In this document: positions 1 through 58,072 of the stretch, in pieces
How the letters are laid out: every line of letters starts with the position of its first letter
Position numbering within the stretch: the stretch's first letter is position 1
Assembly: GCA_002391185.1 (NCBI GenBank)
Contig: DGRY01000136.1
Location: forward strand, 1 to 58,072
Source of the DNA: Prevotella sp. UBA4376
GTDB taxonomy: Bacteria > Bacteroidota > Bacteroidia > Bacteroidales > Bacteroidaceae
DNA length: 58,072 nt
Direction: 5' to 3'
The notes under the pieces: generated by a model
Told to the model about the DNA's origin: nothing
Database searches by the model: none
What the model saw: the letters and a program-made list of their open reading frames with translations, nothing else
Position numbers and translations under genes: made by a program

Positions 1-413
1 ATTGTGCAATGGCGCATCAGCGCTACATTTTCCAAGGGAGTGAAGGGAGGTATCCTCTAAAGGAGGAGGTTAAGGTTGATGATGGCTTGAGAAAGCTTGC
101 TTTCTTAAAGCCAAACATCAAACTTGACAATGGCTCAGAATGAGACATCTCCCTTCGCTCCCATTTTCTTTCTTGCTTATAAAAAAGAATCTATTGATTA
201 CTTTTCGTCTGTCAGAAACTCTTCGATTCAACATTACCTTAGAAAAAAGATTAACAAAACGGGGCGAAATCATCTCGAAACCATCTCGGAGGCATTTAGG
301 AGGAATCTCGAAGGAATGCGCAGGCACGCTACGTTAAATAAAAATTGACAGCGCCTTTATAATAAATCAAAACTTGTAATTACAATCCACACACAATATT
401 TAAAGTTTTGCAC
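1..413. other. Intergenic region with no convincing gene
   Basis: No convincing gene is seen. A 7-bp inverted repeat (90-96/99-105) lies near the start. Positions 211-350 are one copy of a dispersed repeat whose second copy is at 43250-43391; its core is an 11-bp-period array (about 260-325). One frame is open from position 3 to a stop at 139-141 and could be the tail of an upstream gene, but it has no recognisable domain. Confidence 0.5.
211..350 (+). repeat. Dispersed intergenic repeat, copy 1, with 11-bp array
   Basis: About 140 bp resembling 43250-43391 along its whole length. Shared landmarks in order are GTCAG, TTCG.TTCAA, GATTAACAAAAC, repeated CTCGAAA blocks, CGAAGGAATGCGC and AAAATTGACA. 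The core splits into 11-bp units: CATCTCGAAAC (271), CATCTCGGAGG (282), CATTTAGGAGG (293), AATCTCGAAGG (304). Eleven is not a multiple of three, so this is not a coding repeat. Function unknown. Confidence 0.75.
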
Positions 414-414
414 A

Positions 415-443
415 AAAAAAGCGCCTAACAAGGCGCTTTTTTA
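415..443 (-). terminator. Intrinsic terminator of the TlpA-like gene
   Basis: AAAAAAGCGCC (415-425) and GGCGCTTTTTT (432-442) form a perfect stem with a six-base loop. Read on the minus strand it ends in a T run and overlaps the stop codon of the thioredoxin gene. The symmetric A/T tracts mean it could also work on the plus strand. Confidence 0.85.
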
Positions 444-1619
444 TTTCAACTGTTCAGCTATTACGTCATCAATCTGCTTGCCACGCAAGCCACGAGCAAC
501 AATCTTGCCATCAGGAGAGATGAGCAGTATTTCGGGGACTCCAATTATGCCATAGGCATCAGAGCCTATTTGTTGGGCATTAAGAATTTGAGGATATTCT
601 ATTCCAAGTTCCTTTATCGCTTTCTTTGTATCCTCTGGTTTATCCCATGTGGCAACACCTACAACGGTGAGTTTCTTGGCATATTTCTTAGCGGCAGCCT
701 TTAAGTTTGGTATTTCTTTACGGCAAGGTCCACACCAACTTGCCCAGAAGTCAACCAATACATATTTCCCTTTGCCCACATAATCGGAAAGTCGTTGTTT
801 TTTGCCATTATATTCCACTTCTATATCCTTATACATACAGCCTTCAGATGTTTCCTTTGCCACTTCTTCCAACTGTTTCTTATGCTCTTTCTGTTCTTCC
901 ATCTGTTTAATCACTTCAGCAAAGAGAGGGTCAATATACTCTTTTCTTACAGAATTACGAACATATTTATAGACGTCTTGAAAACTACTCATACACAGAC
1001 GAATCATTGCACCGGGCTTGTCATTATTCTCCTTGATATATTCAAGCATAGAGTCCCTATACTTCTCATTAACAGCAGTAGCTATTTCTAACATTTCGTT
1101 TTCCTTGCGTGAGCGTTCTGCTTCATCCTCTATCGCCTGTACTTTCTGTATCTGTTCACCAAGGTCTTCTAGAGGCTTGATACATGCTTCATAGAATTTG
1201 TCAGCTTCATCCATCTGTCGATAGAATTCACTTCCATCAGCATCAAAGAAACCATTCTTAACAGTGAGCTTTAACGTTTGATTAGGAACAGCCACTGTGT
1301 TCACCCATGCAGAACAGAGTGATCCGTCGTCAAAAATGGCACGCAGATTAATGAATCGTGGAACATCAAGATGAGCAGCATAGCTAAACTTTCCTTGCTT
1401 TACATCAACAGAATCTGTTAGTTCGCCCAGCTCATGAGGATGGTTAGAATAATAGATGTAATACTTCACATCACGCAAACCAGGCGATACTGTTCCGTCA
1501 ATAGTGAAATTGTTCTGTGCACTTGCCTTGCATGGCATTATTGCAGCAACAATAGTCGCAGCAAGCACCACACTTTTCATTACATTGGTAAAAGAAAAAG
1601 GCTTTTTGTTTTTAGTCAT
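441..1619 (-). CDS. TlpA/ResA-like thioredoxin-family protein with DUF4369-type N-terminus
   Basis: A 392-residue exported thiol-disulfide oxidoreductase. A hydrophobic signal segment (about residues 14-34, ending near KASAQ) is followed by a beta-rich DUF4369-like domain (about 35-140), a charged helical linker rich in Glu/Lys (about 140-255), and a C-terminal thioredoxin fold. The redox motif WCGPC is at residues 295-299, and a cis-Pro context (GVPEILL) lies near the C-terminus. In Bacteroidetes this architecture is common in periplasmic or membrane-anchored reductases whose substrates are mostly unknown; the family resemblance is clear, the substrate is not. It is a single gene on the minus strand ending in a strong terminator, separated by about 205 bp from the ABC transporter gene upstream of it. 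Confidence 0.88.
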   Translation of the reverse strand: MTKNKKPFSFTNVMKSVVLAATIVAAIMPCKASAQNNFTIDGTVSPGLRDVKYYIYYSNHPHELGELTDSVDVKQGKFSYAAHLDVPRFINLRAIFDDGSLCSAWVNTVAVPNQTLKLTVKNGFFDADGSEFYRQMDEADKFYEACIKPLEDLGEQIQKVQAIEDEAERSRKENEMLEIATAVNEKYRDSMLEYIKENNDKPGAMIRLCMSSFQDVYKYVRNSVRKEYIDPLFAEVIKQMEEQKEHKKQLEEVAKETSEGCMYKDIEVEYNGKKQRLSDYVGKGKYVLVDFWASWCGPCRKEIPNLKAAAKKYAKKLTVVGVATWDKPEDTKKAIKELGIEYPQILNAQQIGSDAYGIIGVPEILLISPDGKIVARGLRGKQIDDVIAEQLK

Positions 1620-1678
1620 AGAATTTTAAGTTTTAATTATTTATTGATAAGTTTTTCACATTTAAGCAAATCACATCG

Positions 1679-1686
1679 CAAAAATA
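1679..1686 (-). promoter_or_regulatory. Bacteroidetes -7 box for the TlpA-like gene
   Basis: Read on the minus strand this is TATTTTTG, fitting TAnnTTTG, about 60 bp upstream of the start at 1619. No TTTG is seen at the usual -33 spacing, so this rests on the -7 element alone. Confidence 0.4.
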
Positions 1687-1824
1687 GTTCAATTATCACA
1701 CTATTACTTTCTAATATGTTACAATAAGTTTCTCTTTTGTAACATATTAACAGCCTCTCCCATCCTCAGCGCGGAGCGCTTTAAATATTGAAAGATTGAA
1801 AGATGGAAATATTGTATCTGAAAG

Positions 1825-2499
1825 CTACAGTTCTACTTGCTCTACCACTTGCCCGTCATAGAGATTAATTATTCTCTCTGCATAGCTTGCATCGTGCAGA
1901 GAGTGAGTAACCATTATTATTGTTGTGCCTTGCTTATGAAGCTGTTGAAGCATATTCATTACTTCCTTACTGTTTTTTGAGTCGAGGTTTCCTGTTGGCT
2001 CATCAGCAAGAATTATGCTTGGCTGGGCAACTATTGCACGAGCTATGGCTACTCGCTGTTGCTGTCCACCAGAGAGCTGACGAGGATAATGCCGTCTGCG
2101 ATGCGACATTGACAATTGTTCCATAACAGCCTCAACCCGTTTTTTTCGTTCGCTTGCCGAAATGCCCATATAGAGCAACGGCAGTTCTATGTTTTCATAA
2201 ACATTCAGCTCATCAATAAGGTTGAAACTCTGGAACACAAAACCGATCATTCCTTTGCGAATGTCAGTACGCTTGCTTTCGCTAAGCATACTAACATCCT
2301 GTTCGTTTAGCATGTATGTACCTTCTGTTGGATTATCAATCAATCCAAGGATGTTGAGCAATGTTGACTTTCCACATCCCGAAGGTCCCATAATAGCCAC
2401 AAACTCGCCCTTTTTAATTTCAAGGTTCACCTCACGAAGTGCCCATGTTTCAACGTCTTCAATGCTATAAACTTTCTTAATATTATTCAGTTGTATCAT
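1825..2499 (-). CDS. ABC transporter ATP-binding protein, MacB/LolD type
   Basis: A 224-residue nucleotide-binding subunit. Walker [10 protein letters not shown] is near residues 38-46, the Q loop is in FVFQSFNLI, the signature LSGGQQQR is near 142-149, Walker B is [12 protein letters not shown], and the H-loop is TMVTH-like (MVTHSLHD). Length and the LDSKNS motif fit the MacB/LolD/FtsE class that works with FtsX-fold permeases. It lies 65 bp downstream of the large permease gene on the same strand and most likely forms a complex with it. That gap contains a short 11-bp-period array (2520-2552). Substrate unknown; candidates are an antimicrobial, a lipoprotein or a peptide. Confidence 0.92.
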
Positions 2500-2519
2500 A
2501 ATTATCAGTTTTATAATTT

Positions 2520-2552
2520 CTCTATATTGCCTCTATAATCCGTCTATATCAC
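2520..2552. repeat. 11-bp array between permease and ATPase genes
   Basis: Three consecutive 11-mers: CTCTATATTGC (2520), CTCTATAATCC (2531), GTCTATATCAC (2542). They match the reverse complement of the array at 20962-21005. The array sits in the 65-bp gap between two genes that should be co-transcribed. Confidence 0.65.
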
Positions 2553-2564
2553 ATCGTGCAGCAT

Positions 2565-4859
2565 TTATGAGTTTTGAATTATCTCTGCCGGATTAGTTTT
2601 TGCCACTTTATATATCTTTTGCCAGATGGTGAGGAAGGTAACTAAAGATATAAATAAGAATATGCCTACATAACATATTATATCTCCACAGATATGATAA
2701 GGGACATACAGCAACCTAGCAATCAACAACATACATATCAAATACATTACAAAAGCCAAGCCAAGTGTCTTAATATATGGACGAGAAAAATGCAGAATAA
2801 TATCTCGCATCTTAGCCCCGTTTACTTTACGTATAGCCACTTCCTTTTGCCTACCTCTGGTTTCGAGAGTTATAGAAGAATATACAGTAAGCACGATACT
2901 AACGATACTGATAAAGAATAAAACAAGACATAACTGTTGTAAAAGATCTATAAACATAAGGTTTTTAAAGAAAGTAACGTAAACACTATTATAGTATCTG
3001 TCGTCATAGCAATTAGTCAGTTCTTTTATCTCATCCAACATTTCTGCTTTCTTCCCGTCTTTTGGGAATGCTATTACAGACCAATAATAAATGGTACTAT
3101 CTTTTTTTGCTTGCTGTATAATAGACTGCAAATCAGAATACGTTAATCGAGGACGAACCATATAGTATGAGAAAACGCCATATGCATCCTTATAGATATC
3201 AATATATGTTGCATATCCCACAGCTACATACCCATTAGGAACAGGGATTTCTTGTTTCTTAGGCTTAATTACAAATGGTTTATTCGGGATATTAAGCTGA
3301 CGACATACCATAGCAGCTTCTTCTCGCTTAACAAGAATTGGGAGTGTTCGCAGAGTATCTCCATTAGAATTTACATAAGGAAAATCCTTATGCTGAATAC
3401 TTTTTGTTCCCAACATCTTCATTGCTGTAGGATCAATCACACACATTCCATTAACTTCTGCAAATCGTACAACTTTTTTTACATTAGGTAATGTTTCAAG
3501 TTTATAATTATCAAGAGATGGAATAAAATAAGCATCTTTATAAACTTTTATATCGTTTTCTATTCCTAATTTCAAACCGTAATATTCAACATACAGAAAT
3601 GCCCCTATTATGACACTTAAGATAACTGAAGCAATAAAAAACTGAATTACCTGAAGCGCATCTCTCCATCGAGTTCTGGGAACATAATTATTGCCTACAA
3701 ACTTACTTAATGGCATACGCATCACTCTACGAGTAGAAAACCATGAGATTAAGGCTGATAAAATAAACGTGGCAAATGATATCCAACCTTCTATACGGAA
3801 TACAAGACCCAATGGTATATGCACACAATCGTTTATCTTTTCTATTTTAGGCATAGCATAATCATATACACCAATAGACAATAATATAGTAACGCCCAAA
3901 ACAAAACAGAACATGATAAACATCTCCAATGCTAACAAAACAAACTGCTGATAGGGTTCTGCACCGTTACATCTACGAAGAACCATTTCCCTATTACGAA
4001 GGAAAAGCAGTTGTATCTGCATTTTAAGATAACCAGAAAGACCAACAACAAGCACACTTGAGCCCAACAGTAATAATATTATAAAGCCAATAAAAATTTG
4101 CTTATAATAATCAAATGATACCATTTTCACTACGCAATCAGGCATTGTCTGGCTTAATTCTTTTTGAAATTGGTCTTTAGTTACTCCTTTATTTAATTTG
4201 ACCTTTATAGTATACGTCAAATTTATTTTCGGAGATTCAGATTGTTCAAACGACATTTTCTCAGAGAAATCATTGACTATAAGAATTTCATTAATAGCTG
4301 TAGCCCTCCAGTCGGTATTAACAACATCGCTTATTTTCAGGATACGATTGGAGTCTAAAATTTCTATATCAAAAAGATTAATATAGTCCTTTTCATACCT
4401 ATAAAGCGCATCGTCTGTTGCAAGAACAGTTTTATTCTTCAACGTACCATAATATTTTCCAGTAATGCTTGAACGGAAATTATATTTTTCAAGCCAATTA
4501 GGGCTAACGTACCTAAATACGACATTTTTTTTATATTTCTTATCACGACCTAAAACAGCACGAGGATTAGAAATATAAGAAATATCTTCTACTGTTCTCA
4601 TTTTGCCAAGTAATGCTATATGCTCGGCATCGTTCTTGCTTTCAAGACAACTATCTTTAGCCTCTTTTGGATAAAACTTTATATCTAACCAAGAACTATC
4701 AGCGATGATTTCATTCGATGCAGCCATAACAAGCCACAACACAACAGAGAATACCGTGATTCCTACAGCCAAACAAAGAACAGAGATGATATTCTGCACT
4801 TTGTATTTCAGAATGTTTCGCCATCCGGCAATTAAATGATGTTTTAATAGTAAGTTCAT
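2565..4859 (-). CDS. ABC transporter permease, FtsX/MacB fold
   Basis: About 764 residues from the start chosen here. The longer open frame begins at 4925, but the N-terminal FtsX-like sequence MNLLLKHHLIAGWRN starts at 4859, and the -7 box at 4893-4900 lies inside the longer version. One N-terminal membrane span (about residues 20-45) is followed by a large extracytoplasmic MacB_PCD-like domain. Then come three spans around 255-400, a further span and second soluble domain, and three C-terminal spans with the FtsX signature region GRQKEVAIRKVNGAK. This two-repeat layout (about 800 residues) is typical of Bacteroidetes transporters encoded with a two-component system. It partners with the ATPase downstream and is divergent from a response regulator; paired dyads (4950-4989) lie between. 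Confidence 0.85.
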   Translation of the reverse strand: MNLLLKHHLIAGWRNILKYKVQNIISVLCLAVGITVFSVVLWLVMAASNEIIADSSWLDIKFYPKEAKDSCLESKNDAEHIALLGKMRTVEDISYISNPRAVLGRDKKYKKNVVFRYVSPNWLEKYNFRSSITGKYYGTLKNKTVLATDDALYRYEKDYINLFDIEILDSNRILKISDVVNTDWRATAINEILIVNDFSEKMSFEQSESPKINLTYTIKVKLNKGVTKDQFQKELSQTMPDCVVKMVSFDYYKQIFIGFIILLLLGSSVLVVGLSGYLKMQIQLLFLRNREMVLRRCNGAEPYQQFVLLALEMFIMFCFVLGVTILLSIGVYDYAMPKIEKINDCVHIPLGLVFRIEGWISFATFILSALISWFSTRRVMRMPLSKFVGNNYVPRTRWRDALQVIQFFIASVILSVIIGAFLYVEYYGLKLGIENDIKVYKDAYFIPSLDNYKLETLPNVKKVVRFAEVNGMCVIDPTAMKMLGTKSIQHKDFPYVNSNGDTLRTLPILVKREEAAMVCRQLNIPNKPFVIKPKKQEIPVPNGYVAVGYATYIDIYKDAYGVFSYYMVRPRLTYSDLQSIIQQAKKDSTIYYWSVIAFPKDGKKAEMLDEIKELTNCYDDRYYNSVYVTFFKNLMFIDLLQQLCLVLFFISIVSIVLTVYSSITLETRGRQKEVAIRKVNGAKMRDIILHFSRPYIKTLGLAFVMYLICMLLIARLLYVPYHICGDIICYVGIFLFISLVTFLTIWQKIYKVAKTNPAEIIQNS

Positions 4860-4892
4860 AATATGATAACGTTTAAAGTTTTGAAACTGTTG

Positions 4893-4900
4893 CAAAAGTA
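4893..4900 (-). promoter_or_regulatory. -7 box for the permease operon
   Basis: On the minus strand TACTTTTG (TAnnTTTG), about 34 bp upstream of the start at 4859. No good -33 TTTG is seen, which would suit a promoter needing an activator bound at the upstream dyads. Confidence 0.45.
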
Positions 4901-4949
4901 TATGTCTTTTTCTTCTATTCTGCACTCTTTAGCCCATAGAAACACTGAT

Positions 4950-4989
4950 TGTATGATTTTTACACAGCACATTGTATGATTATCATACA
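4950..4989. promoter_or_regulatory. Two operator-like dyads between permease and response-regulator genes
   Basis: TGTATGAT-T-ATCATACA (4973-4989) is a perfect 17-bp palindrome. The same half-site TGTATGAT recurs at 4950-4957 in an imperfect dyad (4950-4966). The two centres are 23 bp apart, about two helical turns. One site overlaps the -33 region of the response-regulator promoter, and both lie 50-100 bp upstream of the permease promoter. The encoded Fis-type HTH regulator is the obvious candidate ligand; this is inference. Confidence 0.6.
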
Positions 4990-4998
4990 CATTTTTTA

Positions 4999-5006
4999 TA
5001 ATTTTG
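4999..5006 (+). promoter_or_regulatory. -7 box of the response-regulator gene
   Basis: TAATTTTG fits TAnnTTTG. Only five bases separate it from the ATG at 5012, so transcription would begin at or next to the start codon (leaderless or near-leaderless). Confidence 0.5.
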
Positions 5007-5011
5007 CACAC

Positions 5012-5536
5012 ATGAACTTAAAATATAATACCTTGTTGGCTGTTGACGACAACCCAGCTATACTTACTGCCGTGAAAATATGCCTTAAAGGCGTATTTGA
5101 GAATATCATCACCTTATCTAAACCTGATACTATCCTTACTGTTCTTCAGCAGGAAGATATAGATGTGATACTCCTTGACATGAACTTCTCCCTTGGGGTG
5201 AACTCAGGACAAGACGGTATGATTTGGCTACAGACAATTCACCGCAGACACCCAAACATTCCCGTGGTGCTGATAACAGCTTATGCTGATGTGAAATTGG
5301 CTGTAAGGGCATTGAAAAATGGAGCTACCGACTTTGTTACTAAACCTTGGGATAACGATGAACTCATTCGTGTGCTCAAGGATGCTATAGATAAAAGTAA
5401 AGAAGTGGCACCACTTGTTGAGGTGGAAAAACAACACGTGCAAAAGGTTGTGGATAGCTGTCATGGGAATATGACCAAAGCTGCCGACCTATTAGGAATT
5501 ACACGTCAAACCCTGTATAGAAAACTAAGTCAATGA
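5012..5536 (+). CDS. Response regulator: receiver plus Fis-type HTH, no AAA+ domain
   Basis: A 174-residue two-component regulator. The receiver domain starts directly at the chosen Met (acidic pair D12-D13, phosphoacceptor D56 in ILLDMNF, Thr in LITAYAD, Lys in TKPW). After a short linker (about 125-135) comes a Fis-type helix-turn-helix (KAADLLGITRQTLYRKL) that ends the protein. In the NtrC family a sigma-54-activating AAA+ domain normally sits between these parts; here it is absent, giving a RegA/PrrA-like layout. A longer frame begins at 4949, but its extra residues run through the dyads and the promoter. The stop overlaps the start of the kinase gene by four bases. Probable targets are the divergent ABC permease operon and its own promoter. 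Confidence 0.9.
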   Translation: MNLKYNTLLAVDDNPAILTAVKICLKGVFENIITLSKPDTILTVLQQEDIDVILLDMNFSLGVNSGQDGMIWLQTIHRRHPNIPVVLITAYADVKLAVRALKNGATDFVTKPWDNDELIRVLKDAIDKSKEVAPLVEVEKQHVQKVVDSCHGNMTKAADLLGITRQTLYRKLSQ

Positions 5537-6378
5537 TAATAATAGTCATCTCTGTTTTAGTTCTATTGCTTATTTGCAGTTATATGTTTTACCATCATCA
5601 ATGTGTGCTGCGCGACAGAGCACAGATGATGAAAGATGCCATACGCTTTCATGATTTCAATTTCAAATTGCCCACAAGAGGACTACTCTTTGGCGAACGT
5701 GCCCTGCAGGAAGTGCTAAACGATATGGGAGGAAACATTCAGAAACTTGAAGCACACAACGAGGTGGAATCATGGCAACGCCTCACCCGTGTGCTCACGC
5801 ATGAGATTATGAATGCAACAGCTCCTATCCAAAGCATCAGCCAAGCCTATCTAAACACGCCAGAAATAAAACAATCGCCCTACGAAGAAGGCATAAGAGC
5901 CATATACGACACAAGTTCGGGATTATCTCTGTTTGTTGACAGCTATCGCAAACTAACACAATTGCAGGAACCTGCACCAACAAACATAAATCTATTGCAG
6001 TTTGCACACAAAATATCAACCCTCTACCCCACTTTAGAATGGCTTATTGACATTGCCCCTGAAGTGGAACTAAGAATAGACGAAAATCTTTTTCGACAAG
6101 TTTTCATCAACCTTATAAAAAATGCTGTTGAAGCCGAAGCAAAAAAGATACAAATAAAATGGAACGGCAAACTGCTAATCAGCAACGACGGACATATCAT
6201 CCCTGAAGATGCAGCAAGAGAAATCTTTATTCCTTTCTTCACAACAAAGAGCAATGGTTCAGGTATAGGTCTTTCGCTATCACGCCAGATATTACTAAAA
6301 CAAGGGCTTATGCTCTCACTTGCCGAAAGAGCACAAACCAGTTATAACGTAACATTTGTGATTGAAAACGATGTATAA
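5533..6378 (+). CDS. Short membrane-anchored sensor histidine kinase
   Basis: 281 residues, partner of the overlapping response regulator. One N-terminal membrane span (about 1-20) is followed by a short charged segment with no evident sensor domain. The dimerisation/phosphoacceptor helix has His90 in LTHEIMNATAPI. The ATPase domain has the N box NLIKNAVEAEA and the G2 box FTTKSNGSGIGLSLS. The Asn four residues after HE and the overall shape resemble NtrB/NtrY-like kinases of Bacteroidetes ABC-efflux clusters. Without a periplasmic domain it may sense a membrane signal or the permease itself, as in BceS-type systems; that part is inference. It is convergent with the LytTR gene one base away. 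Confidence 0.88.
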   Translation: MIIIVISVLVLLLICSYMFYHHQCVLRDRAQMMKDAIRFHDFNFKLPTRGLLFGERALQEVLNDMGGNIQKLEAHNEVESWQRLTRVLTHEIMNATAPIQSISQAYLNTPEIKQSPYEEGIRAIYDTSSGLSLFVDSYRKLTQLQEPAPTNINLLQFAHKISTLYPTLEWLIDIAPEVELRIDENLFRQVFINLIKNAVEAEAKKIQIKWNGKLLISNDGHIIPEDAAREIFIPFFTTKSNGSGIGLSLSRQILLKQGLMLSLAERAQTSYNVTFVIENDV

Positions 6379-6400
6379 ATCAAGCAGCAGGGTGCTTGAT
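6379..6400. terminator. Hairpin between convergent kinase and LytTR genes
   Basis: ATCAAGCA (6379-6386) and TGCTTGAT (6393-6400) pair perfectly around a six-base loop. The hairpin begins just past the kinase stop and lies inside the 3' end of the LytTR gene. It lacks a T run, so termination strength is uncertain. Confidence 0.4.
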
Positions 6401-7252
6401 AGCCTCTTTAATCTGTTGCAGATAACTCTTAGAAACTGGTATTGAAACCAAGCAATGCTTTACAACTACAAAGAAATTGGCAGAATGTGTGTCAACATGA
6501 TCCATCTGATTGATGTTTATAACATAAGCCCTGTGACAGCGCATTATTGCAGGATAGTTGCTCAAATCGTCGATAAGCTGCTTTATTGTGGTACGAAGCA
6601 TCTGAGTCTGCACCTTTCCATCTTGAAGATACTCCACTTTAACATAGTTGCCCAACGCTTCAAGATAAAGAAGATTGCGAATATCAAGGGCTACGGTTTC
6701 TTTGGTGGTACCGCCAAGTGTGATAAGATATTCTTTATTTGGCTTCTTTGCGCCTGCAGTTTCACATCTGTTTCTCTCCTCTGTTAAACGCTGGCGCTCT
6801 TCAAGAATAGAATTAAGGCGAAGAGTTTCCTCCAGTTCTTTTTCAAGAAACTTACTACGGAATTTGTTTTTCCAATATAACCCTATTACAAACGAGCAGA
6901 AAGCCATAAAAATAAATGTCTCAAGATAGTTGTGCCAGTTGAGAGAGTTGTCGAAGCTTGTGCTGTTTAATAAAAAATGGCGATAAACACAAATACATAA
7001 AGTTACCAGCGGTGTGTTTACAAGTGCAAACAACTGATTACGACGAACAAGATACTTTATGCCCTTGTCCATTGACCTTCCATAGCCCAATAGCATTATC
7101 AACACTTCAGTTATAGCACAAGACAACACACCTACAACTCCTAATGCAAGCAGATGCACAAAGCGCATCCACCCAAAAAGAGGCAGACCAAAAGGTTGAA
7201 ATGCAGCAAGAGCTAATACTGCAATACAAACACTAATTACCCTATATTTCAT
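6380..7252 (-). CDS. LytTR-family DNA-binding regulator with four membrane spans
   Basis: 290 residues. The N-terminal half has four hydrophobic spans (roughly 3-23, 30-55, 73-92, 105-127). A charged coiled-coil-like segment (about 130-165, rich in Glu/Arg/Leu) follows, then a LytTR domain (about 180-285) with IRNLLYLEALGNYVKVEY and MRCHRAYVIN. LytTR proteins bind direct-repeat sites in promoters. Here the receiver is replaced by a membrane domain, a common Bacteroidetes arrangement in which the signal is sensed in the membrane. Its start overlaps by four bases the stop of the small gene upstream, so the two are probably translationally coupled. Confidence 0.88.
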   Translation of the reverse strand: MKYRVISVCIAVLALAAFQPFGLPLFGWMRFVHLLALGVVGVLSCAITEVLIMLLGYGRSMDKGIKYLVRRNQLFALVNTPLVTLCICVYRHFLLNSTSFDNSLNWHNYLETFIFMAFCSFVIGLYWKNKFRSKFLEKELEETLRLNSILEERQRLTEERNRCETAGAKKPNKEYLITLGGTTKETVALDIRNLLYLEALGNYVKVEYLQDGKVQTQMLRTTIKQLIDDLSNYPAIMRCHRAYVININQMDHVDTHSANFFVVVKHCLVSIPVSKSYLQQIKEAIKHPAA

Positions 7253-7629
7253 TCTTCAGCAACTTTTACATCGTTAATAAGGAATGTCCACTTACTCCGA
7301 ACAACATGGGTTGTAGATAGTAGCAAACCCATAATACGCGGAATACGTACCCCTGATAGACGATATTCCTCACTAATAAGTTGCAGATTGGGCAACCATT
7401 CTAAAATTATTTTTGGACACGCTATCACCCAGTTTTCTTTCTGCACCAACACTATTGTGGAACCAACAAACCTGCCTGATATATCACTCACCATATCATA
7501 GACCTCATTTCCCTTATAAGTCCACTCCTTCTTGGGACGTATAACAAACATATACTGACGGTCATCCGAAAGTGCATCCATCCATTTGTTATCACTAAGC
7601 TGTTTCAAAGACAATACTATCTGCTCCAT
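7249..7629 (-). CDS. Small conserved-looking protein coupled to the LytTR gene, function unknown
   Basis: 126 residues if translation starts at 7629. A longer frame opens at 7689, but it would run through the -7 box at 7666-7673. No signal peptide or membrane span is visible. The sequence is a compact alpha/beta mixture (MEQIVLSLKQLSDNKWMDAL; TYKGNEVYDMVSDISGRFVG; WTFLINDVKVAE). I do not recognise a family. It overlaps the LytTR regulator gene by four bases, suggesting a modulator or partner of that regulator, but nothing in the sequence proves this. Confidence 0.65.
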   Translation of the reverse strand: MEQIVLSLKQLSDNKWMDALSDDRQYMFVIRPKKEWTYKGNEVYDMVSDISGRFVGSTIVLVQKENWVIACPKIILEWLPNLQLISEEYRLSGVRIPRIMGLLLSTTHVVRSKWTFLINDVKVAEE

Positions 7630-7665
7630 AATTATTATGCTAATAGTTTCAACTTCTTTTTTCTG

Positions 7666-7673
7666 CAAATATA
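7666..7673 (-). promoter_or_regulatory. -7 box of the small-protein/LytTR operon
   Basis: On the minus strand TATATTTG, fitting TAnnTTTG, 36 bp upstream of the start at 7629. No clear -33 element. Confidence 0.45.
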
Positions 7674-7810
7674 AAACAATTAGCAACATACTCCTAAAAA
7701 ATGGGATGAATGAACGATTTTTTTGACGAAAGGAATACTAAAGTTTCGCAAAGGATATCAAGCTAACAACTTTGAACGTTGAATTTAGAGGTTTGAAGAA
7801 TGAAGAAAAA

Positions 7811-8082
7811 CAGAGCCTCTCCCATCCCTCCCCAAAAGGGAAGGGCTAACCAACTGGTTGCATTTTTACTAGCATAATTCAAAACTCATAATTTGTAATT
7901 GCGCTTGCGCAACCAATTTCAAATTGGTAACTCATAATTTCAAATTCTGATTAGGGTTCTTCTTCATAATTATTCAAGCAAGAAACTCAAGCAGGTAATT
8001 CTCCTTCCCTTTTGGGGTTTCTGTCCCCCGGGAACGGGGGAAGTGAAGGGGGTGTAAAGACCATTGAGGACGGGAGAGGCTG
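7811..8082. repeat. Possible MITE-like element with nested inverted arms
   Basis: Outer arms GCCTCTCCC (7815-7823) and GGGAGAGGC (8072-8080) enclose perfect 15-bp inner arms at 7830-7844 and 8003-8017. Similar CCTCTCC/GGAGAGG motifs recur in other spacers of this window (1755, 43123, 50211). No target-site duplication was recognised. Confidence 0.4.
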
Positions 8083-8175
8083 CCTTTATCATTTATCATT
8101 TAGCAATGCTCTACATTGCGTTTAGTGATATAAGAATTTCTAATATCAGTTATCGAAAGAATCATTTTTCATTTG

Positions 8176-8206
8176 TTTGCCAAAGTGAACGATTTCACTA
8201 CTTTTG
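8176..8206 (+). promoter_or_regulatory. Canonical Bacteroidetes promoter of the AspT-like gene
   Basis: TTTG (8176-8179), 19 bp, then TACTTTTG (8199-8206): a full -33/-7 match. It leaves a leader of about 110 nt before the ATG at 8326. Confidence 0.7.
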
Positions 8207-8325
8207 CATCCCGAAACAGAGGAGCAACAACTACTCTTTTCACTCAGAACCAAAAATAAGATAAAGGTAAAAAGATGTTTCGCATTATGTGCGATAAAAA
8301 GTATACAGTTTAACAAAATAAGAAT

Positions 8326-10014
8326 ATGGATTTATTATCTAATCTCTTTAAAGGCTTCCCCGAATATTGGGGAGGAGGTGTTGCCCATTCTGTTTTAATA
8401 GTTTCCTTGGTAATGACAATAGGGTTATTACTGGGGAAACTTAAATTTAGAAATATATCGTTAGGATTGGCTTGGGTGCTGTTCGTTGGTATTCTGTTCG
8501 GCAGATTCGGACTTACCCTTGAACCTAACCTACTCCACTTTATCAAGGAACTTGGACTTATCATCTTCGTGTTTGCCATCGGATTACAGGTGGGGCCAGG
8601 ATTCTTTGCATCTTTCCGTCGAGGTGGATTTGCTCTCAATGGATTAATGATGATAGTGCTTGCTTGTAGCGTTGCTATCACATTAATAATTCATTTTGTT
8701 AGCAACATCCCTATGACCACAATGGCAGGTATTTTCTCTGGAGCTGTTACCAACACTCCTGCTCTTGGTGCTGCCCAGCAAGCCACAACCGATGTGTTTG
8801 GCTATGATGCTCCAAAGATAGCCATTGGCTATGCTGTTACCTACCCTATGGGTGTTATTGGCGTTATCGTGGCATTTGCCATTATGCGCTATGCGTTCCG
8901 CATCAATCTCAAGAAAGAGGAACACGATGCTCTAAGAGGTCTTGGAAGCACCGAACGACTTAGTGTTCATCAGATAACCATAGAGGTTAACAACAGCATG
9001 ATTGATGGAAAAATGCTCTCTGATATCCGTCAGTTTGTGAAGCGCGAGTTTGTTATCACCCGCATCGTTTTCAATGGCGAAGAAGACGAGTGTCATATCG
9101 TGTCAGGAAACACTATTCTTCACAATGGCGACAAACTTCTTGTTGTTATCACTCCAAAAGATGAGGATGCAGTCAAGGCACTCTTTGGACACAGCATTGC
9201 TTATGACTGGTCAAAGTTTGACAACGAATACAAGGTGCGCAGATTATTTGTATCCAACAACAAGCTCAACGGCAAAACTATCAAGGAATTAAATATTCGC
9301 ACACGCTTTAATGCCAACATTGCAAAGGTGACACGCAATGGTGTTGATCATGTGGCTACTCCAAATTTTGCTTTGCAAACCGGCGACATTCTCACTGTTG
9401 TTGGTCAGGACAATGCCTTGACTCACACTGAGTCAGAAGTAATAGCCCGCAATCATCATGCCTCTTATGGTGATTTGATTCCTATCTTCGTGGGCATCAC
9501 CTTCGGTTGTATTCTTGCTCATCTACCATTCATCATTCCTGGTTTGCCACAGCCTATAAAGTTCGGTCTTGCAGGCGGTCCAATGATTATAGCCATTCTC
9601 ATGGGCTATTTCGGCACAAAGCATCATTGGCTCAACATAGCCACATTCACATCGGGCAATATGCTTCGCGAGATTGGTATCACTATGTTCCTTGCTTGTG
9701 TGGGTTTACAGGCTGGTAAAGACTTTATTGATACTGTTGTCACAAGCGAAGGACTGGAATGGGCACTCTACGGACTTGCCATCACCATGATTCCTATTAT
9801 TATTGGCGGTATCATCGGACGCTATGTGATGCACCTCAACTATTTCACTCTGATGGGTATTCTCTCAGGCGGAAACACCAACCCTCCAGCATTGGCTTAC
9901 GCAAATGAATATACATCTACCGACGAGCCATCTATTGGTTACACAATGGTATATCCGTTGGCAATGATACTAAGAATCATCGTTATTCAGATATTAATCA
10001 TGGCGATTGCATAA
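8326..10014 (+). CDS. AspT/YidE-family putative transporter with two TrkA-C domains
   Basis: 562 residues with the family's symmetrical layout. An N-terminal membrane block of about five spans (about 15-185) contains GAVTNTPALGAA. Two cytosolic RCK_C/TrkA-C-like domains follow (about 205-290 and 295-375). A second membrane block (about 385-560) contains GGNTNPPALAYA, the counterpart of the first motif. In Tetragenococcus AspT exchanges aspartate for alanine; most Bacteroidetes and enterobacterial (YidE/YbjL) members have no proven substrate, so only transport is claimed. It is preceded by a clear promoter and followed 65 bp later by a ThrE-type exporter, so both may be expressed together in amino-acid or dicarboxylate movement. 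Confidence 0.85.
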   Translation: MDLLSNLFKGFPEYWGGGVAHSVLIVSLVMTIGLLLGKLKFRNISLGLAWVLFVGILFGRFGLTLEPNLLHFIKELGLIIFVFAIGLQVGPGFFASFRRGGFALNGLMMIVLACSVAITLIIHFVSNIPMTTMAGIFSGAVTNTPALGAAQQATTDVFGYDAPKIAIGYAVTYPMGVIGVIVAFAIMRYAFRINLKKEEHDALRGLGSTERLSVHQITIEVNNSMIDGKMLSDIRQFVKREFVITRIVFNGEEDECHIVSGNTILHNGDKLLVVITPKDEDAVKALFGHSIAYDWSKFDNEYKVRRLFVSNNKLNGKTIKELNIRTRFNANIAKVTRNGVDHVATPNFALQTGDILTVVGQDNALTHTESEVIARNHHASYGDLIPIFVGITFGCILAHLPFIIPGLPQPIKFGLAGGPMIIAILMGYFGTKHHWLNIATFTSGNMLREIGITMFLACVGLQAGKDFIDTVVTSEGLEWALYGLAITMIPIIIGGIIGRYVMHLNYFTLMGILSGGNTNPPALAYANEYTSTDEPSIGYTMVYPLAMILRIIVIQILIMAIA

Positions 10015-10079
10015 TTAAAAAGGAAAAAGGTAAAAAATAAACTTTAAACAGTAAAAATATAAACATATAAACTCACAAA

Positions 10080-11504
10080 ATGACAAACCCGATTGAACGT
10101 TCTACAGAAAGAGCAATGACCGAACAGGAATTGCGCATGAAGCTTAATTTGCTTGTACGCACTGGCACTATCCTCATGGAGAGCAATGCCGACTGCAACC
10201 GCATTATGCGCAATTTGAAACGTTGTATGGCATTCCTTGGCTTGCCCGAAGAGTATGTGCACATACACCTCGACTACAACATCATCATGATTAATATCAG
10301 CGATGAGCTCCACTCTTTCTCAAAATATCAACGTTGCACTCACCACAACATCGAGTTTTCAATCATCTCGCGTGTGAGCAAGATTCTATGGCAAGCTATT
10401 AAGGAAGACTGGAGCTTGGAAAAATATGAAGAAGAACTCGATGCTCTTCAGCACATTCACAAGAACTACACTCCTTGGATGATTGCCACTGCAGCAGGAT
10501 TTGCCTGTGGAGGTTTCTGTGTGCAGTTTGGTTGCGACTGGCCAGCATTCTTCTATGCTTCAATAGCAGCTATATTAGGTTTCCGCCTGAAGATGTGGAT
10601 GGGGAAAGCTGGTGTTAACAACTATGTGGGTATTGGAGTGAGTGCATTCGTTGCCACTATCCTTGCATGGCTCACCTCTTTCTTGTCATTAAACCCAGAG
10701 GTAGCAGCTGCCATTCCTGCTTTCATGCACAGTAACACCCCTTATCACCCTTTGATGGCATGTACCTTGTTCATAGTTCCTGGAGTGCCTCTTATCAACT
10801 TTGTGAGCGATATGGTGAGCGACTACGTTACAGTAGGTATCACACGAGCCTTCACAACACTTATGATGGTATTGGCTATGTCATTTGGTATTGCCCTTGC
10901 AATTCAGATATGCGGTATTGACAACTTCGTTAAAGACCTCAGCATGACCCCTCACAACACGTACATAGACTATGCTGTGGCTGCCGCTATCTCAGCAATG
11001 GGATTCTCAACCATATACAACACCCCAAAGCGAATACTTCCTGTTCTCGCCATCTCTGGTATCATTGCCGTGTGCACCCGTAACTTCGTTAATTTAGGTC
11101 CAAGCAACGGCAATATAGGTCTTGACCAGGGCATTATTATTGGTTCGCTTGTAGGTTCAGCTTTGATTAGTATCATAGCAACCAAACTGATGCACTGGCA
11201 CCACATCCCTCATCAGGTGATAGCTATTCCTGCGGTGATTCCAATGATTCCAGGTGTGTTGATGTATCGAGCTTTGTTTGGATTTATTGATATGACAGGT
11301 GTTGTTGGCGAGCTTACAGTAGCTTTCAACTATGCAACCAAAGCAAGTCTTGTGATTTTGTTCATTGCCCTTGGCGTTGCTATTCCAAACATCTTCGTAA
11401 GAAGAATGATAGAGCCAAAATCAAAGCGTAAGCTTTTGAAATTGCTTCAGGAACGCCTTGCAAAGCAAAACGATATAACAAAGTTAAACGAATTGAGTAA
11501 ATAA
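10080..11504 (+). CDS. ThrE-type threonine/serine exporter family protein (both halves fused)
   Basis: 474 residues. The N-terminal soluble segment plus ThrE_1 domain (about 10-280) begins with the typical RTGTILMESNADCNRIMRNL. The ThrE_2 (DUF3815-like) domain with four or five spans follows (about 300-450), and the tail is basic. In many bacteria the halves are separate genes (YjjP and YjjB); here they are fused as in corynebacterial ThrE. Family members export threonine, serine or, for YjjPB, succinate, so the substrate is not fixed by sequence. It follows the AspT-like transporter on the same strand. The spacer is AT-rich with no promoter that I can support, consistent with one transcript. 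Confidence 0.85.
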   Translation: MTNPIERSTERAMTEQELRMKLNLLVRTGTILMESNADCNRIMRNLKRCMAFLGLPEEYVHIHLDYNIIMINISDELHSFSKYQRCTHHNIEFSIISRVSKILWQAIKEDWSLEKYEEELDALQHIHKNYTPWMIATAAGFACGGFCVQFGCDWPAFFYASIAAILGFRLKMWMGKAGVNNYVGIGVSAFVATILAWLTSFLSLNPEVAAAIPAFMHSNTPYHPLMACTLFIVPGVPLINFVSDMVSDYVTVGITRAFTTLMMVLAMSFGIALAIQICGIDNFVKDLSMTPHNTYIDYAVAAAISAMGFSTIYNTPKRILPVLAISGIIAVCTRNFVNLGPSNGNIGLDQGIIIGSLVGSALISIIATKLMHWHHIPHQVIAIPAVIPMIPGVLMYRALFGFIDMTGVVGELTVAFNYATKASLVILFIALGVAIPNIFVRRMIEPKSKRKLLKLLQERLAKQNDITKLNELSK

Positions 11505-11566
11505 GTAAACATATAGCTCCTCTATTCAAATACCAATCCAATAATATATATTACCCAAAAGAGAAG

Positions 11567-12469
11567 CTAAAGTCCAAGGTTGTATTTTTTTATAGCTGCG
11601 GACTCCTTGAGAATTCGGCAAAATTCATTTGCCGAATTCTTTGTATATACACCCTTCAATGTGTGGATACATCCTTCCATCATGTTGTTCTCAATATCCA
11701 AAGGAACAGCTACTAATCCATCAACATCCTGAACAGATGACTCCGATAGAATGGAGAAATAATTGCTCTTTTGTACCACACGAAGAAGTATGTTTAAATC
11801 GTTAAGATCCATTCTCACATTAAAGCGTGACTCGAGTTCATGCCCAAGAATGGTGTCAAGGATTTGACGAGGCTGAGTGCCTCGTGCAGGCATAGCCATA
11901 TCATAATGTTCCAAATCCTTGATACTCGCCTTTTTAAGTTTTGCCAAAGGGTGATCATCACGCACAATAACCGACAAAGGATTTCTAAATAGCACCTTGC
12001 TCTCTATCTTGGCATATTCTTCAATAGGCTTATATGCCAAAACAAAGTCTAACTCACGATGCTGGAGCATCTGTATAAGCTCTTGCATGGTTTTATACAC
12101 CACCTGAAGTTTCACCTTGGGATAACGATGGCAGAAATCGAGCATCGTCTCTGTAAGAATAGGACTAAAAGAATATGTCACGCCAATATAGAGCGTTCCC
12201 GTGAGCAGATTCTTCAAACCATTCATCTGCTCAACACAGTTATCGGCAGAAGAAACCGTTTCACGGGCAAAAGGCAAGAGTTGCTCACCCTCATCAGTTA
12301 GCGACACATCATGACTATTACGATGAAAAAGCTGTACCCCCAATTCATCCTCCAACTGCTTTATCTGTTGTGAAAGGGTGCTCTGGGTTACAAACATTAG
12401 CTTTGCAGCCTCTGAGAAGTTATGTGCTTCGGCTGCCTTAATAAAATATCGTAACTGTCTTAACTCCAT
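11567..12469 (-). CDS. LysR-family transcriptional regulator
   Basis: About 300 residues. The winged HTH starts at the chosen Met (MELRQLRYFIKAAEAHNFSE), with AAKLMFVTQSTLSQQIKQLE as the recognition region. A periplasmic-binding-protein-like effector domain follows (about 90-290). An upstream in-frame ATG at 12517 would add 16 residues unlike the family, and the -7 box (12477-12484) lies between the two. It is divergent from the C_GCAxxG_C_C gene, the usual position for a LysR regulator controlling its neighbour. The N-terminal third is very close to the CynR/OxyR-like consensus; the effector is unknown. Confidence 0.9.
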   Translation of the reverse strand: MELRQLRYFIKAAEAHNFSEAAKLMFVTQSTLSQQIKQLEDELGVQLFHRNSHDVSLTDEGEQLLPFARETVSSADNCVEQMNGLKNLLTGTLYIGVTYSFSPILTETMLDFCHRYPKVKLQVVYKTMQELIQMLQHRELDFVLAYKPIEEYAKIESKVLFRNPLSVIVRDDHPLAKLKKASIKDLEHYDMAMPARGTQPRQILDTILGHELESRFNVRMDLNDLNILLRVVQKSNYFSILSESSVQDVDGLVAVPLDIENNMMEGCIHTLKGVYTKNSANEFCRILKESAAIKKYNLGL

Positions 12470-12476
12470 ATATTTG

Positions 12477-12484
12477 CAAAGATA
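12477..12484 (-). promoter_or_regulatory. -7 box of the LysR gene, next to its start codon
   Basis: On the minus strand TATCTTTG (TAnnTTTG), with seven bases to the ATG at 12469. The predicted transcript would have almost no 5' leader. Confidence 0.5.
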
Positions 12485-12527
12485 ATAAAAAAAAATGAGA
12501 CTGCTTTTTCTATCCAATGCTTTTTAG

Positions 12528-12535
12528 TATCTTTG
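12528..12535 (+). promoter_or_regulatory. -7 box of the C_GCAxxG_C_C gene
   Basis: TATCTTTG followed by GCAGG, 56 bp before the ATG at 12592. It lies about 50 bp from the LysR promoter on the other strand, so one LysR binding site could control both. Confidence 0.5.
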
Positions 12536-12591
12536 CAGGAAGTTTAATTAGAAGTTAGGAGATAGGAGATAGGAGTTAAAAGAAAAACCTT

Positions 12592-13068
12592 ATGAAGAAA
12601 GAACTTGAAGAACGCGTTAAACGCGCTGTGGATAATTTTATGCAAGGCTATGGCTGCTGCCAGAGTGTAGTGGCTGCCTTTGCCGACTTATATGGTTTGG
12701 ACGACCAGATGGCAAAACGCATTGGAGCTGGTTTTGGCGGCGGTGTGGGTCGCATGCGAATGATGTGTGGTGCTGTTTCTGGTATTGTGGTTCTCGTAGG
12801 CTTAGATTGCGGTCAAACCGAAGGAAATGACCGAGAAGGCAAGTCGGCATGTTACAAAGTGGTGCAGGATTTGCTGGAAAAATCTAAGGAACAGAACGGT
12901 TCGTTGATATGTGCCGAAATATTAGGACTCAAAGGACACGAGAAAGCACAGAGCAGCTACGTTGCCTCTGAGCGAACAGCTGAATACTATAAGAGCAGAC
13001 CCTGCGCTGCAAAAGTAGAGAGCGCAGCTCGTATCTTTGCAGAATATCTTGAGGCAAAAGAGGCTTAA
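12592..13068 (+). CDS. C_GCAxxG_C_C family protein (probable redox/metal protein)
   Basis: 158 residues, cytosolic, with the spaced cysteines that name the family. GCCQSV lies near residue 22, MCGAVSG near 60, then DCG, SAC, LIC and a late RPCAAKV. The glycine run IGAGFGGGVGRM is also typical. Family members are small helical proteins thought to bind metal or take part in redox chemistry; no reaction is established. It is divergent from a LysR regulator, which probably controls it. Its stop overlaps the stop of the convergent RidA-like gene by a few bases. Confidence 0.85.
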   Translation: MKKELEERVKRAVDNFMQGYGCCQSVVAAFADLYGLDDQMAKRIGAGFGGGVGRMRMMCGAVSGIVVLVGLDCGQTEGNDREGKSACYKVVQDLLEKSKEQNGSLICAEILGLKGHEKAQSSYVASERTAEYYKSRPCAAKVESAARIFAEYLEAKEA

Positions 13069-14192
13069 AGCCTCTTTGTTGCCATACACTCCATTTCTAT
13101 AAGCCAGCCAGGGCGACAGACTGGAGCATGAACAAGAAGGTAAGGAATGGCTTTTTTATCCATTCCAACGCTATTGAACTTCTCCTTAAACATACTGTCA
13201 ACAACGATGAAATCGGCAAAATCGCGCAAATAGCACACGATTTCAGACACATCACTCCATTCACACTCAGCCTCATCAAGAAGTGCCTCAACATTGTTCC
13301 ACATGCAAAGACATTGGTTTCTTATATCGCCAATGTGCATTATTTCGCCCTTATTATTGATACTTGCCGTTCCCGACACAAACACTTGTCGGCGGTCGCT
13401 ATAGTCAACGGCTGTGGCACGTTCAAAACTAACACCATACTCGCTGGTGCGGTTCATGTTGTTGGCTGCATATAGATACTTTATCTGCTCTTGCTTTATT
13501 CCAGCAACGGCATAGGTATCAAGTTGCGAAAGAACTCGTGGATTAGCCTGTCTGCCACCAATACCTGTTGAAGCGATGAAATGGGTGTTTTCTGTAAGAT
13601 GCTGAGTCTTAAACACATCATTTCTTGCCTTTACTACTCCTGCATAGTTATTATCTATATCGTTTACAAAGAACCATGTGCGTATGCAATTATCAGAAAG
13701 TGTGCAACCCTCTTGAGAAAGTTGTGATATGTATTGTTCAAACAACTCACGTGTTTGCTGTTCAGAGCTTTCTGTAAGACTATAATTGCTGGCACTATAT
13801 AGATGCCTATATCCGCCGTATTTAACTTCAAAAAGCCCACTTGTATTACGCTTTGTTTCTACTCCTGTCATAAGAATACACCAAAGAGCTACCTTGGTGC
13901 CATTAGCAGGTGCCTGTTCAACTATAGATAAAGCATATTTGGGATTATTCTGTTCATACTTTTTGAGTGCACTTGCCTGATTAGCTGCATCACTAAGAAA
14001 ATAGCGTTTCAAAACTGTCTTTGCAGCAAGTTTGTTACACTCGTCATCAAACTGCTTGCACAGAGCATCCAACTGTTCTGCATAAGAAAGCAATGCCCCT
14101 TGTGGCGTTACACTAAGCATAAGATGATATTCTCTTACCTCACTCCCATTATCAAATGTACTTAACTGAACATGAATAATATCTTGTTTCAT
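13065..14192 (-). CDS. RidA-superfamily protein with N-terminal extension (FkbO/Hyg5-like architecture)
   Basis: 375 residues, no signal peptide. The C-terminal part looks like a YjgF/RidA fold (VFVSGTASINNKGEIMH; NVEALLDEAECEWSDVSEIVCYLRD; PVCRPGWLIEMECMA). The N-terminal half carries RTWFFVNDI and FIASTGIGG blocks, giving a tandem arrangement like chorismatases (FkbO/Hyg5) and other long Rid proteins. Substrate unknown: chorismate hydrolysis is possible by architecture only. It is the last gene of the minus-strand run that begins with the porin, 34 bp after the CcsBA gene. Confidence 0.7.
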   Translation of the reverse strand: MKQDIIHVQLSTFDNGSEVREYHLMLSVTPQGALLSYAEQLDALCKQFDDECNKLAAKTVLKRYFLSDAANQASALKKYEQNNPKYALSIVEQAPANGTKVALWCILMTGVETKRNTSGLFEVKYGGYRHLYSASNYSLTESSEQQTRELFEQYISQLSQEGCTLSDNCIRTWFFVNDIDNNYAGVVKARNDVFKTQHLTENTHFIASTGIGGRQANPRVLSQLDTYAVAGIKQEQIKYLYAANNMNRTSEYGVSFERATAVDYSDRRQVFVSGTASINNKGEIMHIGDIRNQCLCMWNNVEALLDEAECEWSDVSEIVCYLRDFADFIVVDSMFKEKFNSVGMDKKAIPYLLVHAPVCRPGWLIEMECMATKRL

Positions 14193-14226
14193 TTTTTGAT
14201 TTTATTTGCCTGCAAAGGTACTACAT

Positions 14227-16281
14227 TTACGCATAAGAATGCATACCTCCGAGAATATAATTTACTCCGAAATAAGTCATCACAATGCTTAAAAAGGCAA
14301 AAATCATAAATAGATGATAGGTCAATGGCTTACGGAAAACAGGAAAACTGCTGGTGTGCAGTACAACAGCATATATCATAAACGTGATGAGTGCCCATGT
14401 TTCCTTTGGGTCCCAACTCCAGTAGGTTCCCCAACTGATATTTGCCCAGATAGCTCCAATAAAGATTCCAAGTCCCATTGTGGTGATGGCGGGATAAAGG
14501 AACACACGACTAAGCACCTGAAGCATTTCTATCTGACTCTTCATACAAATGCCCAAGATGCCGCATATAAAGGTGAGAGCAAGCAAGGCATAACTCATCA
14601 TTATCACGCTTACATGAATACTCAATAAAGGCGAATTAAGCACAGGCATAATATGACCTATGGCAGGATCCATCTGGTTGATATGACTTACCAACAGGAA
14701 GAAGCCCGACAACAAGAAGCCAAACGTTGCTATGAGCACAGAGAGGTTTCGCCATGCAAATGTGCCAATGATGGTGATAAGTAGTGCAAACCAGGCTACA
14801 CTTATCATTGACTCATAGCCATTGCTCAATGGAATATTGCCACTAATAATCCATCTAAGAGCAATAGAGAAACTGAGTACCAAGAACGATGAAATCAGCA
14901 AAAATGAAGGATTAAAGCGCCATCTACGAATGAATATTATCAATGACAGGAATCCTAATGTGAGATTAACCATAAAGAGTATGGTTGCAAAAGGAATCTT
15001 ATTGTAAATGCGTTCTGCCTTTATCTGTGTAGGCGTAGGCAAACTTGCAGCCATTTTCTTCTGCTGCATAGAAAGTGTTGTATCAACTATCTTGAGCAAC
15101 TCATTATTTTTACCCGAAACAGCACACTTGTAAAGGTTGTTATATAACTCTTTCGACATCATATTAAGAGCCTTTCCGGTTTGCAACTCGGCAATAAGCT
15201 GCATTTTATCATCAAGACGTGCTGCCTGCTCATGAAGGGCATCGTGATTGTTTTGCTGATAATATTCCTCAACCAACTGCTGAAGCACATAGCCTTTAGT
15301 AGTGAACAAATCGTTTACCGATACATAGCTGTCGAAGTGCATTCGTTCACAGAGTTCAGCACCCTTTACCTTGATTATCTTCTCTGCAGCCCATTGATCG
15401 CCCCAGAACATGAAGCCTGTGAGTATTTGCTCGGGGGTACATCCCTTATAGGAACGCTTGCCAGATAGTTTCTTAGTGAAATCATAGGCATAGGTTTGCA
15501 TCTGGCACACACGATCATTGTGAAGCACAAACATCTCACAGAAATGATTTGCCACATCCTTAGGCAGAACCGTTGTTGTAGATGCCTTTATAGAACCAAA
15601 AGAAAACATCAACAGGCACACAAGGGCTCCTTTTTGCAGCAAGGGATGTTTCAACAACCTTCGGAAACTTCCCTTTGGATCAACAAGCATAAACACAAGC
15701 GAGAAGAAAAGCATAGCATAGCCGACATAGGTAACAGGAATGCCCCAAGGGTCGCTATTTACAATAAACGTGCACCCTTGTCCATCTTCGTCATAAGCAC
15801 TCTGGTATATGCGCACATTAGAATAGTTTAGGATATTATTCATGGAAACAACATCCTTTATTTTCTTTTTTCCATCGATAACAGTTACATTAGAAAGATA
15901 ATCTGCTGCTGCATTTGTTCCATCGTGATACTTTATTTTGAAACCATCAAGACGAAGGTTGAAAGGAAGATGGGTGTTTGTGGTTTCACCTATACGCAAA
16001 TGAATGTATCCCTTATAGGAAGAAACATGCGTGAGGAATGCTCCTGCAAGAATAACAACAAACGAGAGATGAATCAAAATGGTATTCCAATGACGCATCT
16101 TTCGCTTAATAATATACACTATGGCTGTAACGACAAGTATGGTCCACAGTAGTGTGAACCACCATGAACCATACATGTTTGCAGATACATATTCTGTGCC
16201 CTTATATTTCTCTACTACAGTGATAACCGCCATAGTAAGGACAACAAGAATATAAAAAAAGGAAACTATTTTCTTCAGCAT
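14227..16281 (-). CDS. Fused ResB-CcsA (CcsBA) cytochrome c haem-ligation protein
   Basis: 684 residues, System II cytochrome c maturation. The N-terminal ResB-like part has spans near 5-25, 38-55 and 60-80, a periplasmic stretch with GYIHLRIGET, and a span near 185-205. A large periplasmic region (about 235-420) follows. The C-terminal CcsA part has about seven spans and the haem-handling WWD motif WGTYWSWDPKETWAL near residue 630. Fused CcsBA moves haem to the outside and attaches it to CXXCH motifs. It is on the short side for the fusion. The gene lies seven bases after the stop of the DUF1111 cytochrome gene, so the maturation enzyme is co-expressed with its probable substrate. Confidence 0.9.
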   Translation of the reverse strand: MLKKIVSFFYILVVLTMAVITVVEKYKGTEYVSANMYGSWWFTLLWTILVVTAIVYIIKRKMRHWNTILIHLSFVVILAGAFLTHVSSYKGYIHLRIGETTNTHLPFNLRLDGFKIKYHDGTNAAADYLSNVTVIDGKKKIKDVVSMNNILNYSNVRIYQSAYDEDGQGCTFIVNSDPWGIPVTYVGYAMLFFSLVFMLVDPKGSFRRLLKHPLLQKGALVCLLMFSFGSIKASTTTVLPKDVANHFCEMFVLHNDRVCQMQTYAYDFTKKLSGKRSYKGCTPEQILTGFMFWGDQWAAEKIIKVKGAELCERMHFDSYVSVNDLFTTKGYVLQQLVEEYYQQNNHDALHEQAARLDDKMQLIAELQTGKALNMMSKELYNNLYKCAVSGKNNELLKIVDTTLSMQQKKMAASLPTPTQIKAERIYNKIPFATILFMVNLTLGFLSLIIFIRRWRFNPSFLLISSFLVLSFSIALRWIISGNIPLSNGYESMISVAWFALLITIIGTFAWRNLSVLIATFGFLLSGFFLLVSHINQMDPAIGHIMPVLNSPLLSIHVSVIMMSYALLALTFICGILGICMKSQIEMLQVLSRVFLYPAITTMGLGIFIGAIWANISWGTYWSWDPKETWALITFMIYAVVLHTSSFPVFRKPLTYHLFMIFAFLSIVMTYFGVNYILGGMHSYA

Positions 16282-16288
16282 TAATATA

Positions 16289-18037
16289 CTAAATTGAACG
16301 TATGAACTTCACAACCGCATCACGGTCGGCTTTAGAAAGATTATAGAACTTAACAGCCGAACTGTAAGCATGACTGTTCTTACTATATGCGTGCCACATG
16401 ATTGCTTCTATCTCGTTGCGTGCACGGCAGTCGTGCAGACGATCCTCGGCTCCTGTATTTACACGTGACAAGCCACGTCCCCAAAGCGGAGTTGTGCGAC
16501 ACCAGCTACCATGAATATCGTTTTTCATGTAGAGCTTGTGCTGAATCATATCGCTATAAGGGTGAATAACCTGATGAGGATAGCGTGGCAGAGGTTTGTT
16601 GCCACATACAACAGGTTTCCAATAGTTATCATCACCAGTCTTCCAAGTTGGACGGTGACAGCTTGCACAACCTATCTCCATGAACACTTTCTTACCTCTC
16701 TGCACATCCTTGTCATTAAGGTTTCGTGCACGAGGGATAGCCAATCCACGATGCCACACCATGAAGTTATAGAATTGGTCGGCAGTCTGATCAGGTGTGA
16801 AATTATGCCATTTGTTATCAAACTGATTTGTGCTTGGATCAAGCAGATTGCGCACAGCCTCAGCAATACCAGCCTCTGTGCCATCGGCATAGTAAGGTGA
16901 CAAAGGATTAGCCTTTATCTTTGCTATAACATCTGCATTCTCGCTCATTGCCTTTGCCCATGCCGATGTGGTGTAGAGATAAGGACGGTCAGGACGAGAA
17001 ACATTTGTGATATTCCATATTGCATTTGCTCCAGGGCCATCCTGCAATGTGCCACGTGTGAGGGCATAGGTGAAACGCTTCACAAACTTAGCATCTGTTG
17101 CATTGGTGTTATCTGCATATTTTCCTGTTGCAGCTAACTTACCATTAGCAACACTATACCATGCTCCAGCAGCAAAATCATTAGTTGTTGCATCCCAGAA
17201 GGCAGGATTTACATACTCGCTCACATTAAGACCAACACGTTTGAAATAGCTTGCTGTCTTTTTATATTGTGCGCGAATAGAGTCATTAGGAATAGCATCG
17301 AGCAAACCTGTACCTATAACACCAATAGTTGACTCTAAGCGAACAGCATAGTTTGTAGGAAGCGGACTGGTGTTGAAAGCTGTCTGTGCAATAGTAACCT
17401 CCGGATAAATCAAATCATAGCGCTCACCATCGGGGAAGGCCATTGGGAGTCCGCTCTCCATAGCTGTTACATGCTCCCACTTAATGTTGACTCCACTCTC
17501 GTCAATAGGTGGAAGGAAAGGAGATGTGGCTTGAGTTTGAGGCATACCTGTAACCTCTGAAATATATGCTCCATCGTTAGAGCCTTCTGAAACTGGATGA
17601 TAAACCACCAACAAGTAGCCATTGCCATTGCCGTAACTGGTTACATATTGAGACTGCCATTTGCCATGACCATATTCTGGGTGACAGTCGAAGCAACTAC
17701 TTCTTACCGAAGCAGGACCTAAGCCCTTAAACGGAGCTGTAGTCTCTGTATAGTTGCGTTCAAACATCTGTTCTCCAGAGAAGAAAGCGTTAAACAAATC
17801 CTTGTTCTGATCAACTACAGGAGCTTGGTCAGAAAAAGCGTTTGAACCAGTATTGTCGGTTGTACCTAATTCTCCACCAGGATACCATTCGTCGGCTGAG
17901 AAATTACCAACAGCCTGACCTACCAAAGCAGCCTCTGGTGCATCGTTAGTAGTTATATTATTATCGTTATCCGAGCAAGCTGCAAATGATGAAGCTATCA
18001 ATGCTGCAGCAAAAGAAAAATAAAACTTTCTATTCAT
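16289..18037 (-). CDS. Di-haem cytochrome c lipoprotein, DUF1111/DHOR family
   Basis: About 582 residues from the Met that starts a lipoprotein signal (lipobox SFAAC); an upstream Met at 18100 would spoil the signal. Two haem c attachment sites are visible: CFDCH at residues 115-119 and CASCH at 457-461. The C-terminal part has the family's TTPLWGRGLSRV and LHDCRARNEIEAIMWH segments, close to MauG/peroxidase-type haem proteins. The family is called di-haem oxidoreductase; the reaction is not settled. In many Bacteroidetes and proteobacteria it is encoded with imelysin, as here, which links it to iron or other metal acquisition. The lipid anchor and Asp-rich +2 region suit the outer membrane. 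Confidence 0.88.
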   Translation of the reverse strand: MNRKFYFSFAAALIASSFAACSDNDNNITTNDAPEAALVGQAVGNFSADEWYPGGELGTTDNTGSNAFSDQAPVVDQNKDLFNAFFSGEQMFERNYTETTAPFKGLGPASVRSSCFDCHPEYGHGKWQSQYVTSYGNGNGYLLVVYHPVSEGSNDGAYISEVTGMPQTQATSPFLPPIDESGVNIKWEHVTAMESGLPMAFPDGERYDLIYPEVTIAQTAFNTSPLPTNYAVRLESTIGVIGTGLLDAIPNDSIRAQYKKTASYFKRVGLNVSEYVNPAFWDATTNDFAAGAWYSVANGKLAATGKYADNTNATDAKFVKRFTYALTRGTLQDGPGANAIWNITNVSRPDRPYLYTTSAWAKAMSENADVIAKIKANPLSPYYADGTEAGIAEAVRNLLDPSTNQFDNKWHNFTPDQTADQFYNFMVWHRGLAIPRARNLNDKDVQRGKKVFMEIGCASCHRPTWKTGDDNYWKPVVCGNKPLPRYPHQVIHPYSDMIQHKLYMKNDIHGSWCRTTPLWGRGLSRVNTGAEDRLHDCRARNEIEAIMWHAYSKNSHAYSSAVKFYNLSKADRDAVVKFIRSI

Positions 18038-18144
18038 AATGTTTATATTGAATGTGGAATGCGTTATAAGGAATACACAATCAATCGTTTCAAGATGCAA
18101 AAATAATTATTAAATTCCAAATACCACATTCCACACTATAGTAT

Positions 18145-19449
18145 TTATTGTGCTGGCTGACGCAGAATCCAAGAACCTGCTGCACCTAAAGCATCATTAA
18201 GAGCCTCAACCTTGTCGATACAGTTCTTTACCTGAGTATCACCAGGAGCATCAACGAATGCCTTACCACTTGTCTTAGCAGCCTGAAGGGCAGCAATAGC
18301 ATCATTGAGTGCTGCACTAAGAGCGTCGTAGTTAGGATAGTTATTATTCTTCAGGAAAGCCATGAGAGAGTTTGCTACAGGAGCTGTTGCATTATCATCA
18401 AGTGTTCCATAAAGTGAATGCTTGATAGAATAGATATTGTCCTGATAGTCCTGGAAAGAGCGCTTTGAATAAGGTGACTCTATATAGTCGATTGCATCAT
18501 CGCCTTTACCCTGACCAGCTGCTACACGATAAGCCTGACCAAGTTTCTGGGTAAACACTTCCTGAGCAATATCAGAACAACCACCAGAAATGATGTTGCT
18601 CACTGTTTCCTGCCATGTTTTAAACATACCTGTAGCTGTTGTTGCACTCTTCAAATATGTAGAATAACATACATTCAAAGGAGATAATCCTGCATATTTT
18701 GTAGCAGCAACAGTCCAAGGTGCTTTATCAACAACCGACTTGATACTGCTTGAAACAGCATCACCAGCCCAACCGTATGCCAACAGAGAAATCATATTGC
18801 GAAGGTCGCCAGAAATAGCTGCAGCAAAAGCACACTCGTCAACAGTATTTACTGATGTAAGACCTTCTGCTGTTTCCTTCTCTGCTGTAAGAGCTGCCAA
18901 AGTGCGGTTAGCACCATCACGGAAAAGAATGAACTCAAGTCCGTGGAAACCCATTACTGACTCCAAATCTTTGCGACTTTCATATACAAACTTGTCTGCC
19001 TGCTCGCCATTAATGCCAGCAATCATGTCCTTATTATTGAGAAGTGATACAAGCTGACTGTGGTCGAGAGGCCAAGAGTCAATATGTGGATCTATTTCAT
19101 TATCCGTGGCTGCACCATAAAGGAACGACTCACTCTGCTCCCAATATTTACGAGCTGCCTTGAAAGCTTCGCAAGCTGCATCAATATCAGCCTGAGTAAG
19201 GCTGCCTGCCTTGCGCTTTGCATAAAGATTCTGGCAAGCATCATAAAGAGTCTGTGCGTTTGTTGCCAAATTGTTATATGTAGGCTCAACAATATTATCT
19301 ACATAATTGTCAACAATCGCCTTCATAACAGGGGCACCAGCATTAGAGTTGCCACCATTGTCATCATTTGAATCACTACATGAAGAAAGGCTAAATGCCA
19401 TTGTGCTTGCTGCTACAAAGAGCATAGCACTCTTGAAAATCTTTTTCAT
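18145..19449 (-). CDS. Imelysin-family (M75-like) lipoprotein
   Basis: 434 residues. A lipoprotein signal ends in the lipobox LSSC (residue about 24) followed by an Asp/Asn-rich tether. The helical imelysin domain carries the family motif GFHGLEFILFRD (GxHxxE) near residues 164-172 and EIDPHIDSWPLD earlier. Imelysins (IrpA, ICMP, EfeO/M) are iron-regulated surface or periplasmic proteins; peptidase activity is doubtful and metal binding is favoured. It sits between the porin and the di-haem cytochrome in one operon, the standard company for the family. Confidence 0.9.
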   Translation of the reverse strand: MKKIFKSAMLFVAASTMAFSLSSCSDSNDDNGGNSNAGAPVMKAIVDNYVDNIVEPTYNNLATNAQTLYDACQNLYAKRKAGSLTQADIDAACEAFKAARKYWEQSESFLYGAATDNEIDPHIDSWPLDHSQLVSLLNNKDMIAGINGEQADKFVYESRKDLESVMGFHGLEFILFRDGANRTLAALTAEKETAEGLTSVNTVDECAFAAAISGDLRNMISLLAYGWAGDAVSSSIKSVVDKAPWTVAATKYAGLSPLNVCYSTYLKSATTATGMFKTWQETVSNIISGGCSDIAQEVFTQKLGQAYRVAAGQGKGDDAIDYIESPYSKRSFQDYQDNIYSIKHSLYGTLDDNATAPVANSLMAFLKNNNYPNYDALSAALNDAIAALQAAKTSGKAFVDAPGDTQVKNCIDKVEALNDALGAAGSWILRQPAQ

Positions 19450-19485
19450 TTTCTTTTTTATTTTGATTAATTATAGTTGAAGATT

Positions 19486-20796
19486 CTACAGAAAGAAACC
19501 CTCGTAAACAACACCGATGTTTATTGATGGCTCGTTTTCAAAACCACTCTTGAACTTGCGCAGACTGTATTCTGCCTTAATGCCTATCTGAGAAACAGGA
19601 TGATAGTTAACACCTGCAGCAAACACCTGCTTGTTTGTCCATTGCTTAGTTTGGGCATTTACATAAGAATCATAATATTCATAATGTCCAAAGACATAGA
19701 GTTTCTTGTTGTCGGCACGCAAAGAAGCAATCTGCGAGAACACATCATAACCTGCCTCAACCATTGTTGCTATGGCATGACTGCCGAAATGCTTGCCGTT
19801 TCCTGACTCGTAAGGTTTCACACTTGAGGTGTTTGGATAAACATAGCTGGTTATCTTGTCGGCATCGCTAACATAGCCATAGTCAACATTACCACGAGCT
19901 ATCCAGTTGTATTTCTTGAAGGTAAAATCGAAAGAGCCAATATACACATTTCCCTTTATCTTCTTGGCATCGCCAAACTCCATATCGTGAGGAACAGAAT
20001 TGTGCATTGACTGACCATAGTAGCCACTAACACCAAGGCGAAGACCTGAAACTGAATAGTTGTCAACACGAAGGGCTGCAGCATATTTGTTAGCCACATC
20101 AAACTCAAATGGCGACTTTGTGCCACCTTTTATCCAATTTGCACGACTGAAATGGAAAGCGTCCAAACCTGCAAGAAGCTGAGCCTCATAACGGAACTTG
20201 CCAAGGCGTCCCCAGAGAGAAACACCTGTTTGATGCCATGTGCAAGGAAGGATAGTGTTCTCGCCTTCTGGACGATATACCGTGAAGAAATTTAATGGTT
20301 CATGATGTGCATTAATAAGTCCAACAGGAACAACAATATGACCCATACGAAGATTCAAGCCACGAGAGAAAGATTTCTGCAACCAAAACTGCTCAAGCTC
20401 AACCTCGCCACCACGCTCAGCTTCCTGCTCAAACTCTATTGACTCGTCAGCCTCATACTCTACAGATGAGCCTGTGCCACCATGCTCAAACTCAATCTCG
20501 GTACCTAAAGTCCAGCCCTTGCCAAAATCATATCCAAGATAGATTACTGCATGAGGAATATCAAAACGTCCATGACTTGGATCGTTCTTGTACTTTGAAG
20601 GAACAGTATAACGATTACCGTTATCACTATAGAAGTTGCGTGAGAAAGCAACCTCACCATATCCGCCGACACTAAGTCGTTTACCCGAAGCATGACTCAT
20701 TACCGAGTCGGCAGCACTTGTTTGAGCATTGGCAACTCCAGCCGAAGCACATAACAAAGCAGCTGCAAAAAAGCCTACCCTAATTTGTTGTTTCAT
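19486..20796 (-). CDS. Outer-membrane beta-barrel porin of the imelysin operon
   Basis: 436 residues. A Sec signal ends near ANAQ (residue about 25). The rest alternates polar and aromatic residues with a C-terminal Phe-rich strand (VYEGFFL), as in beta barrels. SVGGYGEVAFSRNFY near the start and the long GHIVVPVGLINAHHEP segment resemble phosphate-selective-porin-like proteins (OprP/DcaP type). A remarkable acidic loop of about 30 residues (near 110-140, many Glu) could line an entry for cations. First gene of the run, 36 bp before imelysin. It may let metal or haem reach the redox lipoproteins; this is inference from context. Confidence 0.8.
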   Translation of the reverse strand: MKQQIRVGFFAAALLCASAGVANAQTSAADSVMSHASGKRLSVGGYGEVAFSRNFYSDNGNRYTVPSKYKNDPSHGRFDIPHAVIYLGYDFGKGWTLGTEIEFEHGGTGSSVEYEADESIEFEQEAERGGEVELEQFWLQKSFSRGLNLRMGHIVVPVGLINAHHEPLNFFTVYRPEGENTILPCTWHQTGVSLWGRLGKFRYEAQLLAGLDAFHFSRANWIKGGTKSPFEFDVANKYAAALRVDNYSVSGLRLGVSGYYGQSMHNSVPHDMEFGDAKKIKGNVYIGSFDFTFKKYNWIARGNVDYGYVSDADKITSYVYPNTSSVKPYESGNGKHFGSHAIATMVEAGYDVFSQIASLRADNKKLYVFGHYEYYDSYVNAQTKQWTNKQVFAAGVNYHPVSQIGIKAEYSLRKFKSGFENEPSINIGVVYEGFFL

Positions 20797-20846
20797 TATT
20801 TATAGTTATTTTTCGTATCTTGAATCATTACCTTATTTCGCTGCTG

Positions 20847-20893
20847 CAAAATTATTACTATTAATATATGTTATCAATACCTAAAAGTAGGTA
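20847..20893 (-). promoter_or_regulatory. Promoter and dyad operator of the porin-imelysin operon
   Basis: On the minus strand TAATTTTG (-7, 20847-20854) with ATTG 20 bp upstream (20875-20878). Next to it is the perfect inverted repeat TACCTA-AAAG-TAGGTA (20878-20893), placed where a repressor such as a metal-responsive regulator would block the -33 element. The regulator is not identified. Confidence 0.5.
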
Positions 20894-20961
20894 AAATATC
20901 CCGTCGCTATTTAAGGAGGGGTGAAAAGAAGAATACAAACAAGAAGAAAATATTTGTCAAA

Positions 20962-21005
20962 CCATTATAAAGGCAATATAGACGCATTATAGAGGCATTA
21001 TAGAG
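20962..21005. repeat. 11-bp array related to the one at 2520
   Basis: Four consecutive 11-mers: CCATTATAAAG, GCAATATAGAC, GCATTATAGAG, GCATTATAGAG. The reverse complement of the last unit, CTCTATAATGC, matches the units at 2520-2552. Confidence 0.7.
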
Positions 21006-21062
21006 AAACAAGATGATAATATTCGATACATAAAATTGACAAATAGAAACAAGATAATGCTT

Positions 21063-21130
21063 TTTGAACAAAATGGAATAATTTTCGAACATCTGAAACA
21101 ATCACTATCTGCAATTATTTGATAACTTTG
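21063..21130 (+). promoter_or_regulatory. Activator-site candidates and -7 box of the first esterase gene
   Basis: TTTGAACA at 21063-21070 and TTCGAACA at 21084-21091 are 21 bp apart (two helical turns), followed by TAACTTTG (21123-21130), the -7 box. The same motif stands upstream of the SusC gene, so the hybrid regulator encoded between them is the likely ligand. Confidence 0.5.
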
Positions 21131-21143
21131 CAAACGGAAATAA

Positions 21144-22424
<1,281 letters not shown>

Positions 22425-22445
22425 ACACTATTAGACCTAAACAAC

Positions 22446-22486
22446 AAAAGAGGGTGAGTCTATATTGACTCACCCTCACTTTTTTA
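22446..22486. terminator. Bidirectional terminator between esterase and hybrid regulator
   Basis: GAGGGTGAGTC (22450-22460) and GACTCACCCTC (22467-22477) pair perfectly around a six-base loop. An A run stands on one side and a T run on the other. Confidence 0.9.
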
Positions 22487-25400
22487 TTTATACTGCGTTG
22501 GCGTAACACCAAACTGCTTTTTAAACACGTAAGAGAAATGACTCTGTGTAGAAAAGCCAGTCATGTCTGATATTTCAGAAATGGTGTGATGTCCTTCTTT
22601 AATAAGTTCTGCCGCACGGTTCAACTTATATGTTCTGAAGAAATTGCTTGGAGTTTCGCCTGTAAGACCTTTTATCTTATAATACAGCTTTGTTCTTGAG
22701 ATATGAATGAGGTCGGTAATATGAGCCACATCTAACTCTGAATTAGCAAGTTCATCTTCCATAAGCTGATACAGTTCTTCCATAAACTGCTTATCCTGAT
22801 GAGAAAGAACATTTTCTACATCCTCATCTGTTGTCTTTGTTGACTGACTAAGAATATGGCGCACACGCAGACGATTATTAAGCTGTGACTTGATAAGAGC
22901 CAGCAAAACATTAGGATCAAAAGGCTTGGTTACATAGGCATCAGCACCTACATTAAGTCCTTCAACCTGATTTTCTGGTGTTATCTTAGCAGTTACAAGA
23001 ATAACAGGAATATGACAAAGCTGTATATCCTGCTTTATCTCACGGCATAGTTCATAACCTGTCTTGCCTGGCATTATAACATCCGAGAGTATGATATTAG
23101 GTTCTTCCTCGCGCATTTTAGTCAAAGCATCCTCGGCATCAAGACAAGTGATTACACGATATTGTGCAGAGAGTAATGCCTGCATATAATTGATTATCTC
23201 TGTATCGTCATCAACAACAAGAATAGTAGGACGATGATCTTTATCTGTCAGTTGCTGTTCGTTCACAGAAACCTGAACAATATTATCAACAGGAGCAACA
23301 TAGCGCTGTCCGTCGTCTATCGGGCGACACTCCTCATCAGAATACATTTCACGATTCAAAGGATAAACAAAAGCAAACTCTGAGCCTTGTCCGTCTCTAC
23401 GATTAAATGCCTTGAGATAACCATGATGCAACTCTGCCAAACGACGAGAATAATACAAGCCAATACCTGTACCCCAGTTGATTATCGCCTTTGTTTGATT
23501 ATCAAGCTGATAATAACGTTTAAAGATATTTTCCAACTGATCTTCAGGGATGCCCTTTCCTGTATCAGCAACAGCAATTTTTACATATTGTTGACAATTG
23601 TCTTCGTCATTCAGCCTCAGAATACCTTTTGCCTCATCACGAGTGATAACGTCAAGATATATATATATACTACCACCTACAGGTGTGTATTTAAGAGCAT
23701 TAGACATAAGATTGCTCACTATCTTTTCAAGTTTATCGCTATCTGTCCATGCTTGAAGGGTATCTTCCATGCCATAGCGATGAATAGTCATTCTTTTCTG
23801 TCGTGCATTGAACTCAAAATCATCACATATTGTATTCAAGGCACTCACAACATCCATTTCTGAAACATTAAGTCTAAGAGTGTCGTTCTCAAGTTTATTA
23901 AAATCCATTAACTGATTTACAAGCTTGAACATGCGCTGAACACTATGTTGAGCTATAGCAAGAAGGTGACGATTTTCCTTACCCACAGTCTCACTTTGAG
24001 CAAGTTGAGTAACAGGACCAGAAATCATTGTGAGAGGAGTTCTGAATTCATGAGCTATATTAGCAAAAAAGCTCATATTCATCTTATTAGTACGCTGTTC
24101 TTGCTCTTTTTCTTTCTCTATCTCACGAGCTTCTTCTCTTGCACGAACAAGACGCTTACGTGCTACATAAATCTGGCGAACTATTAAGCTGGCAATAAGA
24201 ACATATATTATACAAGCCCACCAAGAACGCCAGGGAGCCTGACGAACAATAACATCAACCTGTGTTTCACCAAGAGTAGTTTGACTATCACTTGCTGTTA
24301 TCTTTACCTTGAACGTATAATGACCAGCTGGCATGTTAGCATAACTTGCTACATGTGCATTGCCTGCATCAATCCAGTCCTTATCATAGCCTTCCATCTG
24401 ATAATAATAGTGCACACGTTCATACTGGCTATAATCAAGAGCACAATACGACAAACTGAAGGAGTTTTCATTATAGTCAAGAACTATACGTTTACAACTA
24501 TCAAGAGTGGTTTCTATCTCGCCATCATCACGTGGACGCACCAACAGATTATGTACCTTTAAATCCTGCAAATATAAAGGTATCAGCTTACGCATGGAAA
24601 TATCAATAGGATTGAAATAGGTAAGTCCATGAAGACCACCAAACACAAGTTGTCCATCAGGCATACGGCATGATGCTCTATCATTAAACTCATCACCTCC
24701 CAAGCCATCGGTCTTATAGAAACTGGTCATCTTGCCTGTAGATATATCAAGCTTGTTAAGTCCCTTAAGAGTAGAAATCCAGATATTTCCTTGATTATCT
24801 TCCTCAATACTACTAATATCCGAGCAAGAGATACCAGCCACATGTTCTGCTCTATTTGTCTTTGGAGTATATTTTATAAGTCCATTGCTCACTGTTCCTA
24901 TCCACACAATACCATTAGTATCTTCAAAAGCCTTAACTGGGATAAATGTACTTCGTCGAATACAAGCTTTCCTGTCTTCTGTACTGATGGTTATTTCATT
25001 AGTCTGTCTGTTGGCTGCATTCATCAGCAGCATCTTCTGATTAAAAGCAGCTATCATAATCCTCCCATTACGCAAAGGGAGAAGAGAAGGAATGAAAGTG
25101 TAGCCGTTATACACCTGACGCGGATACAACTTCTTTTCTCCTGGTGTAACACAATAAAGTGTATTAGTGAAATTAGCTATCCATATTGTTCCGTCAATAG
25201 CTTGCTGAATGTCCATAACTCCTGAAAGCAGGTAGTAGTCAACAACTCTTAGAATAGAACCATCATAGAAACATCTAACAACAGAACTACCGGTAGATAA
25301 CCAAAGATAGTTTTCACGGTCTATAAGCATGTGAGCATATCCTTGATTCTTCTCTATCTCAGAAAGTCCCATAACATCAATCTGTTTCACGGAAGCTGGC

Positions 25401-26542
25401 GAAAGTGTTACTGCATAAATTCCTTTAGTAGGAACAGAAGCCCATAGCACTCCCCGCTTATCAACGACAACAGCAGAAACTGAATTGTTTCCTATAGCAC
25501 GATTGATGCTACGATTGTAATTAAATCTCTCTTCGTAATAGTATTCCGCTTCTATACCTTTGTCTGATGTTCCCATCCACAAATTCTTGTGTGAATCATA
25601 CAACAGCACAGAAACGGATCCCGAAGGCATCTCGAAGGGAAACTGACCATCAGATTGCCGTATCACGCTATTGTCTGAAGGCCGATAAAGAAACCCTCCA
25701 TTACGATCGGTAGCAATAAGCTGCTCACCATTTTCCATGGTGGTAACAGCATTTATAATTCCTCCATTTTCTGTTATACCCTTCAGTAACGCTTCGTTAA
25801 TAGTCGAAAACTGATTATTATGCGTATTATAGGCAAGAAGGTGTCCATAACCCGAAAGAATGATGGTTCCGTCGTTGTTCAGATGCGAGAAGAAATAATA
25901 ACCTGCAAGCTGTATCGTTTTTTTAAGCTTAAAATCGTTACCACTATATTTGCATATATAACTTGCACCAACCGACCAAATATCACCCATTTCATCGAGA
26001 AAAACATTCCCTGTAAACTGATTTTTCTTATCAAGGTTCGAAATAACTATCTTAAATTGCTTATCTGCTTCATCATACAACAGCAACTCATTGTTATTGT
26101 AGATAAAAACACGTCCGTTACGGTCTTCAAGAAACTTCAAACAGTTCTTGCTTCCCTTAGGAATAGAAACACGCTGAAACTGGTCGTTAGCCATATAAAG
26201 ACAGGGACCATTAATCGTTCCAACCCACAAACGATCCTTACTGTCAACAAACAGAGACTTTATCTGATTATCCTGCAAACCCTCAGAATCATCTGTACAG
26301 AAATACTGATGATACTCATGACCATCATAACGGTTAAGACCTCTGAAAGTACCTATCCAAATGTAACCACGGCTATCCTCCACCATAGCTGTTACATGCT
26401 TATTTGACAATTCATTAGAGATAACAAGAGAGTTCTCTGCATCTTTATCCTTTGCTGGTTTTTGATTCTCATGCGAACATGACACTACAAGAGTCAACAA
26501 CACTAACAACGGGATATGTTTTACATGTTTCGATATTTGCAT
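22484..26542 (-). CDS. Hybrid two-component system (HTCS) regulator of the polysaccharide utilisation locus
   Basis: 1352 residues, the usual HTCS size. An N-terminal signal or lipobox-like segment (LVVSCS) leads into a periplasmic two-propeller sensor made of Reg_prop repeats (VTAMVEDSRGYIWIGT and many WIGT/LWVGT blades). Then come a Y_Y_Y domain (about 690-765), one membrane span (about 775-800) and a HisKA domain with His831 in HEFRTP. HATPase follows, then a receiver with phosphoacceptor Asp1154 in LSDVIMPGK and a C-terminal AraC-type HTH (about 1250-1352, ISEISDMTGFSTQSHFSYVFKKQFG). HTCS proteins bind an oligosaccharide breakdown product in the periplasm and switch on the adjacent PUL. 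It is divergent from SusC, with a shared control region of about 265 bp. Confidence 0.96.
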   Translation of the reverse strand: MQISKHVKHIPLLVLLTLVVSCSHENQKPAKDKDAENSLVISNELSNKHVTAMVEDSRGYIWIGTFRGLNRYDGHEYHQYFCTDDSEGLQDNQIKSLFVDSKDRLWVGTINGPCLYMANDQFQRVSIPKGSKNCLKFLEDRNGRVFIYNNNELLLYDEADKQFKIVISNLDKKNQFTGNVFLDEMGDIWSVGASYICKYSGNDFKLKKTIQLAGYYFFSHLNNDGTIILSGYGHLLAYNTHNNQFSTINEALLKGITENGGIINAVTTMENGEQLIATDRNGGFLYRPSDNSVIRQSDGQFPFEMPSGSVSVLLYDSHKNLWMGTSDKGIEAEYYYEERFNYNRSINRAIGNNSVSAVVVDKRGVLWASVPTKGIYAVTLSPASVKQIDVMGLSEIEKNQGYAHMLIDRENYLWLSTGSSVVRCFYDGSILRVVDYYLLSGVMDIQQAIDGTIWIANFTNTLYCVTPGEKKLYPRQVYNGYTFIPSLLPLRNGRIMIAAFNQKMLLMNAANRQTNEITISTEDRKACIRRSTFIPVKAFEDTNGIVWIGTVSNGLIKYTPKTNRAEHVAGISCSDISSIEEDNQGNIWISTLKGLNKLDISTGKMTSFYKTDGLGGDEFNDRASCRMPDGQLVFGGLHGLTYFNPIDISMRKLIPLYLQDLKVHNLLVRPRDDGEIETTLDSCKRIVLDYNENSFSLSYCALDYSQYERVHYYYQMEGYDKDWIDAGNAHVASYANMPAGHYTFKVKITASDSQTTLGETQVDVIVRQAPWRSWWACIIYVLIASLIVRQIYVARKRLVRAREEAREIEKEKEQEQRTNKMNMSFFANIAHEFRTPLTMISGPVTQLAQSETVGKENRHLLAIAQHSVQRMFKLVNQLMDFNKLENDTLRLNVSEMDVVSALNTICDDFEFNARQKRMTIHRYGMEDTLQAWTDSDKLEKIVSNLMSNALKYTPVGGSIYIYLDVITRDEAKGILRLNDEDNCQQYVKIAVADTGKGIPEDQLENIFKRYYQLDNQTKAIINWGTGIGLYYSRRLAELHHGYLKAFNRRDGQGSEFAFVYPLNREMYSDEECRPIDDGQRYVAPVDNIVQVSVNEQQLTDKDHRPTILVVDDDTEIINYMQALLSAQYRVITCLDAEDALTKMREEEPNIILSDVIMPGKTGYELCREIKQDIQLCHIPVILVTAKITPENQVEGLNVGADAYVTKPFDPNVLLALIKSQLNNRLRVRHILSQSTKTTDEDVENVLSHQDKQFMEELYQLMEDELANSELDVAHITDLIHISRTKLYYKIKGLTGETPSNFFRTYKLNRAAELIKEGHHTISEISDMTGFSTQSHFSYVFKKQFGVTPTQYK

Positions 26543-26583
26543 TTAATTGTTTAGATACTTTTGTTATTTATGGTTTACATTCG

Positions 26584-26613
26584 CAAATGTACTAAAAAAG
26601 CATAGATTACAAA
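26584..26613 (-). promoter_or_regulatory. Promoter of the hybrid regulator gene
   Basis: On the minus strand TTTG (26610-26613), 18 bp, TACATTTG (26584-26591), about 42 bp upstream of the start. Near-canonical, suggesting basal constitutive expression of the sensor. Confidence 0.55.
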
Positions 26614-26628
26614 AAAAATAACATACTA

Positions 26629-26745
26629 TTTGAACATTTTCGACTGGTTTTGAACAATTAAGAAAAAGCCATATTGCTTTTGAACACTTTGAAAAACTTA
26701 AAAACTAACTTCGACAGAGTTTATCCCAAAAGGGCATTACCTTTG
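26629..26745 (+). promoter_or_regulatory. Three TTTGAACA motifs and -7 box upstream of the SusC operon
   Basis: TTTGAACA occurs at 26629, 26649 and 26679, spaced 20 and 30 bp (whole helical turns), upstream of TACCTTTG (26738-26745). No -33 TTTG is seen, as expected for an activator-dependent PUL promoter. Likely binding sites of the HTCS AraC domain. Confidence 0.6.
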
Positions 26746-26808
26746 CCAACAAAACCTAAACACGGGAAAATAAAGCCCTAAACAATAACCGTTAAACTCA
26801 TCTAAACA

Positions 26809-29800
26809 ATGAAACATTTTAGTATTCAAAGGTTATCAACCTTGTTTGCCTTGCTTATGATTAGCACGGCGTGTGCATTAGCACAAACAATTAAAATCTC
26901 AGGTACTGTTACCGACGAAATGGGTGAGCCATTGATTGGTGTTAGCGTCGTCGAAAAAGGTACCGCGAAAGGCGGCATTACCGACTTTGATGGAAAATAT
27001 TCCATTGAAGTAACGAGTGGTGCTACGCTTTCATTCTCTTATATAGGATATGTGACTCAAGAGAAAAAAGCAACTGCAAAAACCATTAATGTTAGCTTAA
27101 AACCCGACTCTAAGACTCTTGAAGATGTTGTTGTGGTTGGATATGGCGTTCAGAAGAAAAGCTCTGTTACTGGCGCCATTTCACAAGTGAAGGCTGAAGA
27201 TATGGAAAACCGCACTATTACTGATGCAAAGCAAGCCCTTCAGGGAAAGACTGCCGGTGTGCAGATTGTTTCTTCATCAGCTGCGCCAGGTTCAAGCCCC
27301 ACCGTTCGTGTACGTGGTTTCTCATCTAATGTAAGTTCAGAACCATTATATGTTGTTGACGGTGTCCGTTTGAGCGACATCAGCGGTATCGATCCAAACG
27401 ACATTGCTTCAATGGAAATTCTTAAGGATGCTGCATCTGCAGCTATCTATGGTGCTGAAGCTGGTAATGGTGTTGTACTTATCAGCACAAAGAAAGGTCA
27501 AGCTGGCGAAGGAAAGATTAGCTATAGCTTCCAATACACAGGTCAGTCACTTGCTCATGTACCAAACATGCTCAATGCAGAGGAATACATTGATTATATG
27601 ACTGAAAGTAGCACATTCACCAAGGACTATATGCTTAAGAATTGGGATGGTGTCACAAATACCGACTGGACAAAGGTTGCTTTTGAAAATAGTAAAATGA
27701 TAAAGCATAACGTTGCCTTTACAGGTGGTGGCGACCGCGGAAACTACTATCTTTCTCTCACATACCTAAACAATAATGGTATCGTTAAGGGTGATGCTGA
27801 TACCTATCAGCGTCTCACAGCAACAATCAATTCAGAATACAAGATTAAAAATTGGCTGAAAGTTGGTACTACCAACCAGATTGAGAAATACAATATACGT
27901 CAGGTATCATCAAACAGCGAGTATGGTTCTCTGCTTACTTCTGTCATGATGCTCGACCCTCTCACTCCAGACACATATACTGCTGACAATCTGCCATTCA
28001 ATATGGCTAATGCCTTAAATAACGGAAAGCACCTTTTAACCGATGAAAACGGCAATTATTATGGTGTATCTAAGTTCTATGCAGGTGAACAGTATCATCC
28101 TATGATTATGCGTGACAACAGTCTTGCAAAGAATAGCGGATTCAATATCAACGGTTCTATCTATGCTGATTTCACACCTATCAAAGACTTCACATTTACA
28201 TCTCGCTTCGGCTACCGATTAGCAGGTACTCGTAGCAGCAGTACAAGTTTACCTTTCTATGGCAACAGCGTGCAAAGCAACGACTATGTAAGCCAGAATG
28301 GTCAAAGTTCAACCACTATCTACTATCAATGGGAGAACTTTGCCAACTACATGAAATCATTTGGTCAGCACAACGTTAATGCAATGGTTGGTATGTCATA
28401 TCAGGAACAGTCATACGACTATGTTAGTGGTGGCTTGTCAGCAAACAACGAAGATGCTCTTCTCAAGAACGATCCTTTGTTCTACTATCTTAACTATGGC
28501 TCAGCATCTGCAACAAAGAGTGTTGGTGGTGAAAAAACACGCACAGCAAAGCTATCTTACTTTGGACGTTTAGGATACAACTACGCAAACAAATACTTTG
28601 CTCAATTCTCTCTTCGTGCCGATGCTGCAGACCTCGCACTTCTTCCAAAGAACACACGTTGGGGATATTTCCCAGCTGCTTCTGCAGGATGGACTATCTC
28701 TGAGGAGAAATTCTTTGAACCTATTCGTAACACCATAAACAGCTTGAAACTCCGTGCCAGTTGGGGACAGAACGGTAGTCTTTCTGCTCTTAGCGGATAT
28801 TCTTACAGCACAGATATGTCACAATCTGGTCTTTACCCTTTCTCAAGCGGCATCGACTACACACGTGGTGTAAAACCATCTACAATGGGTAACGATGACT
28901 TGAAGTGGGAGACATCAGAGCAGACCAACGTTGGTTTTGATACATATCTCTTCAACAGCAGACTTAATTTCAGCGCTGACTACTTCGTAAAGAAGACTAA
29001 GGATCTTTTGATTTGGAACACCACCCCTTCACTTGAAATTGGTGGTAGCACATCTCCTATTAATGCTGGTGATGTTAGCAACAAGGGTTTTGAATTTGAA
29101 CTTGGATGGCGCGACCACATAAAGGATTTCAACTATAGCATTCGTGGTAATCTCGCTACACTCAAGAATAAGGTAACTTATATTGATCCTTCTATCACCC
29201 GCTTGGCTGGTACCAACTTCCACACCTCTACCGTAACCTACTTTGAGCAGAATTATCCTGTTTACTATTTCCGTGGATACGTGTTTGACGGCATCGACAA
29301 CGAAGGAAATCCAACCTTTAAGGATCTTGACAATAGCGGTGGCATCAGCGATGGCGACCTCACTTATCTTGGCGATGCTATTCCTGACTTCACATATGGA
29401 ATCACTCTTACAGCAGCCTATAAGGGCTTAGATCTCACCGTCTTTGGTACAGGAGCATACGGCAACGAAATATTCAACTGTATCAACCGTCCTGACTACG
29501 CAGCAAGCAACAAGCAGAAAGACTTATTCTATACCGATCGTTGGACACCAACAAATCCAAATGGCACACAGCCACGTGCTGGCGCAGCAACAATGGAGTA
29601 TAGCTGTTCAAGCGCAATGGTGTTTGATGGCTCTTATTTCAAGATTAAGCAGATTCAGCTCGGTTACACCTTGCCTAAGAAACTTACCCACAAGATTGCT
29701 GTTAGCAATGCACGCGTTTACGTTTCATTGGACGACTTCTTTACATTAACCAGCTACAAAGGCTTCGATCCTGAAGCATCAGCTAACTCTACATCAGGTA

Positions 29801-29868
29801 TGGGTATCGACAAGGGTGCCTACCCCATGTCAAAAAAACTGGTGTTAGGTTTCAATATCGATTTTTAA
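26809..29868 (+). CDS. SusC-like TonB-dependent outer-membrane transporter
   Basis: 1019 residues. A signal peptide (ending ALAQ, about 25) precedes a carboxypeptidase-regulatory-like beta domain (about 30-105, SGTVTDEMGEPLIGVSV). The TonB box region is LEDVVVVGYG, the plug domain spans about 115-230 (VRVRGFSSN, LYVVDGVR, IYGAEAGNGVVLISTKK), and a large barrel ends in VLGFNIDF. SusC proteins import oligosaccharides through the outer membrane with a SusD lid. First gene of a six-gene run: SusC, SusD, lipoprotein, esterase, GH3, GH3, with gaps of 4-44 bp. Expression is likely set by the HTCS through the TTTGAACA sites. Confidence 0.97.
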   Translation: MKHFSIQRLSTLFALLMISTACALAQTIKISGTVTDEMGEPLIGVSVVEKGTAKGGITDFDGKYSIEVTSGATLSFSYIGYVTQEKKATAKTINVSLKPDSKTLEDVVVVGYGVQKKSSVTGAISQVKAEDMENRTITDAKQALQGKTAGVQIVSSSAAPGSSPTVRVRGFSSNVSSEPLYVVDGVRLSDISGIDPNDIASMEILKDAASAAIYGAEAGNGVVLISTKKGQAGEGKISYSFQYTGQSLAHVPNMLNAEEYIDYMTESSTFTKDYMLKNWDGVTNTDWTKVAFENSKMIKHNVAFTGGGDRGNYYLSLTYLNNNGIVKGDADTYQRLTATINSEYKIKNWLKVGTTNQIEKYNIRQVSSNSEYGSLLTSVMMLDPLTPDTYTADNLPFNMANALNNGKHLLTDENGNYYGVSKFYAGEQYHPMIMRDNSLAKNSGFNINGSIYADFTPIKDFTFTSRFGYRLAGTRSSSTSLPFYGNSVQSNDYVSQNGQSSTTIYYQWENFANYMKSFGQHNVNAMVGMSYQEQSYDYVSGGLSANNEDALLKNDPLFYYLNYGSASATKSVGGEKTRTAKLSYFGRLGYNYANKYFAQFSLRADAADLALLPKNTRWGYFPAASAGWTISEEKFFEPIRNTINSLKLRASWGQNGSLSALSGYSYSTDMSQSGLYPFSSGIDYTRGVKPSTMGNDDLKWETSEQTNVGFDTYLFNSRLNFSADYFVKKTKDLLIWNTTPSLEIGGSTSPINAGDVSNKGFEFELGWRDHIKDFNYSIRGNLATLKNKVTYIDPSITRLAGTNFHTSTVTYFEQNYPVYYFRGYVFDGIDNEGNPTFKDLDNSGGISDGDLTYLGDAIPDFTYGITLTAAYKGLDLTVFGTGAYGNEIFNCINRPDYAASNKQKDLFYTDRWTPTNPNGTQPRAGAATMEYSCSSAMVFDGSYFKIKQIQLGYTLPKKLTHKIAVSNARVYVSLDDFFTLTSYKGFDPEASANSTSGMGIDKGAYPMSKKLVLGFNIDF

Positions 29869-29912
29869 TCGATTTCATCGACTATTATCAAAACAACAAT
29901 CGTAAAATCATT

Positions 29913-31481
29913 ATGAAAAAGTCATTTCTAAATATATGTCTTATTGCCAGTCTTGGATTAGGCATTACAAGTTGCGAAAACCGACTCGACATTGCAAAAC
30001 ATGGAAACATGGGTAGTCAGGAGTCATTTTACAAAACCGACGAGGAAGCAGACCAAGCACTCGCCTCAGTATATCTTTCATTCCGCTCACTTCACTACAA
30101 CTGGTATCTGGTGAAAAACCTTCTATCAGATGATTCTTGGTGTGGCGGTGGTTCTCGTGGCGACAACGCTGATTTTGAGAAACTCAACGAATATACTTTC
30201 GGTATCGACCATGGTAATATTCAAAGTTTGTATTCTGGACTATACAGTCTGATTTACAATGCCTGCCTTATTACAGATAAGGTTGAACCAAATACAACAG
30301 AAAAGAAGCGTTGTGTTGCCGAGGCAAAATTTTTCCGTGCCTTTGCTCATTTTGAACTTGTTACACTATGGGGCACAGCTCCAGTAGTTGACCATCTCCT
30401 TGCAACAAGTGAATATCGTCCAACAAACAGTTCTACAGCTGATCTTTGGGCTGCTGTAGAAAAAGACCTTACTGAGGCTATAGAATCCGGAGTACTGCCA
30501 TCTAAGACAGATGCTAATGATGCAGAGACAGGAATCCGCATTACCAAGGAAACAGCCGAAGCTTATCTTGGCAAGGCTTATTTGTTCCAAGGCAAATATG
30601 CCGAAGCAGCCACTATACTTGGCAAGGTTATCAGTTCCAAGAAATACGAACTGTATAAAGGCGATTACGATCAGCTTTTGCATGCAGCAAACAACAACTG
30701 CTGTGAATCTATTCTTGAAGCTCAGATGAGAAATGATAGCGAACAGGCTATGAGTCAAATGACTATGGAATATATTATGACAGGCTGGCGTTCAGACAAA
30801 CTCAGCTATTCAGGACAAGCCAACAACGAGATAGCGCAAGGAACCTATGGTTTTCTTAACCCAAGAAAAGACCTTTATGATGCATTCAAAGAAATGGAAG
30901 GCGAAAACGGCTATCGTCTAAATGCAACCATACGCACATACGACCAGTTGGCAAACTATGGTATCACTCTCCTTCCAGGAGCTTTCCTTTATGGAAACGA
31001 AGGATATTTCTACTGGAAAAACCGTCCTTTAAAGGCTGACCTCATCATGGATTTCTCTGGCTTCCAGGCTTTCCAATACACAAACCTTCGTGTGATGCGT
31101 TATGCTGAAGTTCTGCTCATGGCAGCCGAAGCTTATCTAATGTCTAACGATCCTACAAATGCGTTAAAGTGCATCAACGAGGTTCGTTCTCGTGCTAAAC
31201 TCAACGCTTTAACATCTGTAACCCTTGACGATATCAAGAAAGAAAAACGCCTTGAACTCTGCAATGAGGGTGTACGTTATCAGGATCTCGTCCGCTGGGG
31301 TGATGCAAAAACAGTCCTTGCAAACCAAGGTGCAAAAGTTCCTTCATTATCAACAACAGGTGTAGTATGGCCAGTAACAAACCAGAATTATGGTTTTAAG
31401 GATAAAAACATGCTGCTACCTATTCCTTTGAAGGAAACAGAACTTAACAGCAATATCCAACAGAACAATGGATGGAATTAA
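29913..31481 (+). CDS. SusD/RagB-like surface glycan-binding lipoprotein
   Basis: 522 residues. A lipoprotein signal has its lipobox at GITSC (Cys near residue 21). The SusD fold follows: an N-terminal SusD-like part (YKTDEEADQALASVYLSFRS), TPR-like helices (AEAKFFRAFAHFELVTLWG; AYLGKAYLFQGKYAEAATIL) and a RagB/SusD C-terminal part (VMRYAEVLLMAAEAYL; LNEVRSRA-like INEVRSRAKLN; KEKRLELCNEGVRYQDLVRWG). It caps the SusC barrel and captures glycan at the surface. It lies 44 bp after SusC. Confidence 0.97.
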   Translation: MKKSFLNICLIASLGLGITSCENRLDIAKHGNMGSQESFYKTDEEADQALASVYLSFRSLHYNWYLVKNLLSDDSWCGGGSRGDNADFEKLNEYTFGIDHGNIQSLYSGLYSLIYNACLITDKVEPNTTEKKRCVAEAKFFRAFAHFELVTLWGTAPVVDHLLATSEYRPTNSSTADLWAAVEKDLTEAIESGVLPSKTDANDAETGIRITKETAEAYLGKAYLFQGKYAEAATILGKVISSKKYELYKGDYDQLLHAANNNCCESILEAQMRNDSEQAMSQMTMEYIMTGWRSDKLSYSGQANNEIAQGTYGFLNPRKDLYDAFKEMEGENGYRLNATIRTYDQLANYGITLLPGAFLYGNEGYFYWKNRPLKADLIMDFSGFQAFQYTNLRVMRYAEVLLMAAEAYLMSNDPTNALKCINEVRSRAKLNALTSVTLDDIKKEKRLELCNEGVRYQDLVRWGDAKTVLANQGAKVPSLSTTGVVWPVTNQNYGFKDKNMLLPIPLKETELNSNIQQNNGWN

Positions 31482-31515
31482 TATTCGTTTGTAAAAACAT
31501 TAATAAATGATAGCA

Positions 31516-33647
<2,132 letters not shown>

Positions 33648-33680
33648 AGATAAGCCCCATAAACCGAACGATTATTCATT

Positions 33681-36038
33681 ATGAAAGTTAAAACTCTATT
33701 ATTACTGACAACTGCAGCCATGATGGCTGCAGCTTGTTCTCAAACGAAACAAATGGATAAGGAAGAACTCCTTAGCCAAATGTCTATAGAAGACAAGGCT
33801 CATCTTGCCATCGGCACAGGAATGGCAGGATTTAGCAACGCTAATAGTCCTACTATAGGAGCAACAAAGAATCTTGTTCCTGGCGCAGCAGGTACCACCT
33901 ACCCTCTCGATTCTTTAGGTATTCCATCTATTGTGCTGAGTGATGGACCTGCCGGATTACGTATTGATCCAAAACGTGATGGCGACAAGAACACTTATTA
34001 CTGCACTCATTTCCCTATCGGAACTCTGTTAGCTTCTACATGGAACCAGCAACTTGTTGAAGAAGTGGGAAAAGCCATTGGTAACGAGGTAAAAGAATAT
34101 GGTGCTGATGTGTTGCTTGCTCCAGGAATGAATATTCATCGTAACCCGCTCAACGGACGCAACTTTGAATACTATTCCGAGGATCCTGTTGTATCTGGTC
34201 TTACGGCAGCTGCCTACGTTAATGGAGTACAGTCAAATGGAGTGGGAACAAGTGTAAAACACTTCTTTGGAAACAATCAGGAAACCAACCGCATAAACAA
34301 CGATGCACATATCTCTCAACGAGCTATTCGTGAGATTTATCTCAAACCTTTCGAGATTGCTATCAAAAAGAGTAACCCATGGACTGTAATGACTTCCTAC
34401 AACCATGTAAATGGCAAATATACCTCGGAAGACAAGGAACTGCTCCAAACAGTTCTGCGCGATGAATGGGGATATAAAGGAATGGTTATGACTGATTGGC
34501 TTGGTGGTTTTGATGCACCTCAGCAGATGCGTGCCGGCAACGATATGCTTCAGCCAGGAAAAGCAGGACAGTTTGAAAACATAGTAAAAGCTCTTTCTGA
34601 CAGCTCTCTGAAAATGGAGGATATGGATCGCAATATAGGAAGAATCCTCGACCTCATTCAGAAAACACCAAAATGGGCGGGATATAAATACAGCAACAAG
34701 CCTGACCTAAAGGCACACGCAAAGATTACCCGCCAGTCTGCCACAGAGGGTATGGTTCTTCTTGAAAACAAGCAGAACACATTGCCTCTCAACAAAACTA
34801 TCAAGAATGTTGGTATATATGGTTGCACATCATACCAATTCATCGCTGGTGGAACTGGTTCAGGTAATGTCAATCATGCCTATGTTGTTTCACTTCTTGA
34901 TGGTTTCAAGAATGCAGGTTATAACTATGATGCCGACTTGCAGAAGAAATACGAAAACTATATTAAAACATCTGCAGAAAAATACGAGGCCGACTTGAAA
35001 GCTATGGAAAAGGCTGATCCTGCAAAGTATATGCTTGCTAAGTTCCTGCCAGCTCCACTTCCTGCCGAAATGAACATAGATGATGCGAAAATCAAGGCTG
35101 ATGCACAAAAGCAGGATGTGGCAGTTATCACCTTCGGTCGCCTCTCAGGTGAATTTGTAGATCGATTTACCAACGATTTTGAACTCAGCTCATCTGAAAA
35201 AGACTTGCTTAACAAAGTGTGCGACGCATATCATGCAGTAGGCAAAAAGGTTGTTGTTCTGTTGAATATCGGTGGTGTTATAGAGACTGCAAGCTGGAAG
35301 AATATGCCAGATGCTATTCTATGCGCTTGGCAGGCTGGTCAGGAAGGTGGCAACTCTGTTGTTGATGTTCTTAGCGGAAAGGCTAATCCTTCAGGAAAAC
35401 TCACTATGACATGGCCTGTAAAATACACCGATATCTACTCATCAAAGAACTTCCCTATTGACCAGGCTGCTGATTTGAAATTTGTTGCCGACGGTAAGGT
35501 TCACAAGGACGTAAAGGATGTTGACTACACCGACTACGAGGAAGATATCTATGTGGGGTATCGCTATTTCGACAGTTTCAATATTCCTGTGAGCTATCCT
35601 TTCGGCTACGGACTCAGCTACACCAATTTCGAATATAGCAACGCAAAGATTTCACAGAAGGGTGATGAATATACCATATCTGTTGAAATAAAGAACACTG
35701 GCAAGGTTGCAGGAAAAGAGGTGGTTGAACTATATGTGGCTGCACCTGACAGCAAGGAGAAGAACAAACCTGTGAAAGAACTCAAGGCTTATGCCAAGAC
35801 CGATATCCTGAAATCAGGAGAAAAAACTGTTGTCAACATGAAAGTAAAGGCAACAGACTTGGCATCTTATGATGAAGTCAACTCACAATGGAAAGTTGAC
35901 GAGGGAGACTACCAGTTCCTTGTTGCAGCCTCATCACGCGACATCAAGGCAACTCTCACAGCTAAGGTTAACGGTTCAACCGAAAAGGTTAACGATGTGT
36001 TGAAACCAAACGTTAAACTGAATCTGCTTAGAAGATAA
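33681..36038 (+). CDS. GH3 beta-glycosidase lipoprotein
   Basis: 785 residues. A lipoprotein signal (MAAACSQ) precedes a GH3 N-terminal barrel (about 30-340). The nucleophile is Asp272 in VMTDWLGG, and substrate contacts are KHFFGNNQE and NFEYYSEDP. A GH3 C-terminal domain (about 375-600) and a fibronectin-III-like domain (about 660-770, EVVELYVAAPDSKEKNKPVKEL) follow. GH3 removes beta-linked glucose or xylose from chain ends; the specificity is not readable with confidence, and in this xylan-flavoured context beta-xylosidase is attractive. The lipid anchor suggests a membrane-attached enzyme. Five bases separate it from the next GH3. Confidence 0.92.
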   Translation: MKVKTLLLLTTAAMMAAACSQTKQMDKEELLSQMSIEDKAHLAIGTGMAGFSNANSPTIGATKNLVPGAAGTTYPLDSLGIPSIVLSDGPAGLRIDPKRDGDKNTYYCTHFPIGTLLASTWNQQLVEEVGKAIGNEVKEYGADVLLAPGMNIHRNPLNGRNFEYYSEDPVVSGLTAAAYVNGVQSNGVGTSVKHFFGNNQETNRINNDAHISQRAIREIYLKPFEIAIKKSNPWTVMTSYNHVNGKYTSEDKELLQTVLRDEWGYKGMVMTDWLGGFDAPQQMRAGNDMLQPGKAGQFENIVKALSDSSLKMEDMDRNIGRILDLIQKTPKWAGYKYSNKPDLKAHAKITRQSATEGMVLLENKQNTLPLNKTIKNVGIYGCTSYQFIAGGTGSGNVNHAYVVSLLDGFKNAGYNYDADLQKKYENYIKTSAEKYEADLKAMEKADPAKYMLAKFLPAPLPAEMNIDDAKIKADAQKQDVAVITFGRLSGEFVDRFTNDFELSSSEKDLLNKVCDAYHAVGKKVVVLLNIGGVIETASWKNMPDAILCAWQAGQEGGNSVVDVLSGKANPSGKLTMTWPVKYTDIYSSKNFPIDQAADLKFVADGKVHKDVKDVDYTDYEEDIYVGYRYFDSFNIPVSYPFGYGLSYTNFEYSNAKISQKGDEYTISVEIKNTGKVAGKEVVELYVAAPDSKEKNKPVKELKAYAKTDILKSGEKTVVNMKVKATDLASYDEVNSQWKVDEGDYQFLVAASSRDIKATLTAKVNGSTEKVNDVLKPNVKLNLLRR

Positions 36039-36042
36039 AATT

Positions 36043-38379
36043 ATGAACTTTAAAAACATAAAAATCACTTTTGTTGCTGTAGCCGCCATATTCGGCTACA
36101 GCAATAATGCTTCGGCACAAACACAGCTACGTGCTGACAACATTGACGAAGTCATTAAAGAGATGACACTCGAAGAGAAATGTCATCTTGTTCTGGGCTG
36201 TGGCATGCATTTCAACGATGACGCTAAATTCCCAGGTACAGCAGGAAGCAGCTACGCCATTCCACGATTGGGCATTCCATCAATATACTGTGCCGACTCT
36301 CAGCAAGGACTTCGCATGAGTGCTTCAAGAGCATGGGATCATCGCGACTACTACCCCACCGACTTTGTTGCTTCCATGACTCTTGCATCTACATGGGATC
36401 GTGAGGCTGCCTTTGCCGTAGGACAAGGCATTGGAAACGAAGTAAAGGAGTTTGGCCTCGACTGGATTCTTGCTCCATCCATGAACCTCATTCGCAACGT
36501 GCTTTGCGGACGTAATCACGAATACTATTCTGAAGACCCTTACCTGTCTGGAACAATTGCTGCAGGCTACGTAAATGGTGTTCAGAGTGAGGGAACAGCA
36601 GCGTGTCCAAAGCATTTTGTTGCCAACAATCAGGAAACTAACCGCAACAACAATGTATCATGTGTAAGCCAACGTGCACTCCGTGAACTTTATCTGAAAG
36701 CTTTCGAGATTTGTGTCAAGGAGAGTAATCCTTGGACTATCATGACATCATACAACAAGCTTAATGGTCCTTACACGGTAGAAGACTATAATCTGCTTAC
36801 TACCATTGTACGAGAAGAATGGGGATGGAAGGGTATGTTTGTTTCCGACTGGAACGCAGGAAAAGATGCTGTTCTTGCCATGAAAGCAGGAAACGAGATG
36901 CTACAGCCTGGACAGGACAAGCAATATCAGGCTATCCTCGATGCTGTAAAGAGTGGAAAACTCTCTATGGATATCCTCAACAAGAACGTGAAACGCATCC
37001 TTGAACTTGTGGTACGTTCACACAACTTCAATAACTACAACTACACCAACGAACCTAACCTCAAGGCTCACGCCAAGACTGTTCGTGAAGTAGGTGCCGA
37101 TGGTATTGTACTGTTAAAAAACTCTGCCGTACTCCCTCTGTGCATCAAGAATGTGGCTCTCTTTGGCAACACAAGCTACGACATCATTTCTGGCGGAAGT
37201 GGTTTTGGCGGTACTTCTATCGGACATTATACCGTTTCTCTTGTTGAGGGTATGCGAAACGCAGGATTCTGCATTAACAAGCAACTGCTTAACAAATACA
37301 AAAAGCATATTGATGAAGGTTACAGAAAGTTGAATCCTAACGGCAAGCCAGCGTTCTCCATCACACCTCCTGCACGTCCCGAAGAACTTTCTCTTACAGC
37401 AGAAGATCTTGCACAAGCTGTTGCAACCACAGATGTGGCTATTATCACATTAGGTCGTAAGTCGGGCGAGGCTGCCGATCGTCCTAAGTCTGAATTCTAT
37501 CTCACAGATGGCGAGAAAGCTATGATCAAGGCTGTTTCCGAAGCTTATCACAAGGCTGGTAAAAAGGTTGTTGCCTTGCTTGATATCTGCAGTCCTATTG
37601 ATGTTGCAAGCTGGCAGAATCAGGTCGATGGACTTGTATGCACATGGCAAGGCGGACAGGAAATGGGCGATGCCGTTGCCGATGTTCTATCTGGCAAGGT
37701 AAACCCTTCAGGCAAACTGCCTATGACCTTCCAAATCAACTATGGCGATGCCTATGCCGACAGAAACTTCCCTGCAGAAGTGAGCAAAGACATGCTTGGC
37801 AGTATGTTCATGTGGGGATATGGCCAAAAGGAGATGAAACCTCGTGATCCACAAAAAGACATCAACTTCACCAACTACGAAGAAGATATCTATGTGGGCT
37901 ATCGCTATTTCGACAGCTTCGGCAAACCTGTAGCCTATCCTTTCGGCTATGGACTATCCTACACCACCTTTGCCTACAACAACCTTAAAGTTACTCCAAA
38001 GAACGATGGCTACGAGGTGACAGTAACTGTAAAGAATACAGGTGACAAGGCAGGACGAAATGTTGTAGAACTCTATGTGGCTGCTCCAAACAGCAAGAAA
38101 GCCAACAAACCAGCCAAGGAGCTACGCAACTACACCAAGACCAAACTACTTCAGCCTGGCGAAACAGAAACTATTTGCATGACGGTAAAAACCTCAGACC
38201 TTGCAAGCTTCAACGAAAAACAAAGTTCATGGATTACCGATGCCGGAAACTACAATTTCCTTATCTGCTCTTCTTCTGCAGATGTTGAAGCATCACAAAG
38301 CGTAAAGGTAAAGGCTTGGAAACAAAAGGTACACAATGTTCTGAAACCTCAAACCAAACTCAATCTACTTCATAGATAA
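36043..38379 (+). CDS. GH3 beta-glycosidase, periplasmic, paralogue of its neighbour
   Basis: 778 residues. A cleavable Sec signal (ending ASAQ) precedes a GH3 barrel with nucleophile Asp269 in FVSDWNAG and the KHFVANNQE and NHEYYSEDP motifs. The C-terminal GH3 domain and an FnIII-like domain end in KPQTKLNLLHR, almost the same tail as the upstream protein (KPNVKLNLLRR). The pair therefore looks like an old tandem duplication. The insert after LSYTTF and the catalytic-site neighbourhoods differ, and one is lipid-anchored while this one is soluble. Last gene of the SusC operon, closed by a strong terminator. Confidence 0.92.
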   Translation: MNFKNIKITFVAVAAIFGYSNNASAQTQLRADNIDEVIKEMTLEEKCHLVLGCGMHFNDDAKFPGTAGSSYAIPRLGIPSIYCADSQQGLRMSASRAWDHRDYYPTDFVASMTLASTWDREAAFAVGQGIGNEVKEFGLDWILAPSMNLIRNVLCGRNHEYYSEDPYLSGTIAAGYVNGVQSEGTAACPKHFVANNQETNRNNNVSCVSQRALRELYLKAFEICVKESNPWTIMTSYNKLNGPYTVEDYNLLTTIVREEWGWKGMFVSDWNAGKDAVLAMKAGNEMLQPGQDKQYQAILDAVKSGKLSMDILNKNVKRILELVVRSHNFNNYNYTNEPNLKAHAKTVREVGADGIVLLKNSAVLPLCIKNVALFGNTSYDIISGGSGFGGTSIGHYTVSLVEGMRNAGFCINKQLLNKYKKHIDEGYRKLNPNGKPAFSITPPARPEELSLTAEDLAQAVATTDVAIITLGRKSGEAADRPKSEFYLTDGEKAMIKAVSEAYHKAGKKVVALLDICSPIDVASWQNQVDGLVCTWQGGQEMGDAVADVLSGKVNPSGKLPMTFQINYGDAYADRNFPAEVSKDMLGSMFMWGYGQKEMKPRDPQKDINFTNYEEDIYVGYRYFDSFGKPVAYPFGYGLSYTTFAYNNLKVTPKNDGYEVTVTVKNTGDKAGRNVVELYVAAPNSKKANKPAKELRNYTKTKLLQPGETETICMTVKTSDLASFNEKQSSWITDAGNYNFLICSSSADVEASQSVKVKAWKQKVHNVLKPQTKLNLLHR

Positions 38380-38386
38380 AGCCTAT

Positions 38387-38430
38387 CTCCCACATTCTTG
38401 TTAAGTATAAGAATGTGGGAGTTTTTCTTT
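38387..38430 (+). terminator. Terminator of the SusC operon
   Basis: CTCCCACATTCTT (38387-38399) and AAGAATGTGGGAG (38409-38421) make a perfect 13-bp stem, followed by TTTTTCTTTTG. Confidence 0.93.
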
Positions 38431-38521
38431 TGTAGGTATTTTTCAACACAACACCACAAAGCATAAATTACACGCTAAAAAATCCTTAGTTAGAAAAAAC
38501 TTACTACCCTACTAAGAAAAA

Positions 38522-38545
38522 TTTACGCTCTAACTGGAGCGTAAA
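38522..38545 (-). terminator. Terminator of the unknown lipoprotein gene
   Basis: TTTACGCTC (38522-38530) and GAGCGTAAA (38537-38545) pair perfectly. Read on the minus strand the stem ends in AAATTTTTC, downstream of the gene ending at 38557. Confidence 0.75.
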
Positions 38546-38556
38546 AATTCCACAGT

Positions 38557-39480
38557 TTACTTCCTCATATCCACATCATACTTTGTGTATTTAACTATCT
38601 GGTCAACTACATCCATAGTATTAAAACTAACTATACGAAGAGGTTGAGTGAGGAATGTTGCAGCAAGAGTTTCTTCAAGGGTTTTATTTCCAAAGACAAC
38701 ACCTCTTGAGCCATATTTATCAAAGGTTATCAAACAATAGGTTCCTTCATTATCAGCCACAACAATTGCTGTACGACCTATATTTATATTATTAATCATA
38801 GACATACCAGCCAACTGTTCATCGCTCAAGGTATTGGAATAAACTGTTTTCTCATAATAATCCATAGTCACAGAGCCCACTATCTGGGTTAGAGTTTTCA
38901 GCTTATATCGCTTTGTATCATGAATTTTCTTGTATGAAACACCCATAACTATTTCATCAAGAGGCAAACCCAAACGTTTCATGCCTTCAAAATGAAGTTC
39001 ACGAAGGGAAAGAGAATCAGATGGCGAATCAACAGTAAAACCTTTTTGTTGTGATGGTTCTGCAGCAAGCATATTATCAAGTAAGGAATGAGTAGCCTCG
39101 TAAGACGGTATAGCAGAAAGAGTATAAAGTTCACCACCATAAATACCACTATTCATATCTATCTTATTTATGTAATTGATATTGGCAGGAAACTCAAAGT
39201 TTGATAAAGAAGAAATTTTTGAATAAACCAGTTTGCCAAGAAAAACATCGTTGTTGTTCCAAGAATATACAGGAACACTATTCGTTTCAAAGGTATAAAT
39301 CTTTTCTTTAATTGTATCCAGTTTTGCCTTTGAAGATTCTTGTTTTGCTACAGAGTCAGTATTTGTTTTCTCTTGTTGTGGTTTGTTTATAGGCTCACCT
39401 TCAAATTCATTACTACATGAGGCTACAAAAATAATTGCATTCGCAAAAAGGAAAACTTTTAATAGTTCATTTAATTTCAT
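38557..39480 (-). CDS. Lipoprotein of unknown function
   Basis: 307 residues. A lipoprotein signal (lipobox FVASC, Cys about 22) is followed by an acidic/Gln-rich tether (about 25-55) and then a mixed alpha/beta domain to the end. No family recognised. Recognisable stretches such as GMSMINNINIGRTAIVVADNEGTYCLITFDKYGSRGV look like a small globular domain. It stands alone on the minus strand after the PUL with its own promoter and terminator, so it is not clearly part of the glycan system. Confidence 0.75.
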   Translation of the reverse strand: MKLNELLKVFLFANAIIFVASCSNEFEGEPINKPQQEKTNTDSVAKQESSKAKLDTIKEKIYTFETNSVPVYSWNNNDVFLGKLVYSKISSLSNFEFPANINYINKIDMNSGIYGGELYTLSAIPSYEATHSLLDNMLAAEPSQQKGFTVDSPSDSLSLRELHFEGMKRLGLPLDEIVMGVSYKKIHDTKRYKLKTLTQIVGSVTMDYYEKTVYSNTLSDEQLAGMSMINNINIGRTAIVVADNEGTYCLITFDKYGSRGVVFGNKTLEETLAATFLTQPLRIVSFNTMDVVDQIVKYTKYDVDMRK

Positions 39481-39506
39481 AACGTATGGTTTATATTCCG
39501 CAAGTG

Positions 39507-39514
39507 CAAAGTTA
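39507..39514 (-). promoter_or_regulatory. -7 box of the unknown lipoprotein gene
   Basis: On the minus strand TAACTTTG, fitting TAnnTTTG, 26 bp upstream of the start at 39480. Confidence 0.5.
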
Positions 39515-39743
39515 CATAAAAACGAAAGCAGAACAAAATAAACTTGTTTATTTTTTATGCTGAGTGCATTGTAACTTATTTAAAAGTAGAAAAAAAATAT
39601 AACGGGAGATAATTATATCACAACTTTTTACACTAAGCGTTCTGTTCAAATCAAGTATAACTAACATAGTATCAACAAGAAAGCCGTAAAAAAGAATATT
39701 AAATGCAACGTCTCACCCTCCCTTCACTCCCGCATCATTCAGG

Positions 39744-39841
39744 TATCACTCTCGCCTTAGACTCGCTCTTGCCCGAGGCTATACCGAAAGTGATCCGAGA
39801 GTGATAGGAGAGTGATCCGAAAGTGATCCGAGCCTAAGCCG
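39744..39841. repeat. 11-bp-period array with an inverted left arm
   Basis: Six consecutive 11-mers: AGGCTATACCG (39776), AAAGTGATCCG, AGAGTGATAGG, AGAGTGATCCG, AAAGTGATCCG, AGCCTAAGCCG (ends 39841). To the left TATCACTCTCG (39744-39754) is the exact reverse complement of 39796-39806, and CCTTAGACTCG resembles the reverse complement of the last unit, so the array can fold on itself. Confidence 0.8.
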
Positions 39842-39994
39842 AGAAATAACACAAGATAGATTAATTTGCAAAGACCTGTGTTGAGATTTAGAAGAAAAAT
39901 ATAAAAAAAGAATACAACGAAATACAAACAGATTCTTTATCATTTAGCGTTTATCATTTAGCGTAAAGCGCATAGAGATGTTTTCTTGGTTTTT

Positions 39995-40116
39995 CCGGTT
40001 TTCAGGTGATTGCCTGCAAGGGCTGTGTTGTGGAGGAGGCTTTTATCTGTATGCTTGCATACAAGGAAAAGCATGCAGACACAACATAAGAGACAAAGTC
40101 TCAACCTGAGAAACGG
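39995..40116 (+). ncRNA. Candidate structured RNA upstream of GH115
   Basis: A closing stem pairs 39995-40006 with 40105-40116 (12 pairs, one mismatch, one wobble). Inside, 40026-40032 pairs with 40080-40086 (TGTTGTG/CACAACA) and stacks directly on 40046-40056/40069-40079 (11 pairs, one wobble). The 3' strand carries GAGAC-AAA-GTCTC (40090-40102). Alternative hairpins exist: 40048-40063 (TGTATGC-TT-GCATACA) and 40099-40111 (TCTCA-ACC-TGAGA). A T-rich tract follows. The outline of a long rod with a side hairpin in the bulge recalls 6S-type RNAs, but I do not recognise the family. Strand assumed. Confidence 0.4.
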
Positions 40117-40178
40117 GGTTTTATAGGTTTTCTTTTTGACAAATGATTTTACTAACGATCCACAAATCCGCCCAACTC

Positions 40179-40233
40179 TTAGGAATCATCCTAAAGGAAT
40201 CCTAAGAGCATCCTAAAGGAATCTCCATTCTAT
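40179..40233. repeat. 11-bp-period array, CCTAAAGGAAT type
   Basis: Consecutive 11-mers TTAGGAATCAT, CCTAAAGGAAT, CCTAAGAGCAT, CCTAAAGGAAT, CTCCATTCTAT (40179-40233). The second and fourth are identical. Confidence 0.7.
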
Positions 40234-40353
40234 CATTCCCGAAAAAGCTAGCAGAAGCATCATATATGCTTAAGCATTTTATTTGTGTCAGTTCTCCCCT
40301 CCCCACGGAGGGGTCGGGGGAGGTTTTATTTTTTCTTTCTTACTTTTTTTTAT

Positions 40354-40361
40354 TATCTTTG
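40354..40361 (+). promoter_or_regulatory. -7 box of the GH115 gene
   Basis: TATCTTTG after a long T-rich tract, 45 bp before the ATG at 40407. It rules out the longer reading frame that opens at 40266. Confidence 0.55.
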
Positions 40362-40406
40362 CGCAAGTTATGTAACTCTGTAAAAACTATAGCTAAAAAC
40401 AAAGAC

Positions 40407-42920
40407 ATGAAAAAAGTACTTTTTCTACTATTCTTAGCATGCCTAAGTCTTGACACAAAGGCTGCTGACCAGTTTATCAAATTCAATTCGTCGGCAACAG
40501 CCATGCAGCTGGCTGGAAAAAATCACGTTGCCGATATTGTTACCGACAAGAACGACTTTGAAGGTGTACGCATGGCTACAGAAAACCTGCAAAAGGATTT
40601 TCTTGCTGTTTGCGGACAGAAGCCTCAGTTGAAAAACAACGCCACAGAAGGCTGTATCCTTGTGGGCAGCATGCAGTCGGCACTCATAAAGCGTATTATT
40701 GCTTCTGGAAAGATAAGCAAGAAAGAGCTTCAAGGCAAACGTGAGAAATACATCCTTTCGGTTGTTGACAACCCTGTAAAAGGCATAAAGAAAGCCCTCG
40801 TTATTGCAGGAAGCGACAAACGAGGAACGATATACGGTATCTACGAGCTGTCGCGCCAGATAGGTGTGTCGCCTTGGTACTGGTGGTTAGACGTACCTGC
40901 AAAAAAACATCAGGAACTGTTTGTTGAAAACGGAAAATACACCGACGGGGAGCCTGCTGTGGCTTATCGCGGAATATTCATCAACGACGAGCACCCTTGC
41001 TTTGCCAACTGGTCTAACGAGAAGTTCGGAGGACAGAACCACAAATGCTATGAACACGTATTTGAGCTTCTCCTGCGTCTGAAAGCCAACTACCTGTGGC
41101 CTGCCATGTGGGGAAACGCTTTCTATGACGATGACCCTGAAAATGGCGAACTTGCCAACCGTATGGGTATTGTGATGGGAACATCACATCACGAACCTAT
41201 GGCACGCGCCCAGCAGGATTGGAAACGCAGAAAAAACCACGGAGAATGGAACTACACAAGAAACGGCGAGGAGCTTCGCGACTTCTGGCGTGGAGGTATG
41301 GAAAGAGCCAAGAACTGGGAAACAATGGTTACCATCGGTATGCGAGGTGATGGTGACGAAGAGATGGAAGGCACAGGAAACGTGAAGCTGATGGAGAAAA
41401 TCATCAAGGACCAGCGCCAGATTATCTCAGATGTAACAGGCAAAAAGGCAGAAAAGACTCCTCAGATGTGGGCACTCTACAAAGAGGTGCTCGACTACTA
41501 TGACAAAGGAATGAAAGTTCCAGATGATGTTATCATTATGCTTTGCGACGACAACTGGGGCAACGTGAGAAGAGTGCCTACAACAAAGGATTTGAAGCAT
41601 CCAGGAGGCTGGGGACTATACTATCACGTTGACTACGTTGGAGCACCACGTAACACAAAGTGGCTCAACGTAACCCCTACCCAAAACATGTATGAACAGC
41701 TCTCTTTGGCATATAACCACGGCATACAGAAATTGTGGATTCTCAACGTTGGCGACCTCAAACCTATGGAATACCCTATTCAGTTCTTCCTTGATATGGC
41801 TTGGAACCCTGCAACAGCTAATAGCGATGTTGTCACCACTCACACACGCCCATTCTGCGCCGAGCAGTTTGGCGAGGAATATGCCGACAAAACAGCCGAG
41901 CTACTCAACAAGATTGGATGGCTCAACGGACGAGTAACCCCAGAAATGCTCGATGCCAACACCTATAACGTTGAAACAGGCGAATGGCAGCAGGTGGTAG
42001 GAGAATATACCGCTCTCGAAGCAGATGCACTCAGACTCTATCTTCAACTTCCCGAAAACCTTCACGACAGCTATCGCCAGCTAATCCTATTCCCTATTCA
42101 GGCTATGACCAACCTTTATCAGATGTATGAGGCAGTAGCCATGAACCACTACCTTGCAAAACTCTCTGACCCAGCAGCCAACGAATGGGCAAAGAAAGCA
42201 AAGGAAGCCTTTAAACGCGACTCTGTTCTATGTGCACAATATAATCACGATATTGCCGACGGCAAGTGGAACCACATGATGACCCAAAAACACATTGGTT
42301 ACAGAACATGGAACGACAACTTCCCCAAGGACCGTCTGCCAGAGCTTATGACAGTTAGCGAAAGCAAAGATGGCGGCTACATCTTCGACGACAACACAGC
42401 CTACATCTCTATGGAGGCTGCCCACTATTTCGCAAGCAAGAATGCAAGCAAAGCCAACTGGCAGGAACTTCCATTCATCGGCAGAACACTTAGCGGAATG
42501 GCACTCTCTCCATACACCGAGGCTACCGACGATGCTTCTCTCACCTATAAGTTCCGCCTTAACCCTGTTGCTGAAAAAGCCGACAAATTCACCATTCATA
42601 TCATCGTGAAGTCAACTCTCGACTACAAGAACAAAGGCGGAATGGAATATGAGGTTACCCTTGACAATGGCGAAAAGCAAACCATTAATTTCAACCACAA
42701 CCTCAACGAGAAACCCGAAAACATATACAACATCTACTACCCAACCATAGCACGCAGAGTAGTTGAAAGCACCATCACCCTTCCTGCAGGCAACAACGAA
42801 TGGCACACCCTTACCATTCACCCTAAAGACCCAGGAATCGTGTTTGAAAAAATTATTGTTGATGCCGGCGGCTACAAACCCTCTTACCTCTTCATGAGAG
42901 AATCAGCAAAGAAAAGATAA
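40407..42920 (+). CDS. GH115 family glycosidase (xylan alpha-1,2-glucuronidase type)
   Basis: About 837 residues from the ATG that begins a Sec signal (MKKVLFLLFLACLSLDTKAA); the frame is open further upstream to 40266 but that part is non-coding in character and includes the promoter. Domains in order are a small N-terminal beta/alpha domain (about 25-165), the GH115 catalytic barrel (about 175-520, with YRGIFINDEHPCFANWSNEKFGG, ANYLWPAMWGNAFYDDDPEN, GMRGDGDEEMEG, LCDDNWGNVRRVP), a helical region and a beta-sandwich C-terminal domain (about 665-835). GH115 enzymes release (4-O-methyl)glucuronic acid from internal or terminal xylose in glucuronoxylan. This is the strongest hint that the locus handles xylan. 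It has its own promoter, separate from the SusC operon. Confidence 0.93.
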   Translation: MKKVLFLLFLACLSLDTKAADQFIKFNSSATAMQLAGKNHVADIVTDKNDFEGVRMATENLQKDFLAVCGQKPQLKNNATEGCILVGSMQSALIKRIIASGKISKKELQGKREKYILSVVDNPVKGIKKALVIAGSDKRGTIYGIYELSRQIGVSPWYWWLDVPAKKHQELFVENGKYTDGEPAVAYRGIFINDEHPCFANWSNEKFGGQNHKCYEHVFELLLRLKANYLWPAMWGNAFYDDDPENGELANRMGIVMGTSHHEPMARAQQDWKRRKNHGEWNYTRNGEELRDFWRGGMERAKNWETMVTIGMRGDGDEEMEGTGNVKLMEKIIKDQRQIISDVTGKKAEKTPQMWALYKEVLDYYDKGMKVPDDVIIMLCDDNWGNVRRVPTTKDLKHPGGWGLYYHVDYVGAPRNTKWLNVTPTQNMYEQLSLAYNHGIQKLWILNVGDLKPMEYPIQFFLDMAWNPATANSDVVTTHTRPFCAEQFGEEYADKTAELLNKIGWLNGRVTPEMLDANTYNVETGEWQQVVGEYTALEADALRLYLQLPENLHDSYRQLILFPIQAMTNLYQMYEAVAMNHYLAKLSDPAANEWAKKAKEAFKRDSVLCAQYNHDIADGKWNHMMTQKHIGYRTWNDNFPKDRLPELMTVSESKDGGYIFDDNTAYISMEAAHYFASKNASKANWQELPFIGRTLSGMALSPYTEATDDASLTYKFRLNPVAEKADKFTIHIIVKSTLDYKNKGGMEYEVTLDNGEKQTINFNHNLNEKPENIYNIYYPTIARRVVESTITLPAGNNEWHTLTIHPKDPGIVFEKIIVDAGGYKPSYLFMRESAKKR

Positions 42921-42940
42921 ACAAAAAACTTTACACAAAA

Positions 42941-43109
<169 letters not shown>

Positions 43110-43214
43110 GAATCACTCCCAACCTCTCCGAAGGAGAGGAGAACCAACAGATGCGAAGCATAGCTTCGCTATTGAAGATTGAAAATTGAATATTTAAAAA
43201 TTATCACTGACTGA

Positions 43215-43625
43215 GCGTTTGCACCAGCTACACCGACAGCAAACGCACGGTCAGCGACTTTCGGTTCAATACTCCATTGAAACAGAAAAAGATTAACAAA
43301 ACAGGGTGAAATCGTCTCGAAATCGTCTCGAAGGGCTACCGAAGGCATATCGAAGGAATGCGCGGACGCGCTCCGCTAAATGAAAATTGACAAATGATAA
43401 ATGATAAAGACTGCCTATCACATCCCAAGGCGCTTCGCTATTATCTCCTTCGCTCATTCAGATGCACCAACTTCGTTGACAGCATCTGCTCAGTCGATGA
43501 CCTTCGGTTGAAGATTGAAGATTAGTCGGCTACGCCGATATAATATTTAAATCTTTCATTATTTACTTCCTTAGCCTTTATGTTTGCACCTGCTGCGCAG
43601 ACAGCAAACGTTCAGTCAGTGGCCG
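43215..43625. repeat. Family of three REP-like hairpins
   Basis: Stems GCGTTTGC/GCAAACGC (43215-43246), CAGATGC/GCATCTG (43459-43488) and GTTTGC/GCAAAC (43582-43609) all close a 16-base loop of pattern ACC..CT.C...GACA. They are followed by a conserved tail (CAGTC..TG.C...GGTT). The middle copy has changed bases on both stem sides, keeping the pairing. Confidence 0.7.
43250..43391 (+). repeat. Dispersed intergenic repeat, copy 2, with 11-bp array
   Basis: Matches 211-350. Its core consists of 11-mers AATCGTCTCGA (43310), AATCGTCTCGA (43321), AGGGCTACCGA, AGGCATATCGA, AGGAATGCGCG (ends 43364). It starts inside the tail of the first REP-like hairpin unit. Confidence 0.75.
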
Positions 43626-43743
43626 TTGGTTCCATCTTTCAATTTTACTTAGGGCTAACCTACTTTTCTTGCTTGAGTAATTATGAAGAAAAACCTTATA
43701 CTGAATAAGCATGCAATTACGTTTTGATATTTCGTTAGGGTTT

Positions 43744-43767
43744 TCGGTGCAACGCACCGAGGTTTTT
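43744..43767 (+). terminator. Orphan terminator in a gene-free spacer
   Basis: TCGGTGC-AAC-GCACCGA (43744-43760) is a perfect 7-bp stem followed by GGTTTTTC. No gene ends nearby on this strand, so it may end a small RNA or be a relic of the deleted region. Confidence 0.6.
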
Positions 43768-43934
43768 CTTCTAAATCTCAACACTGGCTTTTGCGAGTGC
43801 CCCTGCAAAAGTTCAATGTTCAAAACTCAACGTTCAAAGCTATATTTACGGTTTCTTTAACCAATAAAAAAAAGATTGAAACGAACGGTAAAACAATAAG
43901 CTGAAACTATTGAAAAAGGGATTGAGAAAATGAC

Positions 43935-43942
43935 TATCTTTG
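43935..43942 (+). promoter_or_regulatory. -7 box of the GH31 gene
   Basis: TATCTTTG with ATTG 22 bp upstream (43909-43912), 23 bp before the ATG at 43966. It overlaps the earlier in-frame ATG at 43930, which is therefore not the start. Confidence 0.55.
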
Positions 43943-43965
43943 CAGCAAACCTAAATACTCTAAAA

Positions 43966-46392
43966 ATGATTATCAAAAAATTACTTTTATTAGGAATTAT
44001 TTTAATGGCTTCAGCTGCTTACTGCATGGCTGAGGGATTTGAATTCTCAACGGGCAAGTATTGCTGCAAGGTAGAGTTTTACTCTCCTACTATTGTTAGG
44101 GTGACGAAATGGCCTGCCAACAAGGCTTTCAAAGAAGAAAAAAGTCTTGTTGTTACCATGCAACCTCAACAGGGACTAAAAGTGAGCAGAAAAGAGAATG
44201 CCACTTCAGCAACTTTAAATTGTGGTAATCTCGCTGTGAAGATAGACAAGCGTTCTGGACGCTTACAGTTCCTTGGTTCAGGCAAGAACTTACTACATGA
44301 AAAGAGTTTCAAGTTTGAAGAGAGAACAGAAGGAGCCGACAAAGGCTCTTATAAGGTGAACCAAACCTACACCCTCGATAAACAAGAGGCAATATATGGT
44401 TTGGGCACTATTCAAGACGGAAAGCTCAACCGCAGAGGAACAAGCATCTTTATGGAGCAAAGCAATCTACAGGATTTTCAGTATGTGCTGCAATCGGTAA
44501 AAGGTTGGGGAATATACTTGGATAATTATTCACGTGCTCAGTTTGATGACAACGCAGAAGGTATGTCGTTCACAGCCGAAGTGGGCGATGCTGTCGACTA
44601 TTATTTCATGTATGGCGGCTCGATTGATGGTGTGAACAGACAGATGCGAGAGTTGTCAGGTCAAGTTCCAATGTTTCCATTGTGGACATTTGGCTATTTC
44701 CAAAGCAAGGAACGCTACAAGAGTGCACAAGAGGTTCTTGATGTAGTGAACCACTATCGCAAGCTACAAGTGCCTCTCGACTGCATTGTTCAAGACTGGC
44801 AATACTGGGGAAGCAACTACACATGGAATGCCATGGACTTTCTTGGTGAGCCATTCGAGCAGGGCAAACAGATGATAGACAATCTGCATGGCATGAATGC
44901 TAAACTGATGATTTCTATATGGGCAAGCTTTGGTCCAAACACACTTGCATATAAGGAGCTTGATAAGAAAGGCTTGCTCTTTGACTTTCAGACATGGCCA
45001 CAAAGCGGACTTTCATTCTGGCCTCCTCGCATGGATTATCCATCAGGCGTGAGAGTGTATGATGCCTATAGCGAGGAAGCAAGAAATATCTATTGGAAAA
45101 ACCTGAAACGACTCTTTGACTATGGTGTAGATGCATGGTGGATGGATTCCACTGATCCCGACTGCTTCTATCCAAAGGAAAGCGACTATGAGCACATTAC
45201 TGGTCTTGGCTCATGGCGAAAAGTGAGAAATGCCTTCCCGCTATGTACCGTGAGTGGTGTTTACGACAAGCAGAGAGCCACATCTGATAAGCAACGAGTG
45301 TTCATTATGACTCGCTCTGCTTTTGCAGGTCAACAACGCTATGGCTCTGGGTTGTGGAGCGGTGATGTGAACTCTTCATGGGACATGCTTCGCAAGCAGA
45401 TGCCTCTTGGACAAAACTATTCTATGACAGGATGTCCTAACTTCAATACCGATATCGGTGGTTTCTTCTGTGGCTCATACAATACTAAGGGAGCTGGCTC
45501 TGCACCACAGAACCCACAATATCAAGAGCTCTATGTGCGCTGGATGCAATATGGTTTCTTCTGTCCTGTGTTCCGTAGCCACGGAGCTGATGCCCCACGC
45601 GAGATATGGCAGTTTGGTAAAAAGGGAGAACCAATCTATGATGCCATCGAGAAAACCATCCGTATGCGCTACCAGTTCCTGCCTTATATTTACAGCACAG
45701 CATGGCAGGTGACATCGGCTGGCGATAGCTATATCCGTCCGTTGGTTAGCGATTTCGCTTCAGACAAGAATGTGTGGAACATGGGAAACGAGTTTATGTT
45801 TGGTTCTTCCCTGCTTGCTGCGCCAATAGACAAGGCACAATACACCGACGAAATGGTTATAAAGACCGATGCCATGACAGGCTGGAACAAAGACAACAAT
45901 ATTGAAGAAGGCAGAAACAACAAAACTATCGATTTCACCGTAGAAAAGACAACAAAAAAATACCTTCCAAAGGGTGCTTCGTGGTACGACTTCTTCACAG
46001 AAAAGCTTTATCAAGGCGGCAAAGCCTATACTCTTAGCACAACTATTGATCACACACCAATGTTTGTAAAAGCAGGAAGCATTCTGCCTCTTGCGCCTAT
46101 AACCCAGTATGCCAATATGAGGGCTTGGGACAATCTTGAACTAAGGGTATATCCCGGAGCCAACGCTAAGTTCACACTATATGAAGATGAGGGCGACAAC
46201 TATAACTATGAGAATGGAGCCTACACAACAATACAACTGACATGGAATGAAAAAGCCCGTTCCCTCACCATTGGCGAAAGAAAGGGCAGTTTCAAAGGTA
46301 TGTTGCAAAAGCGAAAATTCACAATAAGACTGGTAAACGGAGAAACAAAAACCGTAGAATATAGCGGTAACGAAATTGTTATTAAGCTTTGA
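43966..46392 (+). CDS. GH31 family alpha-glycosidase (alpha-glucosidase or alpha-xylosidase)
   Basis: About 808 residues. A Sec signal (IIKKLLLLGIILMASAAYCMA) precedes an N-terminal galactose-mutarotase-like beta-sandwich (about 20-210, YGLGTIQDGKLNRRG) and the catalytic barrel. The nucleophile is Asp394 in WWMDSTDPD and the acid/base is Asp467 in SGDVNSSWD. Proximal and distal C-terminal beta domains end the protein (FTLYEDEGDNYNYENGAY). Usual GH31 secreted size. GH31 includes alpha-glucosidases, alpha-xylosidases and others; residues seen here do not settle it. The signal and neighbours suggest periplasmic trimming of imported oligosaccharides. Single gene with its own promoter, convergent with the CDF transporter 13 bp away. 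Confidence 0.9.
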   Translation: MIIKKLLLLGIILMASAAYCMAEGFEFSTGKYCCKVEFYSPTIVRVTKWPANKAFKEEKSLVVTMQPQQGLKVSRKENATSATLNCGNLAVKIDKRSGRLQFLGSGKNLLHEKSFKFEERTEGADKGSYKVNQTYTLDKQEAIYGLGTIQDGKLNRRGTSIFMEQSNLQDFQYVLQSVKGWGIYLDNYSRAQFDDNAEGMSFTAEVGDAVDYYFMYGGSIDGVNRQMRELSGQVPMFPLWTFGYFQSKERYKSAQEVLDVVNHYRKLQVPLDCIVQDWQYWGSNYTWNAMDFLGEPFEQGKQMIDNLHGMNAKLMISIWASFGPNTLAYKELDKKGLLFDFQTWPQSGLSFWPPRMDYPSGVRVYDAYSEEARNIYWKNLKRLFDYGVDAWWMDSTDPDCFYPKESDYEHITGLGSWRKVRNAFPLCTVSGVYDKQRATSDKQRVFIMTRSAFAGQQRYGSGLWSGDVNSSWDMLRKQMPLGQNYSMTGCPNFNTDIGGFFCGSYNTKGAGSAPQNPQYQELYVRWMQYGFFCPVFRSHGADAPREIWQFGKKGEPIYDAIEKTIRMRYQFLPYIYSTAWQVTSAGDSYIRPLVSDFASDKNVWNMGNEFMFGSSLLAAPIDKAQYTDEMVIKTDAMTGWNKDNNIEEGRNNKTIDFTVEKTTKKYLPKGASWYDFFTEKLYQGGKAYTLSTTIDHTPMFVKAGSILPLAPITQYANMRAWDNLELRVYPGANAKFTLYEDEGDNYNYENGAYTTIQLTWNEKARSLTIGERKGSFKGMLQKRKFTIRLVNGETKTVEYSGNEIVIKL

Positions 46393-46405
46393 TAGCCGAA
46401 CAAAA

Positions 46406-47515
46406 TCAGTCTTCGCTATAATTATTGTCAAGGGCTATGTGGAATTCATAATCTGCATAGCCGTTGTCTTTTAGCTCGGCGATAAAACTATCACGAAGAT
46501 CCACAGGATTAGTAACCTTGTATTCTGGCATAAGATCAAAATACACTATTTTAGCGTTGAAATCGCAATAAAATCCATGAGCAGAATGAATTTCATCGTT
46601 ATCAAAAGCACGTTTCATGATATCTGCCTGCATCTTGGCAGCAGGAGTATCTCCGGTGTTAATAGCATAAATTCCTATTGTTGCGATAATGCCAAACTTA
46701 GTATGAAGACGTTCGGCAATCTTGCGATCAAGACATTGAATTTCTGATGCGCTAAGAGTATCGAGAACATTGACGTGCAGAGAACCGATAATTGTGTCGG
46801 GACCGTATGTGTGCATAACAACATCGAAAACACCATGAACATCGGGGAAGGTCATACACTCATCCTTAACACTCTTGATGAACTCTGGCGACATACGAGC
46901 ACCGAGAAGTTGATCTATAGGCGACTTCAGCATACCAACACCCGATTTGATGATGACAAGCGAAATCAATGTTCCCAGAACCCCATCAATACTCACATTC
47001 CAAAGCAACATGATAATGGCAGAGACAAGAGTGGAAAGAGTGATTACGGCATCAAACAAGGCATCGGCACCACTTGCTACAAGAGCATCTGAATTAACCT
47101 CATTTCCCACCTTCTTAACATATCGACCCAACAATAGTTTCACCACAATAGCCATTATGATAATAGCCAGAGTGGATGTAGTGTAATCAGGAGTTGTTGG
47201 ATTGAATATTTTCTTAACAGACTCTATAAGTGAAGAAATACCAGCCACAAGTACGATAACAGAAATGATTATAGCCGAGAAATACTCTATTCGTCCATGG
47301 CCGAAAGGATGTGAACGGTTAGCAGGTTTCTCACTCAACTTTGTACCCACAATAGTTATTACCGATGAAAGCGCATCACTAAGGTTGTTTACCGCATCCA
47401 TGATAATAGCAATAGAATTGGCAAATAATCCAACAACAGCCTTAAATGAGGCAAGAAAGATGTTGACTACAATACCTATTACACTTGTGCGAACAATTAT
47501 TTTACTTCTATCCAT
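46406..47515 (-). CDS. Cation diffusion facilitator (CDF) metal transporter
   Basis: 369 residues. Six membrane spans (about 12-205) carry the metal-site motifs: MDAVNNLSDALSS (Asp-x3-Asp type) in span 2, HPFGHGRIEYFSA between spans 2 and 3, and ADALFDAVITL in span 5. A cytosolic ferredoxin-like domain follows (about 210-290, YGPDTIIGSLHVNVLD). An additional C-terminal extension (about 290-369) with HSAHGFYCDFNAKIVYFDL makes the protein longer than the usual ~300. CDF proteins export Zn, Fe, Mn or similar ions in exchange for protons. No partner gene; convergent with GH31. Confidence 0.92.
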   Translation of the reverse strand: MDRSKIIVRTSVIGIVVNIFLASFKAVVGLFANSIAIIMDAVNNLSDALSSVITIVGTKLSEKPANRSHPFGHGRIEYFSAIIISVIVLVAGISSLIESVKKIFNPTTPDYTTSTLAIIIMAIVVKLLLGRYVKKVGNEVNSDALVASGADALFDAVITLSTLVSAIIMLLWNVSIDGVLGTLISLVIIKSGVGMLKSPIDQLLGARMSPEFIKSVKDECMTFPDVHGVFDVVMHTYGPDTIIGSLHVNVLDTLSASEIQCLDRKIAERLHTKFGIIATIGIYAINTGDTPAAKMQADIMKRAFDNDEIHSAHGFYCDFNAKIVYFDLMPEYKVTNPVDLRDSFIAELKDNGYADYEFHIALDNNYSED

Positions 47516-47583
47516 ATCAACAAATTGTTATGTTTTTGGGGGATAAAGATAAGAAAAAAGTAGATTATATTAAACTTTTTTTC

Positions 47584-47605
47584 TAAATTTGCATCATTAT
47601 ATTTG
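47584..47605 (+). promoter_or_regulatory. Two overlapping -7 boxes before the metalloprotease gene
   Basis: TAAATTTG (47584-47591) and TATATTTG (47598-47605) both fit TAnnTTTG; the ATG is at 47633. Two starts or one decoy. Confidence 0.45.
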
Positions 47606-47632
47606 AATAGCTAACATACAATCCATAATATT

Positions 47633-50197
47633 ATGAACTTAAAATCAACATTGGTCATTGGCCTGTGCTCTGTTGGACTGGTGCTTGGAGCCTCAGCCAG
47701 CAGTATTGTCATTTCTCAGTATCAAGACGACAACACCAAGAAAAAAGAGGTGAGTCAGAAGGATGAGAAGAAAGAGACTAAAGACAAAAAAGACGAGAAA
47801 AAAGATTCCAAGAAAAAGAAGGAAGAAAAGAAAAACGAGTATGACGAACTGCTGAAGAAAGGTGGAACCGAGAAAAAGGGCCTTTTTACCGTGCGCCATA
47901 TTGAAGACAAATGGTATTTTGAAATACCAGATTCTCTCTTGGGAAGATACATTCTCTCTGTGACACGCTTTACAAGTGTTCCCCAAGGTATGGGTAAATT
48001 CTCTGGCGAAGAGGTTAACGAAAATACCATATATTTTGAGAAACGCGATGAGAAAACAATGCTCATGCGCGCCTATGTGCTCACACAGACAGCTCCAGAG
48101 GATTCTAAGATTGAGAAAACTCTGAAAGCCTCTACAACCGACCCTATTGTTTCGAGTTTCAAGATCATCGGCAAAAACAAGGATAAGCACATGAACCTCA
48201 TTGAGGTTACAAACCTCTTCATGAAGGACAACGACATTGTGGGTATTCCTAAATCGTCAAACAGCCAATACAGCATTGGTGGTCAGCAAACCGACCGCAC
48301 ATTTATCGACACAATGAAGGTGTTCCCTATCAACATCGAAATTGCATCTACACGCACTTACTCTGCTGCATCAGGAAGTGCAGGTGGTAATATACCAAGA
48401 ATAGGCAGATCAACCCCAAGAGCTGTTCGCACAGGAAGCATCACTTTGGGTTTGAACACTTCTATGGTACTTTTACCTAAAGAGCCAATGCGTAAACGAC
48501 TATGGGACGAGCGTGTGGGATATTTCACCACAAATATCACCTATTTCAACGATGACCAGCACAGAACACAACGCGAACATATTGCTGCCCGCTATCGTCT
48601 TGTGCCAAAAGATAAGAAAGCCTACGCCAAAGGCAAACTCGTTGAACCAGAGAAGCAGATCGTTTATTATATTGACCCAGCAACACCAAAAAAATGGGTG
48701 CCTTATCTAATTCAGGGTATCAACGACTGGAACGTAGCTTTTGAAGCTGCAGGTTTCAAAAACGCTATCGTGGGTAAGGAATGGCCCAAGAACGATAAAA
48801 ACATGAGTGTTGACGATGCTCGTTATTGTGTGCTTCGTTACCTTCCTGCCGAGATAGAGAATGCCTATGGCCCACATATCATTGACCCACGCTCAGGAGA
48901 GATTATCGAGAGCCATATCTGCTGGTATCACAATGTGATGAACCTGCTCACAAAATGGTATATGACCCAATGTGGTCCACTTGACAAACGTGCACAGAGC
49001 ATGAAACTTGATGATGAACTGATGGGACAACTAATACGCTTCGTTAGCTCACACGAGGTGGGACACACTCTCGGTTTGCGTCACAATATGGGTGCAAGCC
49101 ATGCCACACCAGTAGAGAAACTTCGTGACAAGGCTTGGGTTGAGAAACATGGGCACACCGTTTCTATCATGGACTATGCACGTTTCAACTATGTAGCACA
49201 GCCAGAAGACAACATATCACCCAAGGGATTGTTCCCACGCATCAACGACTACGACAAATGGGCTATTAAGTGGGGCTACCAGTATCGCCCTGAATTTAAG
49301 GACGAGATTGCCGAGAAAGAAGGTCTTATGACTGAGACAACAAAGATTCTTGCTGATAATCCTCGTCTTTGGTTTGGTGGTGAAGGACGAGACGAAGACC
49401 CACGTGCTCAGACAGAAGACCTTGGTGACGACAATGTTAAGGCAAGCGAATATGGTATCAAGAACCTTAAGCGTGTGATGGCAAACCTTCCAAAGTGGAC
49501 TCATCAAGACAACTACCAGTATGAAGACATGGAAGAAATGCACCAGAGTGTGCGCGACCAGTATCGTCGTTACTTGAACCACGTGCTAAAGAACTTAGGT
49601 GGTCACTACATCAATAACATGCCTGGCAAGAATGCCATCGAGATAGCTCCTGCCTACAAGCAGAAAGAAGTGTTAGGCTATCTAGACCGTCATGTCTTTG
49701 AAGCACCTATGTGGCTCTATCCTGACAATGTAATCTCTAAGATTGGTTTCGATGTAATTAAGGATATTAAGAGTCGTCAAGAAAATACAATCGCAAGATG
49801 CCTTCAAGCCAATCTGCTTACAACAATCTATAACGATTCGTTCCTATCAGCCTCAGCCCTAAAGCTCGATGACTATATGAACAGTCTCTTTGCTATTGTA
49901 TGGAAGCCGTTGAACAACAAGAAAGAAATGCTTAATAACACCCGACGTTCACTCGAACGCAGCTATGTTGAGCAGCTCGACAAGCTTATTAATCCAGATG
50001 AGAAGAGTGCTAAACTTATGGGTGATTTCAACAATAGTGACGCCCTACTCTATGTGCTTCAGCATCTTGACAAGGTAGAGAACTATGTGAAGTCACAGGC
50101 TGCAACAACAGCTTCAGGCATAAACAAACAGCATTTTCAGGACCTGCAGAGAAGAATAAAGCTCATTAGAGATAAGCAGGTAAAAGTAAAAGAGTAA
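47633..50197 (+). CDS. Exported zinc metalloprotease, DUF5117/DUF4953 family
   Basis: 854 residues. An N-terminal signal-like span (about 5-28) is followed by an extremely charged Lys/Glu/Asp tract (about 32-72) and then a DUF5118/5117-like beta domain (FTVRHIEDKWYFEIPDSLLGRYIL). The DUF4953 catalytic domain has the extended metzincin-type motif HEVGHTLGLRH at His474, His478 and His484, and a downstream MDYARFNYV like a Met-turn (SIMDYA). The family is widespread in Bacteroidetes; substrates are unknown. The charged tract probably acts as a tether in the envelope. Single gene. Confidence 0.87.
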   Translation: MNLKSTLVIGLCSVGLVLGASASSIVISQYQDDNTKKKEVSQKDEKKETKDKKDEKKDSKKKKEEKKNEYDELLKKGGTEKKGLFTVRHIEDKWYFEIPDSLLGRYILSVTRFTSVPQGMGKFSGEEVNENTIYFEKRDEKTMLMRAYVLTQTAPEDSKIEKTLKASTTDPIVSSFKIIGKNKDKHMNLIEVTNLFMKDNDIVGIPKSSNSQYSIGGQQTDRTFIDTMKVFPINIEIASTRTYSAASGSAGGNIPRIGRSTPRAVRTGSITLGLNTSMVLLPKEPMRKRLWDERVGYFTTNITYFNDDQHRTQREHIAARYRLVPKDKKAYAKGKLVEPEKQIVYYIDPATPKKWVPYLIQGINDWNVAFEAAGFKNAIVGKEWPKNDKNMSVDDARYCVLRYLPAEIENAYGPHIIDPRSGEIIESHICWYHNVMNLLTKWYMTQCGPLDKRAQSMKLDDELMGQLIRFVSSHEVGHTLGLRHNMGASHATPVEKLRDKAWVEKHGHTVSIMDYARFNYVAQPEDNISPKGLFPRINDYDKWAIKWGYQYRPEFKDEIAEKEGLMTETTKILADNPRLWFGGEGRDEDPRAQTEDLGDDNVKASEYGIKNLKRVMANLPKWTHQDNYQYEDMEEMHQSVRDQYRRYLNHVLKNLGGHYINNMPGKNAIEIAPAYKQKEVLGYLDRHVFEAPMWLYPDNVISKIGFDVIKDIKSRQENTIARCLQANLLTTIYNDSFLSASALKLDDYMNSLFAIVWKPLNNKKEMLNNTRRSLERSYVEQLDKLINPDEKSAKLMGDFNNSDALLYVLQHLDKVENYVKSQAATTASGINKQHFQDLQRRIKLIRDKQVKVKE

Positions 50198-50210
50198 AAC
50201 CTCACCCCAG

Positions 50211-50229
50211 CCCTCTCCAAAGGAGAGGG
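50211..50229. repeat. GC-rich palindrome CCCTCTCC-AAA-GGAGAGGG
   Basis: Perfect 8-bp stem just after the metalloprotease stop. Related motifs are at 1755, 7815, 8072 and 43123. A possible terminator without T run. Confidence 0.5.
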
Positions 50230-50242
50230 AGGGCTAACAGAA

Positions 50243-50317
50243 AACTCGGAATAATCAGAATACTCAGAATAATCGGAAAACTCGGAAAACTCGGAATAAT
50301 CGGATAACTCCGATACT
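50243..50317. repeat. Degenerate 9-bp tandem array
   Basis: About eight units of the type (A)ATCGGAAA / ACTCGGAAT. Successive nonamers are AATCAGAAT, ACTCAGAAT, AATCGGAAA, ACTCGGAAA, ACTCGGAAT, AATCGGATA, ACTCCGATA. It differs in period from the 11-bp arrays of this window. Confidence 0.7.
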
Positions 50318-50325
50318 CAACCAGC

Positions 50326-50363
50326 AAAAGCCTCATCCCAAAAGGGTGAGGCTTTTACTTTTT
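50326..50363 (+). terminator. Terminator downstream of the metalloprotease gene
   Basis: AAAAGCCTCA(T)CCC (50326-50339) pairs with GGGTGAGGCTTTT (50344-50356), one bulged base, followed by ACTTTTTTT. Confidence 0.85.
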
Positions 50364-50398
50364 TTGCCCTTTTACTTTTTTACCTTTTTACTTTTTCT

Positions 50399-50432
50399 TA
50401 CCTTTGCATGCGCTTAGCACTGCTTGCTAAGC
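50399..50432 (+). promoter_or_regulatory. -7 box and 5' leader hairpin of the TonB receptor gene
   Basis: TACCTTTG (50399-50406) after a T-rich tract, then a perfect hairpin GCTTAGCA-CTGCT-TGCTAAGC (50412-50432) at the very start of the predicted transcript, 20 nt before the ATG. It may protect the 5' end or affect translation. Confidence 0.5.
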
Positions 50433-50452
50433 AGCGAAAATAAATTAATCAA

Positions 50453-52540
50453 ATGTACAAAACAATTTTCAACAAGCGCACAAGCCTGAAGTTCAAACAC
50501 TTCTCGAATAAAGGCTACTCATTGTTCTCTGTACTGGGACGCGAGGTAATTGTGGGCACATTGAGTGTTGCCACCTTGACATACGCCAAGGCTGACGGCA
50601 TCTCAACAGATGTGAGCAAGATTACCACCGACTCTCTGTATCGCGGAGCAGCACTTGAGCTGGATGAAGTCAGTGTGACGGCATCGCGTGCGCCATTGGC
50701 AGAAAGCCAACAAGCGAGAATGGTAACTGTACTGAGCCATGAGGATATTGCCCAGGCGCCGGTACAAAGTATTAACGATCTGCTAAAGTATGTTGCCAGC
50801 GTTGATGTAAGGCAACGAGGACCTATCGGAGCTCAGACCGACGTGAGCATAAGAGGTGGAAACTATGAACAGATCACGATCCTCCTCAATGGAGTGAACA
50901 TCAACGACCCGCAGACAGGTCACAACGCGTTCGATTTCCCTTGCGATATTGACGATATCGAACGTATCGAAGTTCTGGAAGGACCTGCTGCTCATATCTA
51001 CGGAACTTCATCCCTTCTCGGAGCTATCAACATTGTAACAAAACAACACGACAACTCATCGGTTTCGGCACATGCAGAAGGTGGAAGCTATGGTTATGGC
51101 AAGCTGGGAGCAAGGGTAAAAATGAATTTTCAACGATGGAATCACTCTTTTTCGGGTTCTTACACGCGTAGCGACGGATATAGCCGGAGCAAATCTGGAG
51201 CGTTTAACATGGACTACAACGGAGGGAAAATGTTCTATCAAGGAGGTTACTATGATGCTAATGTCAATGTAAGATGGCATGCCGGAATGAGCACAAAAGG
51301 CTATGGCAGTAACACGTTCTATAGCAACTACTCTGATGAGCAATATGAAAGAACATTTAAATCCTTTACCGCCATACAGGCTGAAAACAAAAATGGTATT
51401 TTCCATTTTCATCCATTAATATATTGGAACAGAAACATGGATCGTTTTGAGTTGTTCCACAACAACCCAGAAGCCTATCCCTACAACTATCATCGCACAG
51501 ATGTATTTGGAGTGAACCTTAACGGATATTTCGACTGGGCCGCAGGAAGAACAGCCTTTGGAGCAGAAATGCGAGAGGAAGACCTTGTGAGTGGTAATCT
51601 GGGCGAAAAACTAACACGCCCACACCACATTCATAGCACAAATCGCGACTATACCAATGGCATAAACCGCACCAACGTGCAGTTTGTTCTTGAACACAAC
51701 ATCCTGTTGAAGCATTTTACTCTTTCAATGGGAATAACAGCTGTAAAAAACAGTTGGTCGGAGATGAACATGCGGGTGTATCCAAGTATAGAAGCGTGCT
51801 ACAGACCGACCGAGAACTGGAAAGTGTATGCTTCTTATAACTCATCTCTGCGAATGCCATCGGTTACGGAGCTTTACTACAACTCAAAAGGCTATAACGC
51901 CAACAAAAACCTAAAGCCCGAAGAACTGTCTGCCGTGGAAGTTGGAACAAAATACATAAGCAACACTATCCAAACTTCAGCAAATGTATTCTTCAATCAC
52001 TACACCAACCTGATAGACTGGATAGTAGATGAAAAGGCAGAAACTGCTGTTCTCACAACAACAAACTTCGGAAAGATAAATGCTATAGGAGCAGAAGCAA
52101 ACATAAGCATGAACCTTATGGAGCTATTACCAAACCAGCACTTACTGAGAAAAATAGCCATTCAATATGCTTATCTCAATCAGGATCAAAAGCAATACGA
52201 GGGTATCACCAGCAGATATGTATTGGAATATCTTCGTCATAAGCTTGTGGCAAACCTACAGCTAAATATCTGGAAGAATCTGGCATTAGGCATAAACTAC
52301 CGTTTTCAAAAGAGAAATGGAAACTATGTTGCAGGATATGACGAAGCTACAAAGACTAATATCCTGAAGAAATATTCACCATATAGTCTTGTTGATGCCC
52401 GTTTGTCGTGGAACACTCCAGATTATAGCCTCTATATTGAAGGCAACAACCTCATTTCGCACCGATATGCCGACTTCGGAAGTTTGCAACAACCAGGTTT
52501 TTGGTTTATAGCAGGAGTAAAATTCCATATAGGCTTATGA
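50453..52540 (+). CDS. TonB-dependent receptor (BtuB-like) with extended signal sequence
   Basis: 695 residues. The N-terminus is unusual: a basic, aromatic stretch (about 1-27, KFKHFSNKGYSLFSVLGRE) precedes the hydrophobic core VIVGTLSVATLTYAKA, a long type of signal seen in some Bacteroidetes TonB receptors. A linker with the TonB-box-like LDEVSVTASRAP (about 72-84) leads into the plug (about 90-205, DVSIRGGNYEQITILLNGVNIND; EVLEGPAAHIYGTSSLLGAINIV). The barrel ends with FWFIAGVKFHIGL. The short length and vitamin B12 receptor-like plug suggest a small cofactor, siderophore or metal complex rather than a glycan. I saw no cobalamin riboswitch. Its stop overlaps the next start by four bases. 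Confidence 0.9.
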   Translation: MYKTIFNKRTSLKFKHFSNKGYSLFSVLGREVIVGTLSVATLTYAKADGISTDVSKITTDSLYRGAALELDEVSVTASRAPLAESQQARMVTVLSHEDIAQAPVQSINDLLKYVASVDVRQRGPIGAQTDVSIRGGNYEQITILLNGVNINDPQTGHNAFDFPCDIDDIERIEVLEGPAAHIYGTSSLLGAINIVTKQHDNSSVSAHAEGGSYGYGKLGARVKMNFQRWNHSFSGSYTRSDGYSRSKSGAFNMDYNGGKMFYQGGYYDANVNVRWHAGMSTKGYGSNTFYSNYSDEQYERTFKSFTAIQAENKNGIFHFHPLIYWNRNMDRFELFHNNPEAYPYNYHRTDVFGVNLNGYFDWAAGRTAFGAEMREEDLVSGNLGEKLTRPHHIHSTNRDYTNGINRTNVQFVLEHNILLKHFTLSMGITAVKNSWSEMNMRVYPSIEACYRPTENWKVYASYNSSLRMPSVTELYYNSKGYNANKNLKPEELSAVEVGTKYISNTIQTSANVFFNHYTNLIDWIVDEKAETAVLTTTNFGKINAIGAEANISMNLMELLPNQHLLRKIAIQYAYLNQDQKQYEGITSRYVLEYLRHKLVANLQLNIWKNLALGINYRFQKRNGNYVAGYDEATKTNILKKYSPYSLVDARLSWNTPDYSLYIEGNNLISHRYADFGSLQQPGFWFIAGVKFHIGL

Positions 52541-53157
52541 AAAGACATTTATTAAACTGTATCTTGTTGTGTGTAGCCCTCATGGGCTACGCGCAACATT
52601 ATTCTCTCCCACTAAAAGAAGGCGACCTACTTTTCTATACATCAGAAACAGGTAATGCCATAACCGATGTAACAAGTGGTTTTGAAGGAAAAAGAATAGA
52701 TCATGTTTCCATATTCACACAAGTGAACAATAAGCCATATATTCTTGAAGCCACACATAAAGGAGTCGTAATGCAGCCTATTGACAGCACTTTTGAACGA
52801 TTAAACCGGCGAAAAGAACATATCTATATCGGCAGGATACAAGAAGAATGGAACGTGAAAGCATCTATATCAAAGGCAAAAAGCTATATTGGTAGGCCAT
52901 ACGACTTTTATTTTGAGCCTAACGATAGCGCCATCTATTGTAGTGAACTTGTACAGCTCAGCTATGAAGACCTCAAAGGTCATCTGCTCTTTACTCCCAT
53001 TCCAATGAGTTTCCACGATAATAGCGGTGAAATCACCAATTTTTGGAAAGAATACTATCGGAAAGCAGGAAAGGAAGTGCCAGAAGGAGCACCCGGGAGC
53101 AATCCTGGTGACCTGTCAAGAAATCCTAAAGTAAAGATTATCGGACAGTTACGGTAG
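52537..53157 (+). CDS. YiiX-like permuted papain-fold (NlpC/P60-related) hydrolase
   Basis: 206 residues from the ATG that overlaps the TonB receptor stop (ATGA). A Sec signal (about 1-20, ALMGYAQ) is followed by a small permuted NlpC/P60-like domain. LKEGDLLFYTSETG is the family opening, His is in RIDHVSIF, and the candidate nucleophile Cys is in IYCSELVQLSY, with order His then Cys as expected for YiiX/YaeF-type enzymes. Such proteins hydrolyse amide or ester bonds of lipids or cell wall; the substrate is not established. Translational coupling to a TonB receptor is uncommon and suggests a shared task in the envelope. Confidence 0.85.
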   Translation: MKRHLLNCILLCVALMGYAQHYSLPLKEGDLLFYTSETGNAITDVTSGFEGKRIDHVSIFTQVNNKPYILEATHKGVVMQPIDSTFERLNRRKEHIYIGRIQEEWNVKASISKAKSYIGRPYDFYFEPNDSAIYCSELVQLSYEDLKGHLLFTPIPMSFHDNSGEITNFWKEYYRKAGKEVPEGAPGSNPGDLSRNPKVKIIGQLR

Positions 53158-53224
53158 ATAACCAAAATACCAGTTTGAGTAACAATAAATAAGAGAAAAA
53201 TGATATTTTAATTCTTTTTTTTCT

Positions 53225-53232
53225 TACTTTTG
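53225..53232 (+). promoter_or_regulatory. -7 box of the SpmAB-fusion gene, next to its start codon
   Basis: TACTTTTG after a T-rich tract, only eight bases before the ATG at 53241. A leaderless or near-leaderless transcript is predicted. Confidence 0.5.
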
Positions 53233-53240
53233 CATTTACT

Positions 53241-54467
53241 ATGGTATTAAATTACGTTTGGATAGCATTTTTTATCATCGCATTTATCTTTGCTGTGATA
53301 CAGTTTTTAATGGGCGACACAACTGTCTTCCAAAAGATTGTTGATTCTACTTTTGACACTTCAAAAACTGCCTTTGAAATTTCAATAGGGCTTACCGGTG
53401 TGCTTGCCCTGTGGTTAGGAATTATGAAAATTGGCGAAAAGGCTGGTGCAGTAAACCTGCTGGCTCGTGTACTCAGCCCAGTATTCACAAAGTTGTTCCC
53501 CGACATTCCTAAGAACCACCCTGCTATGGGAAGTATCTTTATGAATATTGCCAGTAACATGCTGGGGCTCGACAATGCAGCCACCCCAACTGGTTTGAAA
53601 GCTATGAGTCAGATGCAGGAACTAAACCCCAAGAAAGACACCGCAACCAATCCAATGATTATGTTTCTGGTGCTCAACACATCAGGACTCACCATCATAC
53701 CAACTACCATCCTTGCCTTCCGAGCAAGCTATGGTGCAGCAAGTCCTACCGATGTGTTCGTGCCTATCCTTCTTGCTACAACCGTTGCTACTCTTGCTGG
53801 AATGATAATAACCGCTATGTGGCAGCGCATAAACATCTTTCAACCTGTGCTCCTTGCCTTCATGCTTGGCCTTTGTGCCTTTGTAGGTATCGTAGTGTGG
53901 AGTTTCGGTCAGATGGATCATGAAACAATGGCTACTGTAACTTCTGTTGCAGGCCCCCTAATTCTACTAAGCGTGATTATGAGTTTCATTGGTGCTGGCT
54001 TATATAAGAAGATCAATGTTTATGATTCATTTATCGAAGGTGCCAAGGAAGGTTTCACCACAGCAGTACGCATCATTCCTTATCTTGTAGCTATTCTTGT
54101 TGCCGTAGGAGTTTTCCGCGCTTCAGGAGCTATGGATATGCTCATCAATGGTGTTGCATGGTGTTTGGATCAGTTGGGTATAAACACCGATTTTGTTGGA
54201 GCTTTACCAACAGCCTTGATGAAGCCTATGTCGGGAAGTGGTGCACGTGGAATGATGCTTGAAGCAATGAAAACCTATGGACCAGACTCGTTTGTGGGTA
54301 GATTAGCTTGTATGTTCCAAGGCAGTACCGACACCACCTTCTACATCCTTGCAGTATATTTCGGTTCAGTAAACATTAAATACACACGCCATGCGGTAAC
54401 ATGCGGATTGCTTGCCGACCTTATCGGTTCACTTGCAGCTATCGCCATAGCCTATATCTTCTTTTAG
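53241..54467 (+). CDS. SpmA-SpmB fusion, nucleoside-recognition/Gate-domain membrane protein
   Basis: 408 residues, about ten membrane spans. The N-terminal SpmA-like half (MVLNYVWIAFFIIAFIFA; GVLALWLGIMKIGEKAG; NMLGLDNAATPTGLKAM) is joined to an SpmB-like half (GAKEGFTTAVRIIPYLVAILVAVGVFRASGAMD; TALMKPMSGSGARGMM; FQGSTDTTFYILAVYFG). In Bacillus the two are separate spore-maturation genes; non-sporulating Bacteroidetes carry the fusion, and its transport role is unknown (Gate domains occur in nucleoside and other transporters). The ATG used gives the correct family N-terminus. It starts a run with the flippase and S46 peptidase. Confidence 0.88.
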   Translation: MVLNYVWIAFFIIAFIFAVIQFLMGDTTVFQKIVDSTFDTSKTAFEISIGLTGVLALWLGIMKIGEKAGAVNLLARVLSPVFTKLFPDIPKNHPAMGSIFMNIASNMLGLDNAATPTGLKAMSQMQELNPKKDTATNPMIMFLVLNTSGLTIIPTTILAFRASYGAASPTDVFVPILLATTVATLAGMIITAMWQRINIFQPVLLAFMLGLCAFVGIVVWSFGQMDHETMATVTSVAGPLILLSVIMSFIGAGLYKKINVYDSFIEGAKEGFTTAVRIIPYLVAILVAVGVFRASGAMDMLINGVAWCLDQLGINTDFVGALPTALMKPMSGSGARGMMLEAMKTYGPDSFVGRLACMFQGSTDTTFYILAVYFGSVNIKYTRHAVTCGLLADLIGSLAAIAIAYIFF

Positions 54468-54497
54468 ATTCCATTAGAACGAGAAAAAAACAATATA

Positions 54498-55943
54498 ATG
54501 GCAAACTTAAAAAGTTTATTAAAAGATACTGTTATCTACGGACTAAGCAGTATTATCGGACGTTTCCTCAACTATCTTCTTGTACCTCTGTACACAGCAA
54601 AGATTTCAGCTGCATCAGGCGGATATGGTGTCATCACCAATGTTTATGCCTATACAGCTCTGCTACTGGTGCTCCTCACCTTTGGTATGGAGACAACCTT
54701 CTTCCGCTTTGCCAACAAAGAAGGACAGGATGCCAATAAGGTTTACGGCACTACTCTATGGTCGGTAGGTGGTGTATCAGCCATCTTTGTAGCCTTGGTA
54801 CTTATTTTTCTTAACCCTATAGCATCATTTCAAGGCTATGCCAGCCACCCAGAGTATATAGCTACCATGGCAATAACAGTAGCTATTGACTCTGTACTAT
54901 GCATACCTTTCGACTATCTGCGTTTTCAGAACCGAGCAATAAAGTTTGCAACTATCAAACTTATCAACATCGCTATGCTGATTGTGCTCAACTGCTTTGC
55001 CTATCTCTTCATGGGAGTGACCGATGTAAAGTGGGTGTTCTATATCAACCTGTTCTGTTCAGCATTCCAGATACTGCTACTTGCAAAAGAACTTTGCGGA
55101 TTCCGTTTTGGTTTTGACAAGACACTTTTAAAGCACATGCTCGGCTATAGCTGGCCTATCCTTGTACTGGGTATAGCAGGTATTCTAAACCAAACTGCTG
55201 ATAAGATCCTCTTCCCATTTGTATATGAGAAAGCCGATGCCCACACTCAGTTGGGTATCTATGGTGCTGCCTCAAAGATAGCAATGATTATGGCTATGAT
55301 AACCCAGGCGTTCCGCTTGGCATACGAGCCTTTCGTGTTTGGGCAGAACAAGTCGAAAGACAATCGCGAAACCTATGCTAAAGCCATGAAGTTCTTTGTA
55401 ATCTTCACCCTTCTGGCATTCCTCTTCGTGGTAGGATACATGGACTTGCTACGCTATATCATCGCTCCTGATTATTGGGATGGTTTGAATGTAGTGCCAA
55501 TCGTTATGGCAGCAGAGATTATGATGGGTGTTTACTTCAATCTGAGTTTCTGGTATAAGCTCATCGACAAAACCATCTGGGGAGCTATCTTCTCGGGTAT
55601 TGGTTGTACTGTTCTTATAGCCATCAATATCATCTTTGTGCCACGTTACGGCTATGTGGCTTGTGCGTGGGGAGGTTTTGCCGGCTATGGTGTGGCTATG
55701 CTAACATCATATTTTGTTGGACAGAAATACTACCCTATCAACTATCCTATCAAAGACATGACAATCTATGTGATAGCTTCAGCTATTATCTACACATTGA
55801 TGAACTATTGCAACAGCAACCTTGCTTTTGCCTTGTCATTAGGCATCAATACCCTACTCATAGTGGCATTCATGGCATTAATAGTAAAAAAGGATATGCC
55901 GTTAAATTCTCTGCCTATAATCGGAAAGAAATTCAAGAAATAA
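54498..55943 (+). CDS. Polysaccharide/lipid-linked sugar flippase (MATE-like MOP superfamily)
   Basis: 481 residues with about 14 membrane spans and the polysaccharide_synt opening (LLKDTVIYGLSSIIGRFLNYLLVPLYT). It is a typical Wzx/MurJ-like transporter of the MOP superfamily that flips undecaprenyl-linked or other lipid-linked saccharides. No glycosyltransferases are nearby, so it may serve a general envelope glycan. It lies 30 bp after the SpmAB fusion and 15 bp before the S46 peptidase, probably one transcript. Confidence 0.9.
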   Translation: MANLKSLLKDTVIYGLSSIIGRFLNYLLVPLYTAKISAASGGYGVITNVYAYTALLLVLLTFGMETTFFRFANKEGQDANKVYGTTLWSVGGVSAIFVALVLIFLNPIASFQGYASHPEYIATMAITVAIDSVLCIPFDYLRFQNRAIKFATIKLINIAMLIVLNCFAYLFMGVTDVKWVFYINLFCSAFQILLLAKELCGFRFGFDKTLLKHMLGYSWPILVLGIAGILNQTADKILFPFVYEKADAHTQLGIYGAASKIAMIMAMITQAFRLAYEPFVFGQNKSKDNRETYAKAMKFFVIFTLLAFLFVVGYMDLLRYIIAPDYWDGLNVVPIVMAAEIMMGVYFNLSFWYKLIDKTIWGAIFSGIGCTVLIAINIIFVPRYGYVACAWGGFAGYGVAMLTSYFVGQKYYPINYPIKDMTIYVIASAIIYTLMNYCNSNLAFALSLGINTLLIVAFMALIVKKDMPLNSLPIIGKKFKK

Positions 55944-55958
55944 CTTAATCCTTAGAAT

Positions 55959-58072
55959 ATGAACAAGAGACTTTCATTAAAGGGTAATAAGCTTTTTACT
56001 TTTTTACCCTCTTATCTTTTTACTTTAAAGAAGACTTTTACCCTTTTACTTTTTTACCTTTTTACTCTTTCACCTTTACATGCTGATGAAGGTATGTGGA
56101 CAATCTACAACCTCCCTAATCAGGTGTTTGAAACCATGCAGAATTATGGTTTTGAATTGACATACGATCAGCTTTACAAAGGTGACACCTCCTTGAAGGC
56201 TGCAGTAGTAAACTTCTCTGGCTATTGCTCTGGTGTTGTTGTTAGTCCTGACGGATTGGTATTTACCAACCACCATTGCGGCTTTGAGGCTATACGTAGT
56301 CATTCTACTGTTGAACACGACTACATGCTTAATGGTTTTTATGCCAAGGATTTCAGCGAAGAACTGCCAAACAAAGATATGTTTGTTAGTTTCATGATTG
56401 ACCAGAAGGATGTTACCGACAAAATTATCGATGCAGGATTCTACAACATGAGTGATGAGAGAAAAGAAGAATTCATCGACTCGCTGCAACAGGTTTTTAC
56501 CAATGAGGCTCGCAAAACAGATGAGACTTATCATGTAGAAATCGACGCATTCTTCGAGGGAAACAAATGGTATGCAACAACATATCAGCAGTTTGACGAT
56601 ATACGCCTTGTCTTTTCCGTGCCAAAGAGTATGGGTAAGTTTGGTGGTGAAACCGACAACTGGATGTGGCCTCGCCAAACATGCGACTACTCAGTATTCC
56701 GTATCTATGCCAAGAACAACAAACCTGCTGCCTACAGCAAAGATAACACACCATATCATCCTAAGCGCTATGCACAGGTGAGCCTTCAGGGATACAAAGA
56801 TGGCGACTATGCCATGACTATTGGCTATCCTGGCTCTACAAGCCGTTATCTTTCAAGCTATGGTATCAAAGAACGTCGCGACGCTATCAACGCCCCACGT
56901 GCTCAGGTTCGTGGCGTTAAACAGGATGTGATGACTAAGCACATGCGTGCTGACGAAGCTGTCCGCATTAAATACGATAGCAAGTTTGCACAGTCAGCCA
57001 ATTACTGGAAGAATTCTATCGGTATGAACAAATGTATCGATTCTATCGGAATTATAAACCAGAAGCAGGAGTTTGAAACTCGTCTGCGCGCTTGGCAGGA
57101 CTCTACCGGGTATCTCAAAGGGAAACTTGATTTCGACCTCATGAAACGCCTTTATGACACTCGTTTCATCACTCGCAAGGTGTACACCTACTTCACAGAA
57201 ACATTCTTCCGCACAAACGAGTTCTCTACACGTGCCCTGCAACTTAACAAGATGCAGATTCAAGGTCCTGAGAACAATAGAAAGAAACAATATATCTGCT
57301 TCAAGGATAATAGCGACACATGGGATGCTGCTCTCGACAAGGAAGTTCAGGCTACATTGCTGAAAAACTATCGTGAGCACGTGCCAGCAGAGTATCTGCC
57401 TAAATTCTATGCTACTATCGACAAGAAGTTTGGTGGTGACTACAAGAAATACGTTGACTATCTCTGGGAAAATAGCCAGTTGATGAAGAATGGCAAGAAG
57501 ATTTATGTAAATCAGAAGAGCTACATGAAAGATCCTGGAGTTCAATACGGTCTCGACCTCACAGAGCTAATAGGAAGATACTATAACGATATCATAAAAC
57601 TTGAAGATAGCATAAGCACTCAAGAACGTTACCTCTGCGATGCTAAGGTACGCATGGAGGAGGATATGCCACACTATAGCGATGCCAACTTCACAATGCG
57701 TCTGAGCTATGGTCAGGTAGGCGGTTTCACCATCGGAAATCAAAAAACCAACTACTACACTGAGGCATCAAGCATTGTTGCAAAGATGAAACAGGGCGAT
57801 GCAGGTGTATTCGACTATAAGGCAGAACCTATCATGCACGAACTTCTTGGTGCAAAGGATTTCGGTAAGTATCAAGACAAGACAACCAACAAGATGCAGC
57901 TCTGTTTCCTCACCAACAACGACATCACTGGTGGTAACTCAGGTTCACCAATGTTCAATGGCAAGGGAGAGCTCATCGGTCTCGCTTTCGATGGCAACTG
58001 GGACAGCCTGTCAAGCGATATCAACTTCGACAGCCGTCTGGCTCGTTGCATCGGTGTTGACATCCGCTACGT
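55959..58072 (+). CDS. S46 dipeptidyl-peptidase, DPP7-like, cut by window end
   Basis: Open from ATG 55959 to the window edge (over 700 codons). The signal region is unusually long (42 residues, ending SPLHA before DEGMW) and is built from repeats of the T-rich sequence TTTTTAC, giving LFTFLPSYLFTL and LLLFYLFTL. The catalytic triad of the family is visible: His105/106 in TNHHCG, Asp243 in WMWPRQTCD, Ser661 in GGNSGSP. Eighteen residues after Ser661 is Gly (LAFDGNW), the position that is Gly in DPP7 and Arg in Porphyromonas DPP11, predicting release of dipeptides with hydrophobic rather than acidic P1 residues. Role: periplasmic peptide nutrition. No other ATG precedes the mature part, so the start is firm. 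Confidence 0.92.
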   Translation, partial: MNKRLSLKGNKLFTFLPSYLFTLKKTFTLLLFYLFTLSPLHADEGMWTIYNLPNQVFETMQNYGFELTYDQLYKGDTSLKAAVVNFSGYCSGVVVSPDGLVFTNHHCGFEAIRSHSTVEHDYMLNGFYAKDFSEELPNKDMFVSFMIDQKDVTDKIIDAGFYNMSDERKEEFIDSLQQVFTNEARKTDETYHVEIDAFFEGNKWYATTYQQFDDIRLVFSVPKSMGKFGGETDNWMWPRQTCDYSVFRIYAKNNKPAAYSKDNTPYHPKRYAQVSLQGYKDGDYAMTIGYPGSTSRYLSSYGIKERRDAINAPRAQVRGVKQDVMTKHMRADEAVRIKYDSKFAQSANYWKNSIGMNKCIDSIGIINQKQEFETRLRAWQDSTGYLKGKLDFDLMKRLYDTRFITRKVYTYFTETFFRTNEFSTRALQLNKMQIQGPENNRKKQYICFKDNSDTWDAALDKEVQATLLKNYREHVPAEYLPKFYATIDKKFGGDYKKYVDYLWENSQLMKNGKKIYVNQKSYMKDPGVQYGLDLTELIGRYYNDIIKLEDSISTQERYLCDAKVRMEEDMPHYSDANFTMRLSYGQVGGFTIGNQKTNYYTEASSIVAKMKQGDAGVFDYKAEPIMHELLGAKDFGKYQDKTTNKMQLCFLTNNDITGGNSGSPMFNGKGELIGLAFDGNWDSLSSDINFDSRLARCIGVDIRY

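Follow-up and report, generated by a model that had tools for sequence, protein, structure and literature searches.

Most of the 11-bp tandem arrays of Prevotella sp. UBA4376 belong to a small set of dispersed composite modules, and the reading we tentatively prefer is that these spread through ectopic copying of short patches, with native cores as seeds. Whole modules recurred at separate loci and obeyed rules of phase and order, and in four genes array sequence occupied the place of native codons. The copying step itself, its seeding on native cores, and a period and register inherited from a donor array are what we infer from these patterns.

Unit families and their grammar

The window, i.e., the whole stretch of 58,072 nucleotides that was analysed, is contig C133 of an assembly (G000) of 2.37 Mb in 204 contigs, with completeness given as 71%. 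From position 8137 on, most of the window aligned in the same order with the sister species, an uncultured Prevotella sp. (Sheep_1_mag_39; records CAJOCR, G040), the final 8 kb being in inverted orientation; identity across long aligned stretches was ~76-97%, mostly 80-90%. The original observation that six spacer sites parse into 11-mers was borne out, as Tandem Repeats Finder gave period 11 at all six (265-288/272-317, 2520-2549, 20963-21005, 39784-39831, 40188-40223, and 43308-43332/43329-43356); weaker period-11 rows were found at 2725 and 25254. In most arrays, a unit consisted of a T, a six-base core, and a four-base tail. The cores were A (CTCGAA), B (TATAGA), C (CCTAAA), and D (TTAGGA), of which D with its leading T (TTTAGGA) is the reverse complement of TCCTAAA (C), and tails such as GGCA, CGCA, and GGAA were common to several cores. 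The window contained the following features:

265..322, plus strand: site 1, 11-bp array of four full units plus an incomplete one (TCTCGAAACCA TCTCGGAGGCA TTTAGGAGGAA TCTCGAAGGAA), with mixed A/D cores
2520..2552, minus strand: site 2, B-family array (ATATAGACGGA TTATAGAGGCA ATATAGAG, read on the minus strand)
20963..21007, plus strand: site 3, B-family array of 4 units, with 55 bp identical in the sister species
25618..25639, plus strand: coding site, two A-type units within the minus-strand ORF 22484-26542, the peptide there being FEMPSGS, with no difference in the sister species
39744..39843, plus strand: site 4, AGTGATCCGAA-type units, the left arm being inverted
40176..40223, plus strand: site 5, C-family array (TCCTAAAGGAA TCCTAAGAGCA TCCTAAAGGAA), with the left part palindromic
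43308..43361, plus strand: site 6, A-family array (TCTCGAAATCG TCTCGAAGGGC TACCGAAGGCA TATCGAAGGAA), sharing its larger repeat with 265-322

The inverted arm at site 4 was exact, with 39744-39754 (TATCACTCTCG) being the reverse complement of 39796-39806, and a second copy of this array was present in G000:C128 (L004:1058-1171). Sites 260-325 and 43310-43364 were two copies of one larger dispersed repeat, whose flank was common to 265..322, 43290-43375, and L037. The sister counterpart of the 40176 array (TCCTAAACGAA TCCTAAGAGCA TCCTAAAGGAA TCTCGAAGG) was located in the same spacer, within an insert lacking homology. The arrays had been described as intergenic, which holds for the six sites but not for the two A-type units in coding sequence at 25618-25639. 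The window also harbored a 9-bp/27-bp tandem repeat (CAGAATAATCGGAATAATCAGAATACT) at 50238-50319, downstream of ORF 47633-50197.

The array catalogue was drawn from 507 kb of the own genome and 393 kb of the sister, with many stretches chosen for carrying arrays, and comprised 44 own and 37 sister arrays that were mostly intergenic (35 and 33, respectively). Units had been regarded as specific to each locus; this applied to a minority with unrelated units (39744 and the hairpin types), whereas most sites belonged to families A to D, which recurred at dozens of loci. Family A had 37 matches in the own genome at one mismatch or fewer and family B had 25 (reversed-pattern control, 0), and family A had 118 matches in the sister at two mismatches or fewer (reversed-pattern control, 9). 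Three units were the commonest run length for A (24/43) and C (12/17), and B runs had three units in 7/22 cases and four in 9/22.

Core distances in own and sister DNA, counted over pairs that are not independent when they come from one array, were in phase (a multiple of 11) in 21/23 B-to-A, 36/40 C-to-A, and 24/32 D-to-A pairs. Out-of-phase pairs dominated for A-B (0/4 in phase), B-D (3/11), D-B (1/10), C-D (0/6), and B-C (1/3), and D-A pairs in other genomes were in phase in 0/7 cases. The A run (TCTCGAA) came last in 12 of the 15 mixed arrays containing A (C-A 7, D-A 3, and B-A 2; one orthologous pair was entered twice), the remainder being A-D-A (2) and A-D (1), with no A-B or A-C. The first tail position also depended on rank within the run: in family A, it was C in 17/43 first units vs. 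7/73 later units (p = 0.0002), a bias that was weaker for family B (p = 0.014) and not significant for family C (p = 0.07); the D runs of this tally partly re-count C runs from the opposite strand. The composite TCTCGAACGCA-TCTAAGACTCA-TCTCGAAGGAA-TCTCGAAGG was identical at three sister loci (L180, L189, and L204), with flanks that look unrelated by eye.

A single motif of the uptake or Chi kind was considered and not adopted; TCTCGAAGG was mostly array-bound (57 of 71 copies in own and sister stretches), and single copies were mildly in excess (14 vs. 5, 3, and 3 for two one-base variants and one permutation).

Period 11 against chance and its distribution

The lag-11 scan was conducted on 281,080 bases, made up of the window and 20 other stretches of its genome (19 taken by contig number and L004 because of a pattern match), including 122 intergenic pieces with 31,893 bases in total, and windows with at least 17/22 matches at lag 11 were scored as arrays. 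Thirteen intergenic lag-11 arrays were observed vs. 0 in each of 30 dinucleotide-preserving shuffles, and the expected excess over shuffled spacers is thus present in the own genome. The other peak of the same scan was lag 7 (20 intergenic arrays), and lags 14 and 22 are likely harmonics. The 57 period-11 loci of own and sister stretches formed at least eight unit clusters by single linkage, in agreement with the claim that one period is shared by unlike units. Period 22 had eight clusters in 11 loci, some of them being 11-bp arrays, and other periods from 5 to 21 had one to four; the threshold was coarser for short units, merging all 58 period-7 loci although many 7-bp units exist, so these cluster counts do not prove that period 11 is unique.

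Tandem repeats of 7 bp were abundant, for example in L024 and at 43377-43408 and 39936-39964 of the window, with units AAATGAT, AACTCCT, AACTGAT, and others. The unit AACTGAT is a rotation of TAACTGA, which is known from Beggiatoaceae, cyanobacteria, and some Bacteroidetes. Genome G009 (L045-L047) contained many 7-bp arrays, 14/23 of them AACTGTC, and no lag-11 array in 60 kb.

The arrays were dense in the own species and one sister, and the TCTCGAA family was patchy in other Bacteroidales. The lag-11 arrays were not general in the genus: seven same-genus genomes, scanned over 273,545 bases in all, yielded a single one. Stretches of G125 and G094 chosen by A matches had 3 and 1, respectively, all of the A family, and no lag-11 array was found in 13 stretches of same-order genomes. 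The A pattern was detected in 8/149 other same-genus genomes, six of them with one match (reversed control, 2/150, once each); G125 had 11 matches in a dialect of its own (TCTCGAACGGA) and G094 had 3. The B pattern was detected in 1/149, with one mismatch. The A pattern occurred in 98 stretches of a wider contig collection, and among the 80 matches listed, 33 were from digester Bacteroidales JAAYDO and 15 from the sister. Horse-gut, Mediterranea, and other Prevotella records accounted for smaller numbers, the cultured Prevotella P2-180 and P5-92 each having one coding A array in this listing; matches in unrelated phyla are probably due to chance. In JAAYDO, 23/32 A copies, of 2 to 6 units among paralogs, lay by eye in one larger dispersed repeat, and nine lay outside it. 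A phage link was rejected: the A pattern was present in 10 viral contigs and B in 0, and a handful of A matches would be expected there by chance on a rough, uncomputed estimate.

Minority unit types with period 11 included AGTGATCCGAA (39744), GTGACAGTCTG, GTTTGTTGTCC hairpin arrays, GGGGCTGCTAA, and others, and several of these loci were pairs of arrays facing each other. Facing GTGACAGTCTG arrays were part of a dispersed element (L010:593, L163:8323, L171:370, L222:8015, and L236:18886) that resembles replication-origin iterons; the gene 71 bp from one copy is one that we take to be VirE/primase-like. Long hairpins of facing 11-bp arrays (GTTTGTTGTCC / GGACAACAAAC) were present at L156:9833, L217:10800, L223:13208, and L236:18079, with units alike within a copy and unlike between copies, and a second, TATAGTTNAAG-like array stood beside at least the L217 and L223 hairpins. 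Facing 11-bp arrays of other sequence occurred at L090:6421-6909, in a record labelled Chitinophagaceae. Some A arrays (L060, L077, L087, and L191/L192) were followed by a palindrome whose arms partly compensate each other (GCATAGCAAAATT / AATTTTGCTATGC, and variants); it was duplicated in tandem in L060 and, in the sister, lay in frame within the RsmD-like gene.

Array sequence in genes and between sister species

Judged from alignments with relatives, array sequence seems to have replaced native codons without a change in length in four genes, encoding ClpB, a glycosyltransferase, SusD, and a sensor. ClpB read LLTTNSSASRIL in the own species and LLEGISKASRIL in the sister, where the array is located; 16/33 bases differed between the two in the array vs. 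a maximum of 12 among the windows lying more than 33 bp from it (1797 windows overall). The 21 ClpB relatives compared (of 30 fetched) were all of equal length, and none had the array peptide. For the GT4 glycosyltransferase, the best 120 of 7926 database proteins, compared as protein sequences, were all of equal length here and read the presumably native ALGCLLDSFRM in 115, near variants in 2, and the array-like ASRCLRDAFEM or ASGCLRDAFEM in 3. Its same-genus loci lacked the array peptide in 20/20 cases, 19 of them being of equal length and one a residue longer. The SusD alignment (45 of 656 database matches plus the query) was gap-free in 46/46 rows, with the array peptide SRTHLEGLSKDF in 5/46 and SRSYYEGLTQDF-like sequence in the others. 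The sensor gene 22484-26542 read FPFEMPSGS in own and sister; five of its six closest relatives were gap-free at the array, and three of the six read FPFxEPxFK, so this array, of only two units, is near the native sequence.

Insertion or deletion occurs as well, as indicated by the RsmD-like gene (L164), which had indels around the array and alleles up to 26 residues longer than the own one, along with shorter ones. In the A2M gene (L155), a native VREN motif adjoined the array, in a linker whose length is too variable to judge. A peptide-coding origin was rejected because B units contain stop codons and arrays occur in both orientations within genes.

In alignable orthologous intergenic arrays of own and sister, unit number and register were kept. 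In one spacer (L012/L189), the cores were switched between the two species, the array being ATATAGACGCA-TTTAGGAGGCA-TTATAAAGGAA-TTATAGAGG in the own species and TCTCGAACGCA-TCTAAGACTCA-TCTCGAAGGAA-TCTCGAAGG in the sister, with equal register and no gap in the array interior. The spacers of the two species were often too diverged to reveal an empty site.

In the proposed copying, a short piece of an existing array, single-stranded or undergoing recombination, would first anneal to a native sequence resembling a core, a step that we read from native codons in a few genes. The donor's neighbouring units would then be copied over adjacent DNA, in the manner of ectopic conversion or short-patch double illegitimate recombination, and register and period would be inherited from the donor array. 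Since any unit could pair with any core, the donor's register and period would be kept, which would yield in-phase mosaics, core switching, and the lack of terminal repeats. Any A array could have been the donor of the in-place coding arrays, and no unique donor was identifiable. In-place change could also have come about through point mutation under selection. Copying of A to D leaves period 11 in the other families unexplained, and the model does not explain how 11 bp, one helical turn, was first fixed. A bolder version, in which the arrays are a mobile sequence without ends, i.e., a self-templating 11-bp code that overwrites DNA in place from native core matches, crosses Bacteroidales genera, and keeps register, unit order, and frame even in clpB, is doubtful.

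Alternative explanations and known systems

Of the two mechanisms first offered, copying fits the data better than a binding platform, in which all units would turn the same core to one side of the DNA, a regulator or nucleoid protein would polymerise on the array, and selection would hold core and one-turn spacing while tails drift. This explanation is the nearest rival, yet we consider it unlikely. The spacing was exactly 11 in most cases and the cores followed a preferred order. Six orthologous arrays (28 units) had 9/10 of their differences in the 4-nt tail and one in the 7-nt core, and core conservation of this kind keeps a binding role alive. Adding two doubtful pairs (L010/L236, which is paralogous, and L159:14770, which is coding and probably a chance match) gave 14/23 in tails (p = 0.017); however, the count leaves out pairs with unequal gaps, including the core switch L012/L189, and the L180 pair with its two core differences. 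Furthermore, the arrays occurred in every gene arrangement and in both orientations (12, 9, 8, and 5 intergenic; 5 same and 5 opposite in coding sequence, with orthologs entered twice and some 'coding' ORFs probably spurious), they were nearly absent from same-genus genomes, and several cores per genome would require several proteins.

Miniature non-autonomous elements that a transposase moves, the array travelling along as a passenger in the way proposed for BrickBuilt, are a still less probable source. Larger dispersed repeats did hold some arrays (260 and 43310, the JAAYDO element with 23/32 copies, and the hairpin repeat duplicated beside L060), and inverted repeats were found in 10/58 flanks vs. 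4.2 expected at score 8 and in 4 vs. 0.9 at score 10. As transposon ends, these flanking repeats were rejected, the signal over the 58 flanks being weak and slightly above chance. Most of the 32 A loci shared neither flank nor ends, unsystematic inspection showed no target duplications, and coding arrays took the place of native codons, with no insertion except in the RsmD-like gene. In Porphyromonas gingivalis, the BrickBuilt MITE carries a 23-bp minisatellite and MITEPgRS carries 41-bp repeats, according to Klein (2015, PMC4596501). Both resemble the present arrays in being dispersed, intergenic, tandem, and of restricted host range in Bacteroidales, but BrickBuilt has a fixed unit together with a leader, a tail, and IS5-like terminal inverted repeats (PMC4596501), whereas the present units are of 11 bp, also lie within genes, and had no common flank or ends that could be found. 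Terminal inverted repeats of the MITE type were thus not found in these flanks.

Independent local expansion through strand slippage, biased to 11-bp steps, is improbable as a general account. Long arrays drifted along their length (e.g., L167:15355), neighbouring units were more alike than distant ones in 31/31 arrays of at least five units, a result that is partly built in, as similarity between neighbours was the detection criterion and flanking bases were included, and unrelated unit families shared period 11. Against this stand the identical composites at separate loci, tails common across cores, families mixed in phase, and the constant unit number of orthologous arrays; the variation between close relatives that marks VNTR minisatellites was not seen in aligned orthologous intergenic arrays. 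Slippage is already disfavoured for families A to D, and it could be the origin of the rarer families.

Folded as RNA, 250-330, 20950-21020, and 43290-43370 did not differ from shuffles (z = +0.4, -0.8, and +0.8, respectively), 39735-39850 (z = -2.3) and 40170-40240 (z = -2.6) folded somewhat better, and two F hairpins folded strongly (z = -7.6 and -9.1); as DNA, 39735-39850 had a z of -1.4. Structured RNA was rejected, with no Rfam match in the window and three tested arrays folding like shuffles. RNA-level or translational signals, as proposed for the likewise patchy, intergenic, short, and direct TAACTGA repeats of Beggiatoaceae, are very improbable, given no orientation bias relative to genes and three arrays that fold no better than shuffles.

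The cyanobacterial STRR repeats are short, tandem, dispersed, and intergenic like the present arrays and differ in unit length and sequence; we know of no core/tail grammar for them. Rickettsia palindromic elements are inserted palindromes that lie in frame inside genes, whereas the present arrays mostly replaced sequence without a change in length. Short-patch double illegitimate recombination, in which resident DNA is exchanged in place for short segments from elsewhere and clustered substitutions result, was reportedly described by Harms in 2016; it is a process studied in Acinetobacter and not a repeat family, and the apparent in-place replacement is the likeness. The TAACTGA heptamer is a single 7-bp unit in direct repeats that lie mostly just upstream of start codons in the main species (MacGregor, 2015, PMC4679880). 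By comparison, the present arrays have 11-bp units, several related cores, in-phase mosaics, and no bias of context or orientation; the gene-arrangement counts showed no orientation or start-codon placement of that kind. Tandem repeats of 6-11 bp are over-represented intergenically in a few prokaryotic genomes, including Methanococcus and Natrialba (PMC4060949), a genome-wide statistic that is not known to describe dispersed families, whereas the present arrays form such families. The nearest kinds on record are the TAACTGA-like short direct repeats and the minisatellite MITEs of Bacteroidales; the present arrays lack both TAACTGA-like placement and MITE ends, and we place them among dispersed short tandem repeats, as a sort of their own. 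No description of them was found in the literature on 11-bp or dispersed intergenic repeats of Prevotella and Bacteroidetes, as covered by open-access articles in PMC, with subscription journals mostly outside.

Any host function of the arrays is putative and may be nil. If they were binding platforms, they would point to an undescribed chromosome-organising protein with a spacing of one helical turn in Prevotella-like bacteria. If they spread by overwriting, as in the copying that we prefer, they would amount to a natural archive of short-patch ectopic recombination, with events that can be counted, for a gut lineage not yet in culture, and would show a short repeat colonising coding sequence without frameshift.
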